A stretch of DNA of 64,000 nt from Cytophagales bacterium WSM2-2 (GCA_015472025.1 BNHL01000001.1:3026001-3090000); one strand, 5' to 3'; shown: positions 1-64,000, numbered from the stretch's first letter. Notes: generated by a model from the letters alone, not told the origin. Program-made: numbers and translations.

Positions 1-1154
1 AATAGATGATGTTTGTTCTCATACATTTCCAGGAGTTGTGCGCACCCGGCCTCAATAAAAATATTCTTAACGAGCTCGTTGTTTTCGAGGTCGTAAGAAA
101 GGAACGTGGTAAGCTTATCAATGGCAAGAAATTTATTATCAGCCTTTTGAATACCGGTAAGTTCATAGAGTTTCTTGCCTTCAGGTGTGCCCTGATGGGT
201 AATAAAAAGAAAGGTGTGGATGAGTACTTTATCCGCCTGAATTGAGCAGACGAGATATCCTATTTTCTTTCGCTGGTAGAGGTAGTCAATAAGAATCTTT
301 CCGTTGTCGAGCTGGTGCTGCGAAACAGTAAGCAGGGATTCGTATAGTGAGTAATAAATAAGCCCGGTGTCTATACCTATTCGTTCCTTCATACGCAGCA
401 ATGCGTGCGACTGTATGAATACCGGCATCGTCATATCTTTTTGATGGCCGGGCTGCAGACTGGACGATTTGATTTCAGCCCAACGCATATCATGGTCAGG
501 AAACATCCACCCCACACGATATGCAGGCCGGGTTTGTCCATCAATTGTGAAATGCACCATGACTGGATTTGTTTTGCAGATATCCACCATGCACCGGACT
601 GTATTTTTCTCTTTCTCTTTCTCAGGTTCTATGTGATGCTTGCAACTGATAAAGCCCGTGTCGAAGCGACTTTGCATAGCTCCGAAGGTGAAGTTGACCC
701 AGTGCAGCTTTTCGAAAACCTTGAACATGTGGTCGGTGGTACTTGTTTTACCAAGTACTTCCCTGCACTCGCGGGCTGCAGGGAAATCCTCATCCTTGAA
801 AATTTTGACTACGAAGATCAACGTAAGGCCTTCGATCAAATAGATCGCTAATGGTGCCAAGCCTTTGCCATCCGGCAGCTCTACATCCATCGTGCTGATA
901 ATTGCAACAATATATTCACCGAACTGCCTTACCTCTTTGATTGTATACTGATCCAGCTCGTTTGACAGTGTAACTCTTCGCAACCTGCGCGTATAAATCA
1001 GTTCAAGCTTGTCGGAGGGGATTTTGGAATACAGGTCGTAACCGGCAATCAGATTGCATATCTTTTTCAGGTTGGCAAAAAAGAGCTTCCGCTCTTCTTT
1101 TCTTAGTCTGGCGATTTGGTCTTTTTCACGATTTCGTTGCTGGCGCGTTTTCAT
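1..1154 (-). CDS. Unrecognised protein, C-terminus cut by window edge
   Basis: An open frame runs without a stop from an ATG at 1154 to the left edge, giving at least 384 residues. It starts MKTRQQRNREK, a very basic, charged N-terminus, followed by a mixed alpha/beta sequence. A motif near residue 265, QSHALLRMKERIG, resembles the H..R..ER pattern of some small RNA-related folds, but that is only a weak resemblance. There is no signal peptide or membrane segment, so a cytoplasmic protein is likely. I do not recognise the family. The opposite-strand frames here look like shadows. Confidence 0.75.
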   Translation of the reverse strand, partial: MKTRQQRNREKDQIARLRKEERKLFFANLKKICNLIAGYDLYSKIPSDKLELIYTRRLRRVTLSNELDQYTIKEVRQFGEYIVAIISTMDVELPDGKGLAPLAIYLIEGLTLIFVVKIFKDEDFPAARECREVLGKTSTTDHMFKVFEKLHWVNFTFGAMQSRFDTGFISCKHHIEPEKEKEKNTVRCMVDICKTNPVMVHFTIDGQTRPAYRVGWMFPDHDMRWAEIKSSSLQPGHQKDMTMPVFIQSHALLRMKERIGIDTGLIYYSLYESLLTVSQHQLDNGKILIDYLYQRKKIGYLVCSIQADKVLIHTFLFITHQGTPEGKKLYELTGIQKADNKFLAIDKLTTFLSYDLENNELVKNIFIEAGCAQLLEMYENKHHL

Positions 1155-1399
1155 ATACTTGAAGTTTTGCGCTAGAAACTCTAAACAGAGTCCTGGCGAG
1201 TCATAGCAATGAAAAATTGGTCAAATGCAACAGACTTTTTTCTGGCATTTAAGGGTATGGTATGTTTGAGTTACTGTAGAGCGTCTTTGTATTATCTGAG
1301 CACAGATTTGCTCGATTGATCAAGCTCTATCTTGTAAAATTGTAAGGGTTGCATCTGGCTCGTATACTCACGATCTTCACTGGCAGAAAGTGATTCGAG

Positions 1400-1846
1400 A
1401 TGAGAGCATCAAAAAGTAATAGTCTGTTGGCGCTAATAATTGCGAGCATTTTACTCTCTTGTACCTATGACGATCTCTTTGTTGCCCCAGCTAGGGCAGT
1501 TATAGGCCCTGGAATTTTGGGAAAATGGAGCGTTGCAACTGATGTCTACTATACAGGAACAGCTTTACAGAATCATGAAGTAGAATACACCGGCTTGCCC
1601 GGAGATTACTACGACTTCAGGACTAACCGAAAGTTGTATATCAAGGAAGGACTCTCTTTTGATACCTTAAGCTATACGATTCTGTCAGACACGTCTATTG
1701 TTATTTATGGCTTTGGCTACCTCGGAAACGGACTGCCGCCTACACTCAAGATTTCAAACTTTTCGGAGCACAACGCAGTGATAAGTTCACCATTCATAGG
1801 AACCCCAGGCGGAATGTTTGGCCGCAGCGTGGTGCTTTATCGATAG
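1400..1846 (+). CDS. Small hypothetical lipoprotein
   Basis: A 148-residue protein with a short basic N-terminus, a hydrophobic stretch and a lipobox LLSC (Cys21), so it is probably exported and lipid-anchored. The mature part contains a GKWSVATDVYY segment and alternating beta-type hydrophobicity, similar in feel to the small lipocalin-like or META-like lipoproteins common in Bacteroidota. No enzyme motif is visible. It converges on the OmpA-family gene that ends at 1862, only 15 nt away. Function unknown. Confidence 0.7.
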   Translation: MRASKSNSLLALIIASILLSCTYDDLFVAPARAVIGPGILGKWSVATDVYYTGTALQNHEVEYTGLPGDYYDFRTNRKLYIKEGLSFDTLSYTILSDTSIVIYGFGYLGNGLPPTLKISNFSEHNAVISSPFIGTPGGMFGRSVVLYR

Positions 1847-1861
1847 CGAGAAAAGGAGTGC

Positions 1862-3040
1862 TCAGTCAAGCACTGTCAGTTCGACCCGTCCGTTTCGGCG
1901 GGCAAAGCTACTCTTAGAGTCGTAAATCGGTTTATTTCCACCCATTCCAACTGCTTCAATACGGTCTTCGGCAATGCCTTCATTTACTAACCAGCTCTTG
2001 ATCACTTCGGCACGTGCCTGTGATAATTCCTTGGCTGAACCTTTATCCCGTACTACATCTTTACCGAGAGCGAAATAATTTTTGGAAGACCCCATGTAGA
2101 CAATATCTCCACGGGCATTTCCATTGGTATGCCCTTCAATACGAATTCTCATTTTAGGTTCCTGGTTCAGCATTTCCAAAACACCCAGGAGCTGGTCCTG
2201 ACTGGTCGGCACCATGATCGCAGCATCATTAAAAAAAGTGACACCTGAAAGGGTCGAGCTCGAGCCCTTGGTGATCCTCTCCATTTCGAATGTGACCATG
2301 AAGAAATTGCCAAAGAGAGTAACATCTTCGTTGAGCGTGTCTCTTTCAGTTTCCTTGTAATTGATAGATTGAGTTATGTCTTTAAATCCGAATGCGGACG
2401 CAACCAGCGAAATGCTACCGGTCTTAGATTTGGGATCAGGGATAGTGAAATACCCGTTTGCTTTCACCGAGCCGAGAACCTTTGAATTATCAGCATCAAG
2501 AATTTTCACGGTCCCATTCAGTACTTTTTGATTGCTTTTCTGAATTACGGACAGAAAAATAGGTGTGTTGCCCAGGTGCTGCGGCTTAATCACGGGCTTG
2601 GGTGTAGGATTGGGAATATACTCAGTGACCAGAGATGCAGTCACTGTTTCTTGTCTTTCGGGAGTGACTGATTTAACGGTTATAGAGTCAGTCACCGGAG
2701 TACCTTCTTTGATCTCGCGCCCGTCTTTTATTTTCAGAACCCAGGCCGCAGCAAAACTATCTTTTGAACGTGCTAGCATCATCCGGTCAATCGCCTGACG
2801 AAACTGGCTGAAATTGTAAGACTCAAGGTAGACGTACACGAAGCCTTTGCCTTCTTCCAGGCCGTAGCCGGAATGAAAACCTCGTTTGTTCAACGTTTCT
2901 GAATAAGACGCGGCCTCCTTACTCTGATGCCGCATGAAAGTGGAAACGACTACGTAATAGCCATTCGCCAGAGGTGTTACTTGTTGTGCAAAAGAGGGGG
3001 CAAATGAAAAAAAAATGAACAGAATTATAGACAGACGCAT
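1862..3040 (-). CDS. OmpA-family outer membrane protein with SPOR-like N-terminus
   Basis: 392 residues with a clear signal peptide ending SFAQQ. Residues 25-105 (YYVVVSTF, then GFVYVYLESYN) look like a SPOR-type fold; the middle (about 165-235) resembles a carboxypeptidase-regulatory beta-sandwich. The C-terminal 130 residues are an OmpA peptidoglycan-binding domain: IRIEGHTNG, LSQARAEVIKSWL, GMGGNKP and the terminal RRNGRVEL. Such proteins tie the outer membrane to peptidoglycan. One insertion in the OmpA domain (around SSKNYFALGKDV) is longer than in the simple family members. It appears to be a single-gene unit. Confidence 0.85.
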   Translation of the reverse strand: MRLSIILFIFFSFAPSFAQQVTPLANGYYVVVSTFMRHQSKEAASYSETLNKRGFHSGYGLEEGKGFVYVYLESYNFSQFRQAIDRMMLARSKDSFAAAWVLKIKDGREIKEGTPVTDSITVKSVTPERQETVTASLVTEYIPNPTPKPVIKPQHLGNTPIFLSVIQKSNQKVLNGTVKILDADNSKVLGSVKANGYFTIPDPKSKTGSISLVASAFGFKDITQSINYKETERDTLNEDVTLFGNFFMVTFEMERITKGSSSTLSGVTFFNDAAIMVPTSQDQLLGVLEMLNQEPKMRIRIEGHTNGNARGDIVYMGSSKNYFALGKDVVRDKGSAKELSQARAEVIKSWLVNEGIAEDRIEAVGMGGNKPIYDSKSSFARRNGRVELTVLD

Positions 3041-3406
3041 ATAGGGGTTGTTAGATTAAAGCCATTGCCAACGTTCGGGTAGTCAGACTACTCAAAACTA
3101 ATTCTTACGAAAGATTACAGATTTTCCTGATTATCCAAAATAAGAATCCGCCACCGGACAAATTCATGGAGACCTGTATTTCACGGGCACAAGGTATGCA
3201 GTCACGGGATAGAGTAAATACCTGTTTTGCAAATCGGGTATTTATACGCGGGCATTAATTTGAAATCGCAGGGGAAATCAATGCTCAATTTACCTTGATT
3301 TTTCCGGTTCACGGCTTGTCTGTCAAATGACGTGTAAATGGCGTCCAAAATTGGCGCCTATGGCCTCCTTTAACACGTAATATTGCCCAGTGAAAAACTC
3401 AAACCT
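3041..3406. other. Gene-free divergent intergenic region
   Basis: 366 bases separate the divergent starts of the OmpA-family gene and the HTH regulator. I see no ORF, tRNA or strong terminator. Near the HTH gene there is a loose inverted pair, ACGTGT at about 3330 and ACACGT at about 3373, which could be an operator for autoregulation; this is speculative. Confidence 0.4.
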
Positions 3407-4228
3407 ATGCAACAACCTGAACTTGCCCGGAGGCTGACTGCCTTGCGAAAAGAAAAAACATTTACCCAGGATGAACTGGCCGAAAAGAGCCGTGTAAGCG
3501 TGCGTACCATTCAGCGTATTGAAGCCGGAGAAGTAATGCCGCGCATGTTTACAATAAAAATTCTCCTTGAAACCCTGGGCCAGGACTTTGAAACATTTTC
3601 AAACCAATTCAAATCAACTATGGAAACAAAAGCACAAATCTCTAACCGTAACCCCTTGCTGATCTCTGTATTTGCGGGGGCCATTTATCTGGCTGCCCAG
3701 ATATTATTAGGAGCCATGGATATTGCGTGGCTTACCAAAGACAGGCCATGGGAAGGGTGGGTGAATCAAATCTACATCGGCCTCAGTCTATTACTTTGTA
3801 TTGCTTACCTGCTATTCATGCGCGGGTTCATTATCCTTGGAGGTGTATTTGGAAACAACCTGCTCAAAATTGGAGGCTATGTCATGATCATGGGCATCAT
3901 TGGCGCAAGCTTCCTGGATATTTCCACACTCTCCACAGAAGATGTTGAGACGCTTGAACTTCCTTATTCGACTGCGTCCGTTTTTCTGGGAGCTTTGTCA
4001 ATTCTGTTTGGTATTGCGCTTGTCCGTCTGCAGGATGGTATGGGTGAACTTGCACGCGCAGCAGGGGTAATGGAAATCGTTATTGGTTGCTCTTTTGTGA
4101 CGGTGCTCTTTTTCTTTATCGGCTACGTTGTCATGGTACCGGCTGTTGTTGTTGAAATTATTGTGCTGTTCCGTGCCTATGAGTACTTGTCGCGGTCGGA
4201 GCCAACGGGTATTGCCCCAGTAGCTTAG
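3407..4228 (+). CDS. XRE-type HTH regulator fused to a polytopic membrane domain
   Basis: Residues 5-60 form a Cro/C1-type helix-turn-helix (LARRLTALRKEKTFTQDELAEKS, then VSVRTIQRIEAGE). The remainder, from about residue 85, holds five or six hydrophobic helices. The protein is therefore a membrane-tethered DNA-binding protein, a known but poorly characterised Bacteroidota architecture. I use the ATG at 3407; a TTG at 3383 would add eight residues. It may sense a membrane or envelope condition and repress nearby genes, but no partner is evident: the next gene (4233-4718) lies on the other strand. Confidence 0.8.
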   Translation: MQQPELARRLTALRKEKTFTQDELAEKSRVSVRTIQRIEAGEVMPRMFTIKILLETLGQDFETFSNQFKSTMETKAQISNRNPLLISVFAGAIYLAAQILLGAMDIAWLTKDRPWEGWVNQIYIGLSLLLCIAYLLFMRGFIILGGVFGNNLLKIGGYVMIMGIIGASFLDISTLSTEDVETLELPYSTASVFLGALSILFGIALVRLQDGMGELARAAGVMEIVIGCSFVTVLFFFIGYVVMVPAVVVEIIVLFRAYEYLSRSEPTGIAPVA

Positions 4229-4232
4229 CGAC

Positions 4233-4718
4233 TTAATTGAAATCCCTCGGCTTCAGCCGTGCTTTTACGTGCCCGGGCAATGGCTTCCCGGATTTATAAT
4301 CGTTCACGAGTGCTTTTAATTTCTTCGAACCGTACTTTGAATTTTGTGCGATTCCTTTGATGACGATCAGAGACCCTGCCCCGATAAAAAAGTATTTGAT
4401 CGGGTCGGAAGACCGCGAGGGATTCGTTTGGTAAATATTCGTGCCGGACATAGTAGTCGACTGATGAGGTGTTGATGCAGTGGCAGTGGCAAGGATGATA
4501 CCCATAATAACTCCGCAGCCGATTACCGCCCGCACCACAATGCCTTTTCGTTTACGTTGAAAGAGATTTTCCAGCGCCTTGATGGTGTCCTGCCTGTGCT
4601 GTCCGGAGTCGTTTGCGAACAGGCCTTCAATCTTGTTTAAAGCCCGGGTTGAATCACGCACATCCTGGGCGTTGGCTAAAAACGGAAACAGCAGTAACAG
4701 GAGGGGTATCCATTTCAT
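4233..4718 (-). CDS. Hypothetical exported protein
   Basis: 161 residues. A signal peptide (MKWIPLLLLLFPFLANAQ) is followed by a charged helical region, a hydrophobic stretch around residues 62-82 (VVRAVIGCGVIMGIILATATA) and a second one near 110-122. The C-terminus is basic. This suggests an exported protein that stays in the inner membrane. No known family recognised. The gene ends 4 nt from the convergent HTH-membrane gene. Confidence 0.6.
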   Translation of the reverse strand: MKWIPLLLLLFPFLANAQDVRDSTRALNKIEGLFANDSGQHRQDTIKALENLFQRKRKGIVVRAVIGCGVIMGIILATATASTPHQSTTMSGTNIYQTNPSRSSDPIKYFFIGAGSLIVIKGIAQNSKYGSKKLKALVNDYKSGKPLPGHVKARLKPRDFN

Positions 4719-4771
4719 GCTGTATATAATGGACTACCCCCGGTTTTTATTATGCCCGGGGCTGGTTAAAG

Positions 4772-5002
4772 TTATTTCGCAGCTACCTGGAATGCTCTTT
4801 CGCCATTTTTTTCCACTTCACGCAAAGTGCGCATTTGCTTCATCTCTTCGAGGAGGGCTGCCAAAGCAGTTTCATCGGTAGCGCCAATGTGTGTGCGTAT
4901 TTCAGCGAGTGTCCGGATTTGGTTAGGTGCTTTTCGGAAGTCTGTAATGAAATTGAGGATATCAATCTTTTTCATGCCGAGGACGTTTTGAAGTGTACTC
5001 AT
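4772..5002 (-). CDS. Small winged-helix-like hypothetical protein
   Basis: 76 residues, soluble, mostly helical: an IDILNFITDF helix, then LAEIRTHIGATDETALAALLEEMKQMRTL and a short beta-like end (ERAFQVAAK). The arrangement resembles a minimal winged helix or the small DNA-binding domains that follow this helix-strand pattern. An internal Met10 could be the true start. Function unknown; family assignment is inference only. Confidence 0.5.
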   Translation of the reverse strand: MSTLQNVLGMKKIDILNFITDFRKAPNQIRTLAEIRTHIGATDETALAALLEEMKQMRTLREVEKNGERAFQVAAK

Positions 5003-5099
5003 ACGGAAATCAGGGCAGAAAGTTGGGTTTACCGTGAAGTGTCATGTTGGAGACCAACCATAAACTACTCTGTTAATACTTTGCTGCGGATTTACTTTT

Positions 5100-5561
5100 A
5101 TGACACGCCTGCTTCGAAAAGATGAGCCACTTCCTTATGACATTCTTCTCCTTGCCGATGAGCCTGTGGAAGTTGTGGACCGATACATATTTGATTGTGA
5201 AATCTATGTGTATGAAAGAGATGGTAAAATAATCGGTGAATACTCACTCTATCCTATAAGCAATGAAGTGATTGAAATCAAAAACATAGCTGTACTCACG
5301 GAAGAACAGGGAAAGGGAGTAGGGCAATTGTTGTTGAAGGATGCTGAGACAAGGGCACGAGAAAAAGGATGCAAAACACAAATCATTGGAACGGGAGATG
5401 TGATGATGATGCAATTATATGTGTACCAGAAAGCCGGCTTTGAGATGTATGATCTCAAAAAGAATTTTTACATCGACAACTACCCACGGCCTCTTTTTGA
5501 GAATGGTTTGCAGTTAAAACACATGGTGATGTTGAAGAAGGAGTTGAATAAAAATTATTAA
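5100..5561 (+). CDS. GNAT-family N-acetyltransferase
   Basis: 153 residues. The acetyl-CoA-binding core is clear: VIEIKNIAVLTEEQGKGVGQLLLKDAETRAREKG gives motif A with the Q-x-x-G-x-G/A pyrophosphate loop (EQGKGVG), followed by YQKAGFEMYDLKKNFY, the usual beta6-alpha4 end. GNAT enzymes transfer an acetyl group from acetyl-CoA to an amine; the substrate cannot be read from the sequence. A DUF4253 lipoprotein gene follows about 30 nt downstream on the same strand. Confidence 0.85.
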   Translation: MTRLLRKDEPLPYDILLLADEPVEVVDRYIFDCEIYVYERDGKIIGEYSLYPISNEVIEIKNIAVLTEEQGKGVGQLLLKDAETRAREKGCKTQIIGTGDVMMMQLYVYQKAGFEMYDLKKNFYIDNYPRPLFENGLQLKHMVMLKKELNKNY

Positions 5562-5591
5562 GTTACCTGTTGTTTGGAATTTGAAAGACAA

Positions 5592-6305
5592 ATGAACTCT
5601 CCAAAAATGACAAAATTAGCGCGCCACTTGATCTTTGGAGTCATAGGCCTCCTAGTTGCTTGCAGCTCAAAACAGGACTCTAAAAACTGCAGGCTGACCT
5701 CCGGTGAGAGGACAATCTGCGATTCACTGCAGCTTGATTCGGCAATTGTATGTGATATAAGAACGTTGCATTTTGGTGAAATCGAACCCTTTCATTACTC
5801 TCTTTCAAAAATTATTGAGGGGGACAAAGAAATAGAGGCAGAACCTATTTTTTTGAAGGGGCTTGTGCTACAAGAATCTAATTCTAAATCGTATGACCTG
5901 GTGTTTGCTCTTAGCGCCAAACTTAGAGAAAGAGGTTATAGTATTTTTCTATTGGAGAACAACTTTGATATTGGCAAAAAACCTGACCGGATTGGAATCC
6001 TCAAAACGACAGACAAGTTCACAGTGCTAAAGGAAGTAGGTACAGACGGAATTAATTTCGATATCACTAACGACAGCTTGATCACAATTATGAAGCGGTT
6101 CGATCAGAAGTATAAACTTGAACTCATTGGGGCTTCAGGGGACTGGTGTGAATTCCTTATAAAAAATGATCCTCAGAACTGGATCGATTTTGCCAATGAA
6201 GTTTATCGGGTTTGTCCAGATGTCGTGGACCAGGGAACCGGAACCGTTGAAGCACTCGCTGAAGAAATGAGAAGGACCAAGCGACTTTACTTTTGGTGGG
6301 ATTGA
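5592..6305 (+). CDS. DUF4253-like lipoprotein
   Basis: About 237 residues from the ATG at 5592 (a TTG at 5574 is also in frame). The N-terminus has a lipobox, GLLVACSS, so it should be a lipoprotein. The C-terminal 60 residues (GDWCEFLIKND, CPDVVDQGTGTVEALAEEM, and the final LYFWWD) match my memory of DUF4253, a family seen in immunity-like and orphan proteins of many bacteria. No catalytic motif is apparent. An exported version of this domain is unusual in my experience. Confidence 0.65.
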   Translation: MNSPKMTKLARHLIFGVIGLLVACSSKQDSKNCRLTSGERTICDSLQLDSAIVCDIRTLHFGEIEPFHYSLSKIIEGDKEIEAEPIFLKGLVLQESNSKSYDLVFALSAKLRERGYSIFLLENNFDIGKKPDRIGILKTTDKFTVLKEVGTDGINFDITNDSLITIMKRFDQKYKLELIGASGDWCEFLIKNDPQNWIDFANEVYRVCPDVVDQGTGTVEALAEEMRRTKRLYFWWD

Positions 6306-6341
6306 AAACTCTTCGTGTGCGTACTCACACGGAATCTCGCA

Positions 6342-6827
6342 CTAAGTCCTCCACTTAAATGATTTCTCATCGATGGCTCGCATCGTACAAAGTATGCCTT
6401 CAAGGTGATCGTATTCATGCTGCAGTAGTTCTGAAAGGTCACCTTTCATTTTCCATTCCTTTTCCTGCCAGGATTCGTCCAGGTATTTGATCGTCAGCTC
6501 GCGGTGACGTTTTACCCTAACCAGAAGGTTGGGGAAACACATGCAGTCATCCCAGACTTCAAACATCTCGTCACTGAGGTACGTGAATTGCGGATTGATG
6601 AACACTACGGGTTTATCGATGTTCATATAGATGAGCCGTTTCATGATCCCTAACTGTGGAGCAGCAATGGCCCTACCGAAATTGTATTTGGCCCGGATCT
6701 CCAGCATTACGTTATTAAGGTCGGCAGCCCAGCTTTTCACCAATGGGAGCTCCGACTTTTCAACTGGCGAAGAGACCTCATATAACGTTGGGTTGCCCAG
6801 CAACAGCAGGTCATTCAAATTCTTCAT
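6342..6827 (-). CDS. def: Divergent peptide deformylase
   Basis: 161 residues with the deformylase layout: motif 1 GRAIAAPQLG (residues 51-60), motif 2 around Cys95 (DDCMCFPN), and motif 3 QHEYDHLEG (His137, Glu138, His141). Deformylase removes the formyl group from the N-terminal methionine of new proteins, with Cys and two His binding the metal. The metal ligands and the general base Glu are kept, but motif 1 has Ala in place of the second Gly and motif 2 lacks the usual EGCLS. This is probably a second, specialised copy, possibly with altered substrate range. Confidence 0.8.
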   Translation of the reverse strand: MKNLNDLLLLGNPTLYEVSSPVEKSELPLVKSWAADLNNVMLEIRAKYNFGRAIAAPQLGIMKRLIYMNIDKPVVFINPQFTYLSDEMFEVWDDCMCFPNLLVRVKRHRELTIKYLDESWQEKEWKMKGDLSELLQHEYDHLEGILCTMRAIDEKSFKWRT

Positions 6828-6877
6828 TTAACGGATTTTGATTTAAGTCTTAAATTTAAAGAATCGAAAGGAGCAAA

Positions 6878-7414
6878 ATGAACTACACATCCAGAGACGG
6901 AAGACAAATTACAATCCGGCGGCCGACAGAAAACGATGCTGAGGGGATAATCAATTATTCAAAAAAACTGTTTGCCTCTACCGATCAGGTGCTCACCACG
7001 CTGGATGAATACACTATCACAGTGGAAGCAGAGGTGGACTGGATCAATAATTTTAATAGCAATCCAAATTCCAGGCTTTTGATTGCGGAGCACAACAGCG
7101 AGATCGTTGGATTGTTATTTTTTGCCACCAATGTGAAGAAGAAAAATATGCATGTTGGAGAATTTGGAGTGAGTGTACATCCGGACTACCAGGGCATCGG
7201 AATAGGTCGTGCGTTGGTTGAGTCGTTATTGGTGTGGGCCAGGGAGAATAAGAGGATTGAAAAAGTATTCCTGAACGTATTCCATACCAATAAGAATGCA
7301 ATCAAGTTATACGAACGTCTTGGTTTTATAGAGGAGGGCCGTCACGTCAAAGCAATCAAGCAACCTACCGGCGAGTACGTTGATGTTCTTCAAATGTATG
7401 TTGAGACGAAGTAA
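6878..7414 (+). CDS. GNAT-family N-acetyltransferase (RimL/PhnO-like)
   Basis: 178 residues. The core motif EFGVSVHPDYQGIGIGRALVESLLVWARE carries the acetyl-CoA pyrophosphate loop (QGIGIG), followed by VFHTNKNAIKLYERLGFIEEGR, typical of RimL-type N-acetyltransferases. It would acetylate an amine or a protein N-terminus; the target is unknown. It has a rare good ribosome-binding site for this window (GAAAGGAG about 8 nt before the ATG). It is divergent from the deformylase gene, with 50 nt between them. Confidence 0.88.
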   Translation: MNYTSRDGRQITIRRPTENDAEGIINYSKKLFASTDQVLTTLDEYTITVEAEVDWINNFNSNPNSRLLIAEHNSEIVGLLFFATNVKKKNMHVGEFGVSVHPDYQGIGIGRALVESLLVWARENKRIEKVFLNVFHTNKNAIKLYERLGFIEEGRHVKAIKQPTGEYVDVLQMYVETK

Positions 7415-7449
7415 TGCCTTAGCCCTTTATTCATTCGCAATTCAACTAT

Positions 7450-7457
7450 TATATTTG
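7450..7457 (+). promoter_or_regulatory. Bacteroidota -7 box (TATATTTG)
   Basis: A perfect TAnnTTTG match lies 6 nt before the ATG at 7463, so the transcript would be almost leaderless. No clear -33 TTG at the usual spacing is visible. Confidence 0.45.
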
Positions 7458-7462
7458 AATCG

Positions 7463-7906
7463 ATGAATTCGAAGAGTCATAAGTTTAGCGTTACCCTGTT
7501 ATTTGCCTGTATTTCTTTGGGGTGCCTGAGTCAAAATAAACTTGCCGGTTACTATGCCAGCAGCACGGCCCAGTCGGGATTTTTTGTGACCCGCATTGAG
7601 TTGAACGAGGACTTCAGTTTCAAGTATGAATTTGATGGCGAGGTTGCGTATCACTGCGGTAAAGGAAAATATACTATTGACGACAGGAGTTTTGTCCATT
7701 TCCAATTTGAATCTAACAAGCTGGATTCAGGGGCCCGGACTGCCAAATTGCTTTTTGGAGACTTCAGCCGACCTAAGAAGTTGCTGGCCAAAGACGAGAA
7801 ACTCTTTTTTGTCAGTGCCGATGATAAGATTTTAGATGAATTTTCGCTGAAGCGGATTAAAGGCAAACGGCTGGTACTTCGAGGTGAAGGTGCCGCTACG
7901 AAATAG
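7463..7906 (+). CDS. Hypothetical secreted protein
   Basis: 147 residues with a signal sequence (hydrophobic FSVTLLFACISLGCLSQN; the C of LGC may be a lipobox Cys). The mature part alternates beta strands (FFVTRIELNEDFSFKYEFDG, then GKGKYTIDDRSFVHFQF), a pattern of small beta-barrel or lipocalin-like exported proteins of Bacteroidota. No catalytic signature. The next gene, an NTF2-like protein, starts 15 nt downstream on the same strand. Confidence 0.65.
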   Translation: MNSKSHKFSVTLLFACISLGCLSQNKLAGYYASSTAQSGFFVTRIELNEDFSFKYEFDGEVAYHCGKGKYTIDDRSFVHFQFESNKLDSGARTAKLLFGDFSRPKKLLAKDEKLFFVSADDKILDEFSLKRIKGKRLVLRGEGAATK

Positions 7907-7921
7907 AAGACTAAGATAGTT

Positions 7922-8320
7922 ATGACAGATAATGAAAGAACAGTCGTTGACTTTTTGAAAATGGTTGAAAATAGAAAGTCATCTGAAGAATTGAACAATT
8001 TCTATCATGAGGATGCCGAGCAGATAGAGTATCCCAACGCCATTGTCAAAAACACAGCGATTCGGAAATTAAAAGATTTGAAAGAAGGGGCTGAACGGGG
8101 AAAGAAGGTAATGCAGAAAGAAACGTGTGAAATAAGGAAATTGTATTCACTTGGTGATACCGTAATTCTCGAAGCGATTTGGCGTGGCACACTTGCCGTC
8201 CCTCTTGGAACAATTCCGGCAGGCGGACAACTGACTGCTTACTTTGCCCAGTTCTTTCAATTCAAAGACGGTAAAATCTACCGGCAGAGAAACTATGACT
8301 GCTTTGAACCTTTTAATTAA
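7922..8320 (+). CDS. SnoaL/NTF2-like protein
   Basis: 132 residues with the cone-shaped NTF2-like pattern: an N-terminal helix (ERTVVDFLKMVENR), the NNFYHEDAEQIEYP turn, a mid helix, then strands ending AYFAQFFQFKDGKIYRQRNYDCFEPFN. Members include polyketide cyclases, ketosteroid isomerase-like enzymes and many proteins of unknown role. The catalytic residues of the isomerases cannot be mapped with confidence. Its coding frame follows the exported-protein gene by 15 nt, so the two are probably co-transcribed. Confidence 0.75.
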   Translation: MTDNERTVVDFLKMVENRKSSEELNNFYHEDAEQIEYPNAIVKNTAIRKLKDLKEGAERGKKVMQKETCEIRKLYSLGDTVILEAIWRGTLAVPLGTIPAGGQLTAYFAQFFQFKDGKIYRQRNYDCFEPFN

Positions 8321-8332
8321 GGGTTAAAACTG

Positions 8333-10204
8333 CTAAGCAACAACGTCTCTTTCCAGCTCATGAATTTTTCCATTGTGACTTTTGTTGCCGTTCACTTTTT
8401 TCTTGGCGGCTTGTATAAGTTCTAGCTCCCTGATATGCTCCTTTAGTTCTTGTTCTTTTGCACGAAGTTCTTCGTATTGCTGACGCGACTCCAGGAGCAT
8501 TGTCTTTGTCCTGGAATTGATTCGTTCGATATTGATTGCAGATGCGACACTTTCAGCAAATTTTTTCAGGAGTTCAATTTGGTATTGTTCGAATTTTTTG
8601 AAGGCGGCAATTTCCAGTGCACCGGTTACTTTGTCATTTACCTTGAGTGGAACAATCAGCAATGTATTTGGCGTGGCGTAGCCAAGTCCTGATGTGATTG
8701 AGATGTAATTTTTGGGAAGATCGGTCACGTGAACAACATCTTTTTCAATTATACATTGACCGATAAGTCCATCACTCACTTTTATTCTTTTCTCCACATA
8801 CTTTCTTTTTTCCCAGGCATAGCAAGCCACGAGTTCCAGATCTTCGCCGGATTCGGTGAGCAAGAATAAACTGCCCTGGTTGCATCCAGAGTATTTGACA
8901 ATGAACTGAAGTATGTTGTTGTACAGTTTCTCTGGATTGTTTTCGACTTGATTACGCAATAACATGCTCATCTCAGCCAAGCCCTGGGTTGCCCAGGTGC
9001 GCTTGCGGTCGGCCTCCGCGCTGGATTTCAGACTGTCGCGCATGGTCAGTAAAGCACTGCCTAAAATATCCTGATCACTTAATGGAGTGAATGGATTATC
9101 CAGATTTCCTTTGCCAATGTTATTCGCAAAATCCTGATAATTCCGGGTACCCGAGACAAGATTGTTTAGCGCTTTGGCCATATCATTAAGTTCAGCCACT
9201 TTGAACTGCAGACTGGTTTCAGGCACTTCACCAAGGCTCATCTTCGCGATAATTGTTTTCATCACCCGGATGGGAACTACAAGGACTCTGAACAATTTTC
9301 GATTAATGATAAATGCAGCAATCAGAGCGGCTCCAACGACCAGGAAGAAACTGAAATAAAGTTTGAACAGATTGGCTGAGCGCGCCTCGTTTATTCGTGT
9401 ACTTATTTTCTCCAATTGAATGGCTTTGTCGAGATTGTCAATCGCGCCAAATAGATCACTTTCCAATCCACCGCCAGTGTAGATACCCAATTCACCATCG
9501 ACTTCCGTTAACTCTTTGAACACTGTTTCGTAGCTCATCAGGATATTTGATACCTTTTCTACTTCCTCATCCCGGACGTGGCGTTCCAACGTCATGGTGA
9601 AGTTGAAGACCTCATTAGAGATATTGTCAATGATTTTTTCGTCACCCGTCAGCAGGTAATCTTTGACAAAGAGCTGCAAATTGATAACGGCAGCTTTATC
9701 AGTCCCGAAATCATATTGGAGTAAAGTCTTTACGGACTTGTCAAATTCTCCGATCAAACCGTAGGTACCATAGCCGCGGATCTTCAGTTTATTCACCATG
9801 TGCATGAAGACGGTGTCATAAGCATTAAGTGAATTTCTGAGATTCATCAACTCTGCCTCATCTTCGGAATAGAACATTTCTTTTCGCGCCTGGATTTCTT
9901 CTATGTTTTTCTGAAGCTCATGCAACTGTGCGGCATAGCGGTCGAGAAAGAAACTTTTTCCGGTAGCGAAGAACAACTCATTTGTTTTTTCCCTAAGAAT
10001 AAATTCATTTGACGCGCTCTTCATTTGCATTTGCGTTTCTTTGAGCCGCGCAAAACTTTCTTTCATGGAATCGATCGTGATCATTTGCCTGATCCATACA
10101 TACCCTAATATTTCCAGGGCTACAATCAGCGCGGTGAGTGTAATGAATCCGAATACAATCTGGGCGCTGATGGAGTTGCTTCTGATGTTTTTAAGGAATT
10201 TCAT
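8333..10204 (-). CDS. HAMP-GAF membrane sensor without output domain
   Basis: 623 residues: a first membrane helix (about 14-36), a long helical periplasmic region (to about 275), a second membrane helix (about 282-302), a HAMP-like linker, a GAF domain (about 410-560, with NQGSLFLLTE, VSDGLIGQCI, TLLIVPLKV, GALEIAAF) and a coiled coil. It ends without a histidine-kinase, methyl-accepting, GGDEF or phosphatase domain. The ATG overlaps the stop of the LRR gene by 4 nt (ATGA), so the two are co-translated. It is the last gene of the peroxidase-led operon. The signal sensed and the output partner are unknown. Confidence 0.85.
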   Translation of the reverse strand: MKFLKNIRSNSISAQIVFGFITLTALIVALEILGYVWIRQMITIDSMKESFARLKETQMQMKSASNEFILREKTNELFFATGKSFFLDRYAAQLHELQKNIEEIQARKEMFYSEDEAELMNLRNSLNAYDTVFMHMVNKLKIRGYGTYGLIGEFDKSVKTLLQYDFGTDKAAVINLQLFVKDYLLTGDEKIIDNISNEVFNFTMTLERHVRDEEVEKVSNILMSYETVFKELTEVDGELGIYTGGGLESDLFGAIDNLDKAIQLEKISTRINEARSANLFKLYFSFFLVVGAALIAAFIINRKLFRVLVVPIRVMKTIIAKMSLGEVPETSLQFKVAELNDMAKALNNLVSGTRNYQDFANNIGKGNLDNPFTPLSDQDILGSALLTMRDSLKSSAEADRKRTWATQGLAEMSMLLRNQVENNPEKLYNNILQFIVKYSGCNQGSLFLLTESGEDLELVACYAWEKRKYVEKRIKVSDGLIGQCIIEKDVVHVTDLPKNYISITSGLGYATPNTLLIVPLKVNDKVTGALEIAAFKKFEQYQIELLKKFAESVASAINIERINSRTKTMLLESRQQYEELRAKEQELKEHIRELELIQAAKKKVNGNKSHNGKIHELERDVVA

Positions 10205-10926
10205 TTTAGTTCCTGCCCCGTGTGATGTAAGTTAAAATTACCATAGAGCTCTTGTGTTTGAGTATCCAGTTCATTTCCCCGGAGAATAATCTCATGTAGA
10301 GAAGTCATTGAAAATACTTCTTTTGGCACCTGTATGATCCGGTTATTTTGCAGATCAATTTTTTCCAGCGTTTTCACTTCAGCAGTTCCCTTTGAAATAG
10401 TAGTAATGCGGTTGTCAGCAAAGTCGACTACTTTGAGCAAGCGAAGTCGTTGTGACAGGTTTACTTCAGTGATCCGGTTATCAGCCATCAGCAATGAGCT
10501 AAGCGAGTCCAGGGAATAGACCTCGTTAGGAATTTCAGTAAAGAGATTGCCCGTCAGATTTAGGCTTTTCAAATGCTTCAGGGCGCTGACTGAGCCAGGT
10601 AAACGACTGATTCTATTGTTGGTCAAATCCAAGTCTTCAAGCTTCGGGAGTTTTCCGATCACTTCTGGTACGCTTGTCAATCGATTGTTTCCCAGGTTCA
10701 GCACCCTCAGGTTGGTAAATTGTTGAATATCCTCCGTGATCTCTTTCAGACTTTGGTTACGGAGGATAAGTACCTCCACTTGTGAAGGCGACTTCAACGC
10801 TTCCTCCAGGTCGTCAAAATAAAATTGCCTGCTTTTAAGTCTTTCTAAATAAAAGTAGACGAGTGCAAAAAATATAATTGCAAACACGGTGGAGATCCCC
10901 ACCACAATCCTTCTCCTTATTCTCAT
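10201..10926 (-). CDS. Membrane-anchored leucine-rich-repeat protein
   Basis: 241 residues. A single N-terminal membrane helix (about 6-27, then a Leu/Arg boundary) precedes five to six leucine-rich repeats of about 23 residues with the LxxLxLxxN core (LRVLNLGNNRLTSVPEVI, LEDLDLTNNRISRLPGSV, LKSLNLTGNLFTEIPNEV and so on), the SDS22/plant-like class. LRRs form a curved surface for protein binding. Placement before the HAMP-GAF sensor, with overlapping codons, makes that sensor the likely partner. It starts 22 nt after the DUF5777 gene stops. Confidence 0.88.
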   Translation of the reverse strand: MRIRRRIVVGISTVFAIIFFALVYFYLERLKSRQFYFDDLEEALKSPSQVEVLILRNQSLKEITEDIQQFTNLRVLNLGNNRLTSVPEVIGKLPKLEDLDLTNNRISRLPGSVSALKHLKSLNLTGNLFTEIPNEVYSLDSLSSLLMADNRITEVNLSQRLRLLKVVDFADNRITTISKGTAEVKTLEKIDLQNNRIIQVPKEVFSMTSLHEIILRGNELDTQTQELYGNFNLHHTGQELK

Positions 10927-10948
10927 ATCTCCGTAAGCAGGTCATTTA

Positions 10949-11863
10949 CTATCTCATTTTTCCACCTTTCACGGTCGGCTTAAGCATGAACATTCGCGTG
11001 ATCATAAAGCCAAAGCGCAGACCGCTGTCGGTGGTGGCAGTAAGAAAATCTTTCTCAATGCTCCCGACACTGTTGGTAACATGCAGGTTGAAGACGTGAC
11101 CACCAACGGCAATCTCTCCGCCCACTGCCACAGGATTGTATATTCCGGAGGGCTGGTTGAACATATGGTGATATTCAGTCATTAAATTAATGCGGCTGCT
11201 GACTTTCAAACGAGCCCCAAATCCAACGCCATACATGTCATTGCTATATTCACTTGAAGGGACAGAATTTCTGTGTACAACGGAACCTGTTATCTGTGCA
11301 GCAAATTGCTTCGAAAACTGACGGCTAATAGCTGACTGGAATGTGTAAACCAATTGATTGACAAACTGATTGGTTTTGTATATGTCATTCTGCCTCCGTA
11401 GTTCGCTGTGAGAAAAGGCGCCACTGAAAAATAACATCACGCTTACCGGAACATTTTTATCTCCACCGGTAGTTTGTACCAATGGCCTGTATTTCACATA
11501 CAGATCAAAGTTCTTTCCCAACGAAGTTCTGCCAGTACCAATAGCGAGCACATTGTTGACTCCGTATTCGAAGCCGAGGCGTGTATGAGACTCATCAAAC
11601 CCCCACAGGTTGTATGGTCCTTCCTCAAACTTTCCGAATCGGTGAGTGAGAACAAAATCCAATCGATGTGCCTGAGGTAAGGTAGTAGTATTACCAAGAA
11701 TCAAATGCGGACCATTAAACGCATCTTTGATTGGCGTCCGCTCTTTGGGTGCATCATCGAGGCTAAGCGGATCGCCTTGTGCAGATACACAGCATCCTGC
11801 AAGCCAGAAGAGGACGGTCAGCCGAATGGCTTGTGTGGTTGGTTGGTAAGATCTAATAGACAT
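10949..11863 (-). CDS. DUF5777 outer-membrane beta-barrel protein
   Basis: 304 residues, with a signal sequence (WLAGCCVSAQG; the Cys pair may allow lipidation). The mature chain starts with the typical family opening: KDAFNGPHLILGNTTTLPQ and LDFVLTHRFGKFEEG, and continues as alternating beta strands ending FGFMITRMFML. I recognise this as the DUF5777 family, which sits with cytochrome/YceI clusters in Bacteroidota. The role is unknown, but it is probably an outer-membrane barrel. The gene lies 13 nt after yceI and belongs to the same operon. Confidence 0.75.
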   Translation of the reverse strand: MSIRSYQPTTQAIRLTVLFWLAGCCVSAQGDPLSLDDAPKERTPIKDAFNGPHLILGNTTTLPQAHRLDFVLTHRFGKFEEGPYNLWGFDESHTRLGFEYGVNNVLAIGTGRTSLGKNFDLYVKYRPLVQTTGGDKNVPVSVMLFFSGAFSHSELRRQNDIYKTNQFVNQLVYTFQSAISRQFSKQFAAQITGSVVHRNSVPSSEYSNDMYGVGFGARLKVSSRINLMTEYHHMFNQPSGIYNPVAVGGEIAVGGHVFNLHVTNSVGSIEKDFLTATTDSGLRFGFMITRMFMLKPTVKGGKMR

Positions 11864-11876
11864 GATTTATTCTTGG

Positions 11877-12416
11877 TTAAGCTTTATTCATCTTTAAAAG
11901 AACATCCACCGTAAACTCGGGCGCCACTTTGAGAGCAACCAGTCGTGGAATTTTGATATTGAAATCAGAAAGGAATACGCTGAATTTAGAGGTGACCGTA
12001 GCAGTATTGCCTTGAACTGTAATCACTGCCGGGAATTTTAATTCCTTTTCTACGCCATGCAAGCTGAATTTTCCACGGACAGTCACTTGATAAGTTCCGT
12101 CTTTGGATAAGTCTGTGTCATTGATGATCTCCCCGGAGAAAGTGGCATTAGGGAATTTATCTATTTCCCAAAAATTTTCTTCTGCATGTTTTTTCTGAAG
12201 TTCACCCTGAGAAAATAGAAAACCGTTGAGCGGTTGTCTGAAGTTGAATTTTTTAGCGGCCAGGTCCAGCTTCCCAACGAGACTTGAGCTTTCGGCTGTT
12301 ATCGTCTCCTTGGGAGCTTCGCCCGCCAGTTTAACCACCCCTTTTTGGCCGCTGTAAAGCTGCGCCTTGGCAAAACCGGAAATCGTCAATATTCCAATGA
12401 ACAGTACTTTTCTCAT
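11877..12416 (-). CDS. YceI-family periplasmic protein
   Basis: 179 residues with a signal peptide (FIGILTISGFAKAQ). The YceI lipocalin fold is visible in LAGEAPKETITAESSSL, the FRQPLNGFLFS segment, FWEIDKFPNATFSGEI, VRGKFSLHGVEKELKFPA and the final IKIPRLV..KVAPEFTVDV. YceI proteins bind isoprenoid-type lipids or quinones in the periplasm. Its neighbours here are redox proteins, consistent with a quinone- or lipid-related periplasmic electron-transfer role. Stop-to-start spacing with the upstream cytochrome gene is 10 nt. Confidence 0.9.
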   Translation of the reverse strand: MRKVLFIGILTISGFAKAQLYSGQKGVVKLAGEAPKETITAESSSLVGKLDLAAKKFNFRQPLNGFLFSQGELQKKHAEENFWEIDKFPNATFSGEIINDTDLSKDGTYQVTVRGKFSLHGVEKELKFPAVITVQGNTATVTSKFSVFLSDFNIKIPRLVALKVAPEFTVDVLLKMNKA

Positions 12417-12426
12417 TTACTGATGT

Positions 12427-12780
12427 CTAATTATTCTTTGCGCCCTCGGCAATCCATTTTTTTATGGTCTCTATTTCACAGGTAGTCAGGTACCACGGAC
12501 CATCGGTGAACGAATGAGGCATGTTGTGTGTCTCTATCATAAACCGCAGCTTGCCATTGTCGGCTTTCTTCTTCAGGTCTTCGTAGCGCGTAAAATTTCC
12601 ATGCTCAAAATCACTTGTGTGGCATTGAGGTAAAGCGCATGTCTTGGCAACAATCGGGTAGACGTGCACCGAGTAGGATATTTGAGGGGCAGTCAGCACG
12701 GGGCAATCGCCCAGTTCTTCTTTGGTATTGACACACTGTACCAGCAGGGCCGCAGCCAATAAGACGATCAGTTTTTTCAT
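12427..12780 (-). CDS. Small cytochrome-like lipoprotein
   Basis: 117 residues with a lipobox VQCV (Cys16 in MKKLIVLLAAALLVQC). The mature part has PIVAKTCALPQCHTSDFEHG: a C-x4-C-H, one residue longer than the standard CxxCH heme site, then HNMPHSF, which could supply a Met or His ligand. This shape resembles the short cytochrome-c or planctomycete-type cytochrome proteins of Bacteroidota. If heme is bound, it would shuttle electrons to or from the neighbouring peroxidase. The stop-to-start gap with the peroxidase gene is 1 nt. Confidence 0.7.
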   Translation of the reverse strand: MKKLIVLLAAALLVQCVNTKEELGDCPVLTAPQISYSVHVYPIVAKTCALPQCHTSDFEHGNFTRYEDLKKKADNGKLRFMIETHNMPHSFTDGPWYLTTCEIETIKKWIAEGAKNN

Positions 12781-12781
12781 A

Positions 12782-13999
12782 TCAGTTGCCTCCTACTTTT
12801 AAGCCACTGGGTACTTTTGCTGGAATTTTTTTATCGAAATCGTTATCCGTCAGAGCTTCCAGAAAAGCGACAAGAGCTTCCTTTTCTTTTTCAGAAAGAT
12901 GGAGCGGCTGTACTTTAACACTCATTTGAGCCCGGCTAATGCTGTCGTTTTCAGAAACTCCCTTGTTGTAAAAATCTACTACTTCCCGCAGGGTACCGAT
13001 GGTGCCATTGTGCATATAAGGAGCAGTAAGCGAAACGTTACGCAGTGTTGGAGTTCTGAAAAGATTCTGTGCTAAAGCACCTTTGTCCTTGGGAGAAACA
13101 ATCGGGTGATATTTTACACCCAAATTGTAGAGCGTGAAATCAGAGAACATAGGCCCCGAGTGGCAATTCGCACAATTACCTTCGCCGAAAAATATAATTA
13201 GTCCCTGTTTCTGAAGATCAGTTAAAGCATCCGTTTGCCCGGCTACATATCGATCATAGGGACTATTTTTGGTGACAAGACTTCGTTCGTAAGCGGCAAT
13301 TGCTTTACCAATATTGTCTTTGGTAATAGCACTTTGTCCTCCGCCAAATACTCCGTCAAATAATGTCACATATTCTGCGATAGCTTTCAGTCGTTTGACA
13401 AGCGTATCGGCAACAGTAGTTGCATCAAAGGAACCTTTGCCACGCATGTGTGGAGGATTTGCCAAAGGCCCAAATGCCTGAGCCTCCAAAGATCTTCTGT
13501 TAATATGCCAATTCAGTGGTGATCCGCTTGGATCAAATACCTGGGTGCCATTGATTACGCCTATGTAGCCACTGTTTAAAATAGTAGGTGAGTTTCTGAC
13601 GGAATAAGAAGCCGACAATGGACGATCGTTTCCGGCAAGTCTCGAAGCACCCAATCCAGAGCCACCTGGACCGATGGAGAGTTCAACACCATCAGCGTAT
13701 CCCAATGACGGATGATGGCAAGTGGCGCAGGAGATATTTTTTTCACCCGATAAAAGAGGCTCCCAGAAAAGAATTCTGCCGAGGTCAATCTTTTCAGAAG
13801 AAGATGGATTGTTCGATGGATGAGTCATCTCCGGCAGCGCCTCCAATTGAAGTAAGCTTATTCTCTCATCCAGCGACTGTTCCTGATCCGCGCAACTGGT
13901 GAAGAGACAGACGAAAAGAAAAGCTGTAGCTACCGGTTCGATAAACTCAGTCCATCGAACAACCCGATTCTCCTGATTTATTTTTGAAAAGTATTTCAT
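12782..13999 (-). CDS. Di-heme cytochrome-c peroxidase (MauG/CcpA family) lipoprotein
   Basis: 405 residues from the ATG at 13999, preferred over 14053 because it gives a clean lipobox LFTSC (Cys36). Two heme sites are present: CATCHH at residues 91-96 and CANCHS at 276-281, with the MSD/FTLYNLG and MHNGTIGTLREVVDFYNKG features of the family. Such enzymes reduce hydrogen peroxide with electrons from small cytochromes, or modify proteins (MauG). It is the first gene of the operon and the most likely target of the regulatory signals. Confidence 0.9.
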   Translation of the reverse strand: MKYFSKINQENRVVRWTEFIEPVATAFLFVCLFTSCADQEQSLDERISLLQLEALPEMTHPSNNPSSSEKIDLGRILFWEPLLSGEKNISCATCHHPSLGYADGVELSIGPGGSGLGASRLAGNDRPLSASYSVRNSPTILNSGYIGVINGTQVFDPSGSPLNWHINRRSLEAQAFGPLANPPHMRGKGSFDATTVADTLVKRLKAIAEYVTLFDGVFGGGQSAITKDNIGKAIAAYERSLVTKNSPYDRYVAGQTDALTDLQKQGLIIFFGEGNCANCHSGPMFSDFTLYNLGVKYHPIVSPKDKGALAQNLFRTPTLRNVSLTAPYMHNGTIGTLREVVDFYNKGVSENDSISRAQMSVKVQPLHLSEKEKEALVAFLEALTDNDFDKKIPAKVPSGLKVGGN

Positions 14000-14223
14000 G
14001 GTTATGCCTGCCCCAGCTGTGCACCTGAAGCGACACAAAGCACTTAGTATCAATAATGAATTGCTGGTAGACCTGATTCATTCTTATGTATTTATCCCGG
14101 AGCATAAAATACAATTCCGCAATTTTTTTTACCGGGATACTGGTGATTTCGATGCATGCCTCACGTCAATTCTACCTGAGTTGCTGCCCAAGCAGGAAAA
14201 AAGACGAATGACCGATCGTTTGT

Positions 14224-14231
14224 TAAATTTG
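14224..14231 (+). promoter_or_regulatory. -7 box TAAATTTG for the alcohol dehydrogenase
   Basis: A perfect TAnnTTTG match 23 nt before the ATG at 14255. The region 14000-14254 is the divergent control region shared with the peroxidase operon; no minus-strand box was found. Confidence 0.4.
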
Positions 14232-14254
14232 CTAAACCACAGAATTAAATAAAG

Positions 14255-15301
14255 ATGAATGCACTCACCTTTAACGGAATTGAAAATATCGCTTACGAAA
14301 AAGTAGGTGATCCGGAAATTGCAGAATCTACGGATGTGATTGTGAAAGTTCGATGTTGTGCCATCTGTGGCTCCGACCTGCACGTGTATCATGGGAGGGA
14401 GGCTGGGATTGATCGTCACACGTGCATGGGACACGAGTTTGCCGGTGAAATAGTTGAGGCAGGAAAGAATGTGAAATTGTTGGCTGCTGGGGATATTGTG
14501 ACTTCGCCTTTTTCGATTAGTTGTGGTCATTGCTTTTATTGCCGGATAGGCCTGACGGCCCGATGCACCGAAAGCAAACTTTTTGGTTGGGTGGAAAATG
14601 GCAAGGGGCTGCATGGCGGGCAGGCCGAATATGTTCGGGTGCCCATGGCTGACTCTACTTTAATGAAAGTGCCCGAGGGTATTTCATTGGAAGAAGGAGT
14701 GCTGGCAGGAGATGTGGCGTCTACAGGTTTTTATAGTGCAAAGCAAGCACAGATCAAACCGGGTGGAATCTACGCGGTGGTCGGGTGTGGCCCGGTAGGA
14801 CTCATGGCTATTCTTGGTGTGCGTGAGTTTGGCGCTGAACAGATTTTTGCAATCGACAGAGAAGAGTCGCGCTTGCAAGTCGCAGAATTATTCGGGGCCA
14901 CTCCAATTGATACTTCCAGAGCCAATGCCGTTGAATTACTAAAAGACTCTTCGGAGGGTCGTGGAGCCGATGCTGTGATGGAAGCTATCGGCAATGAATT
15001 CAGTATTCAACTGGCTTATCAGCTTGTACGGCCCGGTGGAATTATTTCGAGTGTGGGAGTGTGTACCGATAAGTATTTTCCGATATCACCGGTTCAGGCC
15101 TATGATAAAAACCTGACTTATATAACAGGGCGGTGTCCGGCACGTGCAATGATGCCCACCGTATTACCTTTGATGCAACAGAAGAAATATCCTTTTAGCT
15201 CCATCATTACGCATCGAATGTCGTTATCGGAGGGCGTGAAAGGCTATGATATTTTTGCTAACAAAAAAGATAACTGCCTTAAGATAATGTTGCAGCCCTA
15301 A
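14255..15301 (+). CDS. Zinc-dependent alcohol dehydrogenase (MDR family)
   Basis: 348 residues. Catalytic zinc ligands: CAICGSDLH (Cys and Asp/His region) and GHEFAGEIVEAG; the structural zinc motif GHCFYCRIGLTARC gives four Cys including the one before GHC. The nucleotide-binding domain has VGCGPVGLMAILG (Gly-rich Rossmann turn) with AIDREESRLQVAELFGA, which favours NAD. It oxidises an alcohol or polyol, or a related threonine/formaldehyde substrate, to the carbonyl; the exact substrate cannot be told. It is probably transcribed alone. Confidence 0.9.
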   Translation: MNALTFNGIENIAYEKVGDPEIAESTDVIVKVRCCAICGSDLHVYHGREAGIDRHTCMGHEFAGEIVEAGKNVKLLAAGDIVTSPFSISCGHCFYCRIGLTARCTESKLFGWVENGKGLHGGQAEYVRVPMADSTLMKVPEGISLEEGVLAGDVASTGFYSAKQAQIKPGGIYAVVGCGPVGLMAILGVREFGAEQIFAIDREESRLQVAELFGATPIDTSRANAVELLKDSSEGRGADAVMEAIGNEFSIQLAYQLVRPGGIISSVGVCTDKYFPISPVQAYDKNLTYITGRCPARAMMPTVLPLMQQKKYPFSSIITHRMSLSEGVKGYDIFANKKDNCLKIMLQP

Positions 15302-15398
15302 CAATGTTTTGATTTCCGGACCTGTCCCGCGCTTTTGCAAGCGTTTTTAATTGGTTAGGAATCACAAACGATTCTTCCGTTTTTTGAAGTAAAATCGT

Positions 15399-15767
15399 GT
15401 GATCACCTTGGATCGTCTCAGAAAAATAGTTCAGGATGGCAAGGAAATTATTGTCAGTAATTTCTCCGGCCTAAAGGAAGATCAAATGATAGAATTGGTC
15501 TCGAAGTCGCGTACTATGGTCATCCGTGAGGGGACTCCTAAAAGAATGTTGGCGATCTTCAATTCAAAGACCTTTATCACCCCCAAATTCATGCGTCATA
15601 TTGAAACCGATCAATTGGAGTCAATTCCCTTCCAGATCAAGCAAGCGGTGGTCGGTGTAAGCGAAACGCAGAAGACAATAATGATGGGATACAATATGTT
15701 TCGTAAGCGAAGTGTGAGATCTTTTGAGACAGAAAAGCAGGCCATTGATTATTTGCTTGAAGACTAA
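15399..15767 (+). CDS. STAS/SpoIIAA-like hypothetical protein
   Basis: 122 residues starting at a GTG (MITLDRLRK). The chain alternates strands and helices (IIVSNFSGLKEDQMIELVSKSRTMVIRE and later AVVGVSETQKTIMMGYNMF), which suits a small alpha/beta STAS- or SpoIIAA-like domain, but the call is tentative. The codons before the GTG are unconvincing, so the start is uncertain; a TTG at codon 4 is also possible. The next gene starts 3 nt later, so the two are likely co-transcribed and may act together. Confidence 0.6.
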   Translation: MITLDRLRKIVQDGKEIIVSNFSGLKEDQMIELVSKSRTMVIREGTPKRMLAIFNSKTFITPKFMRHIETDQLESIPFQIKQAVVGVSETQKTIMMGYNMFRKRSVRSFETEKQAIDYLLED

Positions 15768-15770
15768 ATC

Positions 15771-16505
15771 ATGTGGAATAATCATATCAAGGCGTTTCTG
15801 ATTTTTGCGGTGTTATTGCTGGTGCTTGCAGCACTTATAGAAAAAAGTAACAGCAGTAGTGCAGGATTTATCAACTTTAAGACGGGGACTTTCGTGGCAA
15901 TCGCAATCGGTTTCCTGCTGATTCACTTCCTGATCAGTACTGCATTGCTTTCGTGGCTTTCAAAACATGTCATATTGATTCATATCGGATCTATCCTGTT
16001 AACCATTCTCATTATCATAGTGGGTTTTAGCGTTTTCATGAATATCAGCCAGGCCGCTGACAACCGCAGGTACATGGAGCAACGGGAGGCCCGTAAGCTT
16101 CGCATGGGTGTAATCGAGCTCAAGGAATGGTGGTATGTTCCGGATAGGAATAACCCAACGGAAGTTCATGCGATCGTAAGAGTAACCGAGGCGGGGAGAT
16201 TTGCAGGCTCAGGCTTGGGGGTAGGAACAGATTCGGAAGGTGAAGAGATTTCTGTTCTTTCATTGGATATTCCCGAACAACGGCAAGTGTTAGCGGGAGA
16301 AGAATTTGAACAGGTGTTCGTAGCAGACACACTTCGACCGGGCGATATACTGAAAGATGTGGAACTCAGTTTTTACCTGTTTAAAAATGAGGAAGGCCCC
16401 AGTTCGAATGATGTCAGTAAAATTTATAAGACCAAGATTGATACAGACGATGACGGGCATTTTTTCTATGCTATTCTTCCTCCGCCACGAAAATCAAAAC
16501 TATAA
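15771..16505 (+). CDS. Hypothetical membrane protein
   Basis: 244 residues with three predicted membrane helices at about 9-24, 42-64 and 68-92 (HVILIHIGSILLTILIIIVGF is the last) and a soluble C-terminal half of about 150 residues rich in beta strands (ELKEWWYVPDRNN, EFEQVFVADTLRPGD). I do not recognise it. It starts 3 nt after the STAS-like gene and ends exactly against the convergent histidine-kinase gene. The soluble part could be a periplasmic or cytoplasmic sensing domain; the topology cannot be fixed by eye. Confidence 0.6.
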   Translation: MWNNHIKAFLIFAVLLLVLAALIEKSNSSSAGFINFKTGTFVAIAIGFLLIHFLISTALLSWLSKHVILIHIGSILLTILIIIVGFSVFMNISQAADNRRYMEQREARKLRMGVIELKEWWYVPDRNNPTEVHAIVRVTEAGRFAGSGLGVGTDSEGEEISVLSLDIPEQRQVLAGEEFEQVFVADTLRPGDILKDVELSFYLFKNEEGPSSNDVSKIYKTKIDTDDDGHFFYAILPPPRKSKL

Positions 16506-18443
16506 TCACCTGGACGGAACAGTGAAGTAAAACTTAGACCCAGCGCCCTCTTTACTTTCCACACCAATCGTTCCACCGTTCTTCTCAATAAAATCTTTGC
16601 AAAGAATTAATCCAAGGCCGGTACCTGCTTCTTTGGCTGTGCCCAACGTGGAGTGTTTTGTGCCAAGTTTGAAAAGCTTTTGCATAGCGGCTTCACTCAT
16701 ACCCACACCGGTATCGGTGACAGAGACTGTATAACGATTTCCATCCGCAGTTGCTCGCAACGTGATCCTTCCGCCCTCAGGTGTAAACTTAATCGCATTC
16801 GAAAGCAAGTTCCGCACAACGGTATTGATTGAGTGCCGGTGCAACTTTACGGGCAATTGCAATGTGTTTTCGTTTTCGATTGTGATCTTCTTGTTCTGCG
16901 CCTGCCCTTTGAGCAAACCTTCATTTTCTTTCAGCACATCCGCTAAATCAAATTCTTCAGGCTTGAAGTCAATATTGCCGGTTTGAGACCGCGACCATTC
17001 GAGTAGATTTTCGAGTAGCGTAAACAAATTCTTTAACGACTTGTCAATATCAAGCGAGAGCATCTTGATCTCGTCTTTCGAAATTTTATCGATATGATTG
17101 AGCAGAAGTGATGAGAAAGAAGTCAGTGAATTCAAGGGGCCTTTGAGATCGTGACCAATGATTGAAAAGAGTTTGTCTTTGGTGGCGTTGATCTCCTGAA
17201 GTTTGCGGTTGGATCTACGTTTCAGGAAGTAGAGATACAGCACCAGCAACCCGATGATCATGCCGAATGCAATGAGCAGAAACAGAATATTCCTTTGCTT
17301 GTTTTGAGCTTCGATCACTTTTTCACGTTGCTCACGGTCAACTTCCAGCTTGTCGATCTGCAATTCCTGTTTGGCCATGGCATACCGGTTCTCTGCTTCC
17401 AGCAGCTGACGCTCATTTTTTTCCTTGCCTATGAAGTCCTGGATGTTTAGGAACTCTTCACGCTGCTCCAGTGCTTTTTTAAAATCTTTTTGCCCCTTGT
17501 AGCATTGACTGAGGTAATCATAGCTTTTCATCAATTGCTCATGATCTTGTGCTTTGCGGCCTGATTGCAGGGCAAGTTGTAAGTTTGAAATGGCACGCTT
17601 ATAATTTTTTTCATCTAAATAAAGGACCCCCACATTGTTATAAGATTGTGCCAATCCATTGTCATCCTTTAAGCGCTCACGGATATCCAACGCAGCTACA
17701 TGATTCGCCAGCGCACGTTCGTGATTTTTCATCAACCGGTACATCTCGCCAACTTCGTTAAGAGCGATCGCCTCATTGAGTTTATCTTTTACTGATCTGT
17801 AAATCTCAAGTGCGTCTTTGAAACTCTGAAGTGCCTCTTTGTTTTTCTTCTTTCGCGTAAGGAGCTGGCCGATATGAATCAATGCGTTAGCCTCAAGACC
17901 TTGCTGTTTCAATTCGCGGGCATAGTCTAGCGCCAATTCGTAATCATCAAATGCCTCTTCTTCCCGGCCATGAGCTGCTTTTACACGTCCTGATTCATTC
18001 AATATTAATGTCTGGATGTATCGATTTTTCTCCTGGTCGCTCAGACGCTGGGCTTGGTTTAGAAACTCCAGACTTTTGTAATTATCCCCCACGTTTTCAA
18101 ATACCCTGGAGATGGCCAGGCATGTAAAAATTTTTTCCTTTTGGAGACCGAGTGAATCTTCGATGGCCAGGGACCGGATCAACCAACCCATCGATTGTTC
18201 ATAATCTACGATACGGGTGAGATGCAGTATGCCAAGCTCAATTAATGCCCTTACTTCAGCCGGCTTGTCTTTCTTATTTCGCGCCTGGAGCCTTCTGGAA
18301 TTTGCCTGTGGGATTTCATTTTCAATCGACTTCGCATTTTTAGGATGAAAGAGATTTTCATACCAGAGGACATCCGTGTCATTTTGAGCTAACGCGGGCA
18401 AAGCAAAGCCCAGCCACACCAGACATGCAAAAAATAATTTCAT
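16506..18443 (-). CDS. TPR-containing sensor histidine kinase
   Basis: 645 residues. A signal peptide is followed by about seven tetratricopeptide repeats (residues 60-330, for example ALIHIGQLLTRKKKNKEALQSFKDALEIY), a coiled coil, one membrane helix (386-407), a HisKA domain with phospho-acceptor His431 (IIGHDLKGPLNS) and a HATPase domain: N box NLLSNAIKF, G1 DTGVGM and G2 GTGLGLILC. It would sense a periplasmic signal through the TPR surface and phosphorylate a response regulator that is not in this window. It is divergent from the HMA-AraC gene. Confidence 0.93.
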   Translation of the reverse strand: MKLFFACLVWLGFALPALAQNDTDVLWYENLFHPKNAKSIENEIPQANSRRLQARNKKDKPAEVRALIELGILHLTRIVDYEQSMGWLIRSLAIEDSLGLQKEKIFTCLAISRVFENVGDNYKSLEFLNQAQRLSDQEKNRYIQTLILNESGRVKAAHGREEEAFDDYELALDYARELKQQGLEANALIHIGQLLTRKKKNKEALQSFKDALEIYRSVKDKLNEAIALNEVGEMYRLMKNHERALANHVAALDIRERLKDDNGLAQSYNNVGVLYLDEKNYKRAISNLQLALQSGRKAQDHEQLMKSYDYLSQCYKGQKDFKKALEQREEFLNIQDFIGKEKNERQLLEAENRYAMAKQELQIDKLEVDREQREKVIEAQNKQRNILFLLIAFGMIIGLLVLYLYFLKRRSNRKLQEINATKDKLFSIIGHDLKGPLNSLTSFSSLLLNHIDKISKDEIKMLSLDIDKSLKNLFTLLENLLEWSRSQTGNIDFKPEEFDLADVLKENEGLLKGQAQNKKITIENENTLQLPVKLHRHSINTVVRNLLSNAIKFTPEGGRITLRATADGNRYTVSVTDTGVGMSEAAMQKLFKLGTKHSTLGTAKEAGTGLGLILCKDFIEKNGGTIGVESKEGAGSKFYFTVPSR

Positions 18444-18466
18444 CTGAAATACATTGAATGGATACT

Positions 18467-18474
18467 CAAAGGTA
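18467..18474 (-). promoter_or_regulatory. -7 box TACCTTTG for the TPR histidine kinase
   Basis: On the minus strand, 24 nt before the ATG at 18443, a perfect TAnnTTTG is present. It sits in the 135-nt divergent region shared with the HMA-AraC gene. No obvious -33 TTG was found at the usual spacing. Confidence 0.45.
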
Positions 18475-18578
18475 AAAAAGGGAACAGTATTGGAAACTAC
18501 GGATTGATAATAAATATTACTTCTTGATCAATGCAATCCTGACGCAACTTTTTGGATTAAAATCAGGTTATTTGTCCG

Positions 18579-19139
18579 ATGCCCAAACTCTACGTCAAAA
18601 ATATGGTCTGTGATCGCTGCAAAACCGCAGTGAGGAAGTCATTGGAGAAATTTGACATCGCCTTTAACTCGATCGAGTTGGGAGAAATAGAAACGGACTC
18701 TGAACTAACAACCACTCAACTCGATCAGTTTAAAAAAGAAATTGAAGCCCAGGGCTTTGAACTGATTGAAAGCCGCAACGCCCGGTTGGTAAGCCAGATA
18801 AAAAAATCCGTGATGGACTGGGTGCGCAGCACGCAAATCAAGAAATCCAAGCTATCTGTTTTTCTATCGGAAGAACTTCACAAAGACTATGCGTCTCTCA
18901 GCAATCTTTTTTCGGAAATTGAAAGTACAACGATCGAGCAGTATTCGATCCATCAAAAAATCGAACTTGCTAAAGAGCTTTTGGTCTATGACGAACTTTC
19001 ACTTACTGAAATAGCTGACCGACTCGGATATAGCAGTGTGGCATATTTGTCGAATCAGTTCAAAAAAGTGACCGGGCTTACGCCAATGCATTTCAGAAAG
19101 ATCGGAGCGGAGAAGAGGATATCACTTGATAAAGTGTAA
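18579..19139 (+). CDS. HMA-like domain fused to AraC-type regulator
   Basis: 186 residues. The N-terminus (MPKLYVKNMVCDRCKTAV) resembles the heavy-metal-associated M-x-C-x-x-C metal site, Cys11 and Cys14, followed by an HMA-like beta-alpha fold (about 1-70). The C-terminal half is an AraC/XylS DNA-binding domain with both helix-turn-helices: ELLVYDELSLTEIADRLGYSSVAYLSNQFKKVTGLTPMHFRK. I infer that metal binding to the CxxC switches DNA binding. The next gene, an HMA-DUF4396 protein, is 68 nt downstream and is the likely target. Confidence 0.8.
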   Translation: MPKLYVKNMVCDRCKTAVRKSLEKFDIAFNSIELGEIETDSELTTTQLDQFKKEIEAQGFELIESRNARLVSQIKKSVMDWVRSTQIKKSKLSVFLSEELHKDYASLSNLFSEIESTTIEQYSIHQKIELAKELLVYDELSLTEIADRLGYSSVAYLSNQFKKVTGLTPMHFRKIGAEKRISLDKV

Positions 19140-19182
19140 TTCTTACCAAGGATTTTACAACATCCGCTCGGGAGGCCATCCG

Positions 19183-19190
19183 TATATTTG
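19183..19190 (+). promoter_or_regulatory. -7 box TATATTTG before the HMA-DUF4396 gene
   Basis: A perfect TAnnTTTG match lies 17 nt before the ATG at 19208. This gives the membrane gene its own promoter, downstream of the HMA-AraC stop, and allows regulation by that protein. Confidence 0.45.
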
Positions 19191-19207
19191 AAAAAGAATA
19201 AATATAG

Positions 19208-19903
19208 ATGACACACACCTATTCGGTATCGGGGATGACTTGCGGTGGCTGCGCGGCCACTGTTCAGAGAACACTGTCGGCTATTAAACAGGTTAAAGAG
19301 GCAAAAATTGATGTCGCCACGGGAACAGCCATTATCACAATGTCTGAGCACATCCCTTTGGTCAGGCTTCAGGAATCACTTAGTGGATATCCGTATACTC
19401 TTTCAGAAGAAAACGGTGTGGTATCCACGCCCCAACACGCTAGTGTAAGCCATGTTCAGGATCAGTTTTGGAGTGACATGGCTGTTTGGAAACGGGCTTC
19501 ACTCAACACGTTGAATTGTCTCATCGGGTGTTCTATCGGTGACTTTGCCATGGTTATTTTCCTGCAAAGATTTTACCCTGTTGTTTCTATGACTGGGCAA
19601 ATGGTTTTGGCTACGCTGGCGGGGTTGATTACTTCCATCGCATTGGAAACCGTCTTATTGAAGACAAGGGAAAAATTTGCCTGGAGCAGTGCATTTCAGA
19701 CGGCTTTGTCCATGTCTTTCATTTCGATGGTAGCGATGGAATTGGTAATGAATGCCACGGACTTTATGATCACCGGAGGCAAGGCAGCTTTCGGGAATCC
19801 AATGTACTGGACAGCTCTTCTGATTGCCATGGTTGCAGGATTTCTTGCGCCTTTGCCTTACAACTACTACAAGCTCAAAAAATTCAACAAAGCCTGCCAT
19901 TGA
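19208..19903 (+). CDS. HMA domain fused to DUF4396 membrane protein
   Basis: 231 residues. Residues 1-65 form an HMA metal-binding domain with GMTCGGCAATV (CxxC at 12 and 15). After a linker, four membrane helices follow, beginning with the DUF4396 signature NCLIGCSIGDFAMVI (extra cysteines) and including LATLAGLITSIALETVLL and MAMELVMNATDF-like segments, ending in a basic tail. The likely job is copper or another soft metal handling at the inner membrane. The gene follows the HMA-AraC regulator on the same strand. Confidence 0.8.
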   Translation: MTHTYSVSGMTCGGCAATVQRTLSAIKQVKEAKIDVATGTAIITMSEHIPLVRLQESLSGYPYTLSEENGVVSTPQHASVSHVQDQFWSDMAVWKRASLNTLNCLIGCSIGDFAMVIFLQRFYPVVSMTGQMVLATLAGLITSIALETVLLKTREKFAWSSAFQTALSMSFISMVAMELVMNATDFMITGGKAAFGNPMYWTALLIAMVAGFLAPLPYNYYKLKKFNKACH

Positions 19904-20079
19904 GCCGAGGTACACGCTTGCTAAAAAACTTTTAACTTAGCGATTGTGGTAAATTGCCGTTAAAGGAAATGTGGTCACAGTCGAATCACAGTTCGGGTAT
20001 ATTTATCCTGATTGTGCATGTCTATAAAACGTAGCGGAATGCCAATACTTCATCAATTTTATACTGAGAGCCCTGGAAA

Positions 20080-22686
20080 ATGAACCGTTGCTTCCCTTTG
20101 CTACTTGCTGTTCTGTTTAGCTTTTCTGCAGCGGCACAATCTCTTTTTTTCAAAGACTATTATTTACTGAAGAAGAACGAACAAGTCAATGTCAATAAAA
20201 TCCTGCAGGATAAGACGGGTTTTATCTGGTTTGCCACCGACAAGGGATTGTTCAAGTTTGATGGTCATACCTATCGAAGATTCCTCTCGTTAGACAACCT
20301 TCCGGATGAAAATGTAACTGCGCTGGCGGAAGATTCAGTGGGCAGGGTGTGGGTTGGGTTTAAGAGTGGAAAAATTTCGATCGTGGAGAAGAACTCAATA
20401 ACTCCGTTTGAGCCGGCTGAAGGCATGCCCAAACTCCCAATCTCCGATATCCTTTTTGCACGTGATGGGGCGATGTGGTTTTCGACTCTCAATGATGGAG
20501 CATACTATTATGTCAATAGCCGGTTGTACCGTTTAGACGACATTGACGGAATGCCAGACTTGTTTTGTTACGATCTTGAAGAAGATACTAATGGGAATAT
20601 TTGGATCGGCACGGACGGAGGGGTTGCTGTTTGTGATCGAACTAAGAACCCGATAGAAATAAAAGTACTTAATTATTCTTCCGGCCTGCCTGATAACATT
20701 GTGAAAAAAATTGTGAAAGGCACAAAAGAAATGTATCTGGCAACTGAAGACGCGGGTGCTGTTCGATTTGATTTGGAGAAAAGTACATTCAGCTCTCTAA
20801 TCAAAGGCAAGTGGAGTTATGGAAGCATCAATGACCTTCTCTTAACTGACAACTGGCTGTGGCTGGCTGGCTCACGTGGTTTGTTTACGCTCGACTTAGC
20901 AGAGAAAATTCCTCAAGCAAAAATTCATTCAACTGAGCCAACGCTAAGTCTTTCATCAGACGTAGAGGGGAATGTCTGGGTCGGATCGAAGACGGCTGTG
21001 CAGCGTACACTGGGCAAACAACTTCAGTACATCGAACCAGAGGCCAACTTCAACGTGATAGCAGTCACAGTTGAGAAAAGCGGGGATATCTGGTTCTCAA
21101 ATGGCAAGGCATTAGTGAGAAGAAAATCCGGTGTATTGACAAAACCCTTAGTCAATACACCTTTTGCTTCGAAGAGTGTAATCAGTCTGTACACAGATGA
21201 CAAGGGATTCATTTGGGCCGGACTATATGGTGAGGGCGTTTTGAGAATTGATCCTGAGAAAGGAAGCATTCAACACTTTAACAAGGAGCTGAGAAATGGC
21301 AGTGTGCTAAGCGTTTCAGGTAAGGGGAGCAAAATCTGGCTTGCAACATTGGGTGGTGCCATTGAAATAAAAACGGATGCCAACTTCTCAACAACTAACT
21401 ACAATACAACCAACGGCTTGTCAACGGACTATATCTATCAGGTCTTTGTCGACAGTCAGGATCGGGTTTGGTTTGCTACCGATCGCGATGGGGTGGATAT
21501 GCTGGATGCAAGCGGTATCCATCACTTCAAAGACAATTTCGATTCGAAAGTCATCTATGGATTCACAGAAGACAACCAGCACCGCGTGTGGGCGAATGTG
21601 CAGGGTCTCGGTTTATTTGTTTTCGACGGCAGCAAATTTCAACAGTTCGAGGATCAGTTCAGGTTGCACAACAGCTCTATTAATGTGTTTACATCCGACA
21701 ACCGGGGCCATTTGCTCGGGGCGCATGAATCTGGCATTGATGTGATCAATCCCGAAAAGAAACTGTTTCGTTATTTCGATGACCAATCAGGCGCGGGCAA
21801 CAGAATTCCAAATCTTAATGCTGTAGCGAAAGATGCTAACGGATCAATTTTAATCGGAACTAATCAAGGGTTGATCGTTTACTCTTCGCAATCCAATAAG
21901 CAGGAATCCCCCAAACCTCATATTGATCGTGTCAGAATCGATGATCAGTATTTTGATTTAACAAAGACAGACCGGTTGAGCTACGACCAGAATAATTTGA
22001 AAATTGAATTCCTCGGATTCTGGTACCAAAACCCGGCAGCGCTTAGTTTTAATTTTCAGCTCGAGAACTACGATCCCAACTGGATTTCTTCTCATGATTT
22101 TTCAGCCACTTACTCCAAGCTTCCGCCTGGTGACTATACATTTCGACTGAAAGCTTCGGACTCAGAAAATTTTGCAGACCTCAGTGAAGCAGAACTCCAT
22201 TTTGTGATCAAGCCGCCATTTTGGAGGACCAACCTGTTCTACATTGCTGTGCTGGCTTTGATTTCCTTTGCAGGGTACTCTTTTGTCCGACTCCGTGAGA
22301 AAAAACTTCTTGCTGACAAGCGCGCTCTTGAGGCAAAGGTCCGTGAACGTACAGCCGAAATAGAGGCCAATACACATGAGATACAAGCACAAGCCGAGGA
22401 AATCAAAGGGATAAATGAAAACCTGGAAGGCCTGGTAATGGCGAGAACAGCCGAGTTGGAGCAGAAAAATAAAGCACTTGAGGAATATGCTTTTATCAAC
22501 GCTCATGAATTACGCGCCCCGGTGGCCAGTATCCTTGGCCTGATCAACCTCATGCAAAAACTTGATCTGAAAGGAGAGGAGAAAGTTTACGTGGAACATC
22601 TGAAAGAATCCGCGCGAAAACTGGATTCGGTAGTAAGCTCCATCACGGAAGCGATCGAACGTGGTGATTTCGGGAAGCCACTATAA
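20080..22686 (+). CDS. Propeller sensor with Y_Y_Y and HisKA-like domain but no ATPase
   Basis: 868 residues: signal peptide; two-component-regulator propeller repeats over about 30-600 (GFIWFATDKGLFKFDG, GRVWVGFKSGKIS, GNIWIGTDGG, HRVWANVQGLGLF); a Y_Y_Y domain (about 610-710, NFQLENYDPNW); one membrane helix (about 712-735); a coiled coil; and a HisKA-like H-box with His809 (FINAHELRAPVAS). The protein stops 60 residues later, before any N, G1 or G2 box. So it has the dimer-phospho-acceptor helices but no kinase core. It may act as a phosphotransfer or dimerisation partner; its neighbours do not reveal which. Confidence 0.9.
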   Translation: MNRCFPLLLAVLFSFSAAAQSLFFKDYYLLKKNEQVNVNKILQDKTGFIWFATDKGLFKFDGHTYRRFLSLDNLPDENVTALAEDSVGRVWVGFKSGKISIVEKNSITPFEPAEGMPKLPISDILFARDGAMWFSTLNDGAYYYVNSRLYRLDDIDGMPDLFCYDLEEDTNGNIWIGTDGGVAVCDRTKNPIEIKVLNYSSGLPDNIVKKIVKGTKEMYLATEDAGAVRFDLEKSTFSSLIKGKWSYGSINDLLLTDNWLWLAGSRGLFTLDLAEKIPQAKIHSTEPTLSLSSDVEGNVWVGSKTAVQRTLGKQLQYIEPEANFNVIAVTVEKSGDIWFSNGKALVRRKSGVLTKPLVNTPFASKSVISLYTDDKGFIWAGLYGEGVLRIDPEKGSIQHFNKELRNGSVLSVSGKGSKIWLATLGGAIEIKTDANFSTTNYNTTNGLSTDYIYQVFVDSQDRVWFATDRDGVDMLDASGIHHFKDNFDSKVIYGFTEDNQHRVWANVQGLGLFVFDGSKFQQFEDQFRLHNSSINVFTSDNRGHLLGAHESGIDVINPEKKLFRYFDDQSGAGNRIPNLNAVAKDANGSILIGTNQGLIVYSSQSNKQESPKPHIDRVRIDDQYFDLTKTDRLSYDQNNLKIEFLGFWYQNPAALSFNFQLENYDPNWISSHDFSATYSKLPPGDYTFRLKASDSENFADLSEAELHFVIKPPFWRTNLFYIAVLALISFAGYSFVRLREKKLLADKRALEAKVRERTAEIEANTHEIQAQAEEIKGINENLEGLVMARTAELEQKNKALEEYAFINAHELRAPVASILGLINLMQKLDLKGEEKVYVEHLKESARKLDSVVSSITEAIERGDFGKPL

Positions 22687-22707
22687 AACCTCACGGAGGA
22701 TTTTATA
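22682..22707 (+). repeat. Hairpin between propeller sensor and porin genes
   Basis: TATAAAA-CCTC-ACG-GAGG-A-TTTTATA: an 11-pair stem with a 3-nt loop and one bulge, starting at the stop codon of the upstream gene. It is not followed by a U tract, so it is not a classical terminator. It could protect the mRNA end or attenuate translation of the porin. Confidence 0.5.
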
Positions 22708-22732
22708 AATTCGTGCTTTCATCCCAATACCG

Positions 22733-24049
22733 TTGAAAAATCTTTTCCTCCTCCTCTGCCTGACGTCTTTTTATGTCCGGGCGCAATCTGATTCTGTTTC
22801 TGCCAAAGTTCCGTTTGAAGGCATGGACCTGACCTGGATCAATGGTCAAAATCGTCAGCGAAATTTCCCTTTGACATTTACGGATAAGAAAACAGGCGAA
22901 ACGATCATTACCGGTGTTGCCTATTTTGACGGTTACTACAACTATAACTTTGCACGCCCCATTGACAACACCCAAACGATTTCAAGTACAATTGGTCGCT
23001 CCAATGAATTTACATTAAATCTTGCAAGCATCGGAGTTGAATCAAATTATAAAAATATTGTAGGAAGAGTTTGGTTGCAGGCGGGCCAGATGCTCTCCAT
23101 TGTTCAAGACCTGGATCCTACTGTGCATAAGGGAAGAAATACACCGATCAACAATGTTAAGTTCATACGCGAAGCAGCCGCAGGCTACCGTTTCAATAAG
23201 TGGTATGGCCTCAATGTTGAAATGGGAATTTTCATGAGCTACATCGGCTTGGAAAGTTACATGCTCCAGGAGAACTGGAGTTATCAGCGAAGCCTCGTTT
23301 GCGAATTCACTCCATTTTATTTTTCCGGAGCACGTGTGCAGGCCTACCCAACTAAAAATTATAAAGTGGAGCTATGGCTGATGAACGGATGGCAGACGTA
23401 CAGCAATTACAACCAGGGGATTTCCGTTGGTAGCTCGAATTACTATAGACCTCACGAGAACCTACAATTGGCCGCCAACTTTTACTATGGAAAGGATACG
23501 AGGAACAGCACACGAATCAGGTTTCATCATGATAATAGTGTGGTGGTACGCTACTATAAAAACAAAAACGCAAACGGAATTTCACAGGCAGGGATAAGTC
23601 TGAACACCCATTACGGATTTGAGGCTGGAGACGGAGTCTCGGCAAGTGAGCAATATATGACCGGCTTTTCGCTGGCGAATCGCTTGTGGTTTAATCAAAA
23701 TAAATTGGCGGTGACTTTGAGGGGTGATGGCATTACTAATCCCGGACTCTACCTCGCAGCAACACCGAGCCCGGTAACACCGAACGCATTCACTGATGCG
23801 ATGGACAACGACCCTAAAAAGCAACTGAACATCTTTCAAGCAACCGTAACATTTGATGTCATGCCCAATGACCACGTGACATTTCGTTTTGAGTATGGGT
23901 TACGACAGAGCAATGTGCCTTATTTTGCAGGCCCCGGTGGCACTACTTCTCCCGATGGCTGGTCGACAACTCCGATCCCACCCGGATGGCAACCCGATTT
24001 GAGGAAATCGGAGAATCGTTTGCTCTTCGCAATGGATTTCAGGCTTTAA
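22733..24049 (+). CDS. Bbp2/OmpL-type beta-barrel porin
   Basis: 438 residues from a TTG start (MKNLFLLLCLTSFYVRAQ signal peptide), since no ATG is closer. The chain is a typical OmpL-like barrel: ITGVAYFDGYYNYNF, FTLNLASIGVESNYKN, VWLQAGQM, FIREAAAGYRF, LNVEMGIFMSYIG, and MNGWQTYSNY, ending in a terminal aromatic strand (RLLFAMDFRL). It should be a trimeric or monomeric outer-membrane porin; substrate unknown. It follows the propeller sensor by 46 nt and converges on Ppx/GppA with a 4-nt overlap. Confidence 0.85.
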   Translation: MKNLFLLLCLTSFYVRAQSDSVSAKVPFEGMDLTWINGQNRQRNFPLTFTDKKTGETIITGVAYFDGYYNYNFARPIDNTQTISSTIGRSNEFTLNLASIGVESNYKNIVGRVWLQAGQMLSIVQDLDPTVHKGRNTPINNVKFIREAAAGYRFNKWYGLNVEMGIFMSYIGLESYMLQENWSYQRSLVCEFTPFYFSGARVQAYPTKNYKVELWLMNGWQTYSNYNQGISVGSSNYYRPHENLQLAANFYYGKDTRNSTRIRFHHDNSVVVRYYKNKNANGISQAGISLNTHYGFEAGDGVSASEQYMTGFSLANRLWFNQNKLAVTLRGDGITNPGLYLAATPSPVTPNAFTDAMDNDPKKQLNIFQATVTFDVMPNDHVTFRFEYGLRQSNVPYFAGPGGTTSPDGWSTTPIPPGWQPDLRKSENRLLFAMDFRL

Positions 24050-24969
24050 GATTTTTCTCCGAGAAGCGTTGCGAGTACACCTTCTTTCAATGAAAAAGAA
24101 GATACCCTGATCTTGTCAAAGTGAAAATGATCGATGACAAACTTGATCAGGCAACAAGCCACCACAATCATATCAACCCGTAGTTCAATCATTCCGGGAA
24201 TCTTCATCCGATCAGCCCGACTTTTGGAAATGATCTCCGGATAGATTTCTTTGAATCCCTGAATTGTCAAAGGCGTTTCGGACGCATCGGCCAATGGAAT
24301 TCCTGATCGAACGCAGTAGATGTCACTCAGCGTATCGAAAGTACCGGAAGAGCCCGCCAGAACTTGGGGCTTGTAAATTTCCAAAGCTTCAAACAGGGGT
24401 GGTAATGACTCCTTTAAATATTGAGTAACGGATTCCAGTTCAGTGAGGAGAATGGGATCGTGCTGATGGAAACGTTCGAGCAGTCGTTGTGCCCCGATCT
24501 CGAAGCTTTGTTTCCAAAAAATCGTTTCACTGTTTCCAATGATGAATTCCACACTTCCGCCACCGATATCAATCACCATCGCTTTTTCTTTCCCAAACTT
24601 TAACGCGAGGTTGACACCATGGAAAATATAATCTGCTTCTTCATCACCGGAAATGATTTTTGTTTCAATGCCTGTCTCCTCCTTTATTCGTGAGATCACG
24701 TCAGGTCCATTGTGGGCATTTCGCAGGGCGCTTGTGCCGAAGGCAAAGACTTCAGTTACTCTAAAGTCATTAATCATTGCTTTGAAGCTTTTAAGTGCAC
24801 TAAGTGCCCGGTCGATGGCTTCATCTGTGATTACATTTCGATTTATTCCCCCGACACCAACCCGGACGGCAAGCCTTTCACGTAACAGGATTTCATAATC
24901 ATCGTCACTCCGCTCCACGACAAGGAGGTGAAACGTGTTGGTGCCCATATCAATAATGGCCGTTCTCAT
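24046..24969 (-). CDS. Ppx/GppA phosphatase family protein
   Basis: 307 residues from the ATG at 24969 (an upstream ATG at 24999 would give a 10-residue leader that is not homologous-looking). It has the actin-like ATPase core: AIIDMGTNTFHLLV (phosphate 1), VIDIGGGSVEFIIG (phosphate 2) and VLAGSSGTFDTLSDI. Family members hydrolyse inorganic polyphosphate or pppGpp. This short form has no C-terminal HD domain, so exopolyphosphatase activity is the likeliest. It could link to phosphate or stringent response, but no partner gene is nearby. Confidence 0.88.
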   Translation of the reverse strand: MRTAIIDMGTNTFHLLVVERSDDDYEILLRERLAVRVGVGGINRNVITDEAIDRALSALKSFKAMINDFRVTEVFAFGTSALRNAHNGPDVISRIKEETGIETKIISGDEEADYIFHGVNLALKFGKEKAMVIDIGGGSVEFIIGNSETIFWKQSFEIGAQRLLERFHQHDPILLTELESVTQYLKESLPPLFEALEIYKPQVLAGSSGTFDTLSDIYCVRSGIPLADASETPLTIQGFKEIYPEIISKSRADRMKIPGMIELRVDMIVVACCLIKFVIDHFHFDKIRVSSFSLKEGVLATLLGEKS

Positions 24970-25097
24970 TGGGGTGAAAGTTATGAGTAAAAAATTCAAA
25001 GTAGATAAGCGTCCAAAATGATATGTCTTTACAACTTATAACTTTCCCCTTTCCACTTCTAAGTTCTATTTATATCTTTCGACCTTGACTATATATT

Positions 25098-26657
25098 ATG
25101 GAGACCAAAGACGTACTTCTTACCAAATTCAACGAGCTGAAACGCAAAAATGCCGAGGCGCTTTTAGGTGGAGGTGAAAAACGAATTGAGCAGCAACATG
25201 CTAAAGGCAAACTGACAGCCCGCGAACGGGTAGAACTCTTGCTCGATGCTGGTTCTTTTGAAGAGCTTGGCAAGTTTGTCATGCACCGGAGCAAGGATTT
25301 TGGTTTGGATAAAGAATACTACCTGGGCGATGGCGTGATCACCGGTTACGGAACCATCAGTGGAAGACTGGTGTATGTTTTCTCGCAAGACTTTACCGTG
25401 TTTGGCGGCTCACTCTCTGAAACACACGCGGAAAAGATTGTCAAAGTGATGGACCTTGCCATGAAAAATGGCGCCCCGCTTATTGGACTCAACGATAGTG
25501 GCGGTGCGCGTATCCAGGAAGGTGTAGTTTCACTCGGGGGATATGCAGATATTTTTTACCGGAATGTAATGGCGTCCGGAGTGGTACCACAGATATCGGC
25601 CGTTATGGGGCCGTGCGCAGGTGGAGCGGTTTACTCACCAGCCATGACTGATTTTATTTTTATGGTAGAGAATACTTCATTCATGTTTGTTACCGGGCCG
25701 AACGTAGTAAAGACCGTAACACATGAGAATGTGACTGCAGAAGAACTGGGAGGGGCTTCCACTCACAGCATGAAAAGCGGTGTGACGCATTTCGCCTGCG
25801 CGAATGAGGCAGAATGTATCAACCAGATCAAAAAACTTTTCAGCTACGTCCCTCAGAATTGTGAAGATGATGTTCCACGGTTGCCTTATACGGCCGGGAA
25901 TGAAATAAGACCGAAACTGAATGATATTGTGCCGACCAATCCCAACCAGCCTTACGATATGCGTGAGGTGATCGATGGTATTGTGGACGATGGTTCTTTC
26001 TTTGAGGTACACAAAAACTTTGCGGAGAATATTGTTGTGGGCTTCGCACGTTTGGCGGGCAGAAGCATTGGTATTGTGGGAAATCAGCCTGCCTCTTTAG
26101 CGGGTGTGTTGGATATCCACTCTAGCGTGAAAGGTGCGCGGTTTGTTCGCTTCTGTGATTCATTCAATATTCCATTGTTGGTGTTGGAAGATGTTCCCGG
26201 GTTCTTGCCGGGTACAGACCAGGAGTGGAACGCGATCATCACCAATGGAGCAAAACTTTTGTATGCTTTCAGCGAAGCTACCGTGCCAAGAGTTACGGTC
26301 ATCACACGCAAAGCCTACGGTGGTGCTTACGATGTGATGAATAGCAAACACATTGGTGCGGACATGAACTACGCCTGGCCCACTGCTGAGATTGCCGTGA
26401 TGGGAGCGAAGGGAGCCGCAGAAATTATTTTCAAGAAAGAAATCTCCGAAGCCGCGAATCCGCAAGCAAAACTGGACGAAAAAGTGGAAGAGTATACCCG
26501 CAAGTTTGCGAACCCATACCGTGCCGCTCACCGTGGCTACATCGATGAGGTGATCTTCCCGGAGCAAACCCGTGAAAAACTGATCAGGACTTTCCAGATG
26601 CTGGAAAATAAGGTGGCTACACTGCCGAAAAAGAAGCACGGGAATATTCCTTTGTAA
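25098..26657 (+). CDS. Propionyl-CoA carboxylase-type carboxyltransferase (beta) subunit
   Basis: 519 residues. Family signatures: the N-terminal [24 protein letters not shown] block, [15 protein letters not shown] (first CoA/carboxybiotin site), [16 protein letters not shown], and the second half with [26 protein letters not shown] and [10 protein letters not shown]. The Asp in GGAYDVM matches the residue known to favour propionyl-CoA in this family, so PccB-like specificity is likely. The enzyme moves CO2 from biotin to an acyl-CoA, making methylmalonyl-CoA. The biotin-carrying alpha subunit is not adjacent. Confidence 0.92.
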
Positions 26658-26851
26658 AACATACATCGACAGTTGCTTTGAACGGGGTTGATTTGCCTCC
26701 GGAAAGTTCGGCTGAGCATTTGTTTGCCCATTTAATAATTGGATAACAGCGTTTGCGTAAGATTGAAAATTCTGAAAATTTACTTCGGTTGAATTCATTA
26801 CACCTATTGGAGTAAGGCAGCACTTGCGCGAACGAATGATTTCCGCAGCTC

Positions 26852-26859
26852 TACTTTTG
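26852..26859 (+). promoter_or_regulatory. -7 box TACTTTTG
   Basis: A perfect TAnnTTTG match 24 nt before the ATG at 26884, with a CTTG at 26823-26826 that could be a stretched -33 (25 nt spacing, longer than typical). The rest of 26658-26851 holds no gene that I can support. Confidence 0.4.
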
Positions 26860-26883
26860 CATTGAAAATAAAACGCAAAATCA

Positions 26884-27444
26884 ATGAAAACAAAGCTCGC
26901 TGTCCTGTCCCTCCTCATTAGTGTTACCGCTGCATTCGCGAAAGTTGAACCCTCCGTATCTGTTATCGCAGGCTCAGCCAGTCACATCTTCAAAGTAGTT
27001 TACAAATCGGAAGCTACAAGCAAGGTGTCTATATCCATTTTCGATAAAAACGATGAAATGGTCTTCACGGAAACGATCAACGACCTGAATGAATTTATCC
27101 GTCCTTATAACTTTTCATCTCTTCCTGAAGGCGAATACACCATTGAAGTGAAAGACAATACTGGAAAAAAAGTAGAAAAGGTGAAATACAGCCAGGGTAC
27201 GATTGAGAGTATCATTGCCGTAAGGAAACTGACCAGCGTAAGCAATAAATATATGCTCACATCGGTGAATAAGGGCCTCAATGTTCTTACGATTAGCATC
27301 TTTAACGAAGATGGAGACTTACTTCATAATGAAACCCGCATGGTAGATGGCAACTTCGGTGTTGTCTACAGCCTGACCGGAGAAGGCAAGTACACCTTCG
27401 TGGTAGCTGACAAAACAGGGATGTCGAAGACGATCAATAACTAA
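26884..27444 (+). CDS. Secreted protein with two beta-sandwich repeats
   Basis: 186 residues. A signal peptide (LLISVTAAFA) precedes two related segments: (KVSISIFDKNDEMVFTETIND.. FSSLPEGEYTIEVKDNTGKKVEKVKYS) and (LNVLTISIFNEDGDLLHNETRM.. YSLTGEGKYTFVVADKTGM). Both match the S-I-F-x-x-x-G/N-D pattern of T9SS-type or FlgD-like Ig repeats, so this is a tandem beta-sandwich protein. The protein is short and lacks an obvious C-terminal sorting tail. It is followed at 27463 by a strong terminator. Confidence 0.7.
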   Translation: MKTKLAVLSLLISVTAAFAKVEPSVSVIAGSASHIFKVVYKSEATSKVSISIFDKNDEMVFTETINDLNEFIRPYNFSSLPEGEYTIEVKDNTGKKVEKVKYSQGTIESIIAVRKLTSVSNKYMLTSVNKGLNVLTISIFNEDGDLLHNETRMVDGNFGVVYSLTGEGKYTFVVADKTGMSKTINN

Positions 27445-27462
27445 TTTCAAAACTGCACAAAC

Positions 27463-27493
27463 AAAAAGCCCCGCACGTGCGGGGCTTTTTTTC
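27463..27493. terminator. Bidirectional rho-independent terminator
   Basis: AAAAAGCCCCGCAC-GTGCGGGGCTTTTTTTC: a perfect 9-bp GC-rich palindrome flanked by five A and seven T residues. It sits between the convergent genes ending at 27444 (plus) and 27510 (minus), and serves both. Confidence 0.9.
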
Positions 27494-27509
27494 ATTTATT
27501 TACCTCTCA

Positions 27510-28001
27510 CTACTTCTTATTGAAATCAACTGAAGTGGAGTTCACACAGTACCTCTGCCCGGTGGCGGTTGGTCCATCGTCAAACAGGTGACCTAAGTGA
27601 GATCCACATTTTGCACAAATGATTTCTGTACGAATCATGCCGTACGTGCGGTCAACTTGCTTTTTGATTTTTCCTCCCTCGATCTCCTTATCAAAACTTG
27701 GCCATCCGCAGTCCGAATCAAATTTCATATCTGAGGTGAATAGCTCGTTGCCGCAAGCTGCGCAATTGTAAACACCTTTCTCTTTATTGAGATAATACTT
27801 CCCGGTAAATGGCCGGTCGGTTCCTTTCTCACGTAACACATGGTACTGCTCTGGCGTGAGAATTTTCTTCCATTCTTCTTCTGTACGATTGATCATTTTT
27901 ACTGTATCTGACATAGCGTTCTTTTTAGACGTTTTATTTTGGCTGTTGCCACTGCAGGCAACCAACAATAGCACGGACGACATTAAAATCAGCTTTTGCA
28001 T
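27510..28001 (-). CDS. msrB: Methionine-(R)-sulfoxide reductase B lipoprotein
   Basis: 163 residues with a lipobox LLVACSG (Cys16), so it is exported. The SelR/MsrB domain is complete: TPEQYHVLREKGTDRPFTG, zinc Cys pairs YNCAACGN and ICAKCGSHLG, WPSFDKEI and the catalytic Cys in RYCVNSTSVDF. It reduces methionine-R-sulfoxide, and the Cys is the nucleophile. An exported MsrB probably protects envelope proteins from oxidation, as known for other periplasmic or lipoprotein MsrB enzymes. Its reductant partner is not visible nearby. Confidence 0.92.
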   Translation of the reverse strand: MQKLILMSSVLLLVACSGNSQNKTSKKNAMSDTVKMINRTEEEWKKILTPEQYHVLREKGTDRPFTGKYYLNKEKGVYNCAACGNELFTSDMKFDSDCGWPSFDKEIEGGKIKKQVDRTYGMIRTEIICAKCGSHLGHLFDDGPTATGQRYCVNSTSVDFNKK

Positions 28002-28140
28002 CTCTTGGTTTTTTAGTCAATATACGGATAACCGATACTCGGAAGATTTAGTTTCTGACGGATTCAGGGGCTTTTGTCATGAGCGGGACAATATTCATTT
28101 TGCGCTGAATTCTTATAAATTTGAGAATAAACCAAATGTT

Positions 28141-29211
28141 ATGGATAAGAAGAGCAAACAGTTTCTTTTCAACTACCTCAATAACGCATCGCCTACCGGC
28201 TTCGAATCTCCAGGCCAGCAAATCTGGCTTGATTACATCCGGCCTTATGTCGACAGTCATATGGTAGATGTTTATGGCACGGTGGTAGGTGTTGTTAACC
28301 CCAAAGCGCAATATAAGGTGGTGATTGAAGCTCATGCAGATGAGATCAGCTGGTTTGTAAACTACATCACGGAGGAGGGATATATTTATGTGAGACGCAA
28401 CGGGGGTTCTGACCACCAGATCGCGCCTTCGATGCGGGTAAATATTCAGACTGAAAAAGGAATTGTGAAAGGCGTATTCGGCTGGCCTGCTATTCACGTG
28501 CGTGATTCTTCCAAAGAGGAGGCTCCATCTTTAAAAAATATATTTATTGACATAGGCGCTGAATCCAAGAAAGAAGTGGAAGCAATGGGCGTGCATGTAG
28601 GTTGCGTAGCCACGTTCGTGGATGAGCTCATGGAGCTGAACAAAAACTACCTGACCGGCCGTGCTCTTGATAATAGAATGGGTGGGTTTATGATTGCCGA
28701 AGTCACCCGCCGGCTTAGTGAAAACAAGAAAAAATTACCGTTCGGGCTTTACGTGGTTAATGCCGTGCAAGAGGAAATTGGCTTGAGGGGAGCGGAGATG
28801 ATTTCCCGCAGAATTAAGCCGGATTTGGCTATTTGTACGGATGTGACCCATGACACCGGCTCTCCAATGTATAACAAGAAGGAGAGTGGAAACCTCAAAT
28901 GCGGGCTTGGACCGGTGGTTTGTTATGGCCCTGCCGTCCAGAATAATGTGCTGAAAATGATCATCCAGACAGCCGAAAAGAAGAAAATACCTTTCCAGCG
29001 CCAGGCGGTTTCCCGGTCTACAGGTACGGATACTGATTCTTTTGCATATTCTGCTGAAGGAGTGGCATCTGCGCTGATTTCATTACCCCTGAAATATATG
29101 CACACAACTGTGGAAACGGTTCATAAAGAGGACGTTGAAAACGTAATAAATCTCATTTACGAGGTTCTTTTACAGGTTAAGCCCGGTCACGACTACCGTT
29201 ACATTAAATAA
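28141..29211 (+). CDS. M42-family metallopeptidase (aminopeptidase)
   Basis: 356 residues from the ATG at 28141; a longer reading starting at 27856 runs through non-homologous sequence. Metal ligands and catalytic residues: EAHADEISW (His), TGRALDNRMGG (Asp), VQEEIGLRGAE (two Glu), AICTDVTHD (Asp) and the final MHTTVE (His). M42 enzymes form large dodecameric aminopeptidases of the PepA/FrvX type. It is cytoplasmic (no signal peptide) and probably finishes peptide breakdown. It is divergent from msrB. Confidence 0.9.
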   Translation: MDKKSKQFLFNYLNNASPTGFESPGQQIWLDYIRPYVDSHMVDVYGTVVGVVNPKAQYKVVIEAHADEISWFVNYITEEGYIYVRRNGGSDHQIAPSMRVNIQTEKGIVKGVFGWPAIHVRDSSKEEAPSLKNIFIDIGAESKKEVEAMGVHVGCVATFVDELMELNKNYLTGRALDNRMGGFMIAEVTRRLSENKKKLPFGLYVVNAVQEEIGLRGAEMISRRIKPDLAICTDVTHDTGSPMYNKKESGNLKCGLGPVVCYGPAVQNNVLKMIIQTAEKKKIPFQRQAVSRSTGTDTDSFAYSAEGVASALISLPLKYMHTTVETVHKEDVENVINLIYEVLLQVKPGHDYRYIK

Positions 29212-29250
29212 AAGTTAAGAAATCTTACATCCGAAAGTAAGCCCTTTAGG

Positions 29251-29287
29251 TAGGCCGTTCCGCTTTGACGGAGCGGCCTACTTTTGT
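29251..29287 (+). terminator. Rho-independent terminator after the M42 gene
   Basis: TAGGCCGTTCCG-CTTTGA-CGGAGCGGCCTA then CTTTTGT. The 12-bp stem has only one wobble pair. It lies 40 nt after the M42 stop. Its 3' arm overlaps the -7 box of the following gene. Confidence 0.8.
29279..29286 (+). promoter_or_regulatory. -7 box TACTTTTG for the first YfiR-like gene
   Basis: A perfect TAnnTTTG match 23 nt before the ATG at 29310, overlapping the end of the terminator hairpin by two bases and its U tract by the rest. Confidence 0.5.
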
Positions 29288-29309
29288 ATCATACAAACAA
29301 ACAAATAGG

Positions 29310-29828
29310 ATGAAAACAGTTAGGACTTTAATTGCAGGGGTTGCGATGCTGGTTGGTTCTGCATCTATGGCCCAGGAGCAGCGCCCCATTCATGAGGTCT
29401 ACTCCATGATGGTATTCAATTTTGTAAAATATGTGCAATGGCCGGCAGGTGATGATAGCAAAGAGTTCATCATTGGCGTGGTCGGGAACAACGAAATGTA
29501 CACCACCCTCAATACCTGGTATGCAGGTAAGCCTAAGGGTGCAAAGACTTACGTAATCAAGAAGTTCAATAGTGCTGCTGAGATGACCGACTGCCAGGTC
29601 GTATTTATCGATCGTAGTAAGAGCGGTGAATTTGATGCAATCAGTGCTAAAGTAAAAGGCAAAGGTACCCTGGTTGTAACCGACCGCAATGGTCTGGGCA
29701 CAAAAGGAAGTTGTATCAACTTCAAAACGGTGGACGATAAGCTCCGCTTCGAACTGAATCAGCACGCGATAGAAGCTTCTAATTTGAAAGTGGCAAGCAC
29801 ACTTTCCAGTATGGCGATATTAATTTAA
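29310..29828 (+). CDS. YfiR/DUF4154-family exported protein, copy 1
   Basis: 172 residues from the ATG at 29310. Signal peptide ends ASMAQ. The family core is clear: FNFVKYVQWPAG, EFIIGVVGNNEMY, CQVVFIDRSKSGEF, TLVVTDRNGLGTKGSCINF, and DKLRFELNQHAIEASNLKVASTLSSMA. YfiR-type proteins are periplasmic regulators of the diguanylate cyclase YfiN, controlling c-di-GMP. Here no cyclase is next to it; a second copy follows at 29938 and a PAS kinase at 30551. Confidence 0.85.
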   Translation: MKTVRTLIAGVAMLVGSASMAQEQRPIHEVYSMMVFNFVKYVQWPAGDDSKEFIIGVVGNNEMYTTLNTWYAGKPKGAKTYVIKKFNSAAEMTDCQVVFIDRSKSGEFDAISAKVKGKGTLVVTDRNGLGTKGSCINFKTVDDKLRFELNQHAIEASNLKVASTLSSMAILI

Positions 29829-29851
29829 TTGGGTTTGTTTGTGTGAAAAGA

Positions 29852-29878
29852 GAGCCCTGGGTAAAACCAGGGTTTTCG
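29852..29878 (+). terminator. Rho-independent terminator between YfiR-like genes
   Basis: CCCTGG-GTAAAA-CCAGGG followed by TTTTC. The 6-bp GC stem is preceded by AAAAGAGAG, so it may be weak. It separates the two paralogous genes, suggesting each has its own transcript. Confidence 0.65.
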
Positions 29879-29937
29879 TATTCGCAAAAGTTTTCACGTA
29901 TCTTGGGTGGTTAATGTGAACTAAACTAAACCAAAAC

Positions 29938-30450
29938 ATGAGAAAATTAGTTGTCTTAGGCTTTTTCGCCCTCTGCGCAACGGGGGCGCTAGCGCAAACT
30001 GAAAAGCCCATTCATGAAATACATGCTGCCATGATCTACAACTTTATGAAGTATGTACAGTGGCCGGAAGATGCAAGTACCACTGAATTTGTAGTGGGTG
30101 TTCTGGGCGAGGATAATGTTTTTAATACGCTGAAAAGCTATTATGATGGTAAGCCCAAGGGCACGAAAAAATTTGTCATTAAAAAATTAAACGATGCATC
30201 CGAAGCGGTGACTTGTGCGGTGGTGTATATCGGCAAAAACAAAAGCAAAGACTTTGATAATGTAAAAAATGCGATTGCCGGTAAATCCATTCTCACTATC
30301 ACGGACAGTTTTAACCTGGGTAAGAAAGGAAGCTGCATCAACCTGAAAGTAGTTGATGACAAACTCAAATTTGAAATCAACCAAGCTTCAATTAACCAGG
30401 CTTCGCTGAAAGTGGCAGGGCAGTTGACGAGCATGGCTATTATTATTTAA
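29938..30450 (+). CDS. YfiR/DUF4154-family exported protein, copy 2
   Basis: 170 residues with signal peptide LCATGALAQ. It aligns without gaps to copy 1 over about 150 residues: KPIHEIHAAMIYNFMKYVQWPE, GVLGEDNVFNTLKSYY, GKPKGTKKFVIKKLND, KKGSCINLKVVDDKLKFEINQ. The pair arose by tandem duplication. The charged and surface positions differ, so the copies probably bind different partners or signals. The PAS histidine kinase is 100 nt downstream on the same strand. Confidence 0.85.
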   Translation: MRKLVVLGFFALCATGALAQTEKPIHEIHAAMIYNFMKYVQWPEDASTTEFVVGVLGEDNVFNTLKSYYDGKPKGTKKFVIKKLNDASEAVTCAVVYIGKNKSKDFDNVKNAIAGKSILTITDSFNLGKKGSCINLKVVDDKLKFEINQASINQASLKVAGQLTSMAIII

Positions 30451-30550
30451 GATTTAGGTTATTTGAACTTTTGCGTTTAGAATTTCGTACTTAAAAAACT
30501 TAACACTTCAATATCGATGTAGATTTTATCTGGACGTAATAAAAGTTGGT

Positions 30551-31663
30551 ATGGGAATGGGGGATAATATGATAAAATCGGAGAACCTGCTTCAGGAACT
30601 CTTTGAAGATTCCGGGGCGATTGTATTGATTACGGATGGAGACTATAACATCAGGTATTGCTCTTCATCCATTCAGCATGTTTTAGGTTTCAGGCCAATT
30701 TCTATCATTGGCAAAAACGCATTTGAATTCGCACCCTCGTCTATTCGCGATCAGTGGAAAGACTGCCTCGATCAGGTCGGCACATCAGCCAAAACTGAAA
30801 TCCAACTCAAGTCCACCTGGGGTGAAGAAAAATACTTTGATGTAACTGTAGCCAACCGGATTGCCAGTCATGAAATACACGGGCTGGTCATCATGCTCCA
30901 CGACATTACTTCTCGGAAAAATGAGACCATCGAACTCGCCAGGAAAAAAGATCACCTGGATCAGTTCATCTTCAAGACTACACATGATCTGCGTTCACCC
31001 ATTCATTCGGCTATGGGGTTGCTGAATTTGCTGGAAAAGGCAAACGAAGAACAACGGGGAATTTATCTTCAGATGACACGCAATACACTTCTTAAACTGG
31101 AATCACTTATTGAAGAAGTAAATCATCTTTACAAAGTAGATAGGATGGCGGTGAAAAAGGAAAAAGTGGATTTGAAGAAATTGCTGGAAGAGGAAATTGA
31201 AGTGCTTAAGAATCACCCACTGGCTGGAAATATCCATTTTGAAATTGAATTTGCTGAAGAAGCAGAACTTTTTTCTGACGAACTGCGGGTCCGGACAATC
31301 CTCGGCAATATCCTATCCAATGCTGTAAAATATTCCGATTCTAAAAAATCGAAATCCTATATCGCCATAAATGCTCGAGTAGAGGAAGAGCACCTCAAAG
31401 TTTCTATTTCTGACAACGGGATTGGTATCGCCAAGGAAAGCATCGACCACATTTTCGACATCTTCTACCGCGCAACATCCGAAGGTGAGGGAACGGGACT
31501 TGGGCTGCATATTGTAAAAGACACCATTACCCGACTTCACGGAATGATCAACGTTCAGTCAGAACTGGGTGAAGGGACCAGGTTTGAAGTTTCCATCCCT
31601 AACCTCATTTTTTCTGCCCCGGAGGATGTACTTTCGGAGGATGAAAAAAAAGCAATTCACTGA
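30551..31663 (+). CDS. PAS-domain cytoplasmic sensor histidine kinase
   Basis: 370 residues without membrane segments. An N-terminal PAS domain (about 15-125: LITDGDYNIRYCSSSIQHVLGFRP, and FDVTVANRIASHEIHGLVIMLHDIT) feeds a HisKA domain with His145 (TTHDLRSPIHS), and a HATPase core: NILSNAVKYS, DNGIGIAKES and GEGTGLGLHIVKD. It is a complete soluble kinase. The target regulator is not here. Its location after the YfiR-like pair suggests a shared signal pathway, but this is inference. The BtuF-like gene overlaps its end by 23 nt. Confidence 0.92.
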   Translation: MGMGDNMIKSENLLQELFEDSGAIVLITDGDYNIRYCSSSIQHVLGFRPISIIGKNAFEFAPSSIRDQWKDCLDQVGTSAKTEIQLKSTWGEEKYFDVTVANRIASHEIHGLVIMLHDITSRKNETIELARKKDHLDQFIFKTTHDLRSPIHSAMGLLNLLEKANEEQRGIYLQMTRNTLLKLESLIEEVNHLYKVDRMAVKKEKVDLKKLLEEEIEVLKNHPLAGNIHFEIEFAEEAELFSDELRVRTILGNILSNAVKYSDSKKSKSYIAINARVEEEHLKVSISDNGIGIAKESIDHIFDIFYRATSEGEGTGLGLHIVKDTITRLHGMINVQSELGEGTRFEVSIPNLIFSAPEDVLSEDEKKAIH

Positions 31664-32414
31664 TCAACTAGGCCGGCTCATCGAAATCAATTTTCCGCCA
31701 CAGCGGATCATCTCACTCGTTCCTTCACAAACAGAATTGCTTTTTGATCTCGGAGTTGCTGACAGAATCATTGGTGTCACAAAGTTCTGCATACATCCAG
31801 CAGAATCTAAGTCCAAACCGAAAGTGGGTGGCACAAAGAATTTTCATTTTGACACGATCGCCAATCTGAAGCCGGATTTGATCATTGGCAACAAGGAAGA
31901 AAATGAAGAGTCAGGAATAAAACAGCTCTCAGAAAAATATCCTGTGTGGATGAGCGATATCCTTGACTGGAGTGGTGCAATGCAAATGATCGAAGAAGTT
32001 GGAAATCTGATTGCGAAGGACGCGAAGGCAAAAGAACTGATCGAAGAAATTCAGAACCGCTTTAAGAAAATAAAACCACTTAACCCTCAAAAAGTACTCT
32101 ACCTGATCTGGAAAAAACCATGGATGGCGGCAGGCAAGAATACATTTATCGATACCATGCTCACCAAGGCTGGACTCGTGAACTGCCTTGACGAAGCCCG
32201 ATATCCGGAATTGACTATCGAAAAAATTAGAATACTGGCACCGGAAGTCATTTTGCTTTCGTCAGAACCGTTTCCGTTTAAAGAAAAACACATTGAGGAG
32301 CTACAAGCCGTTTTACCTGCTTCGAAAATCGTTTTAGTAGATGGTGAAATGTTTTCATGGTACGGCAGCCGGTTACTGCATGTGCCCGACTATTTTGCTT
32401 CGCTTAATTTGTAG
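31641..32414 (+). CDS. Periplasmic-binding-fold metal-chelate receptor (BtuF-like)
   Basis: 257 residues from the ATG at 31641, overlapping the kinase gene by 23 nt, so it may be translationally coupled. Helical-backbone metal receptor (BtuF/FepB) motifs: QRIISLVPSQTELLFDLG, IIGVTKFCIHP, LKPDLIIGNKEEN, LYLIWKKPWMAAGKNTF, and EVILLSSEPFPF. No signal peptide is visible, so it may be cytoplasmic or have a non-canonical export route; in this form it resembles the cobalamin/corrin-related proteins of Bacteroidota found apart from ABC transporters. It converges on aroA with a 25-nt overlap. Confidence 0.8.
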   Translation: MKKKQFTDQLGRLIEINFPPQRIISLVPSQTELLFDLGVADRIIGVTKFCIHPAESKSKPKVGGTKNFHFDTIANLKPDLIIGNKEENEESGIKQLSEKYPVWMSDILDWSGAMQMIEEVGNLIAKDAKAKELIEEIQNRFKKIKPLNPQKVLYLIWKKPWMAAGKNTFIDTMLTKAGLVNCLDEARYPELTIEKIRILAPEVILLSSEPFPFKEKHIEELQAVLPASKIVLVDGEMFSWYGSRLLHVPDYFASLNL

Positions 32415-33622
32415 CCGACTGACTTCATGTCCTCCCAGAATCCGGGATAAGATTTATTCACAACCTCGGGAGCGAGGATAGTGACGTCTGCGAGTGCCGC
32501 CCAGGGTGCAAAACCCATTGCCATCCGGTGGTCGTGGTAGGTTTCAATTGGACTCGAAAGTTTCGACACGTCTCCGGGAGTCAATGTCCAGGCTCCGGCA
32601 GATTCCTCAAGCATCGCCCCGATTTTTTTCAATTCGTTTTGCAAGGCTGCAATCCGGTCGGTCTCCTTGATTCGAAGGCTTTCCATTCCTGTGAATCTTC
32701 CTGATATTCCTTTCGCGGCACAAACAGGCAATACAGTCTGGGCCAGGTCGGGGCAGTTCTTGAAATCCCAGGTGATATCCTTTGCCGAATCACCCTTTGT
32801 CAATTCTAATGAAGAATTCTTAAAGTCAGATTTTACACCCAGGTGCGTCATCAATTCAACGACAACCCTGTCACCTTGAAGGGATTTTTCTGAAACGTTG
32901 GGTAAGGTGATCCTGGCTTCCTTTGCCAAAGCGGTAAACGCAAACCAATAGCTGGCTGCCGACCAGTCGGCTTCAACGGTTACGGAGGAGGGTTTATAAG
33001 ATCCCGGCTTTACCGAAATGATATTTTTTTTGAAATCCAGCTCGAGATTGGCACCGAATTCCTGCATCAGGGTGGCAGTCATGCTGATGTAGGGGATGCT
33101 TCCCGTTTCACCTTTCAATTGAATCGTCAATCCCTTCGGAAGGATAGGGGCTAGCATCATCAGGGCGGAGATGTACTGGCTGCTCACATTGCCGGGCATT
33201 TCAATAAAATCCGTCTTTTGAATTTGAAATCCCTGTGTTTCCACGGGAGGAAATCCCTCCTGACCTAAATACCTGAGGTCTGCTCCGAGCGTACGAAGTG
33301 CGTCTACCAAAAGGGCAATCGGGCGTTGTTTCATCCGGTCGGTACCGGTAAGTATCTTCTTTTGGTTGGTCAACGCAAAGTAGGCGGTGAGGAAACGCAT
33401 GGTAGTCCCCGCATCCATCACGTCAATCGTGTGATCCGGGCTATTCACTAATGCTTGCATCAACTTTGTATCCCGGGCTGATGAAAGATTGCTAACTGAT
33501 GATCGGTTGCCGGTGAGTGCATTCAGGATCAGTGCCCGGTTGCTGATGCTCTTTGACGATGGCAACTCTTTGGCTGTTCCAAAAATTTTTGAGTTACCTT
33601 TTATAGTGATTGACGAATTCAA
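32390..33622 (-). CDS. aroA: 3-phosphoshikimate 1-carboxyvinyltransferase (EPSP synthase)
   Basis: 410 residues. Motifs: ELPSSKSISNRALIL (substrate-binding Lys), DAGTTMRFLTAYF, RPIALLVDALR, GSIPYISM, SLRIKETDRIAAL and YHDHRMAMGFA. It joins shikimate-3-phosphate and PEP in aromatic amino-acid synthesis. The chain is a little shorter than the E. coli enzyme. The next genes on the same strand upstream (aroB at 33908) are separated by a short YtxH-like gene on the other strand, so the two aro genes are neighbours but not one operon. Confidence 0.93.
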   Translation of the reverse strand: MNSSITIKGNSKIFGTAKELPSSKSISNRALILNALTGNRSSVSNLSSARDTKLMQALVNSPDHTIDVMDAGTTMRFLTAYFALTNQKKILTGTDRMKQRPIALLVDALRTLGADLRYLGQEGFPPVETQGFQIQKTDFIEMPGNVSSQYISALMMLAPILPKGLTIQLKGETGSIPYISMTATLMQEFGANLELDFKKNIISVKPGSYKPSSVTVEADWSAASYWFAFTALAKEARITLPNVSEKSLQGDRVVVELMTHLGVKSDFKNSSLELTKGDSAKDITWDFKNCPDLAQTVLPVCAAKGISGRFTGMESLRIKETDRIAALQNELKKIGAMLEESAGAWTLTPGDVSKLSSPIETYHDHRMAMGFAPWAALADVTILAPEVVNKSYPGFWEDMKSVGYKLSEAK

Positions 33623-33719
33623 AACGTTAGTGAGTTTAAGAGGCGCGAAAAGTAAAGTTTTCCAAATGTTTTTTCAGCCCGCTTGAAACTATTTATTTTG
33701 AAATAAAGTTGAAGGAGTT

Positions 33720-33911
33720 ATGAGCACATCAAAGAAAATTGCAATTGGCTTGGGAGTAGCCGGTGGCGCGCTGTTGGCCGCCTGGTTATTGACCGGAGAC
33801 CGCAAGAAGAAGACCAAAGAGTTCATTGCAAAAAGAGCTGATGACCTGAAAAAGGTATTCAGTGAGCAAAAAGGCAATGATACCGAAGATCAGGACGTTC
33901 ATTACGTTTAA
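33720..33911 (+). CDS. Small YtxH-like protein
   Basis: 63 residues. One membrane segment (KIAIGLGVAGGALLAAWLLTG) is followed by RKKKTKEFIAKRADDLKKVFSEQ, a charged helix: the YtxH arrangement of a Gly-rich membrane helix plus coiled tail. A good ribosome-binding site (GAAGGAG) precedes the ATG. It ends 4 nt inside the end of aroB on the other strand. YtxH-type proteins are linked to general stress in Bacillus; the role here is unknown. Confidence 0.65.
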   Translation: MSTSKKIAIGLGVAGGALLAAWLLTGDRKKKTKEFIAKRADDLKKVFSEQKGNDTEDQDVHYV

Positions 33912-34939
33912 ATCGACCGGTAATAGTCAAATGACTTCTCTAACTCATCTTCGGTAACTCGTATATCCCACACGGCTTTGCCAATTCCCTCCGGCAAAGC
34001 CAACAGAATTTCATTTCCTTTATTTTTCTTGTCCTGGGCAATCAGCTGAATGACCAGCGCGTCCCCCCACGGCATGTCCTGTTTTTCAAAGATCGCGATC
34101 AGGAAAGTGGTAATTTCTTGTAGGTCCGCCTCACTAAATAGCTTTTTCTCACGAGCGATAAAGCTTTCCATGATCATCCCCATGGCAATAGCTTCGCCAT
34201 GAAATATCCGGTTGCCTTCCGCCAGAAAATAGCTTTCCAAAGCATGGCCAATTGAATGCCCGAAGTTGAGAATCTTGCGAAGTCCTTTTTCCCGTGGGTC
34301 CTTATCGGTAACTGATTTTTTGAAATCGATGGAATGGCGCACGAGTGTCTCCCAATCCTGGTCGTGCAATGCCTTTGCCCGGATTGTCTGCCACATCTTT
34401 TGATCAGAAATAAGGCAATGCTTGATCACCTCGGCAAATCCACTGCGGAGCTCGCGCTCTGGCAGAGTTTTAAGGAACGGGGTGTGGATGAAAGTTGCCT
34501 GAGGTTCACAAAAGACCCCGATGTGATTTTTAAAACTATTGAAGTCAATCCCGAGTTTTCCTCCTACACTGGCGTCTACCTGGGAAAGCAGGGTAGTCGG
34601 CACAAGGGCAAAGTCAATGCCACGCTTAAAGGTGGCCGCGCAGAATCCGCCCATATCTCCCAACACTCCGCCTCCAAGTACGATCAGGATAGAATGCCGG
34701 TCAAAATTCAGGTCGGTGAGCTTTTGCCAAATGAGTTTACAGGTTTCAATATTTTTATGCTCTTCCCCGGCAGGTACTTCGATCACATGATGGACGGGGA
34801 GTTGCTCTTTTATCAGGGGATAACAATGATGGTGTGTATTCGAGTCTGTGAGCACCCCGATTTTAGAGTAAGGTGAGGCGCTCAGAAGGCCTTGAAAATC
34901 AATTCTGTTCCCTGTAAAAATTACTGATCCTGAATTCAT
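33908..34939 (-). CDS. aroB: 3-dehydroquinate synthase
   Basis: 343 residues from the ATG at 34939, because the extra 20 residues of a longer reading (starting 34999) lie before the promoter. Motifs: VEVPAGEEHKN-like (VIEVPAGEEHK), VLGGGVLGDMGGFCAATFKRG with the NAD-binding Gly run, VPTTLLSQVDASVGGKLGID, EVIKHCLI and the zinc ligands in NFGHSIGHALES and FHGEAIAMGM. It performs the second step of the shikimate pathway. Its product chain connects it to aroA. Confidence 0.93.
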   Translation of the reverse strand: MNSGSVIFTGNRIDFQGLLSASPYSKIGVLTDSNTHHHCYPLIKEQLPVHHVIEVPAGEEHKNIETCKLIWQKLTDLNFDRHSILIVLGGGVLGDMGGFCAATFKRGIDFALVPTTLLSQVDASVGGKLGIDFNSFKNHIGVFCEPQATFIHTPFLKTLPERELRSGFAEVIKHCLISDQKMWQTIRAKALHDQDWETLVRHSIDFKKSVTDKDPREKGLRKILNFGHSIGHALESYFLAEGNRIFHGEAIAMGMIMESFIAREKKLFSEADLQEITTFLIAIFEKQDMPWGDALVIQLIAQDKKNKGNEILLALPEGIGKAVWDIRVTEDELEKSFDYYRSI

Positions 34940-34955
34940 TACATCTTTGAAAAAA

Positions 34956-34984
34956 CAAAAGTAAACCAATTTTTTATCGCCAAA
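34956..34984 (-). promoter_or_regulatory. Full Bacteroidota promoter for aroB
   Basis: On the minus strand: a -33 TTTG (34984-34981), 17 nt spacer, and a -7 TACTTTTG (34963-34956), 16 nt upstream of the aroB ATG at 34939. This matches the TTTG-N17-TAnnTTTG consensus. It supports starting aroB at 34939. Confidence 0.7.
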
Positions 34985-35002
34985 TAAGAAGTTTGCCATG
35001 CT

Positions 35003-35010
35003 TATATTTG
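35003..35010 (+). promoter_or_regulatory. -7 box TATATTTG for proline dehydrogenase
   Basis: A perfect TAnnTTTG match 18 nt before the ATG at 35029, back to back with the aroB promoter (35003 versus 34963). A clear -33 box is not seen. Confidence 0.5.
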
Positions 35011-35028
35011 CGCCCTAAAATCCCAGGC

Positions 35029-36213
35029 ATGGAATCTGACCCCATTGTGCACTTTGATGATACGGCAGTAGCCTTTTCATATAAGAGTGACAAACAGCTC
35101 AAAAAAGCGAACCTGATCTTCTCCCTTGTTAATAATCCTACCGTTTCGGCTATAGCTACACGAATGGCTAAGCTAAGCCTGAAGTTGCGACTGCCGGTGA
35201 AGGGCTTGATCCGTTCTACCGTGTTCGAACATTTTTGCGGGGGAGAAACAATCGATCAAAGCGAAAAGACGATTCAAAATCTGAATAAGTTCAGCATTGG
35301 TACTATTCTAGATTATTCGGTGGAAGGTGAGGAGACGGAACCTGTATTTGACCAAACCACCCGGGAGATTATTGCGACTATTGAAAAGGCGAAAAATAAT
35401 AAAGCGATTCCATTCAGTGTTTTTAAAGTAACTGGTATCGGAGCCTTTGACTTATTGGAAAAAATCCAGGCAAAGGGAAATTTGACTGAAGAAGAGAAAG
35501 CAGCCTGGGCACGTGTGCAGCAACGAGTAGACCAGATTTGCAAGAAGGCGTTTGAATGTGGCGTGCCTGTATTGGTCGATGGTGAAGACAGCTGGATTCA
35601 AAATCCTATTGACGAGCTCGCTTATGCAATGATGCAAAAGTACAACCGGGAAAAAGCGATTGTATTAAATACCTTTCAAATGTACCGCACCGATATGCTG
35701 GACAATTTGAAAAATGCACTGGAAGAAGCGATCCGTAAAAACTACTTTCTTGGAGCGAAGCTGGTGCGTGGAGCGTATATGGAAAAGGAGGCAGCACGCG
35801 CTGCGAAATTGAATTACCCCAACCCGATTCACCCCGGTAAAGATGCTACGGACAAGGCGTTTAATGCCGGACTGGATTTTTGTATAGAAAACATAAATCG
35901 TATCAAGTTCATGTGTGGCTCACACAACGAATATAGTAATCAATACCTGGCGTCATTGATCCAGACAAAAGGAATTAAACCTAATGATCCACATATTTGG
36001 TTTGGACAATTGCTGGGTATGAGCGACAATATCTCTTTTAACCTGGCGAAGGCCGGCTACAATGTGGCCAAATATGTTCCCTATGGCCCTGTGGAATCAG
36101 TAATGCCCTACCTGTTGCGCAGGGCTGCCGAGAACACTTCCGTAGCAGGGCAAAGCAGCCGCGAACTTACCCTGATCCGCAAGGAGTTGAAGAGGAGAAA
36201 CTCCTCGAAATAA
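35029..36213 (+). CDS. Proline dehydrogenase
   Basis: 394 residues from the ATG at 35029. The FAD-binding TIM barrel motifs are present: VFKVTGIGAFDLLEK, VPVLVDGEDSWIQNPIDELA, KLVRGAYMEKE, FMCGSHNEYS, WFGQLLGMSDNISFNLAKAGYNVAKYVPYGP, and PYLLRRAAENTS. It oxidises proline to pyrroline-5-carboxylate at the membrane. It is the separate, single-domain type, so the P5C dehydrogenase must be elsewhere. It is divergent from aroB. Confidence 0.93.
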   Translation: MESDPIVHFDDTAVAFSYKSDKQLKKANLIFSLVNNPTVSAIATRMAKLSLKLRLPVKGLIRSTVFEHFCGGETIDQSEKTIQNLNKFSIGTILDYSVEGEETEPVFDQTTREIIATIEKAKNNKAIPFSVFKVTGIGAFDLLEKIQAKGNLTEEEKAAWARVQQRVDQICKKAFECGVPVLVDGEDSWIQNPIDELAYAMMQKYNREKAIVLNTFQMYRTDMLDNLKNALEEAIRKNYFLGAKLVRGAYMEKEAARAAKLNYPNPIHPGKDATDKAFNAGLDFCIENINRIKFMCGSHNEYSNQYLASLIQTKGIKPNDPHIWFGQLLGMSDNISFNLAKAGYNVAKYVPYGPVESVMPYLLRRAAENTSVAGQSSRELTLIRKELKRRNSSK

Positions 36214-36259
36214 TTCAGGCAGGACTTTTGCTTTCTCATAAGAATTAAACACAAGTCTT

Positions 36260-37048
36260 ATGAAGAAAGTCAGAATTCTTGTCTTGATGTTGTGCGGTCC
36301 TTTGCTCCTTACCTCTTGTTTCAGGTACCAGTATGCTACCCTCCAATCGACTTTGCCAAAGAAATCAGGAGGCATTATCATTGAAAATGATTCTGTGGAG
36401 GTCTCCTATTCATTTAAAGGAGAAAATTGCCCGGTCAGGATTCAGGTGTCCAATAAGCTAAACACGCCTCTCTATGTTGACTGGAAGAAATCAGCTCTGA
36501 TTTTGAATAACGAACGGTTTAGTTTTTGGGAGGACAAAGCAACATTGAATGCTTCTTCCTGGGGATATGAGATTCACTGGACTAAAAATACTTCGACCAC
36601 TGGAAGTACAACAACAGGTGAGTTGGTTCGAGCAGAACAAATCAGTTTCATTCCTCCCCATTCCTTCATAACTGCTACTCCGCTTACCGCAAAAAGTTCA
36701 TTTTTCGAGCTTCCACCAGCAACAAAAGACCAACAGGTAAATCTTGAAGGCTCGGGTCAGACAATGACCGGTAAGAAGTATTCCTTTTCAAAGGAGAATT
36801 CGCCCATGAAATTCAGGAATTACCTGACTCTGGCAGGCGATGAGAAATTTGAATACTCGTTTCATTTCGACAATGAATTCTGGGTTTCTGACATCATCTC
36901 TACGTTAGCAGCTCCTGCCGACCTCGCGGGTCGCCCATCAACCGAATTTTCAATACGGAAGACCACAGGTTTTGCCAACGGTGTAGCGGTCATCATTGGT
37001 ATTCCATTGATCGTCTTGTTGGCCGTGTCGAATTCCCATTCCAAATAG
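36260..37048 (+). CDS. Hypothetical lipoprotein
   Basis: 262 residues with lipobox LLLTSCFRY (Cys21), so it is exported and lipidated. The mature chain is mostly beta ([32 protein letters not shown]) and ends in a C-terminal hydrophobic helix [22 protein letters not shown], so it may have a second membrane anchor. I do not recognise a family. It starts 47 nt after proline dehydrogenase and precedes LysRS. Confidence 0.6.
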
Positions 37049-37059
37049 AGGTAATTCAC

Positions 37060-37067
37060 TATTTTTG
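37060..37067 (+). promoter_or_regulatory. -7 box TATTTTTG for LysRS
   Basis: A perfect TAnnTTTG match 21 nt before the ATG at 37089. It overlaps the TTG at 37065, which argues against that TTG as a start codon. Confidence 0.5.
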
Positions 37068-37088
37068 CAGCCTAATTCAAAAGGCAAA

Positions 37089-38813
37089 ATGCAATTATCA
37101 GAGCAAGAGTCGATTCGCAGGCAAAGTATGGAGGAGTTAAGCAAACTCGGGATCAATCCTTATCCCCCCGAGTTGTTTGAAATTAATATTACGGCTGACG
37201 GCTTTCATAAGAACTACTCTTCTTTAGACGGAAAGGATCTGTCGATTGCCGGGCGTATTATGTCTCGCCGGGTTATGGGAAATGCCTCGTTTGTTGAATT
37301 GCAAGACGAGACTGGGAGAGTACAAATTTATTTTCGCCGGGATGACCTTTGCCCGGGAGAGGACAAAACGCTTTACAATACGGTATTCAAAAAATTGCTG
37401 GACATCGGTGATATCATTGGCGTGAAAGGATTTGCGTTCACTACGCAAACCGGTGAGCAATCCATTCATGCCAAAAGCTTTACAGTGCTTTCAAAATCGT
37501 TGCGTCCGTTGCCAATTGTAAAAGAGACAAAAGACGAGCAAGGCAATGTACACCTGCATGATGCATTTACCGATCCAGAGCAGCGTTACCGCATGCGTTA
37601 TGTTGACTTGGTGGTGAACCCTCAAGTACGGGAAGCCTTTGTGAAAAGAACCAGGCTTGTGAACTCCATGCGCGAGTACCTCAACAAACAAGGATATCTC
37701 GAAGTAGAGACTCCTATTTTGCAACCGCTCTATGGTGGCGCTGCCGCTAAACCGTTCAAGACACATCACAATACACTGGACATGACGCTGTACCTGCGTA
37801 TCGCCAACGAACTTTATTTGAAACGTCTGATCGTAGGTGGATTTAATGGTGTATATGAATTCAGCAAAGACTTCCGCAACGAGGGAATGTCACGTTTTCA
37901 TAATCCGGAGTTTACCCAGGTTGAATTATATGTAGCCTATAAGGATTACCAATGGATGATGAACCTGGTGGAGGAAATGATCGAGAAAGTGGCGCTTGAT
38001 CTGCATGGATCAACTCAAGTGAAGGTGGGCGAGAACCTCATCGACTTCAAAAGACCTTGGAAACGCCTGACGATGTATGAAGCCATTCAGCATTTTACAG
38101 GAATAGACATCTCAGCCATGGATGAAGCACAATTGCGAGAGACTTGCAAGCAACTCCATGTGCCTGTTGATAATACGATGGCTCGGGGAAAACTCATCGA
38201 TCAGATTTTTGGTGAGAAATGTGAGCCTAATCTCATTCAACCGACTTTCATCACGGACTACCCTTTGGAGATGTCACCATTGGCAAAGAAGCACCGCAGC
38301 AAGCCGGGACTTGTGGAGCGCTTTGAAGCTATCTGCAACCGCAAAGAAATTTGTAACGCATTCTCTGAATTGAATGATCCTATTGATCAACGTCAGCGCT
38401 TTGAAGAGCAACTCGAACTTGGCAAGCGTGGTGATGAGGAGGCCATGACCCTGGATGAAGATTTTTTACGAGCCCTGGAATACGGGATGCCTCCGACTGC
38501 AGGCTTAGGTATTGGTATCGACCGGTTGAGCATGATCATGACTAACTCACCTTCCATCCAGGATGTGATTTTCTTTCCTCAGATGAAGCCGGAGAAAAAG
38601 ACAGAGGTAGACTCTGCTAAAGAATTTGAGTCACTCGGAATTCGTCCGGAGCTTTTTCCAATCCTTGAAAAATTAGGAATTCGTTCCGCAGCTCAATTGA
38701 AGGAGATTAAACCTTCAAAATTGTTCAATGATATTCCTGGAATGCGAAAGAAACTTAAACTGGATACTGTTCAGAATCCAACGCTGCAGGAAATCGAAGG
38801 GTGGATGAAGTGA
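37089..38813 (+). CDS. lysS: Lysyl-tRNA synthetase (class II)
   Basis: 574 residues from the ATG at 37089. OB-fold ([23 protein letters not shown]), class II motif 1 ([20 protein letters not shown]), motif 2 ([20 protein letters not shown]) and motif 3 ([17 protein letters not shown]) are all intact. A C-terminal extension of about 75 residues ([38 protein letters not shown]) looks like a helix-hairpin-helix-type domain, longer than in E. coli. It charges tRNA-Lys. The extension may add RNA or protein contacts. Confidence 0.95.
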
Positions 38814-38899
38814 TTTGATTCGTTAACTCATTGATTCGGTAATTCGGTAACGAATTGATTAAGGGAAGCATAGATACATCATCAAATTAACGAAATCAA
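38814..38899. repeat. AT-rich intergenic inverted repeat with tandem TTCGGTAA
   Basis: Arms TTTGATTCGTTAA (38814-38826) and TTAACGAAATCAA (38887-38899) are imperfect inverses; between them TTCGGTAA is repeated in tandem at 38835-38850. It fills the gap between the convergent lysS and lptD ends and resembles low-complexity filler. I see no gene in it. Confidence 0.5.
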
Positions 38900-38915
38900 C
38901 ACATCATTAAATCAA

Positions 38916-41642
38916 TTAGTATCCCTGCTGCGAATCGATAAAACTCCTCGTGCGGTTCAGTTTCAAATCTTTAAGGAGCGAAGACTTGATTCCGATATTA
39001 AACACATACGATTGGAATTTTCCAAAAGGCACCCAGTTGACATTCATTTGCCAGCAGTGCAAATCCCTGGCTAACCCCAAAGTTGTCATAGTGAATGCCC
39101 TATTAACAAAGTCATAACCGGCTGAATAAGTGACCTTCCATTTTTCGCTGAGGCTGACATCACCAGAAAAATTTGCAGACTGCGTTACAGTAGCTGGCCC
39201 GATGGTTCGGCTATAACTGATGTTGTAGCTCAGTCTCAAATTCCACGGCACGGAAAAATCTACGTAGGTATCAGGATGTTTCAGCAAAAATTCCTTGTCA
39301 GCCTGGGGTGCATTTGACTTGGCAACCTTGTCCCGTAGGGCTTTGTCTTTTTCCTGCCCCTTTTTGCTCAGGTTCGTACTGAAGGCAAGCGAAGCATTCG
39401 TAATCCGTCCAAGCTTTCCGGCATCCCATGCGTAATGATTAATCCTGAACTCTTTATAAATCGGTTGGTCATGAGTATCAACTCCATAACGTCCAAGCCT
39501 GTATTCGTAGGGGTCCAAAGTCGCACTCAAGTTGACATTGATCTTATTGTCAAGAATGTTGGAATTGGCACTTATGCCTATGGCACTCAATTTCATTGAG
39601 TCCGCCAGGAAGTTATAAGCTGAACTTAACGATAGATTATTGAGGAGAGACACTTTTCGATCGACCGTGTCTTTAGGCTTCCTTACTTTCATTTCCACGG
39701 TATTGGAAATACCAAAAGACATCGATTCATTTCTGCCTAACGGGGACTGCCCATAAACAAAACCTTCGTGGATAGATTTCAGAGCTACCGTGGGCTTACC
39801 GTTAGCATCTGTAGTACCCACGCGTTGATAGTACCCATATTTTAGATCAGAGAAGTCAGGGTTATAACTGAATCCTATCGTTGGAGTCATCAAGTGCCTG
39901 ATTGCTTTTATTCGTGCGTTCTTGTTTTTGGCAAGGTACGTTCCATAGATACGCGTGTTCATACTTAACGAAAAATTGTAAAATGACTCCCGGTTAAATT
40001 GGTGCACGGTATCGATTTTTACCGGTTGAGTTCCAAGTGTCAGACTATTGGAAGGAACGGTGCCCCAAACCAATTTGTCAAAGTACCAGAGTTCTGTAAA
40101 ATTAGCTCCCGCGGTAAAAGTATAGTGCTTGAATACTTTGAATGATGTGCTTATGGGAACAACATGACGGACACCCTTATTAGCATTTTTTAAATAGATA
40201 TGTAGATTTTGCCCGTTGAATGCCCCAATGCTATCGCGCAAAGTTCCGTCCGTATTTTTGGCAATGTTGCCCAGATCATTGTTGATCTGGTTCACAGCAT
40301 TCATAGTGTACTTGACCTGCAGGTTCTGCAAAATCAGGCTCTGTGATTTTTTGAAAGGGTAGAGGTTGTTGACGTTGAAACTAATGTCGGGTAATGACAA
40401 ATCCAGCCTGCGCGTTCTGAAATCCTGGTTATGACGCATGTTGGCCGCCAGAGTGAATGGCGTATTCTGGAATGTTTTAGAGTACGAAATATTTGAACTT
40501 GCTTTTTGCTGCAAATTGCTGTTTTGGATTTGTGCTAAATTGGTTTGCCCTGCTCCTAAAAAGTTATTGCTGTTGTTGGTACTTGTGGCGATGTTGACAG
40601 AGGCCGCGAAACGCGAAGTGCCCCGGCTCTTGGGTGCATGGCTCCAGGTCAGGCTGAAATCTTTTCGCACGTCTGGCTTTTCGATCTGACTGCTGTAATT
40701 GTTAGAGTTGTAGGAAAAAGCAAGCGACCCACTGTATTTGTAACGTGAGATATAGGAAGAGTTCAGGTACAGACCGGTCGAACCCTTAGAGAATAAATCG
40801 GCAGTAACCGATAAATTGATATAATCGCTGATGTCAAAATAATATCCGGCCCTGCGCAGAAAGAAGCCCCGAATGGTTTCTTCGCCATAAGACGGAATGA
40901 TTATACCCGACGAACTTTGACGTTGTGATGGGAACATTCCAAAAGCAAAACCTAGCGGAGTGGGTACGTGATTAAATTCCATATAAAACGGACCGGTCAC
41001 AATTTTATCACCTGTGATCGCTTTCGCTTTTTTTGAAATGATCCTGAAATGCGGATCAGCAAGGTCGCACGTGGTGTATGCGTTATACGTAGTAAAAATG
41101 TCATTCTTCGCGTTTTTGTAAACGGACTGACCATGCATAAATCCTTCACCTTGTTTGGTCACTACTTCGGTGATCCGTGCTCGTTTGGTCTTGAAATTAT
41201 AGACCATACCTTTAGTCTCGTATGTTTCCTGGCCATCTTTAAAAATAGGAAAGCCTACGAGTTGACCCGTTGAATCTCTCTTACCATTAGCCGTGACAGT
41301 GGAGGTCTCATAGTCAATCACAATCTCTTCTGCATCCAGGTTGATCTGGCCGTACGTTACTTTGGCGTTGCCGTAAAGTCTGACAATTTTTTTCCCCAGC
41401 TCAGAAATAATGGAATCCTCTGCTGAGTAAACGATGGTCGCTTCGATATCACTCTTAGGTTTTGACTTTACGGAATCCTTCTTGACTTTCGAGGTATCGG
41501 ATGTAGCCAGTTTGCCTTGGGGAATTGAATCATTTTTTGCCGGAAGTCTGGCAGGAGTTTTGACCGGTCTTTCTACCTGGGCGCTTGCCTGAAGGTGAAA
41601 AAAGATGAGGATAATGGCCAAAAAACCGATAAATGTTCGCAC
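38916..41642 (-). CDS. lptD: LptD-like LPS-assembly outer membrane protein
   Basis: 908 residues from a GTG at 41642, which gives a good signal sequence (VRTFIGFLAIILIFFHLQASAQ); longer readings are proline-rich junk. Residues about 65-190 form an OstA/LptA-like domain (VRLYGNAKVTYGQINLDAEEIVIDYET, GMVYNFKTKRARITEV). The rest is a large beta-barrel with repeated aromatic strands (SYSKTFQNTPF, YSAGYDFVNRAF). It inserts lipopolysaccharide into the outer membrane. A plus-strand amidase gene starts within 60 nt of its start. Confidence 0.88.
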   Translation of the reverse strand: MRTFIGFLAIILIFFHLQASAQVERPVKTPARLPAKNDSIPQGKLATSDTSKVKKDSVKSKPKSDIEATIVYSAEDSIISELGKKIVRLYGNAKVTYGQINLDAEEIVIDYETSTVTANGKRDSTGQLVGFPIFKDGQETYETKGMVYNFKTKRARITEVVTKQGEGFMHGQSVYKNAKNDIFTTYNAYTTCDLADPHFRIISKKAKAITGDKIVTGPFYMEFNHVPTPLGFAFGMFPSQRQSSSGIIIPSYGEETIRGFFLRRAGYYFDISDYINLSVTADLFSKGSTGLYLNSSYISRYKYSGSLAFSYNSNNYSSQIEKPDVRKDFSLTWSHAPKSRGTSRFAASVNIATSTNNSNNFLGAGQTNLAQIQNSNLQQKASSNISYSKTFQNTPFTLAANMRHNQDFRTRRLDLSLPDISFNVNNLYPFKKSQSLILQNLQVKYTMNAVNQINNDLGNIAKNTDGTLRDSIGAFNGQNLHIYLKNANKGVRHVVPISTSFKVFKHYTFTAGANFTELWYFDKLVWGTVPSNSLTLGTQPVKIDTVHQFNRESFYNFSLSMNTRIYGTYLAKNKNARIKAIRHLMTPTIGFSYNPDFSDLKYGYYQRVGTTDANGKPTVALKSIHEGFVYGQSPLGRNESMSFGISNTVEMKVRKPKDTVDRKVSLLNNLSLSSAYNFLADSMKLSAIGISANSNILDNKINVNLSATLDPYEYRLGRYGVDTHDQPIYKEFRINHYAWDAGKLGRITNASLAFSTNLSKKGQEKDKALRDKVAKSNAPQADKEFLLKHPDTYVDFSVPWNLRLSYNISYSRTIGPATVTQSANFSGDVSLSEKWKVTYSAGYDFVNRAFTMTTLGLARDLHCWQMNVNWVPFGKFQSYVFNIGIKSSLLKDLKLNRTRSFIDSQQGY

Positions 41643-41700
41643 GATACCTTGGTCAGTCAACGGGGTAGGTAGTTTACCATGTTGTGAAAAATTCACAACT

Positions 41701-42525
41701 TTGCGTAAAGTTATTTTAAATCTGTCACACATCGATACGTTCGTTCGGAATATCCCGGTAAAGGTTTTGTTGATAGCAATAACCTTGCTAAACTCATCGG
41801 CTACCCCAATTCGAACAGGAACCAAAGTGGCTACCGTGGTTATTGACCCCGGGCACGGGGGTGAAGACCCCGGAACTATGGGCAAAAACTCAAAAGAGAA
41901 AACCGTAGCCTTGAAGATTTCATTGAAATTCGGTGCCTACATCGAAAAATATATGCCCGATGTAAAGGTGATTTACACCAGGAAAACCGACAAATACATG
42001 TCGTTAGAAGACCGGGCGAACATGGCAAACAAGGTGAAGGCTGATCTTTTCATTTGTATTCATGCAAATGCATTGAGCGGATCGCCTGCCTATGGAACTG
42101 AAACCTATGTGATGGGATTGCACAAGGATAAAGGCAACCTGGAGGTAGCCAAACGGGAGAACTCGGTGATACTGATGGATGAGAATTATAAGGAGCGTTA
42201 TGAGGGTTTCGACCCCAACAGTCCGGAGTCATATATTTTGTTTACATTAAGTCAGAGCGCTTACCAGGAAAGCAGTTTGTTATTCGCTCAAAAGGTAGAA
42301 GAACAGTTCAAAAAGAAAACCGGTCGTTATAGCCGGGGAGTGAAACAGGCGGGTTTTTGGGTGCTGTGGCGTACGGGAATGCCAAGTGTTTTAATTGAGA
42401 CAGGTTTTTTGACAAATGAAAAAGAAGAGAAGTATTTACTGAGCACGGCAGGGCAGGACTCCATCGCTATCGGTATTTATCGGGCGTTCAAAGGGTATAA
42501 AACTGAAGTGGAATCCATAAATTGA
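41701..42525 (+). CDS. N-acetylmuramoyl-L-alanine amidase
   Basis: About 274 residues from a TTG at 41701, chosen to keep the signal peptide (KVLLIAITLLNSSATP) and avoid running into lptD; no ATG is available, so the start is uncertain. The Amidase_3 core is complete: VVIDPGHGGEDPG (zinc His), an alpha1 EK segment, ICIHANALSG (zinc His) and VLIETGFLTNEKEE (catalytic Glu). It cleaves the amide between MurNAc and the peptide in peptidoglycan. mlaD follows 4 nt later. Confidence 0.85.
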   Translation: MRKVILNLSHIDTFVRNIPVKVLLIAITLLNSSATPIRTGTKVATVVIDPGHGGEDPGTMGKNSKEKTVALKISLKFGAYIEKYMPDVKVIYTRKTDKYMSLEDRANMANKVKADLFICIHANALSGSPAYGTETYVMGLHKDKGNLEVAKRENSVILMDENYKERYEGFDPNSPESYILFTLSQSAYQESSLLFAQKVEEQFKKKTGRYSRGVKQAGFWVLWRTGMPSVLIETGFLTNEKEEKYLLSTAGQDSIAIGIYRAFKGYKTEVESIN

Positions 42526-42529
42526 ATTT

Positions 42530-43510
42530 GTGAAATACAGCAAAGAATTGAAGGTCGGAATTTTTAGTGCAGTCGCTATCGCGCTATTGTACTTTGGTTT
42601 TAATTTCCTCAAGGGCATAGACTTTTTCCAAACCAAAAAAGTGTACTATGCTGTTTACGACAACATCAACCAACTCACCATTTCGAACCCGGTTTTGGTT
42701 AATGGTTATGCCGTGGGGCGCGTTAGTCACATTAAGATTTTGCAGAACAGAAACAATCACGTCCTCGTGGAACTGGAAATTGACTCCGAGATCGAACTCA
42801 CGGATGCGACAAAAGCGATCTTGAATAGTGAATTGCTCGGGGGTAAATCAGTGTTGCTGAATATTGTTCCGTCTGACAAGAAACTTAATGCGGGTGATAC
42901 GTTAAAAACCCAGGTAGCGAAGGGAATGTTCGATGTGTTGTCGGAAACAGCAACTCCGGTGGCCACCGACTTGCAAAGCACATTAAGAAAATTCAATACA
43001 GCTATTGATAATTTCAGCAAGAACTTTGAGAAGCTGGATATCATTTTCGCGAAACTGCAATCGACTCCAGACTTACTGAATAAAACACTCACTACCACTA
43101 ACTCACGAATTGAGGATTTATCGGCCAGTTTCAAAGCCGATGCGGAAAAATTAGGTACAACCCTGGACGAGTTAAAACCTGTGCTTGCTAATTTTAAGAC
43201 CGTTTCTGATTCATTGAAGCGTGTACAACTGAATCAAACACTGGTCAAGACACAGCAAGCGCTGACAGCGCTGAATGAAACACTTTCAAAATTCAAAAAG
43301 AACAATAATACAGTTGGTCGTCTGATGAACGAAGATTCGTTGTACGTCAACATGAATAAGATGGTGCTGAGTATCCAAAAACTTTCGGAGCATCTCAACA
43401 GCAACCCGAAGCATTTCCTGGCACCGCTGGGCAAAAGCAAGAAGAAAATCGACCGGGATTTACAAAAACAGGAAGAAGAGAAGAAAAAAGCGGCTGCGCA
43501 GAAAAAATAG
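42530..43510 (+). CDS. mlaD: MlaD/MCE-family phospholipid-transport protein
   Basis: 326 residues from a GTG (MKYSKELKVGIFSAVAIALLYFGF). One membrane anchor (residues 8-24) and an MCE domain (about 35-115: VYYAVYDNINQLTISNPVLVNGYAVGRVSHI, LLGGKSVLLNIV) are followed by a long coiled coil to about 315. MlaD binds lipid in the periplasm and feeds an ABC transporter (MlaE/F), which is not in the window. Start-to-stop spacing with the amidase is 4 nt and with the carboxylase 3 nt, so this is an operon. Confidence 0.9.
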   Translation: MKYSKELKVGIFSAVAIALLYFGFNFLKGIDFFQTKKVYYAVYDNINQLTISNPVLVNGYAVGRVSHIKILQNRNNHVLVELEIDSEIELTDATKAILNSELLGGKSVLLNIVPSDKKLNAGDTLKTQVAKGMFDVLSETATPVATDLQSTLRKFNTAIDNFSKNFEKLDIIFAKLQSTPDLLNKTLTTTNSRIEDLSASFKADAEKLGTTLDELKPVLANFKTVSDSLKRVQLNQTLVKTQQALTALNETLSKFKKNNNTVGRLMNEDSLYVNMNKMVLSIQKLSEHLNSNPKHFLAPLGKSKKKIDRDLQKQEEEKKKAAAQKK

Positions 43511-43513
43511 CTC

Positions 43514-45139
43514 ATGGATTTAGAATTTAACAAGAACGAAGATCAACTCAAGCAACTTTGTTCTCAACTGAAAGCCAAAGCAAAAAAAGTAAAGCTGGGC
43601 GGAGGCGAAAAGAAAATTAAAGAACAACACGACAAGGGCAAACTCACCGCCCGCGAACGCATTGAGTACCTCACTGATAAAAATTCATCTTTTTTAGAAA
43701 TAGGACTTTTTGTTGGCGATGGTATGTATGCCGAGCAAGGCGGTTGTCCGTCTGGGGGTGTTGTGGCCGGTATAGGTTATATCAAAGGGAGGCAATGCGT
43801 TGTGGTTGCAAATGATGCCACCGTAAAAGCAGGAGCCTGGTTCCCCATCACTGCCAAGAAAAATTTACGCGCCCAGGAGGTGGCCATGGAGAACCGGTTG
43901 CCTATCGTTTATCTGGTTGACAGTGCCGGTGTGTTTCTTCCAATGCAAGATGAAATCTTTCCTGACAAAGAACATTTTGGAAGACAATTCAGAAACAATG
44001 CGAAGATGTCGGCCATGGGCATCGTGCAGATTGCTGCCATTATGGGTAGCTGCGTTGCCGGTGGTGCTTATCTCCCCATCATGAGTGATGAAGCAATGAT
44101 TGTCGACAAAACAGGTTCAATCTTTTTGGCAGGATCGTACCTGGTGAAGGCCGCAGTCGGGGAAGATATCGACAACGAAACATTGGGCGGTGCAACTACA
44201 CATTGCGAAATTTCAGGTGTAACAGACAACAAATTCCCCAACGACCAGGCATGCCTGGATTATATCCGGAATCTGTTTGACAAAATTGGTGCGTTTGAGA
44301 AAGCGGGCTTTGACCGTGCTGAACCAAAACAACCTAAAGAAAAGCAGGAGGATATTTACGGTATCTTCCCGGCCGATCGCGTGAAGCCTTATGATATGCT
44401 TGACGTGATCAAACGTCTCACTGATAATTCCGAGTTTGAAGAATATAAGCCGCTCTACGGGAAAACAATCCTCTGCGGTTACGCCCGTATTGACGGTTGG
44501 GCTGTGGGCATCATTGCCAATCAGCGCAAAACTGTCAAGACAAAGAAAGGTGAATTGCAAATGGGTGGTGTGATCTATTCTGATTCAGCCGATAAGGCCG
44601 CCCGTTTTATTATGAATTGTAACCAGCGCAAGGTGCCGCTTGTTTTTCTTCAGGATGTCAGCGGGTTTATGGTCGGAAGCCGGGCGGAGCATGGAGGTAT
44701 TATCAAAGACGGAGCTAAAATGGTCAATGCCATGGCCAACTCCACAGTTCCGAAATTCACTTTCATCATCGGTAATTCATATGGTGCAGGGAATTATGCC
44801 ATGTGTGGTAAGGCCTATGACCCGCGTTTGATCTATGCGTGGCCTACAGCTCAACTAGCCGTGATGAGCGGGAGCTCCGCAGCAAAAACATTGTTGCAGA
44901 TCCGGGTGAGTTCGTTGAAAACCCAGGGAAAAACTATTACAGAAGAAGAGGAGAAAAATTTGTTGAAAGAGATTACAGACAGCTACAACGAGAAGTTAAG
45001 TCCGTTCTATGCTGCTTCGAGATTGTGGGTGGATGGCGTTATCGATCCGATTGAAACACGTTCAGTTATCTCAATTGGCATTGAAGCAGCCAATCATGTT
45101 CCTGTAGAGAAATTTAACGTTGGCGTAATTCAAACGTAA
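43514..45139 (+). CDS. Methylcrotonyl-CoA carboxylase-type carboxyltransferase (beta) subunit
   Basis: 541 residues. Family features: [89 protein letters not shown], and NSYGAGNYAMCGKAYDPR with WPTAQLAVMSGSSAA. The latter pattern (GAGNYAMCGKAY) fits the MccB/acyl-CoA carboxylase group that includes methylcrotonyl-CoA carboxylase in leucine breakdown. It is distinct from the propionyl-type subunit at 25098. It is the last gene of the amidase-mlaD operon. Confidence 0.9.
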   Translation: MDLEFNKNEDQLKQLCSQLKAKAKKVKLGGGEKKIKEQHDKGKLTARERIEYLTDKNSSFLEIGLFVGDGMYAEQGGCPSGGVVAGIGYIKGRQCVVVANDATVKAGAWFPITAKKNLRAQEVAMENRLPIVYLVDSAGVFLPMQDEIFPDKEHFGRQFRNNAKMSAMGIVQIAAIMGSCVAGGAYLPIMSDEAMIVDKTGSIFLAGSYLVKAAVGEDIDNETLGGATTHCEISGVTDNKFPNDQACLDYIRNLFDKIGAFEKAGFDRAEPKQPKEKQEDIYGIFPADRVKPYDMLDVIKRLTDNSEFEEYKPLYGKTILCGYARIDGWAVGIIANQRKTVKTKKGELQMGGVIYSDSADKAARFIMNCNQRKVPLVFLQDVSGFMVGSRAEHGGIIKDGAKMVNAMANSTVPKFTFIIGNSYGAGNYAMCGKAYDPRLIYAWPTAQLAVMSGSSAAKTLLQIRVSSLKTQGKTITEEEEKNLLKEITDSYNEKLSPFYAASRLWVDGVIDPIETRSVISIGIEAANHVPVEKFNVGVIQT

Positions 45140-45148
45140 AAAACAATA

Positions 45149-45248
45149 TTGAATGTTTGAATGAACTATCTAAGCTAGAAAAACAATTAAATCAAATTGA
45201 ATAATTTAGGTGTTACTAATTCAATCATTCAGTTATTCAACATTCATC
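45149..45248. repeat. AT-rich intergenic imperfect inverted repeat
   Basis: TTGAATGTTTGAATGAAC (45149-45166) pairs imperfectly with GTTATTCAACATTCATC (45232-45248). The gap between the carboxylase stop and the SirB1-like start holds no gene. The composition is similar to that of 38814-38899. Confidence 0.45.
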
Positions 45249-45257
45249 ACTGACTAG

Positions 45258-46109
45258 ATGCAGGAAAAAGAATTAAAAGCCCTTGTTTCACTTCTTGATG
45301 ATGATGATCAGCAAGTGGTGTCGCACGTGGAGGGAAAAATCCTCTCCATTGGCAAGGAGGTAATTCCTTTTCTGGAAAACGAATGGGAGAGCAACCTGAA
45401 TCCGAAGGTACAGGGACGTATTGAAGAATTGATTCATACCCTGCAGTACGACCTTCTTCGTGAACGATTGAAAAATTGGTATTCTGGCAAGGAGCAAGAC
45501 TTGCTGACGGGAATGTGGATCCTTGCTACTTATCAGTATCCTGAGATTGAATTAGAGAAACTAAAGCAGGACCTCGAACAAATTTATTATGAAACGTGGC
45601 TTGAGTTTCGTCCCGACTTGTATCCGTTTGATCAGGTCAAAGTGATCAATAGTGTTTTGTTTAACAAGCTGAAGTTTGGAGCCAACACTAAAAACTTCCA
45701 CTCGCCCGGCAACTCCATGATCAACGTGGTATTGGAATCGCGCAAAGGCAACCCAATCACGTTGTGTGTGATCTATATGTTGGTAGCGCAAAAACTGAAA
45801 CTTCCGATACACGGGGTCAACCTCCCCAATTTGTTTATACTTACTTATAAAGACGAGAACCACCAGTTTTATATCAATGCTTTTAATCGTGGACTGATTT
45901 TTTCAAAGCAGGATATTGAGAATTATATCCACGAACTTCATCTCGTACCTCAGTCTTCTTTTTTTGAAGCATGTTCCAACCTGGAGATAGTTCGCAGGGC
46001 ACTGCGCAATCTCGTCATGAGTTTTGAGAAAATCGGAGAACATGCCAAGGCGGATGAGGTAAAGGTTCTGCTGGTAGATATTTCCGATGGCGGAGATCTT
46101 GGTGTGTAA
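45258..46109 (+). CDS. SirB1/transglutaminase-like protein
   Basis: 283 residues. The N-terminal half is a helical HEAT-like region; the C-terminal part carries the SirB1 core: GNSMINVVLESRKGNPITLCVIYMLVAQKLKLPIHGVNLPNLFIL and FYINAFNRG. This group relates to transglutaminases and is often found as an uncharacterised SirB1 protein. Cysteine and histidine of a catalytic pair are not cleanly visible, so it may be non-enzymatic. The gene follows the AT-rich repeat and precedes the ECF gene that ends at 46111. Confidence 0.8.
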   Translation: MQEKELKALVSLLDDDDQQVVSHVEGKILSIGKEVIPFLENEWESNLNPKVQGRIEELIHTLQYDLLRERLKNWYSGKEQDLLTGMWILATYQYPEIELEKLKQDLEQIYYETWLEFRPDLYPFDQVKVINSVLFNKLKFGANTKNFHSPGNSMINVVLESRKGNPITLCVIYMLVAQKLKLPIHGVNLPNLFILTYKDENHQFYINAFNRGLIFSKQDIENYIHELHLVPQSSFFEACSNLEIVRRALRNLVMSFEKIGEHAKADEVKVLLVDISDGGDLGV

Positions 46110-46110
46110 T

Positions 46111-47346
46111 TCAACTTGCAAGAACCCGGTCGAGCTTCTTTTGAATCAATTGTTTTTCAGCTTGTGTTTTAGCGAGCCTCACAGCTTCATAGAAATGATC
46201 GATTGATTTTTGCCTGTCAATTTTTTCGTAAAGCTCCCCCAGCAGGACAAAATAAAAATGGTTGTCAGTGAGTTTTAGTTTCTCAGCTTCCGAAATTGCT
46301 TCTTGGATGCTATTGGCCTTGGCTAATGCATATGTTCTGTTAAGCGCAGCAATTGGGGAATACTCAATTTGAAGCAACTGATTATAGAACTGGAGAATGA
46401 TCTCCCATTTCTCTTTGGAATCAACAGCTTGTGTATGCCAAAAGGCGATAGCCGCCTCCATATGATATTTGGTGAGTTGATTTCCATGTGCGGATCGATT
46501 CAAATAGTACTCGCCTTTTTGAATGCAATCTGCATCCCAGAGATCAGGGTTTTGGTCAGCATACAAAATAATTTCTCCTTGTTCATTCGTTCGGGCATCG
46601 AACCGTGAAGCGTGGAAATACATAAGTGACAGCAGTGCATTGGTCTCCGGAGAATCCGTGATTTCATTTTCAGTCAGGAATCGCGTCAGGTAAATAGCCT
46701 CCCAGCATAAATCTTTACGAAGCGTGGTATTCTTGCTTTCTGAATAATATCCTTCACTGAAAAGCAGGTACAAAGTGGAAAGAACAGCTCCAAGGCGCAG
46801 CGTAATTTCTTTTGGTTGGGGAATTTCAAGGACTACGTTCTCTTCTCTCAATTTCTCACGAGCGCGAAACAGACGCTTGTTGATAACCTCTTTGTTTGAT
46901 AAAAACGCGTCAGCAATTTCATCTATGCCAAGACCGCAGAGAATCCGCAACGCAAGTCCGATTTGCGCCTCCTGGGGTATGACCGGATTACATAAGGCAA
47001 ACATCATCTGCAATTGGCTGTCATTGATGTTTTGCGAAGAGAGGTCGACATCCGGTTCGTCAGTAACAGAAAATGTTGAGATTATCGGGGCTACTTTTTT
47101 CTCAAACACAGAATTTCGTTGCCAGTAAGTCCTGGCTTTATTCTTGGCGACCTGGTACAACCATGCTGTCGGGTTATCTGGCAAACCTTTTAATCCCCAC
47201 GTTTCTGTAGCTGTGAGAAAAGTATCACTGGCAATATCTTCAGCGACTTCAATCCTGGCAAACCCAAAGAGTTTAACTAATACAGAAACAATTTTCCGGT
47301 ATTCAGTGCGGAATAAATGCGGAATTAATTCGTTGGTTTGGTCCAT
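46111..47346 (-). CDS. ECF sigma factor of ECF42 type with C-terminal extension
   Basis: 411 residues from the ATG at 47346. Sigma-70 region 2 (PHLFRTEYRKIVSVLVKLFG, VEDIASDTFLTATETWG, NPTAWLYQVAKNKARTYWQRN) and region 4 (IPQEAQIGLALRILCGLGIDEIADAFLSNKEVINKRLFRAREKLRE) precede a helical extension of about 220 residues, TPR-like (NRTYALAKANSIQEAISEAEKL). ECF42 factors carry such extensions and are paired with DGPF/YCII proteins, as seen here at 47400. The extension probably senses or controls activity. Confidence 0.88.
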   Translation of the reverse strand: MDQTNELIPHLFRTEYRKIVSVLVKLFGFARIEVAEDIASDTFLTATETWGLKGLPDNPTAWLYQVAKNKARTYWQRNSVFEKKVAPIISTFSVTDEPDVDLSSQNINDSQLQMMFALCNPVIPQEAQIGLALRILCGLGIDEIADAFLSNKEVINKRLFRAREKLREENVVLEIPQPKEITLRLGAVLSTLYLLFSEGYYSESKNTTLRKDLCWEAIYLTRFLTENEITDSPETNALLSLMYFHASRFDARTNEQGEIILYADQNPDLWDADCIQKGEYYLNRSAHGNQLTKYHMEAAIAFWHTQAVDSKEKWEIILQFYNQLLQIEYSPIAALNRTYALAKANSIQEAISEAEKLKLTDNHFYFVLLGELYEKIDRQKSIDHFYEAVRLAKTQAEKQLIQKKLDRVLAS

Positions 47347-47355
47347 GTAAAATAC

Positions 47356-47386
47356 AAAAGCCCCTGCAAAGGTACAGGAGCTTTTT
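47356..47386 (-). terminator. Terminator or attenuator between the DGPF and ECF genes
   Basis: On the minus strand AAAAAGCTCCTG-TACCTTTG-CAGGGGCTTTTGTATTTT: an 11-pair stem with one mismatch, ending in a T-rich run. It sits in the 53-nt gap between the YCII stop and the sigma-factor ATG. The ECF gene would need its own promoter or readthrough. Confidence 0.75.
47367..47374 (-). promoter_or_regulatory. -7 box TACCTTTG inside the terminator loop
   Basis: The minus-strand loop of the hairpin contains a perfect TAnnTTTG, 21 nt before the ATG at 47346. It would give the sigma gene a separate promoter with a very short leader. No -33 element is clear. Confidence 0.45.
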
Positions 47387-47399
47387 AAGAATGAATGGA

Positions 47400-47738
47400 T
47401 TACTCGACTGCAACGATAGGCCTCACTTCTACTGAGCCACCTACGGTTAAGATCGGACAACCTTTCGCCAATTCAGTTGCGTCTTCTAAAGAGGCGCACT
47501 TCACAACGGTATATCCACCAAGGGCTTCTTTCAACTCTACATAAGGGCCGTTAGTCACGACATTATTAGGCTTCACTACCGAGCCAATAGTGTCCAGTCG
47601 ATTGCCACGGTTGACCAATTTATTTTGTGCGGCAATGCTACCAATCCAGTCCATCCACGGCTTGGTCATTTTCTGTAACTGTTCCGGAGATAATTGAATG
47701 GATGCTTCTCTTCTGAATAATAATAAGTACTCTTTCAT
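47400..47738 (-). CDS. YCII/DGPF-domain protein
   Basis: 112 residues. The family pattern is clear: MKEYLLLFRREASI, MTKPWMDWIGSIAAQNKLVNRGNRL, VVTNGPYVELKEALGGYTVVKCASLEDATELAKGCPIL and GGSVEVRPIV. In ECF42 systems this DGPF protein is encoded beside the sigma factor, and its production may depend on it. The catalytic or binding role is unknown; it resembles small dimeric enzymes of the dimeric alpha-beta barrel fold. It follows the AhpD-like gene by 28 nt. Confidence 0.88.
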   Translation of the reverse strand: MKEYLLLFRREASIQLSPEQLQKMTKPWMDWIGSIAAQNKLVNRGNRLDTIGSVVKPNNVVTNGPYVELKEALGGYTVVKCASLEDATELAKGCPILTVGGSVEVRPIVAVE

Positions 47739-47766
47739 GATGGTTATTTTATGGTTAATGTTTTCG

Positions 47767-48237
47767 TTAGTTTAATTGTGCATACTGGCCAGGTATGTAG
47801 GAGCCGGCAGGAGTGCGGAAGGCAATGTTCATGCGATTGTAGTTGTTTATGGTGAGCACGACCATCGTCAAATCAATCAATTCCGTTTCAGAAAATTGTG
47901 CACGAGCTTCTTCGTAAACAGCATCCGAAACACGACCATCGGTGATGTTTGTTACCGCTTCCGCCCACGCAAATGCCGCGCGTTCGCGATCGGAATAAAA
48001 CGGAGCTTCACGCCAGGCATCCAGCATATAAAGACGTTGTTCAGTTTCGCCTTCAGCGCGTAAATCTTTGGAGTGCATGTCCAGGCAGTAGGCGCAACCA
48101 TTGATTTGTGAAACCCTAAAACAGATCAGATCCTGAAGAGATCGCTCCAGCGAGGATTTGTACACGTAAGCCCCCATACTGAAAAGCGCCTTGTATGCAC
48201 CAGGACTTTTTTCATGGGCATTAATTCGTTGTTTCAT
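47767..48237 (-). CDS. AhpD/carboxymuconolactone-decarboxylase-family protein
   Basis: 156 residues. A CxxC-like pair with a following His (INGCAYCLDMHSKDLR) marks the alkylhydroperoxidase AhpD core, followed by FYSDRERAAFAWAEAVTNI and the MVVLTINNYNRMNIAFR end, as in many CMD proteins with AhpD-type peroxidase activity. It is probably a redox-active enzyme. It is the first gene of an apparent operon with DGPF and ECF; a CMD protein is more usual with ECF41 factors. Confidence 0.88.
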   Translation of the reverse strand: MKQRINAHEKSPGAYKALFSMGAYVYKSSLERSLQDLICFRVSQINGCAYCLDMHSKDLRAEGETEQRLYMLDAWREAPFYSDRERAAFAWAEAVTNITDGRVSDAVYEEARAQFSETELIDLTMVVLTINNYNRMNIAFRTPAGSYIPGQYAQLN

Positions 48238-48362
48238 AGTGATAGGATTAAATATTGAAATTTATCCCTATGACTAACAAGCCACTTGAAATTGGACAAT
48301 AGACTGAAAAGAGAAATGCGGATTTGAAAAAAAACTCTGACAATCAGGTAATTAGAGTTCTA

Positions 48363-49001
48363 TCAATATCCGAAACTGATAATCCTTGTTTCCGTTTTGA
48401 GAACGCGATTGAATTCTTCCAATGCTTTGTCGTGTCCGTAGACCTCATAGATGATAATCGATGAATTGTTTTCCTTAAAATCTCTTCTTTTCTTGAATCC
48501 CAGGTTCAACTGTTGAAGTTTTTTTTCCAGGAACACATTGCAGTCGTCATCCAGTTGAAAAACAATTCGGTAAGTGCGTGATTGATGCCACCGTTCGATC
48601 AGCACCTGTATTTTCTCCATTAGTGTTAGTACGACCAAAACAACGCCCGACCCAACGATAGCGATAAAATATTGACCTGCACCAACGGCCATCCCCAAGG
48701 CAGCTGAAATCCAAATCGTTGTGGCCGTGGTGATCCCGGTAATCGTAAGGCCGTCCTTGAAGATCACTCCACCTCCGAGGAAACCTATGCCCGTTACAAT
48801 ATTGGCTGCCAGGCGGTCTGGATTGGCCGGACCTAGCGTCAATGAGATCTCGGTAAATATGGTAGACCCCAGACATATCATGATCATTGTTCTCAGCCCT
48901 GCTGCTTTGCTGCGGTATTCCCTCTCCAATCCAATGGCAGTACCGATACCAAATGAAATAAGAAGCCGTAACGCGATTTCCATATCCAGGTTAATATTCA
49001 T
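48363..49001 (-). CDS. MgtC/SapB-family membrane protein
   Basis: 212 residues from the ATG at 49001 (an earlier start at 49064 adds an unlikely leader). The MgtC domain has LLISFGIGTAIGLEREYRSKAAGLRTMIMICLGSTIF, ANIVTGIGFLGGGVIFKDG and TITGITTATTIWISAALGMAVGAGQYFIAIVGS, four to five membrane helices, then a cytoplasmic ACT-like tail (IIIYEVYGHDKALEEFN). MgtC proteins affect magnesium or phosphate homeostasis and regulation of the F-type ATPase. It is divergent from the CHAT gene. Confidence 0.9.
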   Translation of the reverse strand: MNINLDMEIALRLLISFGIGTAIGLEREYRSKAAGLRTMIMICLGSTIFTEISLTLGPANPDRLAANIVTGIGFLGGGVIFKDGLTITGITTATTIWISAALGMAVGAGQYFIAIVGSGVVLVVLTLMEKIQVLIERWHQSRTYRIVFQLDDDCNVFLEKKLQQLNLGFKKRRDFKENNSSIIIYEVYGHDKALEEFNRVLKTETRIISFGY

Positions 49002-49100
49002 GTGCACAGCGATTTTGAAGAAAGTTAAAACGATTGCGATGACTCTGCAAAGAATAACTGCCATTCGCTGAAACTTCCTATTTCTTTTGAGTACAATTTT

Positions 49101-49108
49101 TATCTTTG
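49101..49108 (+). promoter_or_regulatory. -7 box TATCTTTG for the TPR-CHAT gene
   Basis: A perfect TAnnTTTG match 17 nt before the ATG at 49126. It supports the start at 49126 rather than the TTG at 49087. Confidence 0.5.
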
Positions 49109-49125
49109 ATAAAGCGCGAATTGAT

Positions 49126-52100
49126 ATGAGAAAACTATTGTCTGTAGTTGATTATCGAGGAGTTATTGGCCTATTGCTGACTCTTTTACTGTCAATTAAT
49201 ATAAATGCCCAGGAGTGGAAGGCGACCTACAACCAGGCACTGGAAAAATATAAAGCTGAAGACTATCAGAATTCACTCGCACTGGCTAAGGATGCGTTCG
49301 AAAAATCGAGTGCCGAGACCATGGTTAATCGTGCTTATATCCTGCAGCTTATCACCTCGAATTGTTCTGCTCTTGAAGACGCTGATACAGGATTGAAATA
49401 CAGTGATCAGGAAATCAGTTTTTTCCAGCAGGCAGAAGGTTTAAAAAGTAAGTCGCTTGCCGAGGCTATGAAAAAGCAAATTATTTTCATGCAGCAAAAA
49501 GGCCAAATCAAGCAGGCTCTTGAAAAATCACAAACAGCACTTAAATGTTTTTATGAAAGCTACGGCAGCACTGCTTCGCCAACAGTCTTATTTACGATTA
49601 TCCGGGGAGACCTTTTTCTTGCCACAGGTGATTCCACAAATGCAAAAAAAATATGGAATGAAGGCCTTCTGTCCCTAGCTGCCCGCGATGAAACAAAAGA
49701 CGAGTACAAGGACTTATTGTACAACACTGCAGCTTTGGAAGAGAACCTCAAAGATTATTCTGGAGCCGAAAAAAAATATGTTCAACTGAAATCTTTCCTG
49801 GAGAAAGAAGGTCTTACGAGCGACCCACTGTATGAAGAAGCAAAAAAAGCAGCTCCCCGGTTGCAGGGTAAGCTACCTACTGCCAGTGATGGGTTGGAAC
49901 CGCTTCTAAAAAACGCCCTTGCGCTGCAAGCCCAGCGACAAACGGCAAAAGCAATTGAGGTTTACAGACAGTCAACCGACCTGGCAATTAAGAACAATGC
50001 CAAAGACAAAACTGCTTTTTCGCTCTTCTTCAACTATTCAAGATTATTGATCGATAATGATAACATGCAGGCAGCCAGTGAGCAACTTCAGAAGGCAAGG
50101 TCACTGGCATCAACACTGTTTAGCAATACTGCGTTTGAAAATTTTCTTATCGAACTGACAACTGCCGACTTATACCTCGCGCAAGGTCAAAAGGATAAAG
50201 CGGTGACTCAGTATAATTCTCTTGTGCCCAGATTGAGCCGCGATATTGCGATGCTGGGTTCTTCTTATGTCGTTGCTTCTTCCAATCAATTATTGAATAA
50301 CGACAAACCGAGGGCTGCTGTAAACCTGCTCCGACCATTGCTTTGCTGTTTGGAGGAAAATGGTGCGTTGAAAGAGTCAACGATGAAAGTGGCGTTGACT
50401 TACAGCGAAGCGATGTTAGAATTGAACAGACCTGATTCTGCTATCCTGTTTTTAAATCAGCCCTTTATGAAGGGGCTTCCGATAGAATTAAGAAAAGTTG
50501 AGGCATTGCAGGCAAATGGACAGTGGACTACTGCCCGCGAAAAACTAATTGCAGTGGAGGCGCAAGCAACTACAGATCAGTCAAAAGGAGATGTGAATTA
50601 TTACCGGGCGCGACTGGAGCACAAAATGGGAGACTACGCGCTGGCGGAAAGTTATTATCAAAAAGCGATTGGATACTATGAAAAGGCAAACCCTGCTGAT
50701 TCCTGGCAGGCGTCCAATTCCCTGGCCACACTTTATTCAAGGCTTGGCAACTTTGAAAAATCGGAAAAGATAATTAACGAGGTACTCGGAAAAGTGCCGA
50801 CAACAAATCCGCTTCATACTTCATTGCTTGGAAATCTTGCAGCCAACTATATTGAAGAGGGACAGCTTCAAAAAGCGAGAGCCATCCAGGAGAAGATAGT
50901 GCAACTGGAGAGAGAGACCGCAGGTGACAATCATCCCGATTATGCACTTGCTTTGAGTAACCTCGCTGCAGTTTGTCAGAAAGAGGGAAAATATTCCGAA
51001 GCGAGAAAGCTCATGGAAGATGCGTTACGTATTTCAAAAAGTAACTTCGGTGATCAAAGTATAGACTACGGTCTGAAAGAATCCAACCTCGGCACTATTT
51101 TGAAAGATATGGGCGACTACGGAAACGCCCGTGCCGGACTAGTTCACGCAGAAAAAGTATTGGCAGAGAAATTAGGGAAATCGCACCCCGACTATGTGTC
51201 ATGCGAATACAATCTGGCACTGGTACTTCAGAGAACTGGTGATTTGCCCCAGGCAAAGCCACTCATGCAACATCTTACGGGATTCTATCAGAAGCAGATA
51301 CTGGATTTCTTCCCGGCTATGAGTGAACAAGAGCAAGTGGCCTTTTTCAATAAGATCAATAAAGCAGTTCAGGATTATCAACAGTTTGTGATAGATGTAG
51401 CAAAGGAAAACCCTGAGCTGATCGGGCAGCTTCTTGATTTTCGGCTGGCAACAAAGGCACTGTTGCTGAACTCGTCAGTAAAAATTCGTGAGCAGATTTT
51501 AAACGGGGGAGACCAGAAATTGAAAAGTCAGTTTGTGCAGTGGCTTTCACTTAAAGAAGAATTGGGGAAACTTTATAACCAGGAGAAAAACAGCCGGAGC
51601 CTCAATGAAATAACTCGCCTGGAGAGCCAGGCAAATGAATTGGAAAAAAATATCTCAGGCAGTTCCTCAATATTTAAGAAAGGGAAGGATGAACGAACTG
51701 TCAATTGGAAATCTGTTCAGTCGATGCTCCAGCCCGGTGAGGCTGCAGTAGAAGTCATACGTGTGAAGGCTTCGGGGAAAACTGATTCCATTACTTATGC
51801 GGCAGTGATCGTTAAAAAAGACAGCGATCCCGTTTTGAAGTTATTCAGACGAGGTAAGAATATGGAAGGTCGCGAATTCAGTTATTACAGAAATAGTATT
51901 GTGTTTCGCCTTGAGGATGATCGCTCCTATGATGTCTTCTGGAAGCCTGTTGAGTCTGTGTTGAAGAATATTGCCCGAATCTACTTTTCAGCCGATGGTG
52001 TTTACAACAAAATAAATCTGGTCACCCTTCACGATCCTGAAAAGAATGAGTACTTAAGCAAGCGTTACCAGTTTGTTCTTGTTTCAAACCTGAAAGACCT

Positions 52101-52839
52101 TGCGAGTGAGGGCATTTCAACTGGTGAAAAAGGAAAGGCAGCTCAACTTTTTGGGCCGATTAATTTTGGTCAAAATACACAACCATCAAACCGGATTCTT
52201 CGGTCGGCCATTTCTGGAATCTCATCGTTGCCGGGAACTCGTGTTGAAATTGAACGGATAGATCAACTGCTTAAATCAGCGCAGTGGTCGTCATCATCGC
52301 GAATTGAAGTTCAGGCTTCAGAGCACAATATAAAATCGTTGCAAAGTCCAGCTATTCTGCACATTGCAACGCACGGCTTTTTTATTGAAACAGATGACGA
52401 ATCACAAGTGGTGATGGCCGGACGAATGGAGAGTGAAAATCCACTTTTACGCTCGGGGCTGATCTTCAATGAAGTCTCTGCTCCAGCCAACGGTGAAGAC
52501 GGCCTGCTCACATCTTACGAGGTGAAAAATCTCAATTTTGATAAAACAGATTTGGTTGTACTCTCTGCATGCGAGACAGGTTCAGGTGAAATCAGGAATG
52601 GCGAAGGTGTTTATGGATTGCAACGTGCGTTTTTGATTGCGGGAGCAAATAGTGTTTTAATGAGCCTTTGGAAAGTAGATGATGAGGCGACACAGGAGTT
52701 AATGGTGCTCTTTTATCAAAATCTTTTGAAAGGAGGGAATAAATCAGCAGCCCTACGATCAGCTCAAGCGGAATTGACCACGAAATATCCTGATCCCTTT
52801 TTCTGGGGAAGTTTTGTCTTAATCGGTAAACCCAACTAA
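49126..52839 (+). CDS. Exported TPR-CHAT caspase-like protein
   Basis: 1237 residues. A signal sequence (YRGVIGLLLTLLLSININAQ) indicates export. Residues about 30-750 are tetratricopeptide repeats (for example DYALALSNLAAVCQKEGKYSEARKLMEDAL). The C-terminal CHAT domain (about 880-1237) keeps the caspase-like dyad: His1083 in IATHGFF and Cys1149 in LSACETGSGE, then GEGVYGLQRAFLIAGANSVLMSLWKVDDEATQELM. CHAT proteins are cysteine proteases related to caspase and separase (for example Csx29). The stop is 3 nt before the PD40-OmpA gene. Confidence 0.9.
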   Translation: MRKLLSVVDYRGVIGLLLTLLLSININAQEWKATYNQALEKYKAEDYQNSLALAKDAFEKSSAETMVNRAYILQLITSNCSALEDADTGLKYSDQEISFFQQAEGLKSKSLAEAMKKQIIFMQQKGQIKQALEKSQTALKCFYESYGSTASPTVLFTIIRGDLFLATGDSTNAKKIWNEGLLSLAARDETKDEYKDLLYNTAALEENLKDYSGAEKKYVQLKSFLEKEGLTSDPLYEEAKKAAPRLQGKLPTASDGLEPLLKNALALQAQRQTAKAIEVYRQSTDLAIKNNAKDKTAFSLFFNYSRLLIDNDNMQAASEQLQKARSLASTLFSNTAFENFLIELTTADLYLAQGQKDKAVTQYNSLVPRLSRDIAMLGSSYVVASSNQLLNNDKPRAAVNLLRPLLCCLEENGALKESTMKVALTYSEAMLELNRPDSAILFLNQPFMKGLPIELRKVEALQANGQWTTAREKLIAVEAQATTDQSKGDVNYYRARLEHKMGDYALAESYYQKAIGYYEKANPADSWQASNSLATLYSRLGNFEKSEKIINEVLGKVPTTNPLHTSLLGNLAANYIEEGQLQKARAIQEKIVQLERETAGDNHPDYALALSNLAAVCQKEGKYSEARKLMEDALRISKSNFGDQSIDYGLKESNLGTILKDMGDYGNARAGLVHAEKVLAEKLGKSHPDYVSCEYNLALVLQRTGDLPQAKPLMQHLTGFYQKQILDFFPAMSEQEQVAFFNKINKAVQDYQQFVIDVAKENPELIGQLLDFRLATKALLLNSSVKIREQILNGGDQKLKSQFVQWLSLKEELGKLYNQEKNSRSLNEITRLESQANELEKNISGSSSIFKKGKDERTVNWKSVQSMLQPGEAAVEVIRVKASGKTDSITYAAVIVKKDSDPVLKLFRRGKNMEGREFSYYRNSIVFRLEDDRSYDVFWKPVESVLKNIARIYFSADGVYNKINLVTLHDPEKNEYLSKRYQFVLVSNLKDLASEGISTGEKGKAAQLFGPINFGQNTQPSNRILRSAISGISSLPGTRVEIERIDQLLKSAQWSSSSRIEVQASEHNIKSLQSPAILHIATHGFFIETDDESQVVMAGRMESENPLLRSGLIFNEVSAPANGEDGLLTSYEVKNLNFDKTDLVVLSACETGSGEIRNGEGVYGLQRAFLIAGANSVLMSLWKVDDEATQELMVLFYQNLLKGGNKSAALRSAQAELTTKYPDPFFWGSFVLIGKPN

Positions 52840-52842
52840 CCT

Positions 52843-54840
52843 ATGCGGAAGTTCTATAGCACGGCTTTAATTCTTTTAATCTTCTACGCGACTGATATAA
52901 GTGCCCAGGATATTTTGGACAAGAAGGCTGTCCCGGGCCTAAGCAGCGCCAAACTCACCGAGTTTTCACCTACCATAAGCGCTGATGGCAAGACGATCAT
53001 CTTTGAATCGAGTGTGGATCAGGACAAAGGGTGGGAACTGTTTGAATCGCACCTGGAGAATGGCACCTGGAGTACACCGGTTCCGCTCAAGAGTATTAAC
53101 GAAAAATGTCAATTCATTGCCGGTCCAAGTATTAGTTTCGACGGTAATGAACTTTTCTATACCGCCTTCGTGGAGAACAGCTCCAAGACTGAAGACATTT
53201 ATTACTCCGAACGCACAGGGGATAACACCTGGAGCGAACCAAAAAATATAGGAGCGCCAATCAATACAGACGACAATTACGAGGGATTCCCTTCCATTTC
53301 TTCGGATGGAAAAAGCCTGTATTTCATCCGGCTGAACCTGGAAAAAGAAACGGATAAGAAAAGCAAGGAGCCGTGCTTTGTTATTTATGTTTCCAAAAAG
53401 CAAACGGATGGAACCTGGGGAGAGCCAGTGCCTCTTCCCGCACCGATCAACACGGGCTGTGAGCGCGATCCGAAAGTCATGGCTGATAACCACACGCTTA
53501 TTTTTTCTTCGATTCGCGAAGGAGGTCTCGGAAAGTACGACATGTATCAGACAATCAGGCAAAAGGACGGTTCATGGTCAACTCCGGTCGCTTTGGATTT
53601 TATTAATTCTCCCGACAACGATCAGTCTCCATGTATCTCAGCTTCCGGTGACATCATGTTTTACTATACCAAGAATGATATCTATTCAGTGGCCATACCG
53701 GACAAGTACAAACAGATGATCAACGCGGTAGTCACAGGTTATGTGCGTGAAAGTAAAAATCGCAATCATGTGCTGTCTAATATCCTGGTCACAAATCTGA
53801 GGACTAATGAGTCTTTCACAACAACGAGCAGCGAGGCTGACGGAGAATATAGTCTTGTGCTCAATGCGGGACAGAAATACACCGTCATTTTTGATAATGA
53901 AAATTACTTTCCCGATACGTTAACACTGGATTTTGAAAATCAAAAAACCTATCAACTTCAACAAAGGGATATTACGTTAAGAGCAGCGCTTGAAACTAAG
54001 ATTGATGTGGTTGACAAGGACCTGAAGTTTCGGATTTCGGCTATGATGCAAATTCAACAAGAGGGCACTTCGATTTTTATGGATTCAGTCCGCGAATTGC
54101 AATTGCCAAAACAAATGAGGTTTGATGCTCCGCGCAATTACGTCATTCAGGTTTCGAAAAAGGATTACGTCCCGGTGAAGGAGAACTGGACCTTTAAGGA
54201 AAAAAGAATAGCCCCCAACAGAAATGTGATTGTGCAACTTGAACATGAGCGTGTAGAGTTTGTTCCGCAGGTTGTAAATGCTGCTACTAAACAAAAGACA
54301 AAAGTTAAGGTGTATGCCAACAATAAAGGCGTAGAAGAAGTAATTATTGCTGAAGCCGGAGAGAAGATGTTACTGCGAAAAGGCGACAAGTACCAGGTAG
54401 CGACCTCAAGTGAGGAGGGTTACTTCTTTTCTTCCAAGGAAATTACAGCAGGAGAAGTGCACTCGGTTGAACTTGACGTTGTGCCCATCGAAGTTGACGG
54501 TAAGCTGGCTTTGAGAAATATCACTTTTGAAATTAATTCAGCTGAACTTAAAGAAAGTTCCATATTCGAGCTTGATCGGGTGGTTGAAATGATGAAAGTG
54601 AATCCCAAAGTGTATATGGAGATATCAGCACACACGGACGATATCGGTGATGATGCCTCCAACCTTAAACTTTCTGACAAACGGGCCCGGAGCGCTTGGA
54701 ATTATCTCATTAATAAAGGGATCAGCAAAGACCGGCTGGTACCAAAAGGTTATGGCGAAACAAAACCACTTAATCCCAACGACTCAGACACGGGCCGCGC
54801 GTTAAACCGCAGGGTTGAGTTGCGTGTGTTGAAAATCTGA
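52843..54840 (+). CDS. PD40-OmpA outer membrane protein
   Basis: 665 residues: signal peptide; five WD40-like PD40 repeats over about 40-290 (FSPTISADGKTIIFESS, AGPSISFDGNELFY, GFPSISSDGKSLYFIR, QSPCISASGDIMFYY); a carboxypeptidase-regulatory-like segment near 300-375; and an OmpA C-terminal domain (ITFEINSAELKESS, ISAHTDDIGDDASNLKLSDKRARSAWNYL, PKGYGETKPL). It would be bound to peptidoglycan in the periplasm, near the outer membrane. It is co-transcribed with the TPR-CHAT gene and may be its substrate or scaffold. Confidence 0.9.
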   Translation: MRKFYSTALILLIFYATDISAQDILDKKAVPGLSSAKLTEFSPTISADGKTIIFESSVDQDKGWELFESHLENGTWSTPVPLKSINEKCQFIAGPSISFDGNELFYTAFVENSSKTEDIYYSERTGDNTWSEPKNIGAPINTDDNYEGFPSISSDGKSLYFIRLNLEKETDKKSKEPCFVIYVSKKQTDGTWGEPVPLPAPINTGCERDPKVMADNHTLIFSSIREGGLGKYDMYQTIRQKDGSWSTPVALDFINSPDNDQSPCISASGDIMFYYTKNDIYSVAIPDKYKQMINAVVTGYVRESKNRNHVLSNILVTNLRTNESFTTTSSEADGEYSLVLNAGQKYTVIFDNENYFPDTLTLDFENQKTYQLQQRDITLRAALETKIDVVDKDLKFRISAMMQIQQEGTSIFMDSVRELQLPKQMRFDAPRNYVIQVSKKDYVPVKENWTFKEKRIAPNRNVIVQLEHERVEFVPQVVNAATKQKTKVKVYANNKGVEEVIIAEAGEKMLLRKGDKYQVATSSEEGYFFSSKEITAGEVHSVELDVVPIEVDGKLALRNITFEINSAELKESSIFELDRVVEMMKVNPKVYMEISAHTDDIGDDASNLKLSDKRARSAWNYLINKGISKDRLVPKGYGETKPLNPNDSDTGRALNRRVELRVLKI

Positions 54841-54858
54841 TTCGGAAAATAAAATACG

Positions 54859-54866
54859 TAGTTTTG
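54859..54866 (+). promoter_or_regulatory. -7 box TAGTTTTG for priA
   Basis: A perfect TAnnTTTG match 7 nt before the ATG at 54874, which would give a nearly leaderless transcript. A GTTG at 54828-54831 is a possible -33 with a long 27-nt spacer. Confidence 0.4.
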
Positions 54867-54873
54867 GTTTTGG

Positions 54874-57381
54874 ATGCCATCCGATCTTTCATTTGAATTC
54901 AATCCTGGCGAAACTCTTTTCGCAGAACTTGTTATCCCGGTTCCGGTAGCCAAACTTTTTACGTATCGTGTACCGGCATTGCTGAACGAAAAGATAAAGA
55001 TCGGGCAACGCGCCATTGTTCAGTTTGGTGCAAAAAAAATCCAGACGGGAATTATTCTGAATGTTCACAACAATCCACCGCGGGATTATGAGGCCAAGTA
55101 TATTCTGGAGTTGCTTGACGATAATGAAATCGTCTACAGTCAACAGTTGCAGCTCTACCAATGGATTGCGGAATATTATATGTGTACTCTCGGAGAAGTG
55201 GTTAATGCTGCTTTGCCTTCCGGACTGAAATTGTCAAGTGAGTCGATTGTACAGATCAATCCGCGATTTGATCTGGAAACTTCCGAGTTTGATTTTTCGG
55301 AGAAGGAGAAAATACTCTTGCAAAGATTGAAAGATGAACCCCTTGGCTACTCGGCCATCGTGAAAATTGTAGGGTCAGCTAAAATCTATAACCTGTTAAA
55401 ATCTCTTTCTTCCAAGGAGGCAATTATCATTTTTGAGCAAGTCAAGGAAAAGTACAAGCCTAAAACGGAAAGGCGTATTCGTTTAGCGGGCAACTTAACT
55501 TCAAGAAAAGCGCTTGAGCTTCTTTTCGAAACGATCGCCAAAAAACCTAAGCAGGAAGCGCTGTTGCTAAAGTATCTTCAATTTGTTCCTGTGTTCACAG
55601 ATGCGTCTTTGAATGAAAAAGGCTTAGTCAAATCATCTTTGGTGGATGAAGAGACGTCAGACTCCGTCATTCGTACGCTGGTGAAAAACAAAGTTCTCGA
55701 GGAATTTGACATCACGGTACCGCGTTTTGGTTTTGACGATCCGCAGCAAGAGTATCCCATTTTATTGAGTGAGACGCAGGAGAAGACGCGTAATTCGATT
55801 ATTAAATTCTTCGAAGAAAAGAACACAGTCTTGCTGCATGGTGTTACCGGCAGCGGCAAGACGGAAATATATATCGACCTGATCAAACGAGCGCTAGATG
55901 GGGGCAACCAGGTTTTGTACCTTCTCCCCGAGATAGCCCTTACTACGCAGATCGTTTTACGCCTCAAAAAAATATTTGGCAGTGCTCTGGGGGTTTATCA
56001 TTCCAAGTTCTCGGACAATGAGCGTGTGGAAGTTTGGAACGGTGTTCTCTCGGGTAAATTCCGGTTTGTGATCGGTGTTCGCTCTTCTGTCTTTCTCCCG
56101 TTCGACAATCTAAGCCTGATCATTGTGGATGAGGAGCATGACTCTTCGTACAAGCAGCAGGATCCGTCACCACGCTACCACGCTCGCGATGTGGCGCTGG
56201 TAATCGCGCAGATGCATCACGCCAAAGTGATCCTGGGCAGTGCAACTCCGTCAGTTGAGTCATATTACCATGCTACTGCAGGCCGCTACGGTTTGGTTAC
56301 GCTTAAGGAACGCTTCGGAACATCCACATTGCCAGCAATTCTTTTTGCAGACTTGGCTTCTGAAAAAAAGAGAAAAACGAATAAAGGTGAATTTTCTTCT
56401 TTGTTGCTCAACGAGATCAATGAGGTAACATCGAAGAAAGAACAAGTGATCCTTTTTCAGAACCGCAGGGGATATGCTCCTGTAGTTCAATGTGAAGATT
56501 GCGGGTGGGTACCTAAATGCATTAATTGTGCAGTAAGTCTCACCTACCATCAATTTCGGCACGCCATGGTGTGTCATTATTGTGGTTATCGTGAACCTCT
56601 GCCAAGTCAGTGTCCACAGTGTACCTCCAAAAGAATTTTAACAATTGGCTACGGCACGGAGAAACTGGAGGAGGAGCTGAAACTTTTTTTTCCTGAAGTC
56701 AGAACCGAACGCATGGACCTCGATACTACGCGTACCAAGTCGGGGTATGAAGATATTATCACCGGTTTTGAAAGCGGAGAGACTGGAATTTTAGTTGGCA
56801 CACAAATGGTAACTAAAGGCCTCGACTTTGACAATGTAGGTCTTGCAGGTGTTTTTGATGCCGACAGGCTCATGCATTTCCCGGATTTTCGTTCGCATGA
56901 ACGAGCCTTTCAACTAATTACGCAAGTGAGTGGCAGAGCAGGCCGGAGAGAGAAGCAAGGCAAAGTGGTGATCCAAACATCCAACCCGAAACATCACCTG
57001 TTTTCTTTTGTGACTGATAATGACGTCACAGGTTTTCTCAAAGATCAATTGGCCGATCGTCAACATAACTTTTATCCGCCCTTTGCACGTCTTATCGAAA
57101 TCACTTTTAAGCATACAGACCGGAAGATAGTCCGTGAATTTGCCGAGACGATAACAGAGCAGTTCAAATCAAAATTGAAGGGAATGAAAATACTGGGACC
57201 AGGCGAGCCAATGATCTCCAAGATCAGAAATGAGTTCTTGCTTCACATCCTTTTGAAAATCCCGCGTGATCAGGGGCATCTTGCTGAAATTAAAAAACTG
57301 CTTCAAGACAACGCCAGTCATTTCCAGCTTCAGAAAGAATTCAGGAATGTGAAAGTAGTATTCGATGTCGATCCGGTGTAG
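54874..57381 (+). CDS. priA: Primosomal protein N' (PriA helicase)
   Basis: 835 residues. N-terminal 3'-DNA-binding domain (AELVIPVPVAKLFTYRVP, QRAIVQFGAKK); Walker A HGVTGSGKTEIY; Walker B IIVDEEHDSSYKQQDPSPRYHARDVA; the zinc-binding cysteine cluster (CEDCGW, CINCAV, CHYCGY, CPQC) and motifs V and VI (GTQMVTKGLDFDNVGL, QVSGRAGRREKQG). It restarts stalled replication forks. It lies 33 nt after the PD40-OmpA gene but has its own -7 box. Confidence 0.95.
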   Translation: MPSDLSFEFNPGETLFAELVIPVPVAKLFTYRVPALLNEKIKIGQRAIVQFGAKKIQTGIILNVHNNPPRDYEAKYILELLDDNEIVYSQQLQLYQWIAEYYMCTLGEVVNAALPSGLKLSSESIVQINPRFDLETSEFDFSEKEKILLQRLKDEPLGYSAIVKIVGSAKIYNLLKSLSSKEAIIIFEQVKEKYKPKTERRIRLAGNLTSRKALELLFETIAKKPKQEALLLKYLQFVPVFTDASLNEKGLVKSSLVDEETSDSVIRTLVKNKVLEEFDITVPRFGFDDPQQEYPILLSETQEKTRNSIIKFFEEKNTVLLHGVTGSGKTEIYIDLIKRALDGGNQVLYLLPEIALTTQIVLRLKKIFGSALGVYHSKFSDNERVEVWNGVLSGKFRFVIGVRSSVFLPFDNLSLIIVDEEHDSSYKQQDPSPRYHARDVALVIAQMHHAKVILGSATPSVESYYHATAGRYGLVTLKERFGTSTLPAILFADLASEKKRKTNKGEFSSLLLNEINEVTSKKEQVILFQNRRGYAPVVQCEDCGWVPKCINCAVSLTYHQFRHAMVCHYCGYREPLPSQCPQCTSKRILTIGYGTEKLEEELKLFFPEVRTERMDLDTTRTKSGYEDIITGFESGETGILVGTQMVTKGLDFDNVGLAGVFDADRLMHFPDFRSHERAFQLITQVSGRAGRREKQGKVVIQTSNPKHHLFSFVTDNDVTGFLKDQLADRQHNFYPPFARLIEITFKHTDRKIVREFAETITEQFKSKLKGMKILGPGEPMISKIRNEFLLHILLKIPRDQGHLAEIKKLLQDNASHFQLQKEFRNVKVVFDVDPV

Positions 57382-57410
57382 TGTTCATGACTGCAGTCTC
57401 TGCGATCCAC

Positions 57411-57447
57411 ATAAAACAACTTCGGCCACCCTTTCAGGTAGCCGAAG
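57411..57447 (-). terminator. Terminator between priA and the M1 peptidase
   Basis: A stem CTTCGGCCACC/GGTAGCCGAAG (57420-57447, one mismatch). On the minus strand it is followed by TTGTTTTAT, a better U tract than on the plus strand, so it terminates the peptidase transcript and possibly priA too. Confidence 0.7.
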
Positions 57448-57490
57448 CATTCTATTTGTTTGTGTAAACTGCTTGAACTAAGTATTTAGC

Positions 57491-59704
57491 CTAGTTCTTC
57501 TTTTTCACCTCTTCGAATTTTGATTCCTTCTGTTTGCGCGGGAACACGTTGTCCTCAGGCTCACCTTCAGCCATGTCCTGGTTCGGGTCGATCACTACAC
57601 TTGCAACCTCTTTGTCTTTAATGAAAGACTTTCTGAATTGATTTTCATTTAAGCGCCACAGTTCCGCAGGTAGCTTTTCGATTTCCTTTGTTCCATCCTT
57701 ATAAGTCCATTCGATTACGATCGGCATTACAAGTCCTCCCTTATTTTTGAAAGTGAGTTCGTAGAAATTCTTGTCCTGAAGCTTGGCTTTTACTGCTGGT
57801 CCATCCACGCGTGTATTGAATTCGCCATACCATTCTTCTTTAAAGTCGATAACAGCAAATTCTTTTGGTCCCTGGCTGAAGTCTTTTGCCGGCTGTGCAT
57901 CGGCTGTAGGCAGATCACCTGATTTCACGGTGGGGTTTTTCTTCTCCACGTTAGCCTGATCTTTCTTCATGCGATACCACTTTACGTCAGCGAGTTCGAA
58001 ATCCACGTGATCAGTGGTGTAGTACCATCCACGCCAGAACCAGTCGAGGTCTACAGCAGAAGCATCTTCCATCGTTCGGAAGAAATCGGCAGGCTGCGGG
58101 TGCTTGAATGCCCAACGCGTAGCATACTCTTTAAACGATCGATCGAATAACTCAGGGCCCATGATCGATTCACGAAGAATGCTCAAACTGGTGGCCACCT
58201 TCGCATATTGTTCATTGCCAAATGAAACAATGTTTTCAGAATTAGTCATTACTGGACGTTGGATGCTCTTGTCACCCTTCATGAAAGGTGCAATACTCTT
58301 GCCCGTTCCCCACCAGGAAGGAAAATTTTCGTAACGCTCAGTTTCAGTCCGATATTGGAGAAAAGAGTTGATTCCTTCATCCATCCACGTCCACTGACGT
58401 TCGTCATTATTGATGATCATCGGGAAAAAATTATGTCCTACCTCATGGATGATAACAGCGATCGCAGTGTTTTTCGTATTCGGATCGGTGGTGCCATCCT
58501 TCTTCGAGCGGCCGCCATTGAAGCAGATCATCGGATACTCCATTCCTATGTTGGCTGTGTTAACAGAAATCGCAACAGGATAGGGATAGTCGATAGTGTA
58601 TTTTGAATAAGTCTCGAGACAGTTGCGCACTGCCTTGGTAGACTCTTGTTCCCATAGAGGATTTCCTTCTTTTGGATAGTACGACATGCCGAGTGGGGTC
58701 TTGGTTGCCAGTTTCACTGCCTGTGCATCCCAGATAAACTTGCGTGAAGTTGCAAAAGCAAAATCACGAACGTTGGTTGCCTGGTATTCCCATACTTTCT
58801 TGGTTGTTGCATGTGTTTTTTCTCTTTCGATGGCTTCAGCTTGCGTAGCAATGATCACCGGTTTATCGAAAGTTGTTTTTGCTTTTTCAAATCGTTCGAG
58901 TTGTGTTTTGGTAAGGGCAACAGTTGGGTTCATTAATGTTCCTGTTGCTGCAACGATGTGATCGGAAGGAACGGTCAGTTTCACTTTGTAGTCTCCGAAA
59001 GGAAGTGCAAACTCTCCCTGGCCAAGGAACTGTTTGTTTTGCCAGCCTTCAACGTCATCGTATACGCACATGCGGGGAAACCATTGTGCTATGGTATAGA
59101 TGTAGTTTTTGTCTTCCGGGAAATATTCCCATCCGCTGCGCTGTCCGTCAATCTGGCGGTCACCGATGTTGTAAGACCATTCTACTGAAAATGTAAATTT
59201 CTCGCCGGTCTTCAAAGGTTGCGGCAGATCAATTCGCATCATGGTATAATTGACGGTATAGTTGAGGTTCCCGCCAGTGGCATCTTTCACCGTTTTGATT
59301 TTGTGGCCACCATCAAAGTCACGTGAGCGTCTGTACAACTGCATCGTGTTAAGTGTGTCGGACATCAGTGTGGACTGACTTGCCGTGGTCATGTTCTTTT
59401 TGGCGAGGATGTTTTGATCCAATTGTAGCCACAGGTATTTCAACACATCGGGGGAGTTGTTGGTGTAGACGATGGTCTCAGCGCCTGTCAGGCTCTGGTT
59501 TTCATCATTGAGCTCAGCTGTGATGTTGTAGTCGGCTTTCTGTTGCCAGTATTTCACACCGGGAGCACCTGAGGCCGAACGGTAGTCTGTAGGAGTGGGC
59601 AACTCACTCTGGAGTTGCTCGAATTTTCCTTTCCATTTCTTGTCTTCCTGGCCATAGACAGCCACGGTCGCGAGAAGGAAAAGCGATAGTATGGGTTTTT
59701 TCAT
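57491..59704 (-). CDS. M1-family metallopeptidase (aminopeptidase)
   Basis: 737 residues with signal peptide LLATVAVYGQ. A GMEYPM segment (residues 387-392) stands where GxMEN is usual, and the zinc site is IIHEVGHNFFPMI (His420, Glu421, His424) with Glu443 in WMDEGIN, the HExxH-18-E spacing of M1. Such exported enzymes remove N-terminal residues of peptides in the periplasm or outside. It ends after a charged tail KKQKESKFEEVKKKN-like region (no sorting domain), so it is probably periplasmic. Confidence 0.9.
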   Translation of the reverse strand: MKKPILSLFLLATVAVYGQEDKKWKGKFEQLQSELPTPTDYRSASGAPGVKYWQQKADYNITAELNDENQSLTGAETIVYTNNSPDVLKYLWLQLDQNILAKKNMTTASQSTLMSDTLNTMQLYRRSRDFDGGHKIKTVKDATGGNLNYTVNYTMMRIDLPQPLKTGEKFTFSVEWSYNIGDRQIDGQRSGWEYFPEDKNYIYTIAQWFPRMCVYDDVEGWQNKQFLGQGEFALPFGDYKVKLTVPSDHIVAATGTLMNPTVALTKTQLERFEKAKTTFDKPVIIATQAEAIEREKTHATTKKVWEYQATNVRDFAFATSRKFIWDAQAVKLATKTPLGMSYYPKEGNPLWEQESTKAVRNCLETYSKYTIDYPYPVAISVNTANIGMEYPMICFNGGRSKKDGTTDPNTKNTAIAVIIHEVGHNFFPMIINNDERQWTWMDEGINSFLQYRTETERYENFPSWWGTGKSIAPFMKGDKSIQRPVMTNSENIVSFGNEQYAKVATSLSILRESIMGPELFDRSFKEYATRWAFKHPQPADFFRTMEDASAVDLDWFWRGWYYTTDHVDFELADVKWYRMKKDQANVEKKNPTVKSGDLPTADAQPAKDFSQGPKEFAVIDFKEEWYGEFNTRVDGPAVKAKLQDKNFYELTFKNKGGLVMPIVIEWTYKDGTKEIEKLPAELWRLNENQFRKSFIKDKEVASVVIDPNQDMAEGEPEDNVFPRKQKESKFEEVKKKN

Positions 59705-59866
59705 AGAATAATTGTTTTAGGAGTCTTGTAAAATTGGGTTAACGGAGAATTAATATACTGGGTTTTCCATTAAAGGAACTAATCTCATCCCATAAATGGG
59801 GTGGGTTGAAAATCATTTCGCGGATAGCAGCGTGCCCACTATCTTTAACGGCCACCTAACCAAGCG

Positions 59867-60259
59867 ATGAAAGCCTACATTTCTGTCAGTTTTAGTAAAC
59901 GAAAACGCCTTGATAAGGAAATCCTGGCAATTCGCGAATGCTTAAGTTCGCTGGGTATCAACTCCCTGATTTTTGTTGACAACTATCGATTTGCCGCGAA
60001 TGAAGAAAAGGAAATGATGAAGCAGGCAATGGAGGACATTGACAAATGTGACTTCCTGATTGCAGAAGTTTCAGATAAAGGAATCGGAATCGGGATAGAG
60101 GCAGGGTACGCTAAGGCAAAAGGGAAACCGGTAATCTACTTAAGACACGTGGATGCCGAGCATTCAACAACCGTTTCAGGAATCAGTGATTTCAGTATTA
60201 TCTATTCGGATTCAGGAGATTTAAAAACCAGGCTCCTGGAAGTGGTGAAAAACTTCTGA
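59867..60259 (+). CDS. DNPH1/nucleoside-2-deoxyribosyltransferase-like protein
   Basis: 130 residues, soluble. An MKAYISVSFSKRKR start gives the beta1-loop; CDFLIAEVSDKGIGIGIEAGYAKAKGKPVIYL is the family core, with a Glu in the position of the nucleophile (IEAGYA). The family splits the N-glycosidic bond of deoxynucleoside monophosphates (DNPH1) or swaps bases. It abuts the T9SS cargo gene on the other strand at position 60259/60260. It is a nucleotide-salvage candidate, or a TIR-like NAD enzyme fold by distant resemblance. Confidence 0.75.
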   Translation: MKAYISVSFSKRKRLDKEILAIRECLSSLGINSLIFVDNYRFAANEEKEMMKQAMEDIDKCDFLIAEVSDKGIGIGIEAGYAKAKGKPVIYLRHVDAEHSTTVSGISDFSIIYSDSGDLKTRLLEVVKNF

Positions 60260-62020
60260 TCACTTCACAGCAATCTTTGTTCGGAAGCGTTTTGTTCCGG
60301 ACTCCACCTGAAGCACATAAAGTCCTTCCGGAATGGAAGAGATATCCAACGGACCTTGCGGATCAGAATAACTCGACATTAAGATTCCTTTGAAATCATA
60401 GATGCGTACTGTATAGTCTTTCCATTGTGTCTGGACAAACAATGAGTTTTTTGCAGGGTTGGGATAAACCGCTATTTCAGGGGCTTCTTCATTGATACTG
60501 GCGACCGCATCATAAACAAATTTGTATCTATCCCTCTGATTGGCGGGAAAATACTCGTAGTACATCTCTTTCAAATCGCCATTGCTGTCGTAGACATTGG
60601 CAATCGAGTCCAGTTGTTGATAAGCGCCTTTGTCAAAAAGCCAGCTTCTAAGGTAATCAAGTGTATCTGAAGCAGGCAGGGCGTAGTCAGCTTTGTACAA
60701 TGGATCATAAATTCCCATTGAGCAATTGTCATCGCCATCGCAGAAAGATGTTTCACTGTGGATTACTTTGTCGTTTGCATTGAATTGGTAAGTGGTCCGG
60801 TTTGCACCCGAGCCCTTAAAGTAGAATTCCTCTTCCTGTACGAGGTTGTCTTTGTAATACTTTAATTTGAATGAGCTGTCTACATACCAGTCATGCGATG
60901 TCGGGTTGATGTATTCGGTATCGGTAAAGACCAATCTCTTTTGAGCATCGTATTTGTACAAAGTGCGCCAACGGTCTGTCCAGTTGCCATTGATGATCTC
61001 CTGATCGGTGTAAGTTATCGTAGTGACGTCAGTAAGATCTATCGTTTTTACAGTGCGATGTGTTTGAATCCATTCTGAACCATTCCATTTGAATTGAGAT
61101 GCGATAGCGTTTTCATATTCATCGTATGTAAACTCGTATTTTTTATTCTCGAATTCGGAGATGTAAGTCTTTTCACGGTCCTTGTCATCAAATTCGTGTA
61201 TGATATGGTAGTTCAGCACGAAGTCTCCATTCTGTTTCATGTACTCCATGTCGTCCACCAGATTGCCATGTGTATCGAACTTGTAAGTGTATTTCCATTC
61301 CTGAATTATGTCACCGGTGCCACAGGTCTTTTGGATAACGTGCCCATCGGTGATCCAGAAATCACTTTCCTTCCGGCCCTTCGATTCAACTTCCATTGAA
61401 CTATTGTTACCGGTTTGCTCACAAGTCACATAGAAAGAGAAGGAGTTAGAATAGCGATATCCGAACGGAAGTGTTTCTCTGCCGCTATAGGAACTGACAG
61501 TTACGAAACCATTGGCCGATTTCTTTTTCGTTGCTACTTCCAGGAAACTGTTGTATGCTGATCCTCTTACAGGACGGAGAAAATTCACATTAGTTAATTG
61601 GGCTGGGAGCAGATTGTCAAGAATGTCTTCGTTTTTGAAATTCGAATCCAATATAATCTCACTGACTAGCGTAGTATCTTTTTGTTCCGTTGAGTAAACG
61701 CTCATGTTCCGGAAATCAGTTGTCCTCACGGACTTACCTTCAACAGCATTAAACTTCTCTGTAGCCGGGTTCCACTGGAAACGAGTATATCCTCTTGGAA
61801 ATTTGAGCGTACTCATCGTTCGAGCGTTGATTGTTTTACTTTTTTGCAGTTGCGACAGGTTCTTCTCCGCGATGGAAGAGTACCAGCGTGGTTTGGCTTT
61901 TGACGATGGTGCTATCGAGCCCCACTTGGGCTGACTGCCAGGTACTACAACCTGACCGTTGACTGAATAACAGAATAAGAATGACAAGGCTGAGAAAACG
62001 AAACAACGCATTACTTTCAC
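60260..62020 (-). CDS. T9SS-secreted protein with C-terminal sorting domain
   Basis: 586 residues from a GTG at 62020 (an ATG at 62011 is equally likely). Signal peptide (VFSALSFLFCYSVNGQ); the middle is a series of YD/WKYTYKFDTHGNLVDD-like short repeats resembling RHS/DUF4595-type beta sheets; the last 75 residues match the type-A T9SS sorting domain: EIAVYPNPAKNSLFVQ, YTVRIYDFKGILMSS and SIPEGLYVLQVESGTKRFRTKIAVK. The protein is thus exported and cell-surface or released. Confidence 0.88.
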   Translation of the reverse strand: MKVMRCFVFSALSFLFCYSVNGQVVVPGSQPKWGSIAPSSKAKPRWYSSIAEKNLSQLQKSKTINARTMSTLKFPRGYTRFQWNPATEKFNAVEGKSVRTTDFRNMSVYSTEQKDTTLVSEIILDSNFKNEDILDNLLPAQLTNVNFLRPVRGSAYNSFLEVATKKKSANGFVTVSSYSGRETLPFGYRYSNSFSFYVTCEQTGNNSSMEVESKGRKESDFWITDGHVIQKTCGTGDIIQEWKYTYKFDTHGNLVDDMEYMKQNGDFVLNYHIIHEFDDKDREKTYISEFENKKYEFTYDEYENAIASQFKWNGSEWIQTHRTVKTIDLTDVTTITYTDQEIINGNWTDRWRTLYKYDAQKRLVFTDTEYINPTSHDWYVDSSFKLKYYKDNLVQEEEFYFKGSGANRTTYQFNANDKVIHSETSFCDGDDNCSMGIYDPLYKADYALPASDTLDYLRSWLFDKGAYQQLDSIANVYDSNGDLKEMYYEYFPANQRDRYKFVYDAVASINEEAPEIAVYPNPAKNSLFVQTQWKDYTVRIYDFKGILMSSYSDPQGPLDISSIPEGLYVLQVESGTKRFRTKIAVK

Positions 62021-62039
62021 GGGCTAAAATATACAATCA

Positions 62040-62047
62040 CAAAAGTA
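62040..62047 (-). promoter_or_regulatory. -7 box TACTTTTG for the T9SS gene
   Basis: A perfect minus-strand TAnnTTTG 20-29 nt before the GTG/ATG starts at 62020/62011. The remaining gap up to the Crp gene (62256) holds no other gene I can support. Confidence 0.4.
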
Positions 62048-62255
62048 TTGAAGTTACCCCATGTTAATTGGTACAGATGTCTCAAATGGTAGGATATTCA
62101 TTTCAGTATACCGGCTTACTTAGTATACACCACATATCACGGGAGTAAAGTGCAGGCGTTACTGATCCGTTCAATTGCGGACATCAGGCTCAATCCAGCA
62201 TAAATTCGTGTATATTCGTTTGCAGTCATAATTTTTTCAAGATGATTAACTACAA

Positions 62256-62882
62256 ATGTCGAGTGAATTAAGCGAGTTGTTTCCCCAGTTCGATGCCGGG
62301 CTTATTGAAGACCTGGAGAAGGTCGGGCAATTAGTAGATTTCGAAGAAGGAGATGTCCTGATAAGACCGGGACAATACCTGACCACTTCACTCTTAATCC
62401 TTGATGGTCATGTTAAGATCTATCGTGAAGGTGGCGATGGCGATGAGATTTTTCTGTACTTCCTGGAGCAAGGAAATTCCTGTGCTCTTTCCATGATCTG
62501 TAGCATCAATAATGAAGTAAGTTCCTTGAAGGGGGTGGCCATGACTAAGGGAAAAGCATTGTTAATCCCAGTTCAGCATATGGAACTCCTGGTAAGAGAG
62601 CATCGGCAATGGATGTATTTTCTTCTGGAGACATACAGGTCAAAATTCAATGAATTGATTGAGGTGGTTGACCAAGTGGTCTTTGATTCGATGGACAAAA
62701 AACTGGAGTCTTATCTTGAGCGTATGTTTGAGACTTCGGGAAATAAAATAACTATTACACATCAGGAGATTGCTAACGACCTCAACTCATCGCGGGAAGT
62801 TATTTCCCGTCTGCTCAAGAAACTGGAATCACAAAAGAGAATTTCCATTTCGCGTTTTGAAATTACCCGGCTGAATTTTTGA
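62256..62882 (+). CDS. Crp/Fnr-family transcription regulator
   Basis: 208 residues. N-terminal cyclic-nucleotide-type beta-roll (VLIRPGQYLTTSLLILDGHVKIYREGGDGDEIFLYFLEQGNSCALSMICS), which lacks the Arg-Ser cAMP-binding pair, then a winged helix (ITITHQEIANDLNSSREVISRLLKKLESQKRI). Recognition-helix residues Arg180, Glu181 and Arg185 match those of E. coli CRP that read TGTGA. It is thus likely to bind the CRP-type box at 62971. It is divergent from nothing; tolC lies downstream. Confidence 0.88.
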   Translation: MSSELSELFPQFDAGLIEDLEKVGQLVDFEEGDVLIRPGQYLTTSLLILDGHVKIYREGGDGDEIFLYFLEQGNSCALSMICSINNEVSSLKGVAMTKGKALLIPVQHMELLVREHRQWMYFLLETYRSKFNELIEVVDQVVFDSMDKKLESYLERMFETSGNKITITHQEIANDLNSSREVISRLLKKLESQKRISISRFEITRLNF

Positions 62883-62970
62883 GTTTAAAATTGATTTAAA
62901 ATCCCCTCCTTACGCCCGTCAGGCTTAATAACTAATTTTTAACAACGCATTTTGTTGAAAAAACCGTGAG

Positions 62971-62986
62971 TGTGATTCAGGTCACA
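62971..62986 (+). promoter_or_regulatory. CRP-type operator TGTGA-N6-TCACA
   Basis: TGTGATTCAGGTCACA is a perfect inverted repeat of the CRP consensus half-sites with a 6-nt spacer. It lies between the Crp/Fnr gene (ends 62882) and the TolC start (63033). Its centre is about 40 nt upstream of the likely transcription start judged from a TACTTTCG -7-like box at 63008, a class II-like distance. Confidence 0.7.
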
Positions 62987-63015
62987 TTCGGAGCTACGCG
63001 GTGCCTATACTTTCG

Positions 63016-63033
63016 TGACAAATTTAATTGTCA
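63016..63033 (+). repeat. Perfect inverted repeat at the TolC start codon
   Basis: TGACAA-ATTTAA-TTGTCA: a 6-bp perfect inverted arm pair with a 6-nt spacer, ending on the A of the ATG. It covers the predicted transcription start and leader and may be a repressor operator or an RNA hairpin blocking translation. Confidence 0.6.
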
Positions 63034-64000
63034 TGACGAAAGGAATATTTTGCTTGCTAGGACTTATTCTCAGCAATAGTATCCAGGCGCAGGATACGGT
63101 GAAACTGCAGCTACACGAAGCGCTTGAGGCAGTTGCAAAGAGTAATAGTGAAATTCTACTGGCCACAATTGATCGCGCCAGCGCTGTTGCCAAATTCAAT
63201 CAAACCAACGCCATTTTTCTTCCACAGGTGAACCTTAGTTATACCGCTATGGTCACCAACAATCCATTAAATGCGTTTGGGTTCAAACTTCAACAGCAAT
63301 CGGTTGCTCAATCTGATTTCAACCCGGCATTGTTAAACGATCCACCGACTACTCAAAATTATATGGCTAAGATCGAGTTGAGTCAACCACTCATTAATCT
63401 CGACATGGTCTATCAACGCAGGGCTGCTGGGCAACAAATTGATGTTTACCATTATAAAGTAAAACGAACAAAAGAATACCTGAGGTTCGAGGTGCAGAAA
63501 GCCTATGCCTCCCTTCAACTGGCGCATCAAGCAGTAACAGTTTTAATAGAGTCGCTAAACACAGTTACTCGTCTTTATGAGTCGTCAAAAAATTATTTTG
63601 AAAAAGGCTACTTACAAAAGTCAGATTTACTCCAAGTACAGGTTCAGGTAGCTATGGTGGAGAGTAAGTTGGCTGAAGCGAAGAGCAGCGTTCGCAATGC
63701 CTCCGACTTCCTAAGTCTGTTGATGGGCGTCAAGAGCGGGCCTGTTTATGCCGTTGCTCCATTAGAGAAAAATGCTTCAGTAGACAGTATTGAAACGCAG
63801 GTGCCGGAAGACAGGGCAGATTTTAAAGTGCTGCAGTCGGCACTGCAGGCTCAAGAGTCAGTAATACGCTCAAGCAAGATTGCAGCTCTCCCCAAACTGA
63901 ATGCTTTCGCCAACTACATGTTCAATGATAAGGCAGCTTTTGGTTTCGCTTCGAATGCTTACCTGGTTGGAGCGCAGTTTTCCTGGAACCTGTTTGAAGG
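63033..64000 (+). CDS. TolC-family outer-membrane efflux protein (C-terminus beyond window)
   Basis: At least 322 residues, running off the right edge. A signal peptide (MTKGIFCLLGLILSNSIQAQ) is followed by the OEP repeat architecture: LQLHEALEAVAKSNSEIL, coiled-coil regions, the FLPQVNLSYTA beta region, FEKGYLQKSDLLQVQVQVA, and the second repeat DFKVLQSALQAQESVIRSSKIAALPKLNAFANYMF. It would form the outer-membrane channel of an RND or similar efflux pump, whose remaining genes probably follow outside the window. Confidence 0.9.
   Translation, partial: MTKGIFCLLGLILSNSIQAQDTVKLQLHEALEAVAKSNSEILLATIDRASAVAKFNQTNAIFLPQVNLSYTAMVTNNPLNAFGFKLQQQSVAQSDFNPALLNDPPTTQNYMAKIELSQPLINLDMVYQRRAAGQQIDVYHYKVKRTKEYLRFEVQKAYASLQLAHQAVTVLIESLNTVTRLYESSKNYFEKGYLQKSDLLQVQVQVAMVESKLAEAKSSVRNASDFLSLLMGVKSGPVYAVAPLEKNASVDSIETQVPEDRADFKVLQSALQAQESVIRSSKIAALPKLNAFANYMFNDKAAFGFASNAYLVGAQFSWNLFE

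Follow-up and report, generated by a model that had tools for sequence, protein, structure and literature searches.

In Cytophagales bacterium WSM2-2, a gene for a predicted exported TPR-CHAT caspase-like protease is followed directly by a gene for a PD40-OmpA protein, and proteolysis in the cell envelope is probably, as judged from sequence, the point of this two-gene unit. Many Cytophagales relatives retain the pairing, and in other lineages the same partner has a protease of another caspase family beside it. New here is that the operon comes in variants, designated types A to D, among which the protease family is exchanged. The window, which is the whole stretch of 64,000 nucleotides analyzed, carries a type A pair with the following features:

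49126..52839, + strand, TPR-CHAT caspase-like protease, predicted exported, 1237 aa (Pfam CHAT and TPR matches; fold matches)
49126..49212, + strand, CHAT signal peptide, residues 1-29, likely cleavage near ININAQ-EW (hydropathy and charge)
51928..52830, + strand, CHAT domain, residues 935-1235 (Pfam PF12770)
52372..52374, + strand, codon of catalytic His1083, motif IATHGFF (sequence; kept in 46/46 readable copies)
52570..52572, + strand, codon of catalytic Cys1149, motif LSACETG (sequence; kept in all CHAT copies compared)
52840..52842, + strand, intergenic gap between the CHAT and OmpA genes, 3 nt (sequence)
52843..54840, + strand, protein with PD40 propeller, CRD and Ig-like beta domains and OmpA domain, 665 aa, predicted exported (Pfam, model, Foldseek)
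54523..54810, + strand, OmpA-like domain, residues 561-656 (Pfam PF00691)

The gene order agrees with the earlier note, which had placed a TPR-CHAT gene 3 nt before a PD40-OmpA gene: the CHAT stop codon (52837-52839) is followed by the ATG of the OmpA gene at 52843, and the two products have 1237 and 665 residues. The PF12770 match at residues 935-1235 of the first protein is strong (E=1e-64; 219 bits vs a gathering score of 24), and many TPR matches lie N-terminal to it. The CHAT domain stops 2 residues short of the C-terminus, which leaves no room for a T9SS C-terminal sorting domain, and the protein was therefore rejected as a T9SS substrate. At its N-terminus, MRKLLSVVDYRGVIGLLLTLLLSININAQ-EW, hydropathy and charge indicate a Sec-type signal peptide, with n, h and c regions arranged as in signal peptide I substrates. 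Signal peptides were called throughout by this simple n/h/c rule, which is passed by 31 of 32 complete CHAT proteins, 34 of 35 OmpA proteins and 22 of 22 third proteins (described below); by this rule the signal peptide claimed for the window CHAT is supported. No further segment of the CHAT protein is hydrophobic enough for a membrane helix (best 19-residue mean hydropathy past residue 35, 1.08). Upstream, TATCTTTG at window positions 49101-49108, 17 nt before the CHAT start codon, fits the Bacteroidota -7 element (TAnnTTTG); no -33 element is present at the usual spacing from it, and the match may be due to chance.

The model of the CHAT protein (residues 40-1237) has a pLDDT of 85, with low-confidence loops around the active site. 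Over the TPR and CHAT regions its best fold match is Csx29 (Z 23.6, rmsd 12.8, 563 residues aligned), and separase (Z 19.5) and DdvA (PDB 8rot/8rw5; Z 18.9, residues 375-1195) match across the same two regions; Foldseek returned the same three groups. The window protein shares with Csx29 the combination of TPR and a CHAT domain with a His/Cys dyad, in a protease that is co-encoded with partners. However, Csx29 is cytoplasmic and serves as an RNA-guided partner to Cas7-11, whereas the window protein has a signal peptide, an OmpA partner and no Cas gene. A CRISPR/Craspase origin was rejected, given that there are no Cas neighbors, no Cas7-11/Csx30 linkage and no PADLOC match for the CHAT gene. 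Separase likewise joins a helical repeat to a CHAT/caspase-like fold, but it is eukaryotic, cleaves cohesin and lacks an envelope partner.

The 665-residue partner carries its own signal peptide by the simple rule (...DISAQ-D). In its model (pLDDT 86.6) the beta domains are separate units strung together by joints, and Foldseek matched TolB propellers, Ig-like stacks, peptidoglycan-binding OmpA/OprF domains (the peptide-bound 3td5 among them) and, in addition, the C-terminal domain of PorE, 6top. The CRD-like beta domain corresponds to a CarboxypepD_reg match below the Pfam cut-off, and the PF00691 match reaches 76 bits vs 27. Within the OmpA domain, Asp599 and Arg614 are invariant in the alignment of 19/19 family members; they occupy the positions of the diaminopimelate-binding Asp and Arg in known OmpA domains. 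The pair is flanked in the window by an MgtC-family gene and priA, and the same flanks surround the locus in two relatives (L040 and L041). priA (window 54874-57381) lies on the same strand and begins 33 nt past the OmpA stop, an order kept in both relatives. A second OmpA-family protein of ~680-690 aa with a lipoprotein-like start is encoded near the type A pair at two other loci (L043:2680-4719 and L045:11935-14010).

The linkage is conserved. In 29/29 loci the CHAT gene precedes the OmpA gene, the gap ranging from -31 to 95 nt, and a wider set, which overlaps this one in that several genomes were reached by both searches, contains 47 loci with a CHAT gene directly upstream of an OmpA-family gene, all within the same range of gaps. 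Among the closest CHAT relatives (37-59% identity), the OmpA gene is directly downstream in every locus. The control consisted of 31 further CHAT genes from this genus, drawn from genomes that include the window's own and each viewed with 9-18 kb of surrounding sequence. None of them (0/31) has this OmpA family as its downstream neighbor, and chance neighborhood was rejected on these counts. The dyad is equally constant. The intact His1083 and Cys1149 claimed for the window protein are present, and the dyad is kept by all CHATs of the first set (37/37), whether free or next to OmpA, and in 46/46 readable OmpA-adjacent CHATs of the larger set, one further copy being cut by a contig end. This conservation makes a pseudo-protease unlikely. 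Thus none of the outcomes that the earlier note had named as contrary to its proposal (no signal peptide, no linkage, His/Cys lost in most homologs) occurred.

One element of that proposal is not supported in the form given, namely export as the distinguishing mark of the window CHAT. Secreted TPR-CHATs without an OmpA gene are common in the genus; signal peptides occur in unpartnered TPR-CHATs (L036-L038, L053), and most TPR-CHATs examined are predicted to be exported. The solved anti-sigma factor DdvA, too, matches the window model across TPR and CHAT. Since every sampled genome of the genus has TPR-CHAT matches (58/58, with five in the window's own genome, G000), the CHAT gene alone is unremarkable. 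The OmpA gene, by comparison, is present in 10 of the 46 good genomes of the genus (47 were sampled, of which 46 have a completeness of 90% or more and no more than 5% contamination), and the remaining genomes lack it at the threshold used. A type A or B CHAT adjoins it in 8 of these 10, which are all the genomes where the contig permits a check; in the other two (G053 and G056) the contig ends at the OmpA gene or close to it. The special feature of the unit is instead its conserved, predicted wall-binding partner, together with the repeated recruitment of caspase-like proteases beside OmpA. Free CHAT genes for exported proteins of ~940 aa also occur side by side in tandem pairs (L264, L265, L266, L273, L281).

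Four arrangements of the operon were found:

Type A (the window's type): CHAT (~1240-1300 aa) and OmpA
Type B: CHAT (~1330 aa), OmpA and a third exported protein (~740 aa)
Type C: OmpA and the third gene, then an exported TPR-Peptidase_C14 caspase, no CHAT (family f19 and one f15 genome)
Type D: OmpA, the third gene and a Reg_prop/Y_Y_Y/SpoIIE phosphatase (six loci in Bacteroidales and Chlorobiota MAGs)

Types A and B are both carried by Chryseotalea sanaruensis and Shiella aurantiaca. The third protein of types B to D (e.g., L049:11660-13900; alignment A3) matches no Pfam or NCBIfam family and has no convincing PDB relative (best E 0.046); a 28%-identical relative of it is encoded, unlinked, in the window's own genome (G000:C1:4904942-4906147). 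At all ten type C loci (10/10), the TPR-Peptidase_C14 protein after the third gene is predicted to be exported and has its His and Cys intact. Two of the type C loci encode an exported WD40-Peptidase_C14 protein (~955 aa) after the TPR-C14 gene (L146:15043-17904, + strand; L147:1055-3922, - strand). An exported ~514-aa protein with a weak DUF4384 match is encoded upstream of OmpA in type C (L145:10169-11710, - strand; L146, L147, L166-L170), where it holds the place that CHAT has in types A and B. The genes of the type D loci (L240, L247, L248, L259-L261) are separated by small gaps. Three loci of the same broad OmpA clade have no output gene in view (L174, L180 and L196, the latter two on short contigs), and more distant OmpA relatives (e.g., L163, L175, L230-L239) have neither the third gene nor a protease. 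Across the phylum, the full-length relatives found with the OmpA profile all scored below those in the order; a scan of genome contigs then found ~30%-identical OmpA relatives in Bacteroidales and Chlorobiota MAGs.

Quick trees of the OmpA and CHAT proteins, with SH-aLRT support only, point to repeated assembly of these units. In the OmpA tree, type A is a single clade (99), and the f15 C14 locus (L171) is sister to two f22 CHAT loci (99). The CHAT tree joins the CHATs of family f22 to free CHATs of ~1400 aa (98) and separates them from those of types A and B, which indicates that CHAT joined the module at least twice. The predicted C14 caspases likewise joined the OmpA/third module. Because a caspase-like protease has been joined to the same core more than once, proteolysis is the likely output, and OmpA with the third protein probably acts as anchor or sensor, OmpA thus being more than a mere substrate. 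That a Peptidase_C14 caspase can take the place of CHAT next to these OmpA/third genes supports proteolysis as the putative shared function. Moreover, the outputs that accompany the OmpA/third core are unrelated and at times missing altogether, so we read the core as anchor and input, and the protease as output.

The explanation we prefer, to which we give about an even chance, is that the pair is an envelope module in which a PD40-CRD-OmpA anchor or sensor works with an exported TPR-CHAT protease; that the two genes form one operon is part of this explanation and shares its standing. The signal peptides and the OmpA domain point to export and wall binding. The PD40-CRD-OmpA protein would be exported and its OmpA domain would bind peptidoglycan, while its propeller and Ig-like stack would sense or dock something periplasmic. 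The exported TPR-CHAT protein would be a cysteine protease of the caspase/separase type, with a TPR solenoid that either reads the anchored partner or is held in place by it. As for activation, physiological signal and substrate, we infer that an alteration of the wall or outer membrane may free or activate the CHAT active site, which would then cut an envelope protein. The OmpA core would thus serve as a reusable input and the protease as an exchangeable output.

The main rival takes the OmpA protein itself as the direct CHAT substrate, with a cut, for example between propeller and OmpA domain, detaching the propeller from the wall by analogy with the cleavage of Csx30 by Csx29. The co-encoding of protease and neighbor is reminiscent of Craspase, in which Csx30 is the substrate (PMC11106740), and the separate beta domains with joints in the model would suit such a cut. 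However, the OmpA/third pair persists with a SpoIIE phosphatase, without a protease, and with two protease families, which would be unexpected of a dedicated substrate, and no conserved candidate site was seen in alignment A1, although cut sites are hard to predict. Cleavage of the OmpA partner, for which the earlier note suggested a test, is not supported in that form; an anchor or sensor fits better than a dedicated substrate, and we consider the substrate reading unlikely.

Somewhat less probable again is a role in ordinary envelope building or outer-membrane integrity, where the OmpA protein would be a scaffold like PorE or CHU_0125 and the protease would mature or recycle envelope proteins constitutively. 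The partner has the PD40-CRD-OmpA layout of PorE of the T9SS, whose C-terminal domain is among its fold matches, and shows likeness to both families below their cut-offs. CHU_0125 of Cytophaga hutchinsonii is a Cytophagales envelope protein with PD40 and OmpA_C-like domains, and its loss affects crystalline cellulose degradation (PMC5891637). The same paper names TPR in CHU_0125 and mentions neither a caspase nor a CHAT protein (PMC5891637). However, no T9SS gene adjoins the window OmpA gene, and its NCBIfam scores are so far under the cut-offs (165 vs 600 for PorE; 222 vs 620 for CHU_0125) that membership of either family was rejected. The patchy presence of the OmpA gene within one genus (10/46 genomes) also speaks against housekeeping.

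A sensor or scaffold whose protease activity goes unused is a doubtful alternative. It would make the protein comparable to the TPR-CHAT portion of DdvA, an anti-sigma factor to which the window protein is matched in fold and whose C-terminal part is periplasmic. Yet DdvA is a transmembrane protein, whereas the window CHAT has no membrane segment beyond its signal peptide, and two things argue for a working protease: the His and Cys are invariant, and the C14 caspase that takes the place of CHAT also has its dyad intact. Finally, a periplasm-based cell-death or anti-phage system, in line with the known CHAT proteases of defense systems and with the patchy presence, is highly improbable, given that the CHAT gene has no PADLOC model, that the partner matches only ZorB-type OmpA-domain models, and that the neighbors are the MgtC-family gene and priA, retained as flanks in L040 and L041.

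Beyond the envelope module itself, a wider reading is possible but tentative: a wall-anchored PD40-OmpA core, often with the third exported protein, may be wired to exchangeable CHAT, C14 or SpoIIE outputs as a previously undescribed envelope signaling system of Bacteroidota, whose protease versions would act as a periplasmic caspase switch, turning a wall or outer-membrane signal into irreversible cleavage. No published description of a CHAT or caspase unit with PD40-OmpA was found in the open-access literature, where most subscription journals are missing. The prokaryotic caspase homologs (metacaspases) include the type C proteases, and a 2012 survey of these homologs catalogs TPR and WD40 architectures and possible signal peptides; CHAT is not mentioned in the survey, nor is an OmpA partner in the passages covered (PMC3501461).

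Among bacterial TPR-CHAT proteases, Csx29 is the best studied, and it has a defense role in the cytoplasm. The unit described here places a predicted caspase-like protease outside the cytoplasm, beside a predicted wall-binding partner and with the protease family swapped in other lineages, and its cultured hosts include Fulvivirga, Marivirga, Reichenbachiella, Marinoscillum and Chryseotalea. If the proposal is true, the unit would allow regulated cleavage of the caspase type to be tested in a bacterial envelope.
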